A stretch of 64,000 nucleotides of DNA from Absidia repens (Eukaryota; Mucoromycota; Mucoromycetes; Mucorales; Cunninghamellaceae), in assembly GCA_002105175.1 (NCBI GenBank), contig MCGE01000005.1, positions 992,001 to 1,056,000 of the forward strand, read 5' to 3'. This document shows positions 1-64,000 of the stretch, piece after piece. Numbering within the stretch: the first letter of the stretch is position 1; every line of letters starts with the position of its first letter. A program made the translations under genes and the position numbers. The notes below the pieces were generated by a model, which was not told the DNA's origin, did not search any database, and saw only the letters and a list, made by a program, of their open reading frames with translations.

Positions 1-544
1 AATATTCCCCCCCTCAAAAAAAGAGCTATTGGGTGTCATGTAAAGTGAGAGGGAGGGGAGAAGCTGTTGAAGCGTGGGTTTTGCTGAAATTAGATACTCC
101 CTGCCATTTTTCACCTTGGTGAGCAATCAAAAGACTCAGCTTAAAGACTTCATTTCTTGGTTTTTATTATGCCATACGCAGCAAAAAATAAACAAACTGG
201 ATATATAGAGTATGTTAAGTCTAAATAGAGGTTACGCTAGTGGTGCGACCAAGATTTCCAAATATGAGTGACAGAGCAGGCACAAGACTGCATTTCATAT
301 TAATTGACTTTGAGAACTGTCAATTTTTCGATAGATCCCAGTCCGTGAGTCAAATAGCCATAGATAAGGTAGAAAGTAGTGAAAAATGTTATGGTGAGGG
401 CTACACACATAAATCAAACTAGATTTATTATACGATTGGTCGAGCAGGAATGTGCTTATCTTTGATAGTGCGCGAACTAAACTACCACTAGTTCCTGGAT
501 CTTTAGGGTTAAAGCAGTCATAATACTTGAACTAGAAAGTAAAT

Positions 545-1515
545 GTATAATGGATTACTCAAAAACAGCTATAGTAGCAATATTTCTTTCTATTTGATGG
601 GTCAAAATATGAGTAATAAAAAGGACATATTTATTGAAGTATATTGGTGGATACTAAAACTAAAGACGAGGGTTCATTGTAGCAAGGGCTTTAATAAAAG
701 GATCTATTGGAGGAAGCATGAGGGAAATGAATTGAGATTTGAAGAATGATCACCACTAATCTAGAGGGACAATTGTAAAGCGGGAGCTAATATTTGCATA
801 ACGCAATGCACGGAAAAGACTAACGGGACCTAGTCGACAGCTGTTATTGAAGCACAACCCTGGTTAATCAAAAGGAGCGATGGTAGGAAAAACAATGATC
901 TATTGCACAAGACATAAGTGAAACTAAAGGATCATTTTTCATTGAAGCAAGTAAAGAGAGACACATTTTATTCAACTATAGATACAATTATGTACAAACT
1001 AGCAAAAAACTTAGCTAATGGAGGCTCCAAAAAGCCAACTAAAGGTGGTCCAAAATCCTAGATCCAAAATGAAAGGGTTTCCCCATGCATCTTGTAATCC
1101 CTGAGCTGAAAATGCTTCTAAACTAGTCCTGACACTAATCTAAGTCTAAAATAATCCCATAGAAGTTGAATGGTGAAGAAAAAAAAAATGAAAAGAAAGA
1201 GAGAGAAAAAAAAAAAAATTGGGCGTAAATAAAAAAGGGCCTCATAAAAATTCACGTGTGCGGTATTTGAATTATTTTTTTTTCACAGCGAATAACACCA
1301 CACAAATACGATATCGTCAACATAATGATTCTCTTCTCATGACCTTAACCTTCACCATTCAATATTTCCCACATGGTTGTTCTATTATACATACCCAATA
1401 CGATTCAACGCTGGTAACATGTTGTTTTTTTCTCCTGATGCCTTTGCAGGAAAGACGGAGCAGCTTGGCTTCGTTTAATGTATCATCCGTCACTGTAGAA
1501 CAGTTTCTCACATGT
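545..1515 (-). repeat. Dispersed 1.1-kb element, copy A
   Basis: Non-coding copy of the repeat family that also occurs near 18.2, 27.7, 32.1 and 60.5 kb. Read on the minus strand it shows, in order, an upstream module, CACGTG at about 1253-1258, a pyrimidine-rich tract, the conserved core (1055-1103, containing GGGATTACAAGATGCATGGG), a small hairpin (1023-1036) and a TGAATAAAAT end near 966-976. A downstream module then ends in a second AATAAA-like box near 630. No ORF is conserved between copies, so I read it as a non-autonomous mobile element or a transcribed non-coding unit. Both ends are approximate. Confidence 0.75.
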
Positions 1516-1621
1516 TGTATAATATATTAGTCTATTTAATAGCATTATTTTATTTAGGGTTGTATTTACTCCACAACACGACACATACACCTTACACCTT
1601 CATGATATTCCCTTCCCCTCA

Positions 1622-1725
1622 ATCGCCTTATCTTTAGATATGTATAGTATTATCATTAGATTAATATAATTTAATTGGCGTAGTTTGTATATACATCTGA
1701 ATAAAATATGTCTTGGCTTTGCTTT
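1622..1725 (+). repeat. Partial 3'-end-like fragment of the dispersed element
   Basis: A plus-strand segment resembling the element's 3' end: CTTATCTTTAG, then AGTTTGT, then ACATCTGAATAAAATATGTC. It faces away from copy A and may be that copy's opposite terminal arm, by analogy with the clear inverted arms of the copy at 60.5 kb. The match is weak outside the last 30 bases. Confidence 0.4.
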
Positions 1726-1865
1726 CACATTGTCTCGTTGAATGGGTATACAGATACTGTACAGTACTCGTGGATGTAGGCAAGAAAAAAGGCTAATATG
1801 TTTGTGTCAGAAAAAGGCTACATATGAGCTAACTCCGATCGATCATCGTGTTCAACGCTTCTCAT

Positions 1866-1908
1866 TGTACATACTGTACTGTACTGTACTGTACTGTATA
1901 GTACTGTT
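1866..1908. repeat. TACTG pentamer microsatellite
   Basis: About six tandem TACTG units, slightly interrupted, within the gene-free first 2.6 kb. The same TACTGTAC string occurs singly in the downstream module of the dispersed element near 27.9 kb, so this tract may have grown from an old element copy. Confidence 0.7.
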
Positions 1909-2655
1909 TTTTGAAATATAGGGCGAGAGCATTTCTTGATTGATTTCAGAGAATGACCATGATGTACGCAATAGAAAAGTATAACGAATGAGACACTAAA
2001 AAAAGAGCAGTGAAAGGCACATAGAAAAATGAACAGTGAATGAAGTACTCTGGAAGGTAGTTAGTTTAACAGCGTAACTTCACTTGATTTTTTTCGTGAA
2101 TGCCTTGTTGTTGCAATTCCTGGATCCTTCAACGAAAACGTACCAACTTCAACACCACAGATGCTTTTATTATAATAGCAAAAACCCTAAGAAACCGCGC
2201 ATATTTTCTCCTTTTTATCTATTACTATCATACCAATTGGTTAAACGTTTAATGTCATAACATAATATTCTTGGCATTTTCCGTGAGACTTGGGGTTTTT
2301 TGACGACCTTCAAGTCAAATTCAGGCTACTAGAACAATGAAAATGTAGTACAGTGGTCCCAGAAACATATATAGCCTCAGTAATTCAGAATGAAGTTTTT
2401 GTGCGTGTTTTTCTGGATTTTCCTTTTATGCTTTATCATTTTGGTGTGTAGTTTATTTTGGATTTTTTTGATTCTAATTTAGGCAGTCAATTTCCGCATT
2501 GGCGGATTTTTATTTCCCAGGTCGATTTTTTTTTTCAGGAGTCCTTCGTTTTTCTTTTGAGTCTCGTCTCTCTTTTTATCTTCTACACAAAAAAATATAT
2601 TAAATGCGTGATATCTAGTACAACAAGCAATCAATCCCATCATCAATCTTTAGAG

Positions 2656-5600
2656 ATGGGCCAACAGTAGGTACGTATAATGAATTAGTTGAAATATACT
2701 ACTACTACCTAACTACTTTATAAAACTCACCGTTCTTTAATCAACTAGGGATCACGATACGAAAAATACTGCCAAGTCTGCCAATATTACTGTCAAGGTA
2801 AACACTCAATCATCAAAAGGTTTATCTAACGCTGGTAATTAACACAACTCTTATTTGTTAAAGGGGTGGTATCCTGAGCCTAGTTGCAGTAGGCTTCCGA
2901 CCTTATTTATATGGTTGCTATTGGAAATTGAATGGTAAGCTACTTATGAAAAATGTAGGCTATTTTTATCATTGGCCAAAAATAAAAATTACAAATTCCT
3001 TGCATGCACGCATTTTTCTAAAAACACCATTCTCTTCCTTCTCTCAAATGTATTTGAATAGTGCTGCATCACCCTGTTCTGATCCTGCATTTAGGCAAGC
3101 GCAAAATGTTCAAGACGGCCATCGCTCTCTGCCTTCGATTCCTGAAGATTTGGTGCAACCTTTACGTGATGCCTTGCCGAAAATAGATGAAGCATTATTG
3201 TCCAGTGTACCTGCGGAAGCGCTTCCCTTGTGTCAGCAATTGTTTAGTACATGGTTATCAACAAGTGCATCCGTTGCTGGTATTCCACCTCCTCCAAGAG
3301 CTCAAACAACAATGAATATCGCATCTCTGTGTCAACTACCATCACCTATTCTATCAAAAAAACAACAATGTCATCATCAGCAGCAAGGAAAGACCTATAG
3401 GGATCAGGACCATGGTCAACGGCAACTCCGAAAGCAGTTTGTCGAAACATCAGTATCACTCAATACCAAACTTACTTCACCAAAACAATGCCGGAAAAGT
3501 CAATCAACAAGCCGTCTCTCATCATGGTTTTCTTGGTCGCTTCCAAAGAGAAAAAATGCTTCTGTGGCTCCTATGGTCGCTCGTCCAAAAACATCCGCCT
3601 ACCAGAATATTTCCGATGCGTCACCTGTCAATGCAACGACAACTCCATTTCAGGCAAAATCGTCAACTTCTACTATGTCAGCCAGCATAACACCTCGCCT
3701 AGATTTGTCTCAACCTCAACCTCACGATTCGTATATTATACAAAAACAGCTACCTCAAACGCCTTCGCAGTCTCAGAAATCGACGCGGCCCCCACCACCG
3801 CTACCTCAACGATCGCAATCGCAATCACATCAGGCTCACAAATCTTATCAGCAAATCCATCACCTCAGTCAATCATCTTGCCTCCCTACTAATCAGTCTA
3901 TCCATCAACAAAGTACGCGGCAATCGAATCACTCATTCGGTTTATCACCATCCTTATCGTCTTCCTCATCCACAACAACATCGACATCAGCAACATTTTT
4001 ATCAAGAACGAACGATGGTGGCTCAGGTAGTTATAGACGAAGTGTCTCATTTATGCTGTCCAAATTTGGCACCAAGGTACGAAAAGTGATCCACAGTAAA
4101 AGCCAACGTATTTATCCTCAATCCAAACCCACCAACGCTACTTCCAAGATGCCCTTCACTAGCCTATCTCAAATCAATCTACCTGAACTACATAACCTTC
4201 CACCATCAGCACTATCAACATCTCAGAAGCGCTCTCTGCAAAACATACCTGCGACCATTAGTTCTCCTTCAATGTCAAGCTCCAGTAAACTGAAAACAAG
4301 TGTCTCTGTGGGTACAATGATCTACAACAATACGATTGCGATGGAAAAGAAATCGGATGGTGCTCCTATCTCACCCAAAAACGGCAATGGCTCTGTGCAA
4401 GTCAACAACAACGAATCTGATAGCATCCACCTCTCGTTATTACTCGATCACCAAACTCACCTTCAACAGCAGCAAAGTCCGTCAGTCAACAGTTGGAAAG
4501 AAGTAACGTACGACCTAGGGCAATCATCACCAGCAATAAACCAGCAACAAACAACAACAACGCCTATCACCACCACATCGACTCAACTAATCATGCAACA
4601 ACCTCTATCACCGACAGTACCACGAGGATGTCTTTTGTCCCACAACGATTACAGTGACTACAGCGAATACGACAGTGCAAATGACACAGAGGATGATGAC
4701 GACGATCAACATCGAAATATTAGCCTTGCCGGCAACACAACATCGACCGAGGAATACAGAAGCCGCACGCATGACGATGGAAACGAAGATAGTGATCCCA
4801 CCAACTTGAAAACGCCGTGGAGCCCACCTGAATCTCTGGTAAGACGCACTCTACGGTCAAGCAAAACGGATACAAACATGAAGCATAAAGTATCGGTGCC
4901 ATTTATCAAAATGGGACTTGGAAGGAAAAGTGTGGATGTCGATGACCAAGCGCAATACACCACTCGCTCCATCTCTTCTACATCATTTACTTTACAATGG
5001 CAAGAAAAATTCCATGACCAGCAACAGCCTCGCGAACGTATTGCTAGCACTTTGAAAAGGTAAAAAAAAAAAAAATGGATGGTGGTGGTTGCGAAATCTG
5101 GGCATTTGATCAACGAAACCTTTTTTTTTTTTTTTGTGCAGTGTCTCTTTGGCCCTCTATGACATTGTGCGACATAACCATGCATATCAGCAATTCACCT
5201 CAGACACTGCCTATGTTGCTCATCCTGATTTGAATCCCGGAGAAGATACAAGGGAGCTTTTTTCAACTGTCCCCATGACTCACTGGCGGGATATTTTTGA
5301 CCAAATTGCATATATATTTGAAAATGGCGTTGTAAGTATATGTAATCCCTCCTTTTCCCTACTCCAATGACACCAAATATTCATTAACTCATTTTTTTTA
5401 TCCACTCTTCAATATCTAGCTAACTGCTGAACACGCCATCATTACCGTGATATATATTGAACGTATGTTGGAAAACTCAAAGCAGCATCTCTGTGAAGCG
5501 AATTGGCGACTGATTGTCTTGGCTGGCTTGATTACTTCTGTCAAAGTATGGGACGATTGTGCTGTTCACAATATGGATTTTCTTCAAATCTTCCCAGAAT

Positions 5601-5807
5601 TGGACATTAAACACATGTGAGTTCTTTTATTTTATTCAGATGGTGGAAAATAAATAATCATACTCTTTTTTTTTTTTTTTTTTTTTTTTGCAATTTTGAA
5701 AATATAGAAATCTGATCGAACGACGCTTTTTGGAGCATATCGACTGGGATGTCTCTGTTAGATGCTCCTTATTTGCTAGTACTTATTTTGAATTACAGGA
5801 ACAATGA
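2656..5807 (+). CDS. Cyclin-Y-like protein
   Basis: Cyclin of the CCNY/PHO80-like group, expected to activate a PCTAIRE/PFTAIRE-type CDK at membranes (family knowledge). The C-terminal cyclin box is clear: TAEHAIITVIYIERML, then VKVWDDCAVHNMDF and IERRFLEHIDWDVSV. The VWDD signature is typical of cyclin Y. My model joins seven exons (2656-2666, 2749-2797, 2864-2934, 3062-5059, 5142-5331, 5420-5616, 5708-5807), stays in frame throughout and gives 871 residues. The first exon is only 11 bases and encodes MGQQ, a possible N-myristoylation site as in animal cyclin Y. The large fourth exon is Ser/Gln/Thr/Pro-rich and probably disordered, making the protein far longer than the roughly 340-residue animal homologue. 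The first three small exons are inferred from splice signals. If they are wrong, translation starts inside exon 4. Confidence 0.85.
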
Positions 5808-6264
5808 TAGATTTTTAGTGTATGTAATCCCCTCTTCCTCCACAACTCCTTTCACCCCTATCACATCTTCGCTTCATATTAGGATAGAAAATGATCGAAT
5901 TGGAAAAACAACCAATATAATAATAAAACCCTATTATATACCCTGTCCATTTATCAATATCGTGCAAATGCTACGAATATCATTATTTATTTATTTATTT
6001 TTCTACTGACCATATGCATACACCTCACTCCACTATCTCATACGCAATCCCAAAATAAGATTCCTGTGACCCATCATTCTACCCCAATAAAAATACAGGT
6101 TCTTTTTATTTATTTATTTGCCTTGTACAATTTTTGTAGTGATGATCTTTATTAATTAAGTAACAATTGAAGGAAGCTATACATATCTATAAAAGCGGGG
6201 GGGGGATAATAAATCTATTATACTAAAAAAAAAAAATACCAAATAAAATGAAAAACTAGCTAAA
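5808..6264. other. Convergent 3' intergenic region
   Basis: Space between the 3' ends of the cyclin-Y-like gene (+) and the transporter (-). It has several AATAAA-like signals and short A and T tracts. I see no gene. Confidence 0.6.
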
Positions 6265-7386
6265 CTATCGAGATCGCATGATCATGACCCCACGTACAGC
6301 ACCGCAAATTGCACTCGCCAGCAAAGTACTGCCAACAAAGTATGTGATATCGTGCCATCCACTGGAGATTGCTGAAGCTGATGTCAAAAACATGGATCCT
6401 AGAGGTGTTCCAACAACATTTCCAATTCCACGGAGAAGCATAAATGCACCTACAATACATAGAATCAAGTTAGTTGTAATAATCTCTGCTTTTCCATCCT
6501 ACCCCTCTCCTTCCTCAGTTTTTTTTTTTTTTGCTTTTTCTATATTGGTTTCTTACCATTAATAAGAATGAATTGACGAGGATCAGCTTCTGCCACATCA
6601 TATATCATCGAGGGGAAACATGTCGTAAAACCTGCGCCGAAGATACCGAAGACAACAATATAAGCGATCAAAATACCCAATGAGTTCCCAGCAAATCCCC
6701 ATAAGAAGAACGTGCTGATAGACGCAACTGCCGAAGAAACAACAATTGCCGTCCAGTAACCATATCGATCACATATATATCCCAAAGATAATTGACCAAT
6801 AATAGTCATGGCGTTCAAGATTGAGACAAGCGTCGTGGAAGTTTGATCAGACACACCAATATAAAGAGCGTATGCTATATAAAGAAGGAAGTTGGAATGA
6901 GTGCTAGATCTACCATATACTCTTTTGTCAGCAGAACATTCATTACGCCCACTTACGTTGAATAAAAAGATTTGGAATAAAGTAGGCACATCCTTGGAAT
7001 AAAACACAGCTGGCCAAAACCATAAACTTTTTTGTGGCGACAAATTTGAAGTCTTTTCGAGACAGGTTCAATTTTTTTGGGGTCGTGGCATCCGGAGCAT
7101 AACGAGGACGAATGACAATACAGGAGCCTAAACAGAGAACCAATACAAACAAAGCCATGATACGGAGAGTCCACCGAAATCCAATAGCATTGAGCCCCTT
7201 TTCTACAACAATAGGACATATCAACCCAAAAATCCCAGCACCGGCAAAAATGACACCAGTCGCCACCCCACGATATTTGAACCAGTACATCGGCACAAAG
7301 GTCATAAAACTGTTGTAAACTATATATATATATATAGAAGTATATAAATGATATAAAATTAGTCGATCATCATAATGACCTAGCGA

Positions 7387-7421
<35 letters not shown>

Positions 7422-8281
7422 AGTTACCAAACGATCCACCTAAACCAAGCACAAATCCTTGCGTAAGGGCCAAGTGCCATACTTGTGTTGCAAAGCTTGC
7501 TGCCACCAAACCTGCCACCATGATCAAAGAGCCAGCATACATCATTGTTTTCAAAGCAAATCGTCCACCCAAGACACCTACCAATGCACCCTACAATGAG
7601 GAAAAAAAAATCAGCGTGGAAAAATTAGGAAGATAACCGAGCCCATTGCTTACCCCAATATAAGCCAAAGACGTTGTTAAAGTACCAACAATTGCAAGTT
7701 CAGTAATACTAGCGTTCTTGAATTCAGGTAGTTGTTGATAATGCTACCATTAGTGTGTGAGAAAGAAAAATATAAATCAGTGTTCCGTACTATAATCAGT
7801 CTTATTACTACCATACCTGCTGCATAACCGAGTAAGAAAAAGGAATCCCCCAGACAACACCTATAATGACAAAAAAAAAAAAAAAAAGTTAAAACGAGGA
7901 CCAATAGAACTTGGAATCAATCTATCAAATCTGTCTTTGCCTACCTTCAATACAAAATCCAGAGATCAACACCAAGTATGCATTGAGACCTCCATCGACA
8001 CGAGGAAGACTGAATTCCTGAGTTCCCGATGCTTGAACATGAGTAGCCGAGTCAACTTCGCTTGGAGCTGTGGTGGTAGCACCGGATACATCGTATGTGC
8101 TATGATCACTGTCACTGTCGCTGTCACTGTTGGTATCTTTGCTGTCAATGTTCTTCGTCAAATGAGTGTGATTTGTTGTCTGACTTGTTCCAACCATGGT
8201 GTCAGACGTCAAATGAGGCCGAATCGATGGCCGGCGTTCTTTCAAGTAGCTAAGTGTAATATCTTCTTCCTTTGGACTCAT
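6265..8281 (-). CDS. MFS transporter, monocarboxylate (MCT/MCH) type
   Basis: Twelve-helix major facilitator of the fungal monocarboxylate-porter-like family, in the plasma membrane or vacuole. Substrates in this family range from monocarboxylates to riboflavin and cannot be told from sequence. Seven exons (8281-7945, 7860-7817, 7743-7654, 7590-7428, 7319-6957, 6874-6557, 6449-6265) give 499 residues in frame. About 105 hydrophilic residues with an SDSDSDSD stretch come first. Helix 1 follows (DGGLNAYLVLISGFC, then VVWGIPFSYSVMQQ), then MVGVLGGRFALK and GLGGSF in the first half and GYICDRYGYW after the central loop. The fourth intron carries a 32-base homopolymer just inside its donor. A GCGGGGATTAAA box preceded by an A-tract lies about 155 bp upstream of the start. 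Confidence 0.9.
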
Positions 8282-8918
8282 GGCATAAACAAGTATATAA
8301 CTCTTTCACCAAAAAAAAAAAAAAAAAAAATGATAATAAGCAAAGGAAGAATGAAAAAAAAACAAGAAGAGGGGGATTAAATATTGAACGTCAAAAGGTT
8401 TCAAGGAAAACCCATTCAGGTTCATTTTTTAATCCCCGCATTTTTTTTTTCTGTTGAATGGCCCGAATCAACGGATCAGTAAAGATGGTGGGAAAAATTT
8501 CTGTGACCTTAAATGTTTTTGGCAAATTCGATTTACATTCTTTTTTTAAGGTTCGATCCAAATCGAGTTTCAAAGCATGGCAAAAGAATGTATTACCCTA
8601 CACCAGTAAGTTTATCATTCATCTAGATCAAGCACGAACCACGAGAAATACAGTAAAAACGAAAAAAAAAATCACCCAATCCCTTCCGCATTGAAGATCA
8701 ATGTAAAATTAGTCATACAACAATTGACATATATAGTAATCCAAATTGACCTAAGGCACCTACATTCACCCCATATCTCGATATGAGTCATGACTGCAGT
8801 ATCAATTGCAAAAAAGCAACCTACTCTCATATCACATCCCACGAACACACATTTATATAGAGTAACAAAAGACAAATATAACAAAAAAAAAAAAAAGATA
8901 ACAGAAATAATGGATTTT
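8282..8918. other. Intergenic, promoter of the MFS gene
   Basis: Lies between two minus-strand genes. The part near 8282-8460 holds A/T tracts and a GCGGGGATT box (minus strand, about 8433-8445) facing the transporter start. The part near 8700-8918 is the AT-rich 3' flank of the next gene. No supported ORF. Confidence 0.55.
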
Positions 8919-11900
8919 TTATTCATAATAAAATATTTTGTAAAGGGTATCTGAAGTTAATTTTCGAATTTGATGAATCCCGTTGATTTGTTCAGAGTAA
9001 TCGTACCTAAAAAGGAAAAAACACTTTGGTCTATGGAAGCTGTCCCCGCTTTTCTTCTCACGCATAAAAAATACCATACCTGAGTAGGAGTTCATCGGCC
9101 AAACGAATATACAGCTTTGATTCATTTTCATCCATAGTTGTTAGTTCTGCTTTTTTACATTTGCGTTCATCATTGAAGTGAGGCCATCGTCCGTGCCATT
9201 TTTGAATGATACTTGACGGTAGTCCAACGTATTCATATGCCTGTTTAGGAAAGATCTATATAATAAAATAGGTTGGTTTAAGGAGGAATGAATGTTTCTT
9301 TTTTTTTTTTGGTTTTGCAAACTACACTATATACTTACACTTAAAATCAAAATAGGGAGCAGGAGTGTAAAGAAGTTGATATCATCTTTATGGATGATTC
9401 CTCGACGGATCATTTCAAACAAACTAAAATAGATTTAGGAATAAAACAGAAAAAATAATAATAATCAGATCTGAGCCAGATATTCACATGTTTATTGAGT
9501 ATGGCTTACCTTTTTTGATTTTCCATGATGTCCGTACACTTTGTTATGATCGCCAGCATCAGTGATTTGCGTTGAGTTATAGTGTGAGCCAGCATTTGCC
9601 AAACATGAATGAATATCGATTCGCTGGGAGTATTGTAATACTTGTTGATCAATAGGGGAATGATTTTTTCCAGAATAGCCGAGTCCACTTTGCTACTCCA
9701 CAGTTGAATAGGCCACAGTAGTTCAATTTCCATATTTCCTAATTCTAAAAGAAATAGATAAATAAAAACGAACCAGGCATTCTTATCTTCATCACACTAT
9801 ATCTTATGTATCCTCTTAACTATTTTACCTTCGTTGCCTAAAAGTATCCCATCATCTTCTGTACCCTTCCACTGTCGTCATAGATGTGATATATATCATC
9901 AGGCGTAGCACATTTTGTCATCGCCATGCATATGAATGTAGTCTGGTGTCGTCGAGTCCGTAAAAATTCCCTGATGATAGATATAAATATATACATGTCA
10001 ATCTACCGTTTCATTATTTACCATTGTGCATAGCTCGCTTTTGTTTACCTGACTAGATCAATATACACCAATACGCTATCACCACACCAAGAGTCCTCCA
10101 GTAAAGTTTTCGCGATCAATCCTTTTGCCACATGATTTGTCCGTTCATTATCCGCCGTCACTAATTTCTTTATCAAAGAAAGGAGAAGAACCGATTTCCC
10201 TGTATATAATGATGAGATATTGTCTTTCGATACCAAACTTGTCCAGTACCACTTACGAATAAAAGGTAGACAACGGAGCAAAAGTTCACAACTTTTATTG
10301 CTCATAAATACACGATTCATCAATTCTTCGGCCAATGGTTCACTAACGATAAACATGAAAAAAAAAAGAAAGTGAGTGTTCGGGTTCAGCAAGTATGAGT
10401 GCCATGATAAAACGTACAAAATGGAGCAAGTCGATGAACAGGATTTCGATTCCTTACTGATAAGCGCATCCAGGATATCACAGCTGAGTTTGGAAGTAGC
10501 TTGATCTTGGTGTCCAATGGTTGCACCACTTTCCCACCAGTTGTCTGGTTGTATTTTTGATACCAACAAATGAATAGCGTCGTGTGAGAGAGGCAAGAAA
10601 CAATCTGCCAAAGTTAATACGTCTAATTCACCACCATCACCACTGGCATCCCATGGAAAATTGAGAACGATGGAAAACACAGGCAAAGGTATATGACAAG
10701 GGAGATATAAATGTGGAACCGTGGCCATAATGATCGGAATCATTGTTTGATTAAGTTCAGTCCATGGATCAGGCATAGGATAGCATTCAATCTAAGATAA
10801 CTCCCCGCCACAGGAAAAAGTGATTTGATAAGTGAACTGGCCGTTTTGATTTCTTTCACCCCCCTCCTTTTTTTTTGTTTACCATGGAGCGGCAATACAC
10901 TCTAGCATGTTCTTGTAAATTTTGCTCGTCGTCAGTCAAGCCAGAAGGGGACGATTTGGCGTTTTGATGTTCAATCCAATGGCCATTTTGCCGTAAAGCC
11001 AGCATCAGCATCTTGAGATAGCTTGACAAATTTGGTTCCAGGCACTTATCCTACATATAATACGATAACAGAAATTGAGTCACAGAGTGAAATATAAACG
11101 ATTTTTCTTTTTGTTACCTCTAGTTTCCAAATAAAACTCATCTTCTTGGTAGGATTTTTTGATAAAATTTGTGATGAGACTAATACCTTGGATAACCAGC
11201 ACCAGCTTTTCCGAATTTGGCGACATCTGTCTAAGAAATCCGGTTAACCATTGAGTCGAAAGTTCGCACTTTTGTTTTCCCTCGAATATATATATATATG
11301 TATGATCACTTACCTAAGCGACCCTCGAGCAACACATGATGCGCCTGTGTCATAAAAACATGCAATTCCCGCCACGCACCATTGGTAATCAGATCCGTCG
11401 GTTGTTGCCACTGTTGTATATACATAGTGAAAACAGTATGTTTTGAATGAGATTCATAAGCACTAATATTTCATATGATTTTTCATTGATTTACATACCT
11501 TTTCCACCATCACCAACAATGAATCTAGACGCAGCCATACATCTTGAATCAACTTTAGCCTCTCACCATCCACTTGATCCTTCGTTTCATCTTCTAGCAC
11601 CGATATCTTGGCGTTCGATGTGGACTCCTTGCCATGTTCTTGATCCATGATTATAGCCACAGGTGATAAACAGATGTCCACCATGAAGACGGAAATCGTC
11701 AAAAGGGTATCATAGGCTGTGCATGCCAGTAAAGTTGGTAATTCTCTAAATCAACCCCATCCCAAAATAAAGAACGTCAGATGGTGCCAAGATGATGGTT
11801 TTCCGTATTTTTTTTTCCCTACTGCCACCAACTTACCCATATTGTTTCAATACAGTCATCAAAGGGGAGAAATACCTAGTCATCATCATCACCACCTGTT

Positions 11901-12643
11901 CCATTTGATCCGATTGTTCCTTGTCATCACCATCATCATCGTTCTCTTTGAAAGGGTGCCATTGTTTGGTGATAAAAGACAATATCAGGGCCGACGAGAG
12001 TGCTCCGCGTTTGTCAGTGTGAGTCAATTCTTGTTCAATCCATTGCTGATATCGAGTTCGATGTGGAGACCATAGTGTCAGTCCTGCCAGTAATTGTAGA
12101 CTGTTGGAAATGGCTTCCTTACCATTTTTTGGTTTCAATACCTACACACACCCCGTCATGCCGTGTGCCCAATGAAAAGAGAATGAGTATATATACTGCA
12201 TGCCGACTTTTCTTTCCACTCACCTTGTCTTTCAGAGGATCGTATATATGCCGTAGGAAAAAATCGCTGGAGTGTTGCGTCAGATAAAGATCAAGGGAGT
12301 TCAGTGCAGTGTTTACTGGTGAACCTAGTGTAAATCACAAATTTATAAAGAGTATAGTTAATACATTTATTATTGTTTTCTATTTCCTTCTCCCTCTCTT
12401 ACCTGTAAGTGTCGACGGAAGCTTCTTTGGGGATCTCCAAGTTTGATTCATGCCAGTTGCGAGGACGTGTGTTTTGACGTGTAAGAGCATGTTGAGTGCT
12501 TTGCCCAAAGGTAAGATAGACTGTTGTTCATCGTTCGTCAGTTGGATTTCCAAAGGTGAAGCTTGAGGTTTGGCCGTGTTTACCAAAAATAGATTATCAT
12601 AACTATTTGGTTGTGCTGCTTCATTGAATAAAGAATCGGCCAT
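8919..12643 (-). CDS. Large helical protein, function unknown
   Basis: I do not recognise this gene. About a dozen exons on the minus strand join in a plausible frame, starting MADSLFNEAAQPN at 12643 and ending KIFYYE at 8919. The protein is roughly 800-900 residues, rich in amphipathic alpha-helical segments with many Leu, Trp and His (for example WSPHRTRYQQWIEQEL, LAEELMNRVFMSNKSCELLL and ALSLLIKKL-like stretches), and has no enzyme motif. This suggests an ARM/HEAT-like solenoid or scaffold. Exon borders are approximate. An upstream ORF (13035-12823) can be spliced in phase through a GT at about 12844 to an AG just before GTGATGGCC, so the true N-terminus may lie about 60 residues further upstream. 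A homology-profile search would be needed to name it. Confidence 0.6.
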
Positions 12644-12822
12644 CACCTTAATATTTTTAGAGGGAGGTGGGGGGGGGACAAAAAAAAAAAAAAGAAATTT
12701 CTCGAGACGGGAATTGTTAAAACCCAGATAAAAGCGGGAGTTGTAATACAATGCCCATAAAATAATAAAAACTGCTTCAATCAGAGAAAAGCGGTGCCTT
12801 GGTTTTACATACGAACACGCTA

Positions 12823-13035
12823 TTATTGGATGATGGAGGCGCACACTGTAGCTTCATGATAATTCAGGATGGGTTCCCACTTTTTTAAGATACGAATCCC
12901 ATATTTTTTTTTTAATAAAAACTCGACTCTTTGTTGCGTCTCGGATGAATCCGGTTCAGCCTTTTTATGAAATTGTTTGTCGTGTAAATCATGATGTTGG
13001 TTTGTGTGTGTCTTGTGATCATCATGTTTTGACAT
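12823..13035 (-). other. Possible upstream coding exon or small ORF
   Basis: An ORF of 70 codons starting MSKHDDHKTHTNQHHDLHD, His/Lys-rich and then basic and helical (RVEFLLKKKYGIRILKKW). Either it is the true first exon of the large gene downstream, joining in phase at ...NYHEAT to VMADSLF, or it is chance. The donor would be GTGTGC, which is unusual, but the acceptor is preceded by a good pyrimidine tract. Confidence 0.3.
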
Positions 13036-13463
13036 ACAAATTGGGATATGTAAACAGATGAGAAGTAAAAGATTTAGCAATGCATAAAAATATCATATGG
13101 ATTAAAAAAAATAAAAATAAAAAATAAAAAAAAAAATTGATCTGTCAATGTCACTGATCAAGTTTGGGAACTTTAACATTAATAATATATTTTGTAAATA
13201 CTGGTGGATAAACAAATATATGATGATCACATCACGGCATAGTTTATTTTGAAGTCTGTGCAAATGTTCATCAATAAAAATAAAAATCTGAAAGAATAAT
13301 AGCAATAATAATAATAATAATAGTAAAAAAGCACCAGCTAAAAGCTAAAAGAAAGAACTATACTATGAGGGAAATGTGTAGAAAAAGAAAAAGGAGTGAG
13401 GAGTAGATAAGTATAGCACTAAAGGAAAAAGTGTTCAGGTAAATGAGGGTAAAAGAAAAAAAA
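13036..13463. other. Intergenic region
   Basis: AT-rich spacer between the 3' end of the CCCH gene and the start of the unknown gene, both on the minus strand. It holds a short run of ATA triplets near 13300-13325 and several A-tracts. No gene seen. Confidence 0.5.
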
Positions 13464-14740
13464 TCAATTGATCAAACGGTACTTGTAGTTGACGAAGTTT
13501 GTTGAGGATGAAGTGCAAGTAGGCAGGTTTGAGGCCGGACGTCTTGAAAAGAAGGATGATGAAGGAGAGACAGTAGAGGAGGTAGGAGGGGGAACAACAC
13601 CCAATGCGCTATGGAAGCCATCGCCATCAGCAAAAAGATCCAGTGGTGATCGCGTACCAGGGAGTTGGTACTTTTGGAACTTGGGACCTTGTTCTTGATG
13701 TTGACGAGGCAAATCGTTTTCAAAGTAAGGTTGATGCCAATGTTGAGGTTGTTTTTGGTAATCATCAATGCTTCCAAGTCGATTTTGATAATAATCTTGG
13801 TAAACGTTTAAGCGCTGAGGCGCCTGTTGCGGTGGACAAAGTGATGGGAGAATGGTAGACGAAGATGCAGAAAAAATGGATGAAGAGGAAGATGAAGAGG
13901 AGGATGACACGGAGGGCCGAGGTAGTAATGATAGTGGTGATAGCGATGATAATGGTGAAACACTAGATTGGTTTGCCAGAGGAGAAGTTGTATCATCCAT
14001 TATATATTGAGTCGACTGTGGCACAAAACGGCTTTGGGTCCAAGAGGAGTAGTCAGTCGCAGCATGAGATGAGGAGGATGAATGGACTTGATTATCCGAA
14101 ACAGATAGGTGAGAAGTTGATTCAGAAGCTGGTGTTGGACTGATCATCGGCAAGTCAGATTTAAAGGCGTCAAATGATGGTTGAGGGTCGTGTGGCGCTG
14201 ATTCATGTAAAAAGGTGCACCGGATTCCATAAGGACAGGTCCCCAATGTTTCAAATGTTTGACAGTAGATCGTTTTATATCGTGGGTGTCTTTTCACATA
14301 GCGTAGCTCTTCCTCGCCATGAGCATATTGGCACTTATCCCCATATCTGAGCGCAAAAATAAGCCAAAATAAGTCTACTATATTATAATGTTCTCTCTGT
14401 CTCTCTCTCTTTTTTTAATGATATTTTACCTGCAAGCGTTTTGTTCTTCCCAGTTGCGACAGATTTCCGTTTTATAGAGGCGTTGCTTTTTTTCTTCTGG
14501 ATCTTCTTGAGGCTTCAGGTCCAACGCAGGTTCAAAATAGCGTCGATGGTGATCATTGTCCGGAAAGGATGTTTCATTGGTCATAGCGCTGGTGTCGGTG
14601 GCACCTAGTGGTGTGTAAAAGAGAAGTTAGATCAAAAAAGGAAACTGATTATCAAAATCAAAAACGCGACTATACCTCTTCTATTTTTATTTACCTTTTT
14701 TCAATTTCATGTTGACAGCACTGCTTTGACTTCGTTTCAT
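13464..14740 (-). CDS. Tandem CCCH zinc-finger protein (TIS11/TTP type)
   Basis: RNA-binding protein of the tristetraprolin/TIS11 family, which binds AU-rich elements in 3' UTRs and promotes mRNA decay (family knowledge). Three exons (14740-14695, 14604-14430, 14346-13464) give 367 residues. Two fingers with canonical C-x8-C-x5-C-x3-H spacing occur at about residues 48-110: YKTEICRNWEEQNAC..CQYAH and YKTIYCQTFETLGTC..CTFLH. The 18-residue linker and the YKT lead-ins match the family. The remaining 250 residues are Ser/Pro/Gln-rich and low complexity, as expected of the deadenylase-recruiting part. Introns fall before and inside the first finger. A GCGGGATTTGAA box lies on the gene's strand about 300 bp upstream. 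Confidence 0.92.
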
Positions 14741-15687
14741 TAAATATTGGATTGGATTGAGTTGTACGGTATTGGGTTCTTTGAAATATAAAATAAGACA
14801 GTACTAAAATAACAGAGACAAAAGAAACGCTATTGAGTCGAGGGGGGGGGACCGTAATCAATAAAGCAATAAAAATAAAACTTGAAGGTTATTAAAAAAA
14901 TAAGCTTAGAAATGATGCTTAAAGCAAAAAAAAAAAAAAAAAAGAAAAGTGATGAATATTGAAAAGAAAGAGATATTTAAAAAAAAGTAGAGCAATGTAA
15001 ATTTGACAGAGAATTATAGCAGATTTGTCTTTTCAAATCCCGCAAAAGAAAGTCCTTTCTCTCCCTTTTTTTTTCCTTTTTTTCTTTCTTTATTCTTCCC
15101 TACATACTTCGATCATGACCAACTCTTTTCAAAAAAATTCATAAACGACAAGAATTTCTTCTATTTTTTTTATCCTCAAGTCACTGAAGTTGAATCCCTT
15201 GCGAAGTCATTGGTGTAAAGGTAATGTCGGAAGAGATCTATACGCTCATAAAACAAGAAAAGGAGAAACGAGTGCGCGTGTGTTTCAGGTTGAAGTGCTG
15301 ACAAAAAAAGGTTTGGGCTGCATGATTATATCAATATTCTCTTCATTCACTGTACCTAGTAGACATGTGAAATTGTATATTCATTGGTTATTGGCTATTA
15401 TTAACGAATACTATTTGTTGACTCTTATAGTTTCATCTTATGATTTGATATCTTGCTCTCTTGCCATTCTTTGATGTTTTGTGTTTCCATAGTTTACCCA
15501 CCCTCCTGTTCTCTCGCACTCTCCCGCGGTAGGAGTTTTTTTTATCAAGGTAATACAAATAAACAACAAGTTCATGCAAAATTATTGGGCGTTTCCTTGA
15601 TGATTATAATAGGAAATTCATGCGCACTCTTTATTCTCTCTCTCTCTCTCTCTTTTTTTTTTATCAAGGAAATCTAGATCATTTATT
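14741..15687. other. Divergent promoter region
   Basis: Lies between divergently transcribed CCCH (-) and GH16 (+) genes. It contains A and T tracts, a GCGGGATTTGAA box on the minus strand at about 15033-15044, and CT microsatellites near 15640-15660 just before the GH16 start. ORFs here are low complexity and unsupported. Confidence 0.5.
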
Positions 15688-17004
15688 ATGCTGCTTCTAT
15701 GCATCTTGTGGTTGACCTTATTACTATTTGTCTCATCAATTCAAACCCAGCTAGCATTAAACTCGGAACAAACCAGTGGATTATGTGATTGCGGTTATCG
15801 TGATGATCAAAATGCCTGGACAGATGGATGGTTCATGGATTTTGAAAACAACATGAGCGTGAACTCTAATAGTGCAAGGAAAACCAACAGCAGCGCCGAC
15901 ATGTCCCTCTCTTCACCAACATTATTATCACTCCTTCAGCAAGACTTTTTTATGGCGAATTATGAAATTGCAGCAAAATATGAAAATACTTACAGCAGAC
16001 TCTTCAGCAATGAAAATGTCAAAATCGACAACAATGCGCTTCAACTCCATGTAACTGTGAACAACTCCACTTCTACGCAACAACAACAGTCTGTCATGTG
16101 CGGGGCCATTGGAACAAAGCGGCAAGATATCTTATACGGATCCTTCCGAAGCCAGATGCGACTGTCTAATGTCAATGGAACTGTGCAAGCCATGTATTTT
16201 TTTAATCCCGATGGTGAAATTGATATTGAAGTACTTGGCGCAGTGGCTCCTCCTCAGTCCTACTTTGCTATTCACCCCGGTCTTCAAGAACCCAATGGTC
16301 GTGCCTCTGCATTGACCCATGACAATCATCCCTTGGGTTTTGATCCTTCTTCCGACTTCCATGAATATCGTTTCGATTGGTATCCAAACCGGGCTGATTT
16401 TTATATTGACGGTCAATTGGCTCAATCACTCTCAACAAATATCCCTCAAAAGCCTGGCCGATTCATGTTTAGTCATTGGACCGATGGAAATACGAAATTC
16501 AGCAAAGGCCCCCCTACCACCAACGCCATCATGGAAATCAAGTCGATTGTGGCTGTTTTCAACACCTCTGTGCTTGACGCCACGAATCAATCCTCTTCAA
16601 GTACCGATGGCTCCTGTCAGAAATCTCAAACTTCCTGCGCCATTCCCGGTAAGAATAATACCAAAAAAAAAAAAAAAAAAAAAAAAAAAAAGCAAAAAAA
16701 AAAAAACCGGGGACGAAAGGGCAGAGGGGAAGAGTGGCGCGGGGTTAAAGATGAAGACTAACTTTTTTTTCTTCTTTTTGCGGCGGTTATTTTTCCGAAT
16801 GACGATGACTTAGGAATTAAAAATGATGAGCCATCATCATCCTCATCATCCCCGCCATCTCAATCTTCTCAAGAAACTGAACCGTCACCCACCAACCAAG
16901 TTGAATCATCCCCAGTGAAGTCTTCTTCTATCAAAAGCATCCCACTGAAGCTTTATCTTGTGGCGTCTCTGGTAATGACTGGTTGTGCTATCATTTTAGT
17001 ATAA
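15688..17004 (+). CDS. GH16 family cell-wall glycosidase/transglycosylase
   Basis: Secreted, probably membrane- or GPI-anchored glycoside hydrolase family 16 enzyme acting on wall beta-glucan or chitin-glucan links. There is an N-terminal signal peptide (MLLLCILWLTLLLFVSS), a beta-jelly-roll domain and the catalytic signature DGEIDIEVLG with the two Glu of E-x-D-x-E at about residues 175-184. Further on are EYRFDWYPNRADFYIDG and the HWTDGN strand. Two exons (15688-16648, 16814-17004) give 383 residues. The second adds a Ser/Pro/Glu-rich linker and a C-terminal hydrophobic segment (YLVASLVMTGCAIILV). Such an ending fits a GPI signal or a tail anchor. Many NxS/T sites support passage through the ER. 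The intron starts with a 29-base A-tract. Confidence 0.9.
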
Positions 17005-19084
17005 ATCTTGCTAGCGATAGTTTATTATTAGACGTAGCTTGATTATTTTGTACATACAATTTATTGAATAGTTTGCATTATCACTCACACACTCTCTCTC
17101 TTTATATATACATATATATATATATATATAACTAATAAAAATACTATTGCTTTTTTTGTAATATGGAATCACTGATCTTTGTTATCACTGGGTATAAAAG
17201 AGAACGGGGAGTTTACTGGGTGAAATTTAACCATTTATCACAATTTGTTACTATTTTTGCAATTTAATATAGCTATGTAATGTGAAAGTTGCCTACCATA
17301 TTTATAATACGGACACCGCAGAAATGATACTCATCATGTACGTGTGGGTTAGTAAATTTTTAACAATATCAAAAAAGAACTACATGCAAATCATATGAAT
17401 TCTGATGACAGTCAAATTAAATAACCCTATTTGATCGCCTGTCGAAGCAGCCAACAATCCTCAGTAACCATCACAAACAACATCTCTCAATTTCTGTTTT
17501 TTAATCAAGTGATTTTAATGTCTGATTCGCTAATAACAGAGACATTTGAAAATCCCCTCTATTTTAAAGGCTATCTACTAAGTGCTAGGTTTTAATCATA
17601 TAATTCAATAAATATAACGTAAGGAAAAGTACGAGGGTAAGCAATGCTACGGTCAGAGACACGCTATTCAACAGTGGACGAGAGGGCAGAGGCGGGGGAG
17701 GGGAACTATTCTGTGTCCTACGTGTGTTGCAAACTATTCTAAATAGTAGAGGAGTGTTTAAGGCATTGTGACAGTTGCACCACCATCATACCACCGGTGC
17801 TATATAGTGGTTTAAAAACAGGGTGCCGATGTAGATGGTGCTTGTTACTGTAATAAAAAAGAAGTTAATCACCATGCTACTGCTATTGAGCGGTATAGGT
17901 TGCTGGAAGAATAGTAGAACACCTCATGCCGTCGATTGCCGCCCAAGGCAAAATAGATCCAATGTTAAATGGTGGAGGATTTTCTGTCAATAAACTATCA
18001 TGTTGACTATGTTTCGTGGTATCGAATGATGTGGAAAAATAGTAAAAAGGGGGCCCCTTTTTTGTATGCACCAATAAAAAAGGACATGGAGCAACCACAG
18101 AGAAGGTATTCAGACCCCGTTCACGTGAATATTTATTAACTCCTACTTTTTTATTTTTCGGCTTTCTTTCTTTCCATTTCTTTTTTTTTTTTTTTCTTTT
18201 TCTTTTTCTTCACCATTCAACTTCTATGGGGTTATGTCAAACTTAGAATAGTGTCAGGACTAATTTAGAAGGGGTTTCATCTCAGGGATTACAAGATGCA
18301 TGGGGAAACCCTTTCATTTTGGATCTAGGATCTGGAATCTCCATCAAATGACTTTTTGGAGCCTCCATTAATTTAGTTTAGTGTTAGTTTATCATATATT
18401 TTGTGTCAACATCTGAATAAAATACGTCTTTCTTTAATTACTGCAATGAAAATGTTCGTTTGTTTGTCTCATATCTTGCACAAGAGATTCCTTTTTTTTT
18501 ATATCCCTATTGGTTAATGTTGACATTTTTATACTTCAAATAAATGATATATCCCTTTAGACATTCCCATGCTTTGTACAAATATTAATTCCCTTTTTAC
18601 AATCCCCCCTTTAGATTAGTGCTACCCATTCTCCAAATCTCCCGTTAGCCTCCCTCATGTTAGCATCATTAGACCCTTTGACTGCCGTTGACTTTCGCAG
18701 GTTATGCTTCAATAAAAAATATCCTACCTTTTTTTTTTTTTTTTAACTATATCCAAATATACATATATCGGCAAAAAATTAAACGACAATAACAATTGAT
18801 TGCAAAAGCAAATGAGTGATAAAAATAAAAAATGGTTTTTATTCAAAAAAAAAAAAAGTGGTAGTGTATGTCATACTAACTTCTATAGCTATAAAATGGG
18901 AATAAAGTCCTTTTCAGTGGTCATGAGAAAGACTATTTGGGACAGTTCCATTTGGGTATATTGAATCCATAGATAAAACTGGATTTTATTTCACAACATG
19001 CATATTTATGTTTGCTATAAGATTCCAACTAAACTACTAAACTATAACCTATACATGCTAAACTACAATCAGTTCAAAAATCCA
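17005..19084. other. Long intergenic gap between GH16 and PB1 genes
   Basis: Convergent gap of about 2.1 kb. It begins with TA/TATA microsatellites near 17105-17130 (3' flank of the GH16 gene) and is otherwise mostly element copy B. I see no coding sequence. Confidence 0.6.
17700..18780 (+). repeat. Dispersed 1.1-kb element, copy B
   Basis: Plus-strand copy. TTCACGTGAA lies at about 18120-18129, a long pyrimidine tract follows at 18150-18215, the conserved core is at 18283-18331, the hairpin at 18350-18363 and TGAATAAAAT near 18414-18423. A downstream module has CTTTAGATTAGTGCT near 18611 and an AATAAAAAATAT end near 18712. Here the hairpin carries one mismatch (GACT against AGCC). Confidence 0.75.
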
Positions 19085-21160
19085 TTATTGCTTGCTTGGG
19101 AGGACAGGAGGGTCATTTTTTGTTGTTGTTGTTGATATTTGGTCAAAGCTGCTGGCCAAGTATTGCATATCTTGTTCATCCAGTTTGTCGTCCAAAGATT
19201 GTATAGCGTTACCACCATCATGACGTTGGCAATAGGGGTCATTGCTGCCGGCGAGACAAGAACTGCGATGTTGTATCAATGATGAAGGAATTGTAGGATA
19301 TTGAATATCTGGGCGTTCCATAGGAGGTTGCTGCTGGCGTGCTTTGTTCAAGGTATGTGCTGGTGGTGGTGGTGGTGATGATGACGACGACGACGATGAG
19401 GATGATGATAATGACGAGCACGTTGATTGAGATGACAATGTTGAAATGGATGAGAGAGACGAAATTGAAAGTGATCGTCGAATAGTTTCACTGCCTGCAT
19501 TACGATACGTAGACATCTGTGGTTCATGTTGTTTTTCATTCTGTTGGAATGAAAAATGAGAGTTGGTTTTCGTCTTGTTGGAGTTGTTGATGGAATTGCA
19601 GTAGGTATGTCGATCTCGATGTCGTTGACTTCGATGTTCCTTCATGTCCCTTTTTTCTTGCCGTTTCAGCTGTCGACGTGTCCGTGCCAGTTCTTTTTGC
19701 TGTTGTCGCAGTGCTCTTTGCTGTTCCCTGTACAGTTGTCGATCGCGCCTTGAATCCAAAAATCCATGTTGATTCCTTTCTCGTCCATTTTCATTATTAT
19801 CGGCGATATGCTGCTTCCCTTTTTGTTTCCTATTGCAGTTGCTACTGTCAAAGTCACCGTTGGTATATGTGTTTTTGATATCATTGTCATTGTTGTAATA
19901 GGATCGATAGGATGAGTCATTGGTTCCTGAAGAAAATGGCGGAATATCCTTTGCAGGTGGGTGAGAAGGATGGCGGGGCGGTGATGGAGAAGCCTGTGTT
20001 GTTAAAGGTGGAACCCAATGCGATAATAATCTACTTGTTCGTTTCAACAAAGCAGGTAATATAGGTGGTCGAGGATACAATGATATAGGTTGTCGTGGAA
20101 AATGGTGATGATGGCGTTGAACAGAATCAAGTGGTGAAGAGGGCGCTGAAGGAGGAGGGGTGTAGTGAAGTTCAGATGCTGTAGGTGGAGCAAGAGATGA
20201 TGATGCCATTGAGACTTTAGTTCCTTTTTCTAAAGAATAAGATGGGTGCATATTGAAGTTGTCATAAAGAGTGTGTCGCCTTCGATTTCGTTTTTCATTT
20301 TCATTTTCAACAGAGGAGTATGTGGAAATGATTGGCTGTTGTGTTTCGTAAGAGGGTGGAGGGACGTCTGGGTAGCTGTTTGACGGGGCAGCACATGATT
20401 GATCATTGATATTGTCATAACCGCGATAAAGAGATGTTGTTGGTGTTCGTTTGATAGGTCTTTCTAATGATGATGATGATGATGATATTGTTGTCGCCGA
20501 ACGTGATAAACCCCTCGATGAGTTATCCAATAAACCCGGTGAAAGTTTGCCACGCTGAGGATAGAGTGATTTGCAGGAGTTGTTCTGATAAGTTTCCAGT
20601 CGATGTTCAAGGTCAACCAAATTCACTGTGGATTTTTGGAGGGTGATTTCAGTAGCCGTTTGATGCATCATTGCTTTGACGTGTTCTTCCTGCTGAATGA
20701 GGTCGTTGTATTTATCCATCAACTTGCCAAATTGTTCAAACTGGGACGTGAATGAAATTGTTGCTGTGTTGTCAGTAGGTATCTTTTTTGCTGAGAGTAA
20801 GGTGGAAGGGAGTGGTGTAGACATGGAGTTTGTTGGATATTGGTGGTTGGGAATATATTGTTGCTGGAGATCACATTGATGATTGATAAAAGTGTCGTCA
20901 AAAACGCATCGCACAGTTTTTGTAGGATCGGTGCTAAGGTGTAACCAACCAGTGATGCATTGTTGTTTCAAAGAGTCTAGTTCACTGTCGCTGGAGAATT
21001 CCATAATGTCGCCTTCATGATCGCGGTAGTAAAGCTGTGTGACAGGAAGTCTTGAGTAGTCGAATATGGACGCACAAAGATCAGACCAAGTCGTTTTGGG
21101 AGTAATAGTTAAACAATCAGTGTGGGAACCATAAGACAATGTAACAATAATATTTTTCAT
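19085..21160 (-). CDS. PB1-domain protein
   Basis: Single-exon protein of 691 residues. The N-terminal 80 residues are a PB1 domain, a protein-protein docking module, with the acidic OPCA-like motif YYRDHEGDIMEFSSDSELDS. I start at 21160 (MKNIIVTLSYG), where the domain begins, because upstream residues in the same frame are low-complexity Phe/Ser. The rest is mostly disordered and Pro/Ser/His-rich, with a strongly basic probable coiled coil (YREQQRALRQQQKELARTRR) around residues 430-500 and a 15-residue Ser run near residue 600. Which partner PB1 it binds cannot be read from sequence; polarity and MAPK scaffolds are typical. Orthologues are likely restricted to related fungi. Confidence 0.8.
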   Translation of the reverse strand: MKNIIVTLSYGSHTDCLTITPKTTWSDLCASIFDYSRLPVTQLYYRDHEGDIMEFSSDSELDSLKQQCITGWLHLSTDPTKTVRCVFDDTFINHQCDLQQQYIPNHQYPTNSMSTPLPSTLLSAKKIPTDNTATISFTSQFEQFGKLMDKYNDLIQQEEHVKAMMHQTATEITLQKSTVNLVDLEHRLETYQNNSCKSLYPQRGKLSPGLLDNSSRGLSRSATTISSSSSSLERPIKRTPTTSLYRGYDNINDQSCAAPSNSYPDVPPPSYETQQPIISTYSSVENENEKRNRRRHTLYDNFNMHPSYSLEKGTKVSMASSSLAPPTASELHYTPPPSAPSSPLDSVQRHHHHFPRQPISLYPRPPILPALLKRTSRLLSHWVPPLTTQASPSPPRHPSHPPAKDIPPFSSGTNDSSYRSYYNNDNDIKNTYTNGDFDSSNCNRKQKGKQHIADNNENGRERNQHGFLDSRRDRQLYREQQRALRQQQKELARTRRQLKRQEKRDMKEHRSQRHRDRHTYCNSINNSNKTKTNSHFSFQQNEKQHEPQMSTYRNAGSETIRRSLSISSLSSISTLSSQSTCSSLSSSSSSSSSSSPPPPPAHTLNKARQQQPPMERPDIQYPTIPSSLIQHRSSCLAGSNDPYCQRHDGGNAIQSLDDKLDEQDMQYLASSFDQISTTTTKNDPPVLPSKQ

Positions 21161-21512
21161 GAGGGTATTTTGAAATGAAAACAGATAAAGAAGAGTAAAA
21201 AAAAAAAGAAAAAGAAAAGAAGGGAAGTAAGAAGACGATAAAAAAGACTTGGCAAAATAAGAAATTATACCATTTTGGACCTTTAAAAGCAACTCCGACA
21301 CAAATCAGATGCTATTGATGGGGTGCCAAGTAAAATAGTGATCATGCTGTTGAAGATAATATGGCCTATTTTTCATGTATGAAGTAATATGTAAAATAAT
21401 GATTGGAGAGAATAATTTTTATTTTCAAAATATGTACAAAAAAGAAGGAACGACTCAAAAAATAGGAACTAAGACTATTATATAAAAAAAAAATCAATCA
21501 ATCAATGCTATA
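21161..21512. other. Short intergenic region
   Basis: AT-rich spacer between the start of the PB1 gene and the 3' end of the Snf4 gene, both on the minus strand. No gene seen. Confidence 0.5.
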
Positions 21513-22883
21513 CTACTCGTCCTTTTTGTAGCCGACCAGATGTCCCAAAATATTCGATAAACTGACAATCCCAACCAATTTGTTGTCTTCATCCACCACA
21601 ATAAGTCGATACACCCGCTGTTTCCTAATCGTTCGGAAAATCGAATGCAAGGTGTCATTCAAACGACATGTATGTACGCCAGGGTAATTCTATAAAAAGC
21701 GCAATAATGATAACCATTAATCACCCAGTCATTTTTGGCTATTTGTTGTTCTTGTTTTTTATTATTTATTTACCTTTGGTCGAGCTGCCAGCGCTTCACC
21801 AACAGGGATATCCAATTGATTGTATTTACCAGCTTTTGCTATACTCTATTTTAATAAGAAACGTAAGGAGGGTGAGAATACCAATGATTTTATGCCTATT
21901 CTTTTTGTTCTTCTTTCTACTTACCATAACATCGATAGTTTCATATACATTCAATACAATGCCTTGATCGTCCACAATAGGTACCGCACTAATATTTTGG
22001 TCCACAAAAGTATTGATGATTTGGATGACAGGGGTTGCCATTGTTGCTGTTGCGATATTCTTGTAAGTACCAATTTTCAGTTCCGACAATGGCTGGCGCA
22101 ATACATGTGATTCTTGAAACTACAGAAACAAAAAGGTATTAAGACAAACCTAATTCTCCGTAATATGATATATATATATATACATATATATATTTATAAT
22201 GACTTACATTGACAGCAATGAATTTGAGAATACGGTACTGGGTGATAACGCTGACAATCATTTCCATTCCGGTACCCGACTCCTTATCAAGAAGAGGGAC
22301 TCGATGTGCACGACTTTTGGCCAAAAGTTGACATGTATCATACAAAGACGCCATAGGATCCATGTAAAGTAGTTGAGGAGCAGGTGCACCAATTTGTTTC
22401 TCCACTTGTCGAAGGTGAGCCAGTTCACATTTTTCAATATCACGTAAAGCTTCTTCCACTGATGAATGAGTATAATAGTATTGAATCAGATTGATAAAAT
22501 CCGCCACCGTTAACATACCAGCAAACTTTTGTGAAGTACTATCCCACAGTGGAGCCGATACAATTCCTATTGTTAAAGACAACGAGACGTGATTAGTACA
22601 AGTTGGGGTATCTTCAAATGTGATGGCGATATTTATTTATAATTATATTTTTTCCACTGTTACCATTTTGAACCAAAGCTCCAAGTGCTTTCTTGACAAG
22701 CAAATGAGTATCAAATACAATGACTCTGTAGCTGACGGGTAACACATCGTAGGCAGTATGCTGTTTTAAAAACGAACACATGACTTGCTGAATATCACAA
22801 GCCTGGTCTGAAGGTGGGGGTGGAGATGCGTTTAGGGAATCGCCATCTGAACTGTGTTGAGAAGGAGTATCCGTGGTTGCCAT
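21513..22883 (-). CDS. SNF4: AMPK gamma subunit (Snf4-like), four CBS domains
   Basis: Regulatory gamma subunit of the Snf1/AMPK heterotrimer, which binds AMP/ADP/ATP and relays energy status. Five exons (22883-22664, 22566-22208, 22119-21925, 21845-21774, 21689-21513) join in frame to 340 residues. CBS repeats are visible in order: AYDVLPVSYRVIVFD and the linked VSAPLWDSTSQKFAGMLTVAD; PMASLYDTCQLLAKSRAHRVPLLD; VIQIINTFVDQNISAVPIVDD; and DTLHSIFRTIRKQRVYRLIV. The length is usual for the family. The N-terminal 30 residues are Ser/Pro-rich. It sits 170 bp from the methyltransferase gene on the same strand. Confidence 0.93.
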
Positions 22884-23050
22884 ATGTTTAAATAAAGGTA
22901 ATAAAGATGAGTGGATGGTTGCGAGGGGAGAGGGGAGAGGGCAATTGTAGGATATAAAAGCAAAATACGTAAACTATGGCCGACCCAATGATTGATCAAA
23001 AAAAAAAAAAAAAAGTCGGTATTTGAATTTGGCAAGAAATTAACTGAATT

Positions 23051-24578
23051 TTATTTCTCTTTTTTTGTCATTGTGTATATGCACGCGCCACTCTGGATCA
23101 ACAACGGTATATGTGAATGGTAGGGAATGGACTGACTAGGTAATAATAAAGAATCCAAATTATCAGACTGGGAAGTAGGGGCGACCGGTTGTATCAGCTT
23201 GACATGGAAATGCACACGGCATTGCTGGAAAAATTGTATTAACTCTTCTTCCTTTAGGCCACGATTTTTATAACCAAAATAAATAACCGTCTTCCCGTAA
23301 GTACATATATCAAGGAAAGTTTGTATCAAGCTGACCATATCTTTTGCATTGTAGAGCACATCAGAGGCAATCACAATATCCAGCGGACAGCTTGTCTTTT
23401 TCGTCAAATTGAAAGCCTTGAATTTGGTGATTTTAGTGGTGGAACTGGTAACGCGCCGTGCGTGCTTCTTTTTACCCCACATCAACTGATTTATACCAAC
23501 ATTTACTTGATTGATAGCCTGGTTTTCGTACAACAAAGGTAATGCCTCTTTGGTATCAGTTAGAATGACTGTTGGAGGATGGGGATGGTTTTGATACAAT
23601 TTAGCAATATATATTCCTGTGTACCCCGTTCTATTGATTGACAAATGTGATTAACTGCTAGTTTTATATGATGTATTTTTAGTAACCAATCATTGGTAGG
23701 ATTTACCCAGCGCTCAAATCAAGAATTCGGTGGTTGACAAATCGATCTGGATGTTTATATATAGCATTGGCGAACAGACTGGTCATCAATATAGCAGAAT
23801 CCCACAACTTGCCAGGTGTGCCACAATTCCACCTCTCCTTTATCAACAAATGGCATCCATCTTTGACAGTTATTTTGCGATGTATGTTTATATGGTTTAC
23901 TGGATCTTCACGATGGTCTATCGGAGCACATTTACTACATGTACTATCTGTCTGGAACGTTTTTTCCCATGTATGATTAAGGAGTGGTGGAAACGACTGA
24001 TCAAAATGAACTGGTCCAATGACTATCGGTAGAATGGAATCAGCATGTGAAGTGGATTGAATCATTAGATAACAATGCCCACACGGCAACGCTACTGGTA
24101 CAAATGATTGTGGTGATCTGGCAGCTGTTGACAAACGATACTTGAACCCTCCGTGGCAACTTTTCGGTGCAAATCCTGGCCAAGGCGCAACGGGGGCTGT
24201 GTCGGCATCCCATATGTCTTTCATCAATGGCTCTACCTCTACAATTAATTGGGCTTCGTCATTTTGGTAGTTGGCGTTGTGATGATATATTGAGCAAGTT
24301 AACCGGATGCCTTGTTGAAATTCCTCCTCCAGCTTATGTGGTGTCAGCAAAATACCCATCTCTGTGACAACATCTACATTTACTCGGTACCATTTCTCCA
24401 ATTGCAAGTGGGATTGGATTGGCTGCTGTAAAATAAGACGATGCAAGGCGGTATTTTTGGTCAACGAGTTATTCAAGGAATCCACTGGACTAATTGGCGC
24501 AACCTTGTAGGGCCTGAAATTGGGCATATCCTTTGGTAGCAAATCCATGAGGCTCATATTATTTAGTGTAGTACCCAT
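23051..24578 (-). CDS. METTL21-type (Methyltransf_16) methyltransferase
   Basis: S-adenosylmethionine-dependent methyltransferase of the family that modifies lysines on chaperones, translation factors and VCP. Two exons (24578-23707, 23630-23051) give 483 residues. The domain occupies the C-terminal half: LWDSAILMTSLFAN, the SAM-binding loop DLSAGTGYTGIYIA (assembled across the intron), TVILTDTKEALPLL, and DIVIASDVLYN, which matches the family's D-V-x-Y motif. The first 240 residues are an unusual extension with two CxxC pairs (PCGHC and CSKC), possibly a zinc site. The substrate is unknown. The gene is divergent from NOP12 across 258 bp. Confidence 0.85.
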
Positions 24579-24836
24579 TTAGTTTAGCTTAAGTATAGTA
24601 TATTTTTTTCGGTTATTTATTATTGTCAGTATTTTTTATTTTGTTATTTTTTTTTTTTTACTGTTGTCGAAGAAAGGAATAAAAAGGCATCAAAAATTAC
24701 CCGATGAACATCACTTTTTAGATCATCCCCTTTTTAAAAATTATGCCAGCGGTCTTTGAAAATGATCATTAACAAAGCCACTGACTTTTTTTTTCTTTCT
24801 TTACTGTTTTCTCTCCATAGCTAACATAAGACTACC

Positions 24837-26177
24837 ATGACGACAAAATCTGATTCCATCTTGGGTGACAAGGTTGAAGTGGTGAAAAACCTCGATAGTC
24901 TCTTCCAAAACAGTGTAATGAATCTATTTTTTTTTTTTTTCTACCACGATATGTCTAGGTCTAACTAACTCTTTGTTCTCCTTTTCTCTCTCTCTCGACT
25001 ATTAGGCTGGTCCAAGTGATACCCTGTCTAAACCTGTGGTAGCTACACCAATTGTTCCTTTCGAAAGCTCCAGCAAAAAAGATTCCGAAACAGATTCGAA
25101 AAAGGTAAAAAGCAAATCACATGAATATAAACCTATTTGATTGTACTGACAAAAGTTCTGATATCGATCCTTAAAATCATAGCGTAAGAAGATCGACACA
25201 ACAGTACCCAATGAAGACGATGTAGTGGCAATAGAAAGCTTGCGGAAACGGAATCGACCTGCTGTTCTTACTGGGGAAAAGCAAGCACAACAAAAAGCGA
25301 AGGACGAACGAACCGTTTTTGTCGGTAACTTACCCATTTCCAGCATGACCAAACAAGGAACGAAGGATCTATCGAAGCACTTCAGCGAACACGGGAAGGT
25401 GGAGTCGGTCCGGTTCCGCTCAATCTCGATGGCCAACCATATGGATCGCAAAGGGGCTTATATCACAAAGAAATTCCATTCCAACCGGGACGAAGTCAAT
25501 GCTTATATTGTTTTCAAGACCAAGGATGAAGCCGAAGCTGCTGCTAAAGCCATGGATGGAACCGTTTATATGGAAAAGCATTTGCGTGTCGATACTGCTA
25601 ATGCATCTCCGGTAAACGAAAAAAAAGAACGTCATTTTTTTGTATAGATCTCTGTACCAACTCACTCGTTTTTTTTTTTTTCGTATAGAATGGTGATCAC
25701 AAACGCTCTGTCTTTTTGGGTCAATTGCCGTTCGATGTTAACGATGAAGAATTGTGGACATTTTTCAAATCTGGGTGTGAAGTGCAACGTGTACGTGTGG
25801 TACGTGATCCTCAAACCAACATGGGTAAAGGTTTTGGGTTTGTGCAATTTGCGGATCGAGATTCGGTGACAGTCGCTTTAGCCATGGAAGATAAGGTATT
25901 CAGGGAACCTAGCCACAAAATCAGAATTCAACGTTGTGACAAGGCTGAAGAAGGTGCACGATCCTCTGCCAAAAAATTCAGCAAACAAAACCTCAAGAAG
26001 TCATCCTCTGCCAAGAAGTCCGCCGACAACAAGCATGGAAAAGAAAAGGGCTCCAAACGTCGATCGCTCCCAACACCCAAATTGATGGAAGGTACACGGT
26101 CAAACAAGGGCCAAGGAAACCCCCTCAAGATTGCCAAGATTGTCAAGAAAGCAAGCAAAAAATCAACTAAGAAATAG
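24837..26177 (+). CDS. NOP12: Nucleolar RNA-binding protein, Nop12/RBM34 family
   Basis: Two-RRM protein of the yeast Nop12/human RBM34 group, which takes part in 60S pre-ribosome maturation in the nucleolus. Four exons (24837-24914, 25006-25104, 25183-25611, 25689-26177) give 364 residues. RRM1 has RNP2 TVFVGNLPI and RNP1-like NAYIVFK, with the long inter-strand loop typical of this family (SMANHMDRKGAYI). RRM2 has SVFLGQLPFDV and GKGFGFVQF. The C-terminus is Lys/Ser-rich and ends KKSTKK, consistent with nucleolar localisation. The start is the first ATG after a pyrimidine-rich leader. Confidence 0.9.
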
Positions 26178-28802
26178 ATAGATTTATCCTCTCCTTAGAA
26201 TCCAACAATCCTCCCCCCTAGTTTTTATTTTTATTTTTCTTCCCATTCTCTTAGTATTACTTGTATCAAATTATCGCTACTCTCTTCAAAAAATCACTGA
26301 TCATTTCCATATATGCATGAATAAACTACATTTTATATTTTACGTTGATATTTATTTCCGTTTGATAGTTTTGAAGTGGTGGGTTTTGATTTGGAAAAAC
26401 GCATGGAGTAAGACTTGGGACACTCTCAAATCCCACCAAATAAATAAAATAAAGATGTTTTGCTGGAGGATGTATTGATTTCATGAATAAATGACCAACC
26501 CAAAATTATACAGAGTATACTATGAAATGTCTGTTATTGAGCCACCTTTTCCCATTTCATTTCATAGCTCTATGTCTCCTATTCTTTTTTTTTCTTTTTC
26601 TTTTTTTTTTTTTTTTTTTTTGTGCGTGTGTGTGTGTCAGTGGCTGGATGTTTCCCGTAGACTAAATTTTATTTGTGTCATCTTAAAGTGGTGTGGTAAG
26701 GAGAAATTCTTCTCTGCCTGAGAGTATATGAGGGCAAGTCATATTGGACACGCATCATACTATTCAAGCATTCATTCAAAGTATATAAGGTATTTTTATA
26801 TTGTTAGAATTAACATAAAGCTAGGTAGACTATTCTGCAGTGAAGGGCAGATACGATACAGTATTCTATTCTACAGCGGAGGAGAGGGGGGGGGGAATAT
26901 CAAACTAGGTCAACCCAACTGTATTGAGCGGAAAGGAGACATGAGAAGAGAAACAACATACTGTCTGTCCCGAATAATGGGTGTCGGTGCCATGAGAAGA
27001 GAAAACTATCATGCTATCACTGGGGTGTGCTATAATTTACTATATTCTTTTCTCTTTGATTATCATATCAAATCGCCTGTATTCTAATGCCCCTTTGTCT
27101 AATATCATCTCTTGATTTCAATATATTCATTTTTATTCTACCAATATCCACTTGTTGTCTTCTATTCACATCATCTTTAATTAATATATCATGTATACCT
27201 TAATTTATTTTTAAATCAAATAAATAATTATACAAACTAATATATGAAATTGTCTAAGCACTAATTCAACCGCTGTCATTCATCTATTGTGTTCAAGTGT
27301 GCCTTTGCTAATCAAGTAATTCAAACCCAGTCCTCAACTCCTCCACGTATACCTTTTTTCCCTATGTCGTTCTATTATACAGTACCTTAATATCGTTATT
27401 CTAATTTGTGTAGCCATACTATATTAATCTATACAGCAGCCGTCCGGAACCTTCTTTTGTTTTTTTTCGTGTTATCTCACCTAAATGAAGTCACCTAAAT
27501 GAAGAAAGTTATCAAGGGAATGATCACAACTTCAGTTCAGAGACATTATCGAAAATATTTTAAATCCCGCACACGTGAATATTTATTTGATTTTTTTTTT
27601 TTTTTTCGCGCTCTTTCTTTTCTTTTTTCTTCACAATTGTTGTCTCCAGGAATTATATTGGACTTGGATTAGTGTTAGGACTGGTTTAGAAGGGTTTTCA
27701 GTTCAGGGATTACAACATGCATGGGGAAACTCTTTCATTTTGGATTCAAGATTTGGTACCACCATTAGTTGGCTATTTGAAGCCTTGATTAGCTTAGTTT
27801 AGCGTTAGTTTGTCATTGTTTGAATCTATATCTGAATAAAAAATGTCGCTTAACTCTCTTCAATAAAAAATATATCACTATTTCTCTCATGTCTTGTACT
27901 GTACAATGATTGTCTTTTTGCCATCGCCCTTTTATATTATTATTGGCAGCTGCTATGCCACAATAGAAGGTACCTCTTTAGTCATTCTCATGCTTTGTAC
28001 TGTACTATACAATATATGCGATCCCTTTTTGAAATTTTACCTTTAGATTAGTGCTGATCAGTATTTAGAATATATAATAGTCTCACCCACGCTATCTGCA
28101 GTAGATCCTCAGTTATAATGAACCTCGCTGTCTTGGTTTATACCTTTTATTTCAAATAAATTAGATTCTTCTATTACCTCCCCCCCCCTCCGTCTGACCC
28201 ATTATATTAGAACTTAAAAAGTTATTGCGACTATTTTATGAGTGTCCTATCTAACCCTAGCTTTCTAGTTCACCCACTAGAGGCTACTTCATCCCTCCAA
28301 ATCCCGGCAGTCGGTTTGCCAGTTTAGGCCACTTTGTATGAACCGCGGATCTATTCCAGCTCTACGATTCATATTAATTAACCTAGACCATATAGTCAGC
28401 GTATCCTTTATAAAATAGTATATCTTCCACTAGACTTGACATGCGGTATACATCGAACGGTTCCCTCCAATAACAATAATAACAACAACAACAGCAACAA
28501 CAACAACAACAAAAATAAAATAAAAAAAAGATGGGTCATGAATCGAACATTGTAATCAAAAATGAAATGTTGTGACATATATATTGCGAAAATATTAAAG
28601 ATTGGTTTTTATTGATGAATTGTATTGTCTAGTGTAGAAATGATAAAAAAAAAATGCGGAAGCAAAGGTAGAGGGGAAATAAAACATGAATGATGGTAAA
28701 TAAAGGAATGGATGAGGGAATATAAACTATATAAACAACAAAAGGGGGTAAAGATTATAACTACTTGTGCCGAGTAAAACTAGAAAAATGGAAAAGACTA
28801 AT
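26178..28802. other. Long convergent intergenic gap
   Basis: Between NOP12 (+) and the PKA regulatory subunit (-). It holds 3' flanks, a long T-tract followed by a TG microsatellite near 26600-26637, element copy C, and a CAA/AAC trinucleotide run near 28470-28510. No coding sequence is supported. Confidence 0.6.
26840..28440 (+). repeat. Dispersed element, copy C (longest)
   Basis: Plus-strand copy with the GCACACGTGAAT box at about 27568-27579, a T/C tract, the core at 27714-27762 (one change in the GAAA-capped stem turns a G-C pair into G-U), the hairpin at 27771-27784 and TGAATAAAAAATG near 27830-27843. The downstream module continues through CTTTAGATTAGTGCT to a CTTTCTAGTTCACCC segment near 28260-28275. 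That segment also occurs near 61.1 kb, so this copy retains more of the 3' flank than the others. Confidence 0.75.
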
Positions 28803-30261
28803 CTACTGTTGTTGTTGACTGATCACAGCTCTATAGTTGTCACTGTTTCTGGTAAGGATAGCATGTACAGGTCCAAGGAGTCGAGTAAAGGCTTTTTTAC
28901 CCAGCGTGGCGCATTTCAATCTTCCACCAGAAGCAACCACTGTGGCTGCGCGAGGGCTATTGTTTAACAATGCGAGTTCTATTGATTGACAGTCAATGAT
29001 AGAGTGAAAATAGGATTAGTTGATCATGTCCATCTTATACTATATAAATATATATCATCTTCAGCTTTGTAAATATTCTTACCACCAAAGTAAGCACCAC
29101 GACCAGATTGATTGACTTCTTGTTGTACACCATTCTCATCTTGCTTGTAAAAGACAGCATCACCAGATTCGATAATATAGAATTGATCACCAACATCGCC
29201 TTGCTTGATAATAGTTTGCCCATCATCGAAATAAACGGATTCCAATGCATCGGCGATCTTGTGACGTTCATAAGGTTTCAACGATTTGAGTAAAGGCACT
29301 TCCTCGAGGAAAGATTCATACATGCGACGCTTGCGACTTGTGTGTTCCATCAAGATGGTACGGAAGGTAATTCGATCCAAAGCCCAGACAACACTAGGCG
29401 AGGTTGCAATGATGGTAGCGGCCCGAGGAGCGTTGTACATCAAAGCCAATTCACCAAAACTGCCGCCAGCTTCATAGCTAACCACCTTGAGTTGTTCGTC
29501 GCTGTTGTTTTGTTTTATAAAGCAGTCAAAGGTGCCAGATTCCACAATATAGAAGTAATCGCCCACCGCACCCTGTTCGATAATCGTATCCCCGTCCGCC
29601 ACATGCTTTTCGGCCATAGCATCCACCACATCCTGTGCCTGTTCCTCGTCCAAATGCTTGAATAAAAAGTTGTTACCCACACTAAACCGGATACGGTCAC
29701 ATTGTTCGGCCGTCTTTGGAATAACTGTCTTGACAAAGTCTTGCGTTTGAGAAGGAGCAATGGATTCTGCGCTGACTGAGGTACGACGATCCCGGTGGTA
29801 GTTCGTTGGCATCGTCATGGGCGTGTTCAAGGGTGCAGTTGAAAAATTGTCGCGTTCTTCATCATCAAAATCATCGTCGTCTTCATCCTCGTAGTCATCT
29901 TGTCGGTCATCGCTGTCCATCCATTGATATGAGTTTATGTCCTGATTCTCGTTCGTTTGTCCGTTGGTCGCCAAAGGATGATGTTCATTGCCTCCTGTTG
30001 AGTAATAATGGAATAAAAAAAGTCAGTATGTTGCCATAACAAATATCCATCCCGTCTAAGATTATGCGTATTACCATTGAAGATGGAGTTGCGTTGTTCG
30101 CGGAAAAGAGAGCGTTGCTCAGCCAACTTTTTGTTGAAAAAGTCAGCGCAATATTGGACCACATCAGTAGGTTCATCACGGCAGTAATCGTTGTGAAGGT
30201 CGGTCAAAAGTTGAGTATATTCATCAGCATACCCGAAGGTAAAATTGTTATCTATGGTCAT
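28803..30261 (-). CDS. cAMP-dependent protein kinase regulatory subunit
   Basis: Inhibitory R subunit of PKA that releases catalytic subunits on binding cAMP. Three exons (30261-30075, 29994-29083, 28978-28803) give 424 residues. In order: a docking/dimerisation region (YTQLLTDLHNDYCRDEPTDVVQY), an acidic linker, the inhibitor site RRTSVSAE (RRxS with phosphorylatable Ser, so type II-like), and two cyclic-nucleotide-binding domains. Their phosphate-binding cassettes read GSFGELALMYNAPRAATI and GELALLNNSPRAATV, the second assembled across the last intron; both keep the key Glu and Arg. I start at MTIDNNFTFG. The C-terminus ends in four Gln. Confidence 0.95.
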
Positions 30262-31397
30262 CAGCAAGTATCAGAGTTATAAAGGTAATAAAAGGGGATA
30301 GGGGCAGAGGGATGAAAAGAAAGACAGAAGATGAAAATATTTCAAAAAATGAAAAAAAAAAGGGAATTGGTCGCAATATTTTTTTACAACGTCAGCTCCC
30401 ACGTTTTTTGTATCACCGAACCGTAAGTAAAGGCGGCAAAAGCCAAAAGTATATCAAGTATTGAGCTACCATATCATACAAGTTTATTGTTGTCATATTT
30501 GGGGGTATGCATATATTTCACCAAGTAACTAATCAGCCTAAATTCACACTACAATGGGTTACTTTAAGACTTATAAACAAACTTGATTGCCAGACCGCCA
30601 TTCAAAGTGTCTGGATTTTCCTGTTTTTTTGTTGCGGGCCCCTCGACTAATCGTCCACAGTACAGATTTGCTTCTGATTATATGTTGTGCTGAAGAAAAC
30701 ACACCTTTCATATTAAGTGCTTGAGACCTATTATGATATTTCAGATCATATTGATGATTTTTATATGGACTACTCATAAACCACTTATCCGCCTCTTTAT
30801 TATATATTTTTGATCCAGAACTACTCTAATGAGAATCGCAGGGGTTATTTATTTTTTGTGCCCCGCATATGATATCGCCACAGATTCCAGCATTTTTGCA
30901 TGAACCTCGACTTCACCACGTTACAGACCCAACCAACGCTTTTATGCCCGCACAACTATGTAGTATTCCCATGCGAAGATATTGTAGCCAGCCATATTGT
31001 GAAAAAAGACAAAAAGAAAATATATTTGATGCAGTTTAGCAAGCATGCAAAAAAGGCTGAACTTTTATTTTACCTAATAATAGAGCGTTTAACCACATAA
31101 TATGATAATATAGGTCACAAGGAATAAAGGTATGTAGTTGGGGCATCTTTTGTTGTTTTATAAAAAACGCCTCAAGCAGTTGAAGCTGACTAGTCTAGAT
31201 TTGCAATACCACGACGTTGAATGTTATGCAGGGAAACCTAAATACAGTTGTTTCATTGATCATATTTTTATGTGCCCATCGCTGCCCTTTTTTCATGCAC
31301 ATAGTACGGTCGCTTACTAAAACCATCCAAGAAAATTCGCTCACCCCTATATTTAGAGCATTAAGAACGACGGTTGATCACTGTCGCCTCATGAACA

Positions 31398-31434
<37 letters not shown>

Positions 31435-33000
31435 GCACACAGATCATCCCCCCCTTTTTTTTATTTATTTCTTCGACACTCACAAGCACGATACATTACA
31501 GAGCCGTGTGGATACAGATATTCGACAGCAGAAACAAAATCTATGAAGGTCGATGTAGAAGCGAAATTTATTCAGATATAAATAAACCATGACAACTGAA
31601 CTATTACTATGATATCTATTTGAAGTAAAGACAATTAGGACTCCGTGTGAACGAGCGTGAGGTGTGTGCGATGAGGAGGGAGCGTTTTTTATATCAGAAT
31701 AAACATAACGTCAGATAAGCCAATCCAACCAAAGAGGGTTAATTATCCTACGGTGAGCGTCAAACTATTCTACAGGGAAGTAGTTAACTAAACTAGTCTG
31801 AATAACTCCATCTTGTCTGCAACGGAATTAAAATACAAAAGAAACAACCATTCTGACAAACGTCGAATAGCGGTAGTTATTATCATGAGAAGGAAGCTTC
31901 ATGTTGATACTGCTGTATGGTGTTGATTGTCGTAAAAAAAAAGCGGGGTATCCATTTTTGTATCCACCACCAAAAAAATCGCTCAACACCATTTTCAACC
32001 CCCGGCCACGTGAAGCTATTTTTTTTTGCGCTCTCTTTCTTTTCTTCTTTCTTTTTCTTTCTTTAATCCTTCACAATTGTGACCTTTACGGGGTAATGAT
32101 GGACTAAGATCAGTGTCAGGTCTAGTATAGAAGGGTTTCAGCTCAGGGATTACAAGATGCATGGGGAAACCCTTTCATTTTGGATTCAGGATTTAGGATT
32201 ATCATTATATGACTTTTTAGAGTCTTCATTAGCTTAGTTTGGTGGTAGTTTGCCCATAGTTTGTACCTATACTTGAATAAAATATGTCTCTTTTTACTTG
32301 CTTCAATGAAAACTGTCTCGGTAGTCATTCTCTTGTCATGTGCTATAGATTACTATTTTATTACCAGCACTCCTTTTGATTAGTGTTGAGTGTTGTTGTG
32401 ATTCAGTATCTGATGTCCACTTGGCTTTTGCCATGGCTTGTATAGTACACCAGCAGCCGTTTATAATTTTATAACTGCCTCTTTAGATTAGAGTTGACCA
32501 TTTTTCAAATATCACTTTAGTCTTCCAATAAATCCGTTGTTACCGTGAACACGTTTCCTTTAATTTTATTATCTATCACTATGATTCAGTAATCTATGCC
32601 TTTTAATTGACTATACTCTGACATATTTGATAATATAAAATGCCGCTATTGTAGTAGTTCCCCACCAAACACTTGTTTCTAATTTAAATAAATCCAGATT
32701 GTGTTGTGGATGTGGCCGTCGCTATAGAAGGGTTTTCCGATTGGGTTCTAGCTTTTGCAACAATAGACCTTTACATTTTTCCTGAACTGCACCATATTCA
32801 TCTTTTGTGTCACCCTTTTTCGATTTTTGAAAATTTGGTCATAGAATGAGACTCAATAAAGCTCAATATACCAGATATGCATATAAAATTCAAGACAATT
32901 TTTTTTAATAAATTAATAATAAAATAGTTGATAAGCTTTATTCAAGTAAAAATAATAATATAATACTATTGTAACTAAATTAATATAAAAAGTCGCACCA
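30262..33000. other. Long intergenic gap upstream of PKA-R
   Basis: Between the start of the PKA-R gene and the 3' end of the ABC transporter gene (both -). It holds AT-rich DNA, a 30-base T-tract near 31402-31432 and element copy D. ORFs here show no protein-like composition. Confidence 0.6.
31559..32720 (+). repeat. Dispersed 1.1-kb element, copy D
   Basis: Plus-strand copy with GCCACGTGAAG at about 32008-32018, a C/T tract, the core at 32144-32192, the hairpin at 32211-32224 (arms GACT and AGTC) and TGAATAAAATATG near 32273-32285. A segment near 31562-31580 (TTTATTCAGAT) is the reverse complement of the 3' end, again suggesting an inverted terminal arm. Confidence 0.75.
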
Positions 33001-33789
33001 CTATCGCTTTTGCTTTCGGAATAGCCAGACAAAGAAGACGAATGCAAATATGTTGAAGATCCAGAAAGCTAAAAGAATACCCCAATCACGCCATCTACAA
33101 TATTTTTTCAGTAATATCGGTCAGTATTAATTTCATCAATCAAAAAAAAGGGGGGGGAAGTAACTTGCTTACCTATTGCTAAAGCTCCATCCAATACGTG
33201 CGTAATACTGTTCACCCTTGCTGTACAGACAGTAGCTGCACATATCAGTACTGCCTAGAGTATCTTGAGTGATATAGCCTGTGCCACTGGGAGAAGCGAA
33301 GAATTCCTGCGTATATTGCTGACAAGTTTGTCCAGGAGGTGGGCGAAAATTCAGGATATCAGACTCCGTACATGTCACTGTGAGATCGTACAATTCGTTG
33401 ACCATAAAGCCTTCAATCAAATAATGGTAAGGATCGAGCCAGTACATCCAGGACGACCAAAAGTGTGGCATATCCGATGGAGGTTGAATAATACCAGCAA
33501 AGAGGATGAGAATGGAAGAGAAGAAAGGGTTGATCACAGCTGCCATTGTAGCAGTTGTTGAAAATGAGGCAATCAAGAATCCAAACGAAACAGAAAATCC
33601 CAAAAAGACCAAAAACAAGATAAAGAAATACCCAATACGATCGGATCCTTGTTGTAAACCAGCTGTCCAGTAGAAGCAGAACATAAACAATGCTGTAAAG
33701 ATAATAATGTACGGTACTTCAACCAAAACGGTACCAATAGCTAGATATAAAGGTTAAATTGATAAGCATGTAATCAATCTCTTTTTCAT

Positions 33790-33831
<42 letters not shown>

Positions 33832-36800
33832 GTAACCTACCGAAGGGAGCCCAGCCATAATAACGGGAAGCATATTCACGCCTAAACCACTGTCTTTCTT
33901 CCATAAATCGAGGCTGACCGAGCACAATCAAACTATTTGCCATCATTAATGTTGTAAAGATACAGAATAGACGGTTGTTCATATCTACCACCGAGGTCCC
34001 CAATTTCCAGAAGGAGAATCCAGATATCAAAGCAATAAACGCCACTTTAAATAGACGCCCAACATTGTAAGACGGACAACGCCACCAAGATACGTTGAGT
34101 CGCTGATAGACGTACCATAGCTGCGAGAAAAAGCCGAGAGAATATGTGGAAGGATGTCGTTTCAGGTTGGGATCCACCGTGGAATGGATTTCTTCGAGTT
34201 CATTATGGAGGTCCTTTGATTCTTGGGAGTTTGCCCACACATCGCCCCAGTCTTGCAGCGCGTGCCCTGATGTACCCGCACCTACCACCTCCAAGATATA
34301 TTCTGCCGGATTTGCACTGGGAGAGCATTTTTGTCCGCCATGAGATTCGAAATAATTGATCATGGTTCTGGAATCTTCACCAATAGGTCCATAATAAGCA
34401 GTCCGTCCACCACGAACTAATAGGAGCAAGTGATCGAAATAGCTGAATAAGGTTGCAGAAGGTTGATGAATTGTACACAAGACAGGCCATCCCACATCAG
34501 CAAGCTTTCGGATAAAGCGGACAATGTTGTAAGAAGATTGGGCATCCAGACCAGAAGTAGGTTCATCCAAAAATAGTAGTTGGGGCTTGGCAACCAATTC
34601 TACACCGATAGTCAACCGCTTACGCTCTTCCACAGAGATACCCTTCATGCCTTGAGGATCACCGATCAATGAATTGCCAATTGGTTCCATTTCCAAAAGA
34701 TTCAAAATTTGTTCCACATAATCGTCTTTTTCCTTTTTCGACACATCAGCAGGTTGACGAAGATAGGCAGAGAATTGCAATGCTTCACGCACCGTGGCAT
34801 TGGGATTGTGAATATCCATTTGTTCGCAATAACCGGTAACACGTTCAAAATCGCTATGTAAAACTTCCCCATTCATGTACATACGTCCATCCACCTTGCC
34901 AATGGTTTTTCGCATCGCCAAAACATCTAAAAGAGTGGTTTTACCAGCACCTGAGGAGCCCATCAATGCAGTGAGGTGACCAGGCTTGACAATTCCGCCA
35001 ATATCGTTCAAAAGCTGCCTTGAGCCACCTTTCACGGGAACAGTGTAGTCGATGTGTTGCCAAACAAATACGGTACCGTTGTCGATAGCTTCCAGTTTTC
35101 TGCCGCTCGATTTTTGAGCACGTTCACGCAATTGTTCTTCCGTTTCTTCAGTTGGGGCACAGTTCCGTTTGTAGACCTTGATTTGTGAGCCACCTTTTTG
35201 AAGTTCGACGTATTCCATACACAAGGCAGTAACAACCGTAAACAGACAAAAGAATAAAAAGACTGCCACAAAATTGATCCAGCGCTGCCATGTAGCATAC
35301 CCGTAAGTCACCGCTAAATAATCATCTCCCAAAACAAATGTAGCACCGGGAGCCGCACCATGAATTGAGCAACTTCGATAAGCAGGATCGCTGTATATAG
35401 GACCACTTGGAACATGATCAGTAGCACCCATACAGGAGTAATGCTGACCGTGCATTTCGTTTTCCAGAATTGCTTTGTAAGCGTATGCCAATGGGTTGAT
35501 CCAATAAATCCACATAAGCCAAGGATGCATTTGAGTATAGGGAATTTGATAGCCAGAATAAATCATAAGAGCGATCAACACACAGGATGACAATTGACTT
35601 GCAATGAAGAAGTTCGGTGACAGACTTCCAAACATTCTGAAGAATCCATTCATACAAAGATTACTGAAGATCAGAACCAGCATAAAAGTAAAATACTATA
35701 GAAGTAGCAGGGGAGAGGGAAAAAAAAAAGAGAGGAGGGTTAGATTTAGGCACTAAAATAATACACATTCATTTCATTTCAGTCTTACCTGACCAGCTGT
35801 CAAAGTCAGAGCAGCAATAAAATATACACACAATTGGAATATGATGACTTGAATAATGGCCAAAGGAACATCCGCCACCACCTGAGCAATGTAAAAGTAC
35901 ATAGGACGATATAAAGCATATCCCTTGTGCTTTTCCAAAACACGGCGTCCATGCATAAATGTAGACAGTTCAGATTGAGCAATCAGAGAGTTGAAGAGTA
36001 AAGAGAAGAACAAGAGACCACCACGGGAGAAGGTACCACTGGCACTTGTGGGCATATTGTAAAACACCGAAGCCATGATAAGTCCCTTGACAATAACGCC
36101 GCCATAACGTGAGATTAGAGCACCCTTATCACCTATTGATAAAATAAAATGTACACGTTAGTTAGTATAAACGAACATTCCTTATCACTTGTGTTTTTAT
36201 TTCTTACCAAGAATAAGTTGGAATTGTCGAATGGTCAGAGCCTTAATTTGAGATATAGGGGTAGCAGTGAATGGAGATCGCTTGCTTGCATGTTTTTGAT
36301 GGGCTTCCGCAAAAGCTTGACGGAAATCTTCATCGGGGTGTTCCCGTTCCACTTCGGCATCATAGTCTGACATTTCCTTCTGAGTATCTTGCCAAGTAGT
36401 AGAATTCTTGTATCTTTCTTCAAATTCAAGTGGAGTCATAGGAATCTTGTTTTCAAAACCAGGGCGAGCTTCTCTTTCCATAAAGTTGCATAGACCAGTC
36501 AAAAAGTCAGGAGTTGATTTCCGAGAAGGACAATGGAAGCCCATATCTTCAAAGTAAGTCTTGGCTTGACTAGCAGGACCAAAATAGAGACAATGTCCAC
36601 CATCTAACACCATGCAGTGATCAAAGAGTTGGAAGATAGAATCAGAAGCTTGATACAGAGTAGCCACAGTCGTTTTTTGTAGAATATCAGTTTGCACACG
36701 TAAAGAGCGGACATAATCCAAAGCTGATGAAGCGTCCAGACCACGAGTAGAGCAATCCCAGCAATTGATACAGGAACCAGTTGTCATTTGTTCAGCAATT

Positions 36801-37356
36801 GTCAAACGCTTTCGTTCACCACCAGAGAGCCCACGCACAAATTCATTCCCAACCATGGTGTCCATTTGCTTTGTCAATCCCAGCATGTTGCCCAATACGT
36901 ATATAATCTTGTCTTGGAATTTGTTCTTGGTATCCCCAGGGAGACGCTTTCCAGGAGTCTTGCAACGAATAGCAAAGCGTAGCGTTTGTGCAGCGGTAAG
37001 AGTGGGATAGTTGATGTCTTCTTCTTCATTGTAGCACACTTCACCCCGATAGAGTTTGCCGAATTCTTTGGAATCAATACCACCATACTTGACTTCCCCA
37101 GTAATTTCAGTAAATCCTTGTCGCATTTCAGCCAAGACTCGTAGCAATGTTGTACAGCCTGCGCCCGGCCGCCCTAGAACCAAAAGCATTTCACCTGGTT
37201 TACAGTATCCACTGACGTCGTTGAGGATTGTTTTGTCGTGACCTGATTTACGTCCCCATCTCCAGAAACACAATGCAGATTCAAACACCGTGGAAATAGT
37301 TGGAATCCATTCATGATCGGCGCCAACGCCCTTTTATGTGTAAAGAAGATAACAAC

Positions 37357-37388
<32 letters not shown>

Positions 37389-37819
37389 GTAAGAAGGATT
37401 TCTTTTAAAAAAAAAAAATAGGCGGGATTTCAAATTACCTTTACTGTCAAATTTCGAACAACAAGGCCTAATCGCTTAGCCTTAAAACCTTCCTCTTCGC
37501 GGCGCGCCATACTACCGGAAAGAAAATCAGTCAAGTCAAATTCCTCAGCAGCAGCCTTTTCTTCATCGGTTGCCCCTTCAGCAGCTGATATAGATTGTCG
37601 ACTCATTTCCCTTCGCAGACTTTCGTAATTGCTTTTGGCATCGTCTATATTCACAGCGTTACCATCAAGCTCACCATATCCACCAGCAGTATCAGTTTTT
37701 TGTAAATTCGCACCCTCATCGGCAGCGCGATCACCAGATGTTGACACATAAGGCTGTTGGCTTGCTCGATCCCCACCTACGGTGCTAAATTTCCGTAAAC
37801 TGAATCCTTCCGTATCCAT
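33001..37819 (-). CDS. Full-length PDR-type ABCG transporter
   Basis: Pleiotropic drug resistance ATP-binding-cassette exporter with (NBD-TMD)x2 layout, plasma membrane. Six exons (37819-37439, 37330-36208, 36132-35789, 35695-33841, 33740-33173, 33094-33001) join in frame to 1,454 residues. NBD1 has the degenerate Walker A GRPGAGCTTLL (Cys for Lys) and a canonical signature VRGLSGGERKRLT. NBD2 has the intact Walker A GSSGAGKTTLL, Walker B LLFLDEPTSGLD and a degenerate signature GISVEERKRLT. This asymmetry is the PDR norm, leaving one hydrolytic site. Both membrane halves are present with a Cys-containing last extracellular loop (CQQYTQEFF, then TDMCSYC). Introns 1 and 4 carry long homopolymers. 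Substrates are probably hydrophobic drugs or lipids (inference). Confidence 0.95.
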
Positions 37820-38199
37820 AAGTAATGAACTTCGTCGAGCTTTGTCAACACTTCTGCAAAAGAATTTTTAATTATTTTTATTAATTAAAGAATCAATCAA
37901 AATTAATAGAAGAAATATTGTTTAAATTTGTGGTTTACAACGGTTTGAGTATCTCCCATGCGGTTAATGCGCGAAAAACACAACTCCGCCGGATTCACCG
38001 ATCAAATTATGACTATCTGGCTTTGTTTCATATCAAAATAAAAACATCAAATATTATTTTATTCATAAATATTTCCTACTTTATGATAGGATACATGTAC
38101 CGCCCCTGCACAAACTAATTTCATAAATATCATCATGTATATTATACAAAGCACACACAAAAAAAAAAAAAAAAAAAAAAGGACAAAATGGAAATCTTT
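37820..38199. other. Promoter region of the ABC transporter
   Basis: AT-rich region upstream of the transporter start. It ends at a 20-base A-tract and, on the minus strand, an AATAAA signal near 38197-38204 that probably belongs to the doubtful gene next door. No other gene seen. Confidence 0.45.
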
Positions 38200-38301
38200 A
38201 TTCAAAAGTATATATAAGTATATAGAAGTCTAACTAATGATCCACATTCCTAAGCTACTAAACCATAGACCTACGCATGTGAAGAATCGCCAATATGAAA
38301 C

Positions 38302-38702
38302 CTAGCGTTTTAGACGAACCAGATGTTCCAGTTTTTTAGTCCACCAAAGATGTATGTTTCTGTATATTCCAGACCGCGTTTGTATGTAGATCAGACGTGG
38401 CACAAAGTGCTGTATCATGTCAAAACGCCAAATCCATTTAAAATATCCATAATAGACCAAACCAATTGTGGCCATCCTCCAAAATCCGCAAGCTTTTTTT
38501 TTTTTTCCTCCCACAGCAAAGCCACTCCCATCCAATAGTCGTACCTTGCTAGAGGATCATCCCGCGCGTCCTAAAACTAACACAAAAAGTCGAAAACCAA
38601 AAGTTAGTTCCCTGCCTTTATTATTAATATTATTATTATTATTATTATAGTAATACCTTTAAATATTTGCCACTACCGCGAGGTTGTCTTGTTTCTGCCA
38701 TC
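38302..38702 (-). CDS. Possible small two- or three-exon gene, unknown
   Basis: I do not recognise this. On the minus strand an ATG at 38702 opens MAETRQPRGSGKYLK, followed by a GTATTA donor. After an intron ending TTTTAG the frame continues DARDDPLA. A second short intron (GTACGA to TTTGGAG) would join it to MATIGLVYYGYFKWIWRF and an open frame ending VRLKR at 38302. That gives about 80 basic residues with one hydrophobic stretch, as in small membrane proteins. Without that intron the frame shifts across a 13-base A run. An AATAAA lies about 100 bp downstream, as for nearby genes. The model is weak. Confidence 0.3.
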
Positions 38703-39437
38703 TCGATATACACCGCCGCCTTTTGCCTTTGATATCATTCAAGTATATTTCAAAGATCAAGTTGCCAGATAGCAGTTGTAGAATGTTCAGCCGAAGTGAT
38801 TGCTAATAAATAGTTGGATGATGGGTAATAGATTACTGTAAAAAAGGGTGTGCATACTTATTTATGGAAGTGAAAGTTGTTACTCCAGCTGCAAAAATTG
38901 GGGGATAAGTTTATTAAAAGAGGAAGAAAAAGCACGAGCCTGAGTTCCCTCCAGGTTGTGGTTTTTTCATATGTCATTTTCAATTCCCGACATTTTTCCT
39001 TTCTGGTGTGTGGATATCTCAGGGAAATTGTCATAATGCCCATACTGATGAGTGTATGCATTCAAAGCATCCACCAATACCAAAATATTGCTTTTGTAAT
39101 TTTATTGTTTTTATTATTTTTATTATTATTTTTATTATTATTAGTGCAGTTGATGCTGAATTATAATAACAATAAATAATGATGATGACAGTAGCTTATA
39201 ATGATGGCTACACAGTGTATTTTTATGCTAATGGTATCACAACCTATTTTCATATCTGCAGCTGCTGGTTCGCCCTTTTTTTTTTCTCCTTTTCTCTCTC
39301 TCTCTTTCACTTATTTTTCATACCGTCAAAAAGATTTTTGCAATTTTTTTTTTCTCAGTTAATCATCAACCCTTCAAAACCCCACTCATCGTTATCACAT
39401 TATCATCATTCACTGCATACCAGTATTACCACCAACA
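38703..39437. other. Promoter region of the G-alpha gene
   Basis: Mostly T/C-rich DNA leading to the G-alpha start, with a TTA trinucleotide run near 39105-39145. On the minus strand near 38750-38838 there is a short open stretch resembling the end of a WD repeat, but it cannot be connected to upstream exons. Confidence 0.45.
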
Positions 39438-40979
39438 ATGGGCTGTTGTCATTCAAACAATCAATCAGTAAGCGCCGAATTTTTACATAATGAGGAAATC
39501 GACCAAGTCTTGCGGGCGGAGAAAATAAAACATCAACATGAAGCCAAACTCCTTTTGCTGGGTAAGACCTCCCTTTTTCCCATTCTTTTTTTCATATTTT
39601 TATTTCTTTCTTTTTTTTTTTGTTTTTTTTTTTCTTTTGGTCATTATTATCTGATGTGTCTATTTATCTAGGATCAGGGGAAAGTGGCAAAAGTACTCTG
39701 GTTAAGCAAATCCGATTGATACACGACAATGGCTTTACCAATGCAGAGCGTCAAGCATTCAGGGAAGTCGTAGCCAAGAATTTATTGCAATCTATGGTGA
39801 CTTTATTAGAAGCTGTGGATCAGTTGAATCTCGGATGGCAAATGGATACTACATCAAGCGACACCATAACAACAACAACAACAACAACGACAACGAAAAA
39901 TGCCATTGACGTCAACAGTCGCATCAGCAACAATAATAGTGACACCGAGGCTATAGATTGTGCGACCATGTTATCCAAACTGCAACAGCATGCGAATGGA
40001 ATTGGACAAGGTAGTATTCTTCTACTTCCCATGGATTTGGTAGAAACGATTGATCGGCTATGGCATCATCCAACAATACAGCATGTTTATCGAAGAAAAA
40101 ACGAATATCAGCTGAATGACTCTGCTGCTTAGTAAGTTGATTGATTGGGTTGATCTTCTTTTTAAGATTATTGTGTGGGGAATGGGCGAATGATGGTACC
40201 TGGGGATTATGCGGAGATTTAACCTTACTGTGCATTATTAACTGGAAACCTTTTTTTCTTCATTTTGTGAACTCTGTAGTTATTTCGATGCTGTCCATCG
40301 TATTGGTGACCCCCGATTTATTCCAACCGATCTCGATATTTTATATGCAAGAGTGAAAACGACTGGGATTACTGAAACAAAATTCAGTGATGGGAAACAA
40401 GTCTTCCGGGTGTTTGATGTCGGTGGTCAACGCTCTGAACGCAAAAAATGGATTCATTGTTTTGAAAATGTCACGGCTCTTTTATATATGGTGGCCTTAT
40501 CAGAATACGATCAAGTGTTATTTGAAGATCCTACCGTCAACCGACTGACTGAATCCTTACAGCTCTATGCCTCCATTTGCAACAGTAAATGGTTCCGCCA
40601 AACATCTTTTATTCTATTATTCAACAAAACCGACCTCTTCAAGCAAAAATGGTCCCGTACTACCTTTAAAACCTATTTTGGCGATTATCAAGGTAAGAAT
40701 TTTGATGATGATGACTCAAAAAAAAAAAAAAAAAAAAGATCATATTCATCTGTGTGTCATTTTTCCCATATGCTCTTTTTTATAGGTCCCAGCCATTACA
40801 AAGGTGGATATCAATACATACAAAAAAAATTTCTGGATCTCAAGCCCAAAACGCCGGACACCCAAGTTTATACCCACTTCACCTGTGCTACTGATACTGA
40901 ACACATCAAATTTGTTCTCATTGCCGTCACCGATGTCATATTACAGCAAAATATGAGAAGTGGTGGACTATTAGATTAG
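39438..40979 (+). CDS. Heterotrimeric G-protein alpha subunit
   Basis: Signal-transducing GTPase coupling membrane receptors to effectors, in fungi often adenylyl cyclase or MAPK. Four exons (39438-39561, 39672-40131, 40280-40692, 40786-40979) give 396 residues. MGCC at the N-terminus predicts myristoylation and palmitoylation. G1 GSGESGKST is split by intron 1. Switch I RVKTTGITETKF keeps the catalytic Arg and switch II DVGGQRSERKKW the catalytic Gln. NKTD and TCATDT complete the nucleotide site. The helical domain carries an extra low-complexity insert (nine consecutive Thr, then Asn/Ser/Asp). The C-terminus MRSGGLLD lacks the Cys used by pertussis toxin, so it is not a canonical Gi type. 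Confidence 0.95.
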
Positions 40980-41423
40980 AAAACATCAATCCCTCCTTTT
41001 TCCCTTTTTATTGATTTATAGACGCCTTTTAGTTTCTAGTTCTGATCCATTATCACCCCACTCCCTTGCCATCATATCACCTTGTACAATATCCCATTGA
41101 TTCCATATATTATATATATATATTATTTTTTTTTCCTTCCCGCACATACACCCCTTTTTGTTATTATTGTTGTTGACTACTTTACAAAAACTATCATAAT
41201 AAAACACATTGTATTTTTGAAATTATATATCTTTTATTGATTTTGTCTTTGTTTTATATATACAAAAGTAAAAGTAAATATGGCAATGGAATGCATGAAT
41301 GTGAATAATAATAATAAAAAAAAAGTGGAGAAGTGAATGTAAAAAATGGGATAACTGACTTAATATATAAATTTAAAACAAATGAATAGGTAGGATTGGA
41401 TAGGGTAAAATGGGGATTGTGTT
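40980..41423. other. Convergent 3' intergenic region
   Basis: Between the 3' ends of the G-alpha gene (+) and the Pol III gene (-). AATAAA-like signals are seen on both strands, and AT microsatellites near 41110-41125. No gene seen. Confidence 0.55.
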
Positions 41424-45812
<4,389 letters not shown>

Positions 45813-46626
45813 GCCCGTCAACTATATTTCTTTCGAAAAAAAGAATGAATGAAAGAAAAGCAAACAACAAGTGTGGACCTTTCTGATGTTTAAATCCCCG
45901 CTACTTTTTTTTTTCTTGTTGGCAAAAGCACCAAAAAATCTAACCAAGCCACAGTCACCGCCAGAGTACAAATTGGCTCCAAAATATCCGCCCGCTAAAA
46001 GTCTTCCCTAATACTTTCTCATCATTGTATCCATCCCGTCAGTACCTGATAAAATTTTAACAGTTTTCCCATTACTATAAAAAATAAAAAGGTGATCATT
46101 TCAGATAATTAAAGAAAGGTATACAGATGGCAACACAAGCTGATCAGGCATGATGCTTCTATTTGATTGTGAGCGCCCTACAAATTAAACAAAGCATTTG
46201 ATATTTGCGCATTGATCATCATGCTGAACTTGAATCAGTTCACCTAAAGTATTAGCTTAGCGTGCCTTCACAGCAACAAGAATGCATTTGCTGTTTATAC
46301 CAAATCCAGTATTAGATTATCTCCTGCAAAACCTTAACTACGGGTCACAAGACCAGACCCTGTCAAAAAACCCCTTCCACCCCCGGCATACATGCAAAAC
46401 CATAAATATCACAGTAAATCATAACATGTCACAATAAAGCAAAGAATGACATTCAATACAAATGTCACATGCATACATAAATGATTGGTACAATAAAAGA
46501 TATTCTTTATTTTGATAAGATAAAAATGTATGAGAAGATAAAATAATAAAGGCTAAATGTTTGATATGTAACGAGGCCTTGTCTGATGGTTCTAAAAATT
46601 GAACGAAATACCCGAGGGGCACACGT
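45813..46626. other. Intergenic region
   Basis: Between the start of RPC2 and the 3' end of COX7A (both -). Holds the RPC2 promoter box near 45893-45905 and AT-rich DNA. No ORF or RNA gene is supported. Confidence 0.5.
45890..45912 (-). promoter_or_regulatory. GCGGGGATTTAAA box upstream of RPC2
   Basis: On the gene's strand an A-tract is followed by GTAGCGGGGATTTAAAC, about 85 bp upstream of the RPC2 start. Similar boxes in the same orientation occur upstream of the MFS, CCCH and AAR2 genes and, in another context, beside the CACGTG of the dispersed element. Candidate promoter motif; its binding factor is unknown, though the core resembles E2F/MBF-type sites. Confidence 0.35.
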
Positions 46627-47067
46627 TTAGTCTTTGAGGTCCTATATGCAAATGTAATGAATTGAAAAATTGAAAATAGTCGATGATAAGTCAAGGTAAT
46701 AAATTATTTCTGCTGAGAGATATATTACTGTAAAGAATATGACTTACACGAACCATACGAGTGACACCGTAAAGGGAGCCTAAGAGACCAGTGCCAAGGA
46801 CGAGGAAAGTACCATAAACAAACAACTTGTCTCTAGGACCACGAAGGAACAAAGGAGACTTGGAAGGAGCCTATAGATAGAAGAAAGAAAGAGAGAAGAT
46901 TAGTTCATCGTCGTATGAACACGTTGGGTAGCATGAGGCAATAAAGTTTCCGTTGAAAACCATTTTGACAGTTTGATAAATACAACATATAGTTAAAAAT
47001 AATATATATTTACTTGGAAGTATCGTTGTTGGGCAATGATGTTGTTAGGACGAGTAACGAGAGACAT
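46627..47067 (-). CDS. COX7: Cytochrome c oxidase subunit 7A
   Basis: Small single-pass subunit of respiratory complex IV in the inner mitochondrial membrane. Three exons (47067-47014, 46870-46748, 46641-46627) give 63 residues, normal for fungal Cox7. The sequence has the basic amphipathic N-terminus MSLVTRPNNIIAQQRYFQ, then SPLFLRGPRDKLFVYG and one hydrophobic helix (TFLVLGTGLLGSLYGVTRMV). The last exon encodes only DLKD and the stop. It is divergent from the DUF202 gene across 226 bp. The call rests on the fold pattern and typical motifs and is fairly secure. Confidence 0.82.
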
Positions 47068-47293
47068 GTTTGAAAAAAATAAGTAGATAAGAGAAAGAGG
47101 GAATAACGAAAAAAGTCTTTCTTTCTGTTTTTATTTCAAGCATCCGCTCGAAAAAAAATAAAATCCCATAAAAAAAAAATCGGCTCATTAATCACGTCAC
47201 ATTACATTTTCATTGGCCGAAATGAAAAAAATTGCGGCTCTGCCTCGATCGAATTTCTGCAACTCTTTCTCACTTCCTTAACTACTTTATACC

Positions 47294-47854
47294 ATGCCTA
47301 CCGACGAGGAAAGCCAAAGACGGACAGCTTCATCTCGGACTATTCCCAAAGCATTCTCTATCCTTGATGTCTCACTAGTGATTCCAAACAAAGTTAGTAT
47401 GGCCCGCGATCAGTTAGCTGGGGAAAGAAATTACCTCACCTTTCTGAGATTCTCCTGTACGCTCATTGTTCTTGGTAAGTCCTATACCCCATGATGTCAT
47501 ATGAACTGCATAATATTGACATCACTTTGCATTTATTTTAATTTAGGATTTACGATGCTACTCAAATTTCGGTTACCCTATGAAGCGAATGATAATGACG
47601 ACGACGAGACCTCTTCAGGGGATCCAGACGCTATTACCACACCACTAGGTTATTGTTTTATTGCAATCGGGTTTTGTCTTTTTTTGTATGGATTTATACG
47701 ATACTATTTGAATCAGAATGCTCTCGCTCGGCAAGTCAATTATATTCAGGCTGGTTGGTTTAGCATGACCGTCATGGCAACACTTGCTTCATTTGTTATT
47801 GGTGTTATGATCTTGGCCTCTGTCCAATCTGCCATGTTTACCCCTCCCTCTTAG
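47294..47854 (+). CDS. DUF202 membrane protein
   Basis: Small integral membrane protein of the DUF202 family (YidH-like in bacteria, related to the membrane part of fungal Vtc proteins). Its function is not established. Two exons (47294-47474, 47547-47854) give 162 residues. The hallmark ARDQLAGERNYLTFLRFSC precedes helix 1 (TLIVLGFTMLLKF, split by the intron). Helices 2 (YCFIAIGFCLFLYGFIRY) and 3 (MATLASFVIGVMILASV) follow an acidic loop. Vacuole or mitochondrion are possible sites; the sequence does not decide. Confidence 0.85.
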
Positions 47855-47888
47855 CAACCATAGTTTATCCTTGTTATTCATTCTCAAA

Positions 47889-47933
<45 letters not shown>

Positions 47934-48289
47934 TATGTTTATATATATATATTTCCGTTATTTTGTCACCATTACCCTTTACATGTTGCTATGTTAGTTT
48001 TCCCTATACCTTGATTCATCCTATTATTATTCAGTTGTAAATGCCATTGTATTCCCCCATATTTTTGATCATCATCAATAAACTATATTATTATGTATTT
48101 TTATCCCATATCTATCTGCATTGTGTTCAATAAAATCAAACTTCATGTATATCTATTCCATGCCAATACTTTTTTTTTCAATTGAATGATCATCATCTTT
48201 ATTTCAAATATACAAATAGAATAAGATCAAATGACAGAAAAGAAGAGGTGTGGTGTAAATATAATAATAATATACTAAAACTATGTTTG
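47855..48289. other. Convergent 3' intergenic region with CA microsatellite
   Basis: Between DUF202 (+) and PRP2 (-). Contains an AC dinucleotide run of about 19 units at 47891-47929, a TA run and several AATAAA signals. No gene seen. Confidence 0.6.
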
Positions 48290-52255
<3,966 letters not shown>

Positions 52256-52531
52256 AGTTTGTAAATAATAAGAAATTGGAAGCTAAGTGACAAAAAACAA
52301 TGGCAGGTGAAAGGGAATCGATATTATTTTTAAACGCCGCAGCGAGAGCGAGCGTGTGACGAGTTTTCGAGTCACTCACACCGCATGAACAAGGAAAGGG
52401 AGTGCCAAGGTTTTTTTTTTTTTTTTTCCTTCTCTTTCCCTTTCTCATTTTTCACTTTTTCTATTTCTTCTACTCTTTGAAAATTCTTCATATTCTTTTG
52501 TATTTTTTGTTATTATTATTATTATTATAAA

Positions 52532-53877
52532 ATGGTATCAATATTGTGGGGTGCTTCTACTTTGGATGAACGTATAGGTAAACTGTCAAGTCATGTTTGA
52601 CAAAGGGGGGGGCTATAAATGGGTACTTATAGTAGGAAAGGAAGACTCACTGGCATACACACACTCCCATTTTTATGTATATTCTTTTGATGATATATAA
52701 TTTAGAAAAGGCAACTTCTGAATTTATGCCATCTGGTCAGGAAAACCTGGCCCTACAATTGGATATTAGTGATGACATTCGCAGCAAAAAGGTCAATGCC
52801 AAGGAAGCTATGCAGGCTATGAAAAAACGGCTCGGTCACAAAAACCCGAATGTACAATTATCCACACTTTCAGTAAGTTAAAAAGATGTTATAGAAAATC
52901 TCTGCTGACTTTTTGTTGATTGAATGACTCTCTTTTACACTTCCATGTATTCCATGTAGTTGATTGATACCTGTGTCAAGAATAGTGGAGATGTCTACGT
53001 CAGGGAAATTGGCAGCAGAGAATTTATGGATGAACTAGCTACTATGGTGCGGCGCTCGGTAAGTATTTAGTTCATAATTGTAGTACGATAGACTAACAGG
53101 ATTAGTTACTACTATCATTATAGAATCTCAACATTGATGTCAAGAATAAGGTTTTGGATAGTGTGCAAACGTGGGGAATAGCAGCTAAAGGAAATCCAGC
53201 GTTAGGTTATATGACAGATACTTACTCCCTCCTTCGAGCCGAAGGCCATGTTTTCCCTCCTATCAAGCAAAACATCGACGCCATCTTGTTGGAAGCTTCA
53301 GCGGTATGAACTGGATTGACGGGAGAAGGCGACAGTATGAAATTAATGATCTTATTCTTTGTATTTATGATAGGCTCCAGAATGGGGTGATTCATCAGTA
53401 TGTGAAAGATGCAGAACACCATTTACGATGACGAATAGAAAGGTATGAAAAAAAAAGATACTTATGCTTTGGGAATATGATCAAACTAACATTTATTCAT
53501 TTTTATTTAGCATCATTGTAGAAACTGTGGGGGAACCTTTTGTCAAGAGTGCTCATCGCGAACTATGTCTCTACCACACCTAGCAATTAATGATCAAGTC
53601 CGTGTCTGCGATGGTTGTCATTTGAAGCTCAAGATGTATAAAACTGGTCAAAGCAGTCTTCCTCGTCCACCTCCGGTCGAACCATCACCATCCGCCTCTA
53701 AGACCATTATTCCAAAGACAGCTTCCACTGATGCTTATGATGATGACCTCAAGGAGGCGATAGAATTATCATTGGCCGAAGATGAAAAGCGCAAGGCTGG
53801 ATTTGGATCAGGCTACCAAGCATCGTCAGCGAACAACAATGCTTCCCATTCTCCTTCTCAACAAACTTCCACTGTAG

Positions 53878-53940
<63 letters not shown>

Positions 53941-54771
53941 AGTAGAAAAGTTAAGTAAAGTTGGCTAATTTTTTTATTGTGGGAGGGTGGTTTCTAGGAT
54001 GACAATGAGGACCCGGACTTGACGGCAGCTATCGCGGCATCATTGCGTGAAATGGAAATCGCATCACCACCTCAAGTGAATCATCAACATTCTTCAGTAC
54101 CTCCCACCTATGACCTCTCGCCCACAGAAATTGAAAATATTCAACTATTCTCAACACTTATGGAACATGTGTATGCCCGCGGTGGAAATGTAGCCAATGA
54201 CCCTCAAATCAATAAGCTTTATACTCAAATTGGCGCTTTGCAACCAAAGCTGATCAGAAGCTTGGACAGTACAATTCAAAAACATCGTAAGTTATGAGAA
54301 AAACGAAATGCACGGTTGATTGCCTTTGCTTATTTTCTGGCGTATCTCTTTTTTTTAGGTGCTTGTGTAGAACTTCATGAAAAAATCAACAAGGTGGTTC
54401 AAGTTTATGACCGCCTTTTGGAACAACGAATGTCAGGCTACAGATCAGGTGGACCAACATCATCTTCATCAACATACCCTTATTATGGTACAAATGACTC
54501 ATCAGGATCATCAGGAATACCCAACCCTACGGCAACAGCAATTCCCCAACAAGCACTGGATTATCAGGGGTACTATCAAAATACATCGACAACAATGACA
54601 CCTCCCTACGGCACGGCGCCAGTTTATACATCTCTTCCTCAACAACAACAACAACAACAGATTGTGTACCCACCTACTGCTCAGTCAATGGATCAACAGC
54701 ATCAGCAGCAGCAGTCTGTGCCAAATGGCCATACCCAAGTAGCAGATGAACGGCCTTTGATTGACTTATAG
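52532..54771 (+). CDS. VPS27: Vps27, ESCRT-0 subunit
   Basis: Endosomal sorting protein that binds ubiquitinated cargo and PI3P and recruits ESCRT-I. Eight exons (52532-52577, 52706-52872, 52960-53058, 53124-53303, 53374-53442, 53511-53873, 53998-54286, 54359-54771) join in frame to 541 residues. Domains: VHS at about 1-160 (IEKATSEFMPSGQENLA, then YVREIGSREFMDEL); FYVE at about 165-230 (WGDSSVCERCRTPFTMTNRK, then HHCRNCGGTFC); UIM1 DDDLKEAIELSLAEDE near 262 and UIM2 DPDLTAAIAASLREME near 312; a helical GAT-like core for Hse1 binding; and a Gln/Pro-rich tail ending RPLIDL, a clathrin-box-like motif. Intron 6 contains 57 consecutive A. It is divergent from PRP2 across 276 bp. Confidence 0.95.
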
Positions 54772-55108
54772 TTATAATTATAGTTATAGTTTTAGTTATA
54801 GTTTTAGTTATAGTATAGAATTAGGATAATCCTGTAGTGCTGATACTGAGTGAATTTGACTGAAATAAAGACCAAATTCTTTTTATTTACCAACTTTGTT
54901 GTTATTGATTGATTTTTTATTGATAAAGGTCAACTTTTATGGTTGTTTTAAGATATGGAATAGTTACTATGACATTTTACTGCTGGGCAACTTCGTCTGA
55001 ATTATATGTATGAATACAAAGGACAAGAAAAAAAAAATAAGGGTATGATGAACAAATTGTTTTTGATAAAAGGTGGAGTATGATGTTGATGGTTCGTCGA
55101 GGATGGGA
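54772..55108. other. 3' intergenic region with TATAGT repeats
   Basis: Immediately after the VPS27 stop lies a run of TATAGT/TTTAGT units (about 54770-54825), followed by AATAAA-like signals for both flanking genes. No gene seen. Confidence 0.6.
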
Positions 55109-55379
55109 TTACATGCCTATAGCGTATTTTAATTTTGAGAGTATACTATTACCATCATTGGTAGCTCCTTTGGATTTGGAGGCTTCTTCTTGCTTATTGC
55201 ATTGGCATTTTTCTTCTTCTGTTAATCCGGCCAATGCACTTTGAATGTGGAGACCACAACCTAAAAAAGGTGAATATGTTTCGGAGATCAGTATATGTTA
55301 ACTTTTATTTTGGCGTTTTTTCCAATTTACCTGTCCAGGTATACTTTTCGCACTTGCTACATGTAATTCGTCGGCACAT
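55109..55379 (-). CDS. Small Cys-rich conserved protein, function unknown
   Basis: Two exons (55379-55331, 55260-55109) encode 66 residues. The start MCRRITCSKCEKYTWTGCG has a CxxC and a WxGCG knot, followed by HIQSALAGLTEEEKCQCNK, with all Cys in the first 45 residues. I recall this MCRxxxC-C-TWxGCG-C-C pattern as a widespread but uncharacterised small protein of fungi and plants; this is memory, not a search. The Cys/His set suggests one zinc site. The C-terminal 25 residues are Lys/Ser-rich and end KLKYAIGM. The exon junction is in phase with standard splice sites. It has no partner nearby that would hint at its role. Confidence 0.75.
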
Positions 55380-55926
55380 GATAAAATAAAATATTTAACA
55401 GTTAAGAAAAGGAAGATAGAAAAGGAGTGTTTGCTGTATTTTATAAGGTGATCAAAGTAACAAAATGTTCTTTCGGAGCCATAACAGATGACGAGCGCTG
55501 ACGCGGCAAGCCATCCCTTTATTGATAAAAGAACAATGGACGGTGGTTGAAATATAGAGCAAAATTATTGGTCAGTGGCCAGTGGTCAATGACCGGTAGT
55601 CAAAGACTGATCCTCCATCCATCGTCAACCCTCATCCACAAAGGCTGTTTTGCTCATCATAAAAAATATCAAATCAAATGAGCCGATAATCAATAAAGTT
55701 TATACGAGTTACGCATGGATTCATCATCAACGTAGTACAGATCAGTTTTTGACACTTTCTTGAAACTGATATGTTACACCGGAAGACAAAAACCGATCAT
55801 TATCATGACACAAGGATATCTTTTTTTCTATTATTAGACCAGCAAGATTGAGAATCATCATCATTCATCATCATTCATCAGCAATCTCCGTACCAATTTT
55901 ACCTCCTTAGAGTGCACGGTCATTGG

Positions 55927-55958
<32 letters not shown>

Positions 55959-56110
55959 ACTCACTTTCATGCCACAACCTCGTCAAACACAAATATCATT
56001 TGCGCAAAAAATACATTTTTTATTGATAAAACGATTTATAAAAATGTACTATGTTATAAACAAAAAAAAATAAGAGGGACGGGATACTACCAACTAGATA
56101 TATACAAAAG
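55380..56110. other. Intergenic region
   Basis: Promoter side of the small Cys-rich gene and 3' side of AAR2. Contains a short imperfect repeat of GGTCA/GGCCA/GGTCA near 55570-55605, CATCATT repeats near 55855-55880 and a 30-base A-tract near 55926. No gene seen. Confidence 0.5.
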
Positions 56111-57637
56111 CTAATAGGGATTATCTAAATCCACCACAACAGGCGCATCGTCGTCGTCTTCATTTTCATCATCTTCTTCATCTGGTAAGTCCCATTGGAA
56201 TCGCTTTTGTAAGAATAATTTGAGTTTGTTGAATTTTGTATAGAGCGCGGTACTAGATTGTGGAATCACATCGCGCAAATTCTAAATTTGTAATAAATTA
56301 ATAAGAAAACATGTTAATTAATGAGCAGTATTTCTGAATATCATGGTTTACCTTGAGCATAGAAGCAATAAAGTTATTTTCTGATAGTATATCCCGGAAG
56401 AAATCAGCAGGGCATTCTTCTAGTTGTTCTTGCAGAGTATCTATTGAGAATAGTAAAAAAAAAAAAGATCCGTCAAATAAATCAGTCAGTATTAGCTTTT
56501 TGTTTTCAAACCCTCCCTATATTTTATTCGTCCTTACCCAAAAAGTCCACAAATAAAGTAGGATGATCAAGTACCATTTCCCGACAAGAGCATAAAAGAT
56601 GCACAATTTGCTTCCATTGTTGAAATCCAGAAAAGTTCTGTGCCATCAGTAAGCAAACGAAGGCCAATTGCATTTCACCCAATAATAGTTTGTGGTCGCT
56701 ACGATAAACCCTTTCCAATAAATCCTTGACCAGCCAAGATTTGTCCAAGCTCCATTTTGTGACCTGATCACCCGTCGCACCACTTGGGAAGGATTGCTTT
56801 AAATCAAAAGGTGTGAATTCCATTCCTTCTTCCTTTTCCAATGGCTGTCCCTTCCGCCTATTCCTGATCGTTGATGCTGATGTACTGTTTCCATCTGTTG
56901 CCGAATCATCGTTGCCATCATCGTTATCTGTTGCTGCTGTATCTTCGTTTGCTGTTGCTGGTAAGTGAGATACTCGACCATTGTTAGGTAAAATGCGTTT
57001 CACCAATCCTGGTGTGATATGGTTCGTCAGGTGTTGCCATCGTTGGTAATAAGTTGGTGGATCCAAAGGATAAGGCCCCATATTCCGATCGAATTCTCGA
57101 ATGTCTATCAAGAAAAGCCAAGTTCAGCTTAAGGTAATTCAAATACATTCTAAAATGAACTTACTTATAATATAACGCTCCACCTGAGAAGGATCTAGTT
57201 CGGACTCACCATATAAGTCTTCAATCTTGGGATTCCATTCTCGCACAACAATCTAAGTGATATTTAGTTTTCAAAGTATCAGTAAATCAAGAGTAAAGCG
57301 AAGCTTGAATCAATACACTTTTACCTCTCCGACATCAAAATATTTGAAGAATCCAGTTCGTATACCTTGGACACCTTCCTTGCTTGTCGTACTATAAAAG
57401 AAAGAAATAGCATGCAAAACAAATAAATTATTTTATATCAAAATGGAATAGGACAAGACAGGTCACTTACGAGAAGTAGATAAAGTGCAATCCGGGAGGG
57501 ATAAGTTTGACACCCTTGAAAAGAGGTCCGATGGTCCACGCGTTGTAATCTATTCCAAACTCCAGTTTTTCAGGAGCATTCAAAAAGAGAAGTTTCCCGC
57601 CTACCTCATATAAGCGATTAGCGGTTTCTTGGTCCAT
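56111..57637 (-). CDS. AAR2: U5 snRNP assembly factor Aar2
   Basis: Binds Prp8 in the cytoplasm during U5 snRNP maturation and is replaced by Brr2 (family knowledge). About seven exons from 57637 to 56111, roughly 390 residues. The N-terminal beta domain is clear: MDQETANRLYEVGGKLLFLN, then LEFGIDYNAWTIGPLFKGVK and IPPGLHFIYFS. Middle landmarks are IREFDRNMGPYPLDPPTYYQ and the helical domain GEMQLAFVCLLMAQNFSGFQ. The protein ends with a Glu/Asp-rich tract and APVVVDLDNPY, close to the PVVVELPEG ending of animal Aar2. A disordered Thr/Asp/Asn insert lies near residue 200. It is divergent from the next gene across 184 bp, with a GCGGGGTGTGAAATT box in between. Confidence 0.93.
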
Positions 57638-57821
57638 AGTATATATATTGACCCCGATGAGTAAAGATGTCAAGAGTGAAAGGTTTTTTTTTGTGTGCGA
57701 AGAATTTTGAGCTAATTTCACACCCCGCTATCTGCTTTTTTTGTGTGCAAAAAAACACACACACACATTTTTTTCTGGTCCTCGTTTTCCTTCATTATTT
57801 CTTCTTCTTTTTTGAGACAAA

Positions 57822-58704
57822 ATGGGTGCCCAGGCTTCAAAACAGGTGGCAAGAAAACTCCCCAAAACAGCACGACCGGAAACATTGAGATCTACTCCTC
57901 GTGAATCACCTTCGACTCTGAAACAAGCCCAGCAATATGAAACTCATGGTAGGTGAAAACAGGCAAGCGGCACGTCAACATGTAGTAGGAAGGTGGTCAA
58001 TGATCCGTTAATATTTGTATCATGTTCTTCTAGATATCAAGAATGATGGCCTTCCAGATGTAGAAGAGGAACACAGTGATCCGCATTTATTAGAGAATCT
58101 GGCAAAACTAGGTCCTGTTACCGTACCCCCAACAATTACTCGTATGCGACAGGTAAGTTTTCGGAAGACGGTGACAATGAAGCTGGAATATGACCAACTG
58201 ACTGTTTTCCTTTTCTCGTTTACACAGTCGGATTCTATGCTAGGGATATTGCGTGAACGACAACGTATCGAAAAGGCCGAAGAGTCGGATAGCAACAACA
58301 AAATATCCAGCAATAGAATTACAACGGACGAACTGTTCTCAATATTGGAACATCGAAAACATCTACCTCCCAGTACATTGGATAATCACCCTGAGAAATG
58401 GCAAGAACTCAGCAAAGAATGCGGTGGAGTGGACGTATCAGCATTACAAACCTTATTTAAATACTACAATACTATCACAGTAATGCCTCCAGCAAATTCA
58501 GAAGACAAAAGCGAAAGGCGACAAGGCGTTTGGGTGCGAGATAGAGAGGAATGGAAACACTTTGTGAACGAAACTCAGAAACAACACCAACTGAACCAAC
58601 AAGCGAAGGAAAATGCGTTGCGCGACAATGAACAAAAACTGGATCAACCACAAACGCAAGAAGATAGACGCGAACGGCATTTGAAGGATTTATTTGTAGA
58701 TTAG
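57822..58704 (+). CDS. Conserved fungal protein, probable N-myristoylation
   Basis: Three exons (57822-57948, 58034-58152, 58228-58704) give 240 residues. I cannot assign a function. The start MGAQASKQVARKLPKTARPE combines a Gly-2 myristoylation signal with a basic stretch, a pattern I recall in small uncharacterised fungal proteins with a C-terminal helical domain. The central part (GPVTVPPTI, then MLGILRERQRIEKAEE and ITTDELFSILEHRKHLPPS) is predicted helical and could form a winged-helix-like unit (GVDVSALQTLFKYYNTITV). The C-terminus is a charged coil with Gln/Glu/Arg. Membrane association is inferred. Confidence 0.75.
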
Positions 58705-59949
58705 TTAACTTCCCTCCCCTTATTTTTATATTTTATTAGTATAATCCATAATAAAGAAAACTTTTATCGAACTTATAGTCTTGTCCCCGTTTGTTTTGTT
58801 TTGTTTTGTTTTTTGTTGTTTTCGACTATTGTTTTATTGGTCACATCTCCCTATACTTTATGCCTTACATCAAGGCATCTACTCATACTGAAATAGCTTT
58901 TGTTTTACCATAATATTATAACACACTGTAGATATGCATTCTGGTTGTGCGGGCCCTCTAGATGCGACTCTCATCGCTCAGGTTATCGTCGCTCAAAAGA
59001 CCGATGGCAAATAGAGTGACTCAGAGTCATTTGAAAAGGGCTTGATTACATTATGAAGTTACAGAAATTATTATGGTATCCATCCACTACCGCTATTTTT
59101 TTATTTTTTTTATTTTTTTGAAATAAAAGTAATTTTATTTTTATCATACATTTGCTTTTGCCTTGTTTGTCACTGTTGCCTTCATTTTTGTTTATATATA
59201 TATGTGTGTATTTGACATAGTTGAAAAAAAAACAAAAAAAAAAACTCACATTTAAGACACCTGGGATACAGCAGGTCCTCACATTGGAAATCATTTGGAT
59301 TTTCTCAAAATGCATTCTCTAGGGCGAAAAGTTAGTTTTGATCGGGGTATGAATATATGCTATTCTTATGATAACATATGGCAGACTAGTAGGCGGTTTA
59401 AACCGCATTAGCTCTAACGACAATCATTATTCCTTTTAACGCAGTATGAATCACTCTTAAATACATTATTAAATGGTGAAAAATAAAATGGTAAAAGCGA
59501 AGAGTCCATTAGAGTTGTCATGATATTGATTCAGTGCTGTATTGCAAAACATTTTAAGAAATCTTCATGTTTATCCTTCCAATGAAACACTGCTGGCAAG
59601 ACCTAGAGGTTAATGAGAAAAGAAATCAATGAAATCAGTGGATAAATTTTTAGGACATCAGTATAAGAGTATCATATAGTAGAATAATAGGCCATATTTA
59701 TCTCATACCTACCATATTTAGAAATAACCTGTGCGAATTAAATGTTTCCCTGGTTTGACCGACACAGGAAGATACTGCATCCACCGATATCTAATGGGAA
59801 TTTCCTGTTAATATGTACCGCGAATATAAATAAAAATTGATGGTCTAAATGAAGATGCTAGAAAGAATATACGTAGTAGGTAGACTAGGGAGGGAAAAGC
59901 CAAAAAAAAAAGATATGTGAACGAAAAGCAGGTGCTCGATAAGGCATTT

Positions 59950-60930
59950 ACAAAAGATCAACAATAACGACATTTCTCATTTTTTTTATAGGTCATAGCA
60001 TGGTTAATTAAATAATAAAAAGAAATATTTTATTGAAATATATTGATAGGCACTAAACTAAAGATAAGAGGCTCCTTGTCACAAGAGATCTAAGGGAAGG
60101 AACTACGGGAGGTAGTATGCGGGAGACTAGCTGGGAGACTAATGAGCTAATGGGAGTTCAGAGAATGGTCAGCTCGATTCTAAAGACGCCAGCATAAAAA
60201 GACTTCTAATATACTACACTAGGTGTAATAAAGACCTGAGGAATATTTGTTATTGAAGCACAACACGATCTATACTGATGAAAAAGGGTGATGGTAGTTA
60301 AAAAAAAGGATCTATTGTACAGGACATGAGAGATACTTACGGGACATTTTTTGTCAAGGCATGTAAAAAACAAACAAAAACAAACGTATTTTATTGAGAT
60401 GTTGATACAAACTGTGACACATTAACACTAAACTAAGCTAATGAAGACTCCAAAAAGTCAACTAATGGTGGTTGTATATCCTAGATCCAAAATGAAAGGG
60501 TTTCCCCATGCATATTGTAATCCCTGTGCCGAAAACCCTTCTAAACTAGTACTGACACTAATCTAAACTCAACATAACCCCAAAAAGGCTACATTGATGG
60601 GGAAAAAAAAAGAAACAGAGAAGAAAAAGAAAAGAAAGAGGCTGAAAAAATAAAATATAAAATTCACGTGTGCGGGATTTGATTTGTTTCTTTTTTTTTT
60701 CGGTGGTAGTGTAGATTTCGTAGATGCAAGCAGTAGAAGCACTTCCTTTATTTTATTTTTTTTGCAACACTCAACACCATGTAACATCATTAATATGGTA
60801 GTTCTATTTTCATGAAACCAGCAACCACCATTCGACACTGGCAACATGGCTATTCTCTTCTCTTGAAACAAGATGGTGCAGTCCGACCTACTGGAGTTAA
60901 CCCATTCACCACATAATTATTTGCCACTTA
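59950..60930 (-). repeat. Dispersed 1.1-kb element, copy E
   Basis: Minus-strand copy. GCACACGTGAAT lies at about 60663-60674, the core at 60478-60526, the hairpin at 60446-60459 (arms GACT and AGTC) and CTCAATAAAATACG near 60385-60400. The downstream module runs left to an AATAAAATATTTC end near 60020-60033. It shares its whole order with copy A, including GTTATTGAAGCACAAC near 60249. Confidence 0.8.
59962..60082 (+). repeat. Left inverted arm of copy E
   Basis: About 120 bp whose reverse complement recurs at 60931-61050 with roughly 85-90 percent identity by eye. Shared blocks include AATAACGACATTTCTCA, TATAGGTCATA, GGTTAATTAA and ATTGATAGGCACTAAACTAA. Together the arms bracket copy E (span about 1.09 kb), as expected for a MITE-like element. 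Confidence 0.8.
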
Positions 60931-61050
60931 GTGACAAGGAACCTCTTGTCTTTAGTTTAGTGCCTATCAATATACTTTAATAAAATATTTCCTTATATTA
61001 ATTAATTAACCATCTTATGACCTATAAAATAGTGAGAAATGTCGTTATTG
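60931..61050 (-). repeat. Right inverted arm of copy E
   Basis: Inverted partner of 59962-60082. The plus strand beyond it (to about 61300) matches the far 3' flank of copy C (GTTCTAGTTCACCC, then CCTTATAAAATA). The arm may therefore be the end of a second, truncated copy facing the other way rather than a true terminal repeat. Confidence 0.75.
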
Positions 61051-61583
61051 TATATTTTTGTGGGTGTCTTATAAGTACCTGCGTTCTAGTTCACCCACCC
61101 TGTCCACTTTTGATCGCCCCCCCCCCGCCCCTTAAAGCCCAGACAACCGGTTGGTAGTCCCAACTCATTTAGTATGAAATGTAGACGTATTGTTTCTCAA
61201 CCAACCAATACTAATGAACCTTGGTCATGTCATCAGTGCAATCTTCCTTATAAAATATAGTAGTCTTCACTTGTCTATATTCAATGTTTTCTGGATTTTT
61301 ATTCTTACCCTAAGATTGTTCTTCATCGGAATATTCAGTGCGAGGATCTACTGTAATATTTTGATAAAGTGCCACAATATTGTAGTACTTCCTGTCCGCA
61401 TCATGAGCGACCGAGGATTAATATAGTAAAAGTTATTATGACCCACTTTCATATCATACTCATCCCCATCCCCATAAGATACCCTTCATCACATCAAAAA
61501 TCAATTATAAACGATAAAGTAATGTTAATAAATTTTATTTAAATATATATATATATATCATAAGCTAAACTATATCTATGTAT

Positions 61584-64000
61584 CTATTCATCTACAAATA
61601 CTTGAGCATCAATAGTTGGGAATAATTCAAAGAAGGCTTGTAGCAAGTCGATTCCATTTTTGACATCATCCACGCCCGCTGTTTCCCGGATGGAGTGCAT
61701 ACCTTATCAAGCAAAATTAATACATATTTAGCCAAAGTATAAAGTAATATATATATATATATATATATATGCATTCAATCAACTTACTGAGTTGCGGATT
61801 TCCAACATCTAAAGAAAGAAGACGTTGTTCTATTTAGAAATGACATTTCATATTTTGCTTCCATTTCTTTGCGTTATATTACCTATAGTACGCAAACCTA
61901 GTTTGGCAGATAACATAGGGCCTATAGTGGATCCGCAAGGAGAATCATTGCGGACAACAAATTCCTATTCGGTGTCCAATCACCATAAAAAAAAAAAGAG
62001 AATGCAAACGTGAGTGTGTATAAATCGGTACTAACCCACTTCAGGTCAAGGATTTTTTTATATATATATTTATATACCTGCACTGGAATGTCACGTCGAC
62101 GAGCAATTTCTCGTAAAATCAAACCAGTTTCAGCAGTCGTAGCATATCTCTACAGAAAATAAAATAAACATGAAATTGACTCGATTGATTATATTGTATG
62201 GCGTACCTGATTCGCATTGATCTTGATAACAGTTCCGCCGTGCATTGCAGGACAATGATTTTCCTCGTATTTTTCCCTATTGTACACAAAAAAATAAAAA
62301 TACTCAAGTTTATCAACATACTCTTTGATTCACCGATATCCATTGATATATTATATTCTTACGTATAGTTGGGGTGTACAGCATGAGCCATATCAGCACT
62401 GATCAACATACTTTTGCGTAAAGCTTGTTCAAATAACCCTTTGAGATTTTGCTGTCGTGGTTGACGTGGTCGAGGGAATGGCCAGCAGGAGGAGGGAGAA
62501 AAGGAAGAATCCACGGAGTGACGATGTTGAGGATAAGAATGTGAGTAATCCGTTTTGTTTTTCTTTTGAAACCATGATCTTGACGGTACCTTGTCCACAA
62601 ATGTCGTCCCGACGAGTCGCTCCAATACGGACGGCAACAAATTTGAATTGGCACCTTGCGCTGTAGTACTTCCCACTTCTTCATTATCGAATAAGGAGAT
62701 CAGACGAATGTTACTTTCATTGTCAACATTGTCGCATGTGTTGATAAGTGACTAGACAAAAAGGTTGCTTCAGCGTCAGTGTTTTGCCCTTTTTTTTTCT
62801 GCTCTTTTTTTTTACCATTAATGAGCAGTATGACATGCCAAGGTTGTCTAATCGTGAGCCGAAGACGAATTCATCATATACACCTCCAATGGTGGCGGGT
62901 TGAATATCATAAAGACATAGTTCAAAATCATGTATTTGGTGAGCTAAAAGAAAATCAATATATTAAACATCATCGGTCCATAAAGTTCCCTTAATCCCAA
63001 CACATATTTCCTTACCTTCCACTTTCAACTCATTGGCGAGTAAGTTGATCAAAGCAGGATGATGCTTTTGCTCTTGACCGGATGGCGCACCTTTTGTATT
63101 CATTGCGTTGAGTGATCTGTTTTCATTTTTTCCATTCAATAAAAAAAAAAAAAAGAGACGTATCATCCTAGTGAGTCAAAATCACCTTGATCGTTCGCTT
63201 CTGAGTTCTACCTTATGAAACACTTACGCCTTCGCTGTAGTTGCTAGAATCGGCAAAAGATGAGTTTCTTGGTTGAATTCAAATTTTGTCCCTGGAGAGT
63301 GATCCAAGTGAATAGCCAACGTAGGAACATTCAAGACAGGCCTACAAAAACAATACGCAGTGTTTGTATCAAGGCGTTGTTTGCTGATGTTTGCTGATGT
63401 TTTATTGTTTACCTGTTGATTCGCACCAGAGTATGTCGAAAAGTTCCATCGTTTTGATGCACCATCACGCGACCGGCAAGACCAAGGTTCCGATCAAACC
63501 ACGTGTGCCTGGGAAAAGGAAAAGAGATTGAATATGTTTGCCGTGCCTTGATACATATGCTCTAGCTTACCAAATCCCACCTCCATAGAGTTGAACGCCT
63601 ACTTCTAAGAATCCGGCACTTTCTTTCTTAGACACTGGTTTGACCTAATATGTGTGTATATACCGGTTAGTAAATGAATGAATGGATATGAGTGCCTATT
63701 TCTTCGTACTTACTTTTAAACACGGTGAGTCAGTGTGAGCACCCACGATAGTAAAGCCATTGCCTGGTTTGTATTGCCCACCCACCACAAACGCCACCAC
63801 AGAAGAGCCGTTTCTTGTAAAATAGTATTTGCCTTTTCGTTCTAGTTGCCATTCAGAGCGTTCGCTGAGTTTTTGGAATCCTGCTTGTTCTAGCTGTCGT
63901 GTTGCTTCATGAACCGCATGGAACGGTGAAGGCGAGGCATTAATAAAATCCACAAAGGAGCTAGCCTCTTTCGGTGGAGATACAGGAGAGGAAGTATGGG
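61584..64000 (-). CDS. Aspartyl aminopeptidase (M18), 5' end cut by the window
   Basis: Zinc metallopeptidase of family M18 (DNPEP/Ape4 type) that removes N-terminal acidic residues, cytosolic or vacuolar. The frame is open to the last base, so the N-terminus lies outside the window. About ten exons are present. Landmarks in order: FVDFINASPSPFHAVHEA, GAHTDSPCLK (zinc His), FGSRLDNLG (zinc Asp), SLFDNEEVGS (catalytic and zinc Glu), MLISADMAHAVHPNY (zinc Asp) and QLSMHSIRE (zinc His). All metal-site residues are present. Between DNEEVGS and ISADMAH there is an extra loop of about 45 low-complexity residues (near 62450-62580) relative to animal DNPEP. The protein ends DAQVFVDE at 61584. Confidence 0.95.

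Follow-up and report, generated by a model that had tools for sequence, protein, structure and literature searches.

The window, that is, the whole stretch of 64,000 nt that was analysed (C45:992001-1056000), belongs to the Absidia repens assembly, which consists of 47,368,516 bases (47.4 Mb) in 79 contigs and was the genome searched in this study. Ten long frames of the window were scanned, and the domains detected, among them PDR-type ABC transporter, GH16 and Rpb2, are eukaryotic, with PDR_CDR pointing to a fungus. Two adjacent same-strand ABC-transporter frames of the PDR type (33722-37333) are probably one gene, and the 739-aa frame at 19088-21304 matches BCR42DRAFT_407693 of A. repens and has a 77% relative in Absidia cylindrospora. 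Long runs of A or of T on either strand occur at many places across the window (53882-53940, 33792-33829, 16663-16706 and others). The window also holds five copies of a repeated unit, designated e1 to e5 (L-numbers denote copies or stretches elsewhere in the genome), each with a pan-core, the 23-nt core shared with diverged relatives. The mapped features are as follows:

219-378, recurring tail part of e1 (profile HMM, E=7e-5)
381..1286, minus strand, main unit of e1 (profile HMM, E=1e-212)
1065..1087, minus strand, pan-core of e1, 0 mismatches
1654..1714, plus strand, upstream module of e1, an inverted AATAAA 3' end (profile columns 311-372, E=2.4e-6)
18046..18748, plus strand, main unit of e2 (profile HMM, E=4e-160)
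18122..18127, plus strand, CACGTG box of e2
18299..18321, plus strand, pan-core of e2, 0 mismatches
18416..18421, plus strand, AATAAA of e2
27506..28428, plus strand, main unit of e3 (profile HMM, E=3e-183)
27720..27742, plus strand, pan-core of e3, 1 mismatch
31949..32789, plus strand, main unit of e4 (profile HMM, E=1e-177)
32160..32182, plus strand, pan-core of e4, 0 mismatches
59883..60740, minus strand, main unit of e5 from CACGTG to tail (profile HMM, E=3e-208)
60390..60395, minus strand, AATAAA 3' of the core of e5
60488..60510, minus strand, pan-core of e5 (23 nt), 0 mismatches
60665..60670, minus strand, CACGTG box of e5
60930..61262, plus strand, inverted second arm of e5, tail part only (profile HMM, E=8e-51)

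The five copies are real, as supported by pairwise blastn (69.6-77.7% identity over 292-593 nt), by alignment and by a profile HMM, which they match over 703-923 nt. The alignment also confirms the part order proposed by the sequence-only reading, namely CACGTG, pyrimidine tract, core, hairpin-like stretch, AATAAA and tail, as common to all five. Read in the direction from CACGTG to core, an A-rich upstream stretch is followed by TTTCAAATCCCGC(A/C)CACGTGAAT and TTTTTATTTAC, after which come the pyrimidine tract ending in TTCTTCACCATTC, then TTAGATTAGTGTCAGGACTAGTTTAGAAGGG and the core CAGGGATTACAAGATGCATGGGGAAACCCTTTCATTTTGGAT. On the 3' side of the core lie the hairpin-like GGCTTTTTGGAGCC, then AATAAAATATGTCT and a tail of about 350-400 nt, which contains further AATAAA-like boxes and apparent degenerate internal repeats, part of it being tandemly repeated in e1 and L011. 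Similarity between copies fades past about 760 nt after CACGTG, and the ends are fuzzy, not sharp. Near position 2371 of L010 and 2732 of L031, a downstream sequence common to the two copies, seen by eye, replaces the usual tail end and may be another repeat.

The genome search returns thousands of copies and not five loosely similar stretches, in agreement with the earlier proposal of an abundant non-coding family. Counted genome-wide at up to 3 mismatches with the reversed pattern as control, the core 30-mer occurs at 3,230 sites (1,587 forward and 1,643 reverse; 563 exact genome-wide) and the 23-nt pan-core at 4,734 sites (2,346 and 2,388 on the two strands), while each reversed control gives 0. 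Pan-core density is about 1 per 10 kb, and the strands are used equally. At equal tolerance, a 30-mer of the block preceding the core has 2,201 genome matches, one of the CACGTG box 968 and one of the tail 289, the last figure being too low, and the contrast between core and tail exaggerated, because a common tail variant differs from the pattern at two bases. Exact matches to the core pattern were absent from viral contigs and prokaryote genome contigs. These data fit an ancient family, dispersed through A. repens in about 4,700 non-coding units that measure up to about 1 kb each and may together account for up to a tenth of the genome.

Twenty stretches of 10 kb from eight contigs, taken at round positions and chosen blind to matches though not randomised, make up 264 kb together with the window, and the profile built from the five window copies gave 19 matches in 14 of these 20 stretches. 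A set of 15 copies, five from the window and ten from the stretches, was compiled by leaving out 9 of the 24 first-profile matches as partial or strongly diverged. In all, 47 copies were aligned, with hairpin pairing counted over 43 and target-site duplications scanned over 33.

AATAAA is present within 160 nt 3' of the core at 20 of 21 sites, where 22% of random windows would be expected to hold it, and it lies 92-95 nt after the core at 12 of the 21. An exact CACGTG stands upstream of the core at 13 of 21 sites and is missing at the other 8; the distance from CACGTG to core is 159 +/- 12 nt over the 15 sites with a recognisable box. All 12 CACGTG-containing box matches in the 264 kb fall inside elements, so a promoter box common to host genes was rejected, and three looser matches without CACGTG lie outside elements. 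In contrast to the shared upstream module that had been described, the upstream parts differ between copies and are of at least two kinds. The first kind occurs in e1, e4, e5, L022 and others, and can end in an inverted AATAAA end (e1 and L021 by profile, L022 by eye), so that some units resemble two diverging arms around one CACGTG centre; the second (L004, L008) recurs at 29 of 39 other loci scored.

Some loci, e5 and a pair on C45 among them, carry inverted arms. At e5, 59917-60082 and 60931-61094 form an inverted repeat of 85% identity; the sequence-only reading, which had taken 59962-61050 for one simple copy, overlooked the inverted arm at 60930-61262 (+) that makes the arrangement head-to-head. 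The C45 pair, also head-to-head, consists of C45:468491-469182 and 470998-471686 (L002 and L004), the two arms of which are 96.5% identical over 692 nt. The 1.6 kb between them (C45:469307-470917) has pieces at 39 other loci scored among 69 candidates; most of these are 66-83% identical, and they have an edge in common near query position 1148. This stretch is either a further module belonging to the family or a repeat of its own. A long-TIR transposon as the general form, suggested by these two sets of arms, was rejected, as few of the scanned flanks held an inverted profile match: 6 of 43 on the upstream side and 4 of 45 on the downstream side, many flanks being short.

Conservation along the unit is uneven. 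Over the 15 copies, mean pairwise identity is 0.914 in the core (44 nt), 0.838 in the block before it, 0.80 in the AATAAA region, 0.746 in the CACGTG box, 0.567 in the pyrimidine tract and 0.52-0.66 in the tail segments. The core, previously described as 49 nearly invariant nucleotides, is strongly conserved but not invariant, its 44 nt being on average 91% identical between two copies. The flanks have diverged and the core has not, as had been noticed, with the tail 27.6% and the pan-core 2.3% from the consensus and p-distances of 0.41 in the tail (identity about 59%) and 0.086 in the core, although the tail divergence may be overstated through misalignment. The consensus is matched at 0.85 of sites at the CACGTG box versus 0.60 in the tract after it, and at 0.91 in the AATAAA region versus 0.83 beside it, which is a modest rise.

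Retention of these parts exceeds what the tail would predict. The pan-core is present within 3 mismatches in 21 of the 23 core-reaching profile matches (one of which reaches it partly), where the tail rate predicts 8.7% per copy. For AATAAA (20/21) and CACGTG (13/21), binomial tests that assume independent decay from a single consensus give P of about 4e-9 and 3e-5 at the tail decay rate, and 1.5e-7 and 1e-3 if the slower decay seen in the first tail segment is used instead. Among eleven diverged or relic matches aligned, one is cut before the core, six keep the 23 nt with up to 3 mismatches in very different flanks (L015:23, L023:9116, L024, L026:5916, L035:6144 and L036), and four have lost the core (L003:2728, L017:1646, L031:1651 and L018:5999, the last being a core-less relic added by a second profile).

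Closest relatives were sought for four copies, with the best 40 of 3,207-3,812 candidates scored for each. Among these, the top dispersed relative is 78% identical for e5 (over at least 300 nt), 82% over 336 nt for e2, 82% over 356 nt for L022 and 81% over 363 nt for e4; for e5, two shorter matches score higher, its own second arm (89% across 131 nt) and a piece of 102 nt (81%). Judged by these best dispersed relatives of 78-82%, the copies are old. The sequence-only reading had left the core as either constrained or recently homogenised; the former is favoured because conservation rises at several separate places and because the four tested copies have no close dispersed relative among the best 40 candidates, while homogenisation is disfavoured. 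The simplest reading, drawn within one genome, would be selection acting on many single copies.

The hairpin that had been listed as a structural part is not upheld. Compensating A-T/G-C changes, first seen by eye, proved on counting to be no commoner than with shuffled partners (43 copies), and covariation is absent. RNAalifold predicts an invariant core stem around GGG-GAAA-CCC. Its energy is better than that of column shuffles (z from -2.3 to -9.7 on this strand, from -3.3 to -4.9 on the opposite one), with a covariation term close to nil; the core base pairs, being nearly invariant, are uninformative on covariation. A long conserved core lacking covariation suggests that a protein recognises its sequence, either in DNA or in single-stranded RNA. 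Rfam gave no match at the gathering threshold in the window, the sub-threshold ones in e2 and e5 being unrelated and at chance level; a Pol III-type SINE head (tRNA, 5S or 7SL) was likewise without an Rfam match in the window, where a diverged head could escape, and A and B boxes were judged by eye.

In a small fungal Pol II gene, CACGTG can serve as an activator site, pyrimidines mark the start, and a short RNA ends at a poly(A) signal with a T-rich stretch behind it. The unit is shown to match this layout and to be conserved; transcription, a role at the RNA level and selection on each copy are inferred. The favoured reading, to which we give a probability a little short of even (roughly 0.48), is that of an ancient dispersed family, the copies of which may be individually constrained and work as putative compact Pol II-type transcription units. 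CACGTG and the pyrimidine tract would form the promoter, a non-coding RNA of roughly 190-250 nt would bear the core as its functional motif, and AATAAA would terminate the RNA. The family would probably have spread long ago as a mobile or duplicating element and been retained afterwards.

A core of 23-44 nt would fit a DNA-binding complex equally well, and the first alternative is a cis-acting DNA element. Here a chromatin, terminator, insulator or replication-origin complex would bind the core as a long site, present in nearly every long gap between genes, and CACGTG and AATAAA would be secondary. Core length suits a multi-protein DNA site, there is no RNA covariation, and the cores are spaced at about one per 10 kb, equally on both strands. 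They are also almost confined to long gaps. With coding called in the 264 kb by a simple and crude hexamer score, for which 34 long frames served as the training set, and with gaps cut by stretch ends included, a core is held by 19 of 26 gaps of at least 2 kb (10 of 16 at 2-3 kb and 9 of 10 at 3 kb or more) and by 1 of 193 shorter gaps (Fisher P about 1e-20), although this association is partly automatic because the 1-kb element itself lengthens its gap. The rule that every gap above 2 kb, and no shorter one, holds one copy thus holds approximately, as five such gaps in the window have a core but two (2.2 and 2.4 kb) are empty. The 38 profile matches share at most 30 nt with any called coding stretch. 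Of the 76 sides of these matches, 57 could be classed by the gene end that faces them and 19 could not; 38 of the 57 face a 3' end (P=0.016), a count which rests on crude gene calls and includes similarity-chosen copies and pieces of one copy. An impression from the window that the tail always faces gene 3' ends was dropped, as in this larger set both ends of the unit do so mildly. The upstream inverted AATAAA-type end of e1, L021 and L022 is also what a two-way terminator might show. On the other side, the 3'-end bias could merely mean avoidance of promoters, and AATAAA on the core strand at 20 of 21 sites, together with a box at a fairly fixed distance, fits a directed transcription unit better. 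A DNA-level role of the core has to be taken seriously, though on the whole it is rather improbable.

A transposable element with neutral copies, in which core, box and AATAAA are conserved solely through the needs of active source lineages, appears unlikely. It would explain why copies descended from one ancestor are dispersed, why there are partial inverted arms and duplicated tails, and why one inverted pair has recently been homogenised, as well as some subfamily signal in the tails, where distances in the two halves correlate (r=0.43) and one tail variant recurs many times. Mucorales are described as carrying many transposons (PMC4133162, PMC7928374). Against neutral copies, cores about 5% from the consensus predict tail siblings about 10% apart, but the best relatives of the four tested copies, among the best 40 candidates, are 18-22% apart, and a master-lineage transposon would require very many separate active sources. 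Target-site duplication was not seen, as the flank at any one pair of offsets was repeated in 3 of 33 copies at most; such duplications could be hidden by decay, since the copies are old. Terminal inverted repeats flanking each copy, as in MITE/TIR elements, were not observed in the flanks scanned. The 1.6 kb between the C45 arms contains no open frame longer than 123 aa; the search for an autonomous partner covered this interval and ten long frames each of the window and of the 20 stretches. In those stretches no internal coding region flanked by two direct copies caught attention, and one of the ten frames, L036:3-2117, has reverse transcriptase and retroviral-type protease domains (Pfam) and lies 4.1 kb from a relic copy. 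No LTR or protein-coding transposon, a match that the sequence-only reading had named as refuting, was recognised, judged without a repeat library such as Repbase.

That the core was homogenised without selection, through gene conversion or because a recombination hotspot lies there, is very improbable. Conversion probably does occur, as the C45 pair is 96.5% identical over 692 nt versus about 75% elsewhere, is the only close pair among the 47 aligned copies (2% apart) and has ends that by eye are less alike; this pair reads as having been homogenised by recent local gene conversion. Conversion centred on the core predicts one smooth peak, however, whereas the observed profile falls and then shows further rises, one at the CACGTG box and a modest one at the AATAAA region, and over 44 copies the divergence of the core block does not track that of the tail (r=0.06 and 0.08). 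That the units are small protein genes is hardly credible, for although a 41-codon frame runs through the core of e5 on the strand opposite to AATAAA, there is no third-position or synonymous pattern (core substitutions by phase 34/18/30), single-base deletions occur beside the core, in keeping with the earlier statement that no coding frame is shared, and among about 5.8 billion proteins none of fitting length shares three 5-residue words with this frame.

The favoured reading, a family of putative transcription units, has partial counterparts among known repeats. Solo LTRs and TRIM elements have a promoter-like start, AATAAA, a length of about 1 kb and thousands of copies, and the Absidia units resemble them in all four respects. 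Unlike solo LTRs, they show no target-site duplication and no sharp ends, the missing duplication being weak evidence because the ends are fuzzy, and neutral LTRs would lose a 2%-diverged core beside 28%-diverged flanks. MITEs and foldback elements possess long inverted repeats, and e5 and the C45 pair have comparable head-to-head inverted arms, but inverted partners lie near few Absidia copies (6/43 and 4/45 flanks) and no target-site duplication was seen. The 41-bp centromere motif of Mucor and the 50-bp origin motif of Kluyveromyces lactis are long conserved non-coding fungal motifs of similar length, which are set apart, by their general description, by far fewer sites and the lack of a shared 1-kb unit. 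Absidia glauca has a repetitive element, Rag1, and the plasmid-stabilising SEG1, which may be of the same family.

Besides the V domain, CORE and Deu are conserved domains of SINEs. According to PMC6887750, SINEs with a V domain are high-copy non-autonomous dispersed repeats with one short, near-unchanging domain for which a cellular role has been proposed, and the Absidia family is like them in being a dispersed high-copy repeat with one such domain. It differs from conserved-domain SINEs in that it has no Pol III head recognised by Rfam, possesses a CACGTG box and a poly(A) signal, is fungal and is about 1 kb long. The SIDERs of Leishmania, as portrayed in PMC2689281, are large, old and degenerate families spread fairly uniformly through the genome and apparently domesticated, being retroposon remnants that act post-transcriptionally, with sense copies within 3' UTRs. 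The Absidia family is likewise large, old and fairly uniformly spread, but no retroposon relative was found for it and its layout suggests a separate transcription unit. It thus differs from conserved-domain SINEs and SIDERs in layout, fungal host and Pol II-like signals, and is perhaps a domesticated dispersed repeat with a conserved domain. No text describing such an element in Absidia or Mucorales was found in the literature searched, outside of which most subscription papers lie, and a 16-letter core string occurs in none of these texts.

That thousands of individually selected non-coding mini-genes of one kind, one in nearly every long gap, emit short RNAs with a shared motif of about 23 nt and constitute a genome-wide RNA or chromatin-organising system is a doubtful, tentatively held extension of the favoured reading; no account of such a system in a fungus was found. 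Should the cores be functional, one and the same motif would act at one locus per 10 kb, a density that might be expected of insulators or origins, and would be packaged like a transcription unit. The domestication of a whole repeat family would then become testable in a small fungal genome, where the flanks provide a built-in yardstick of decay.
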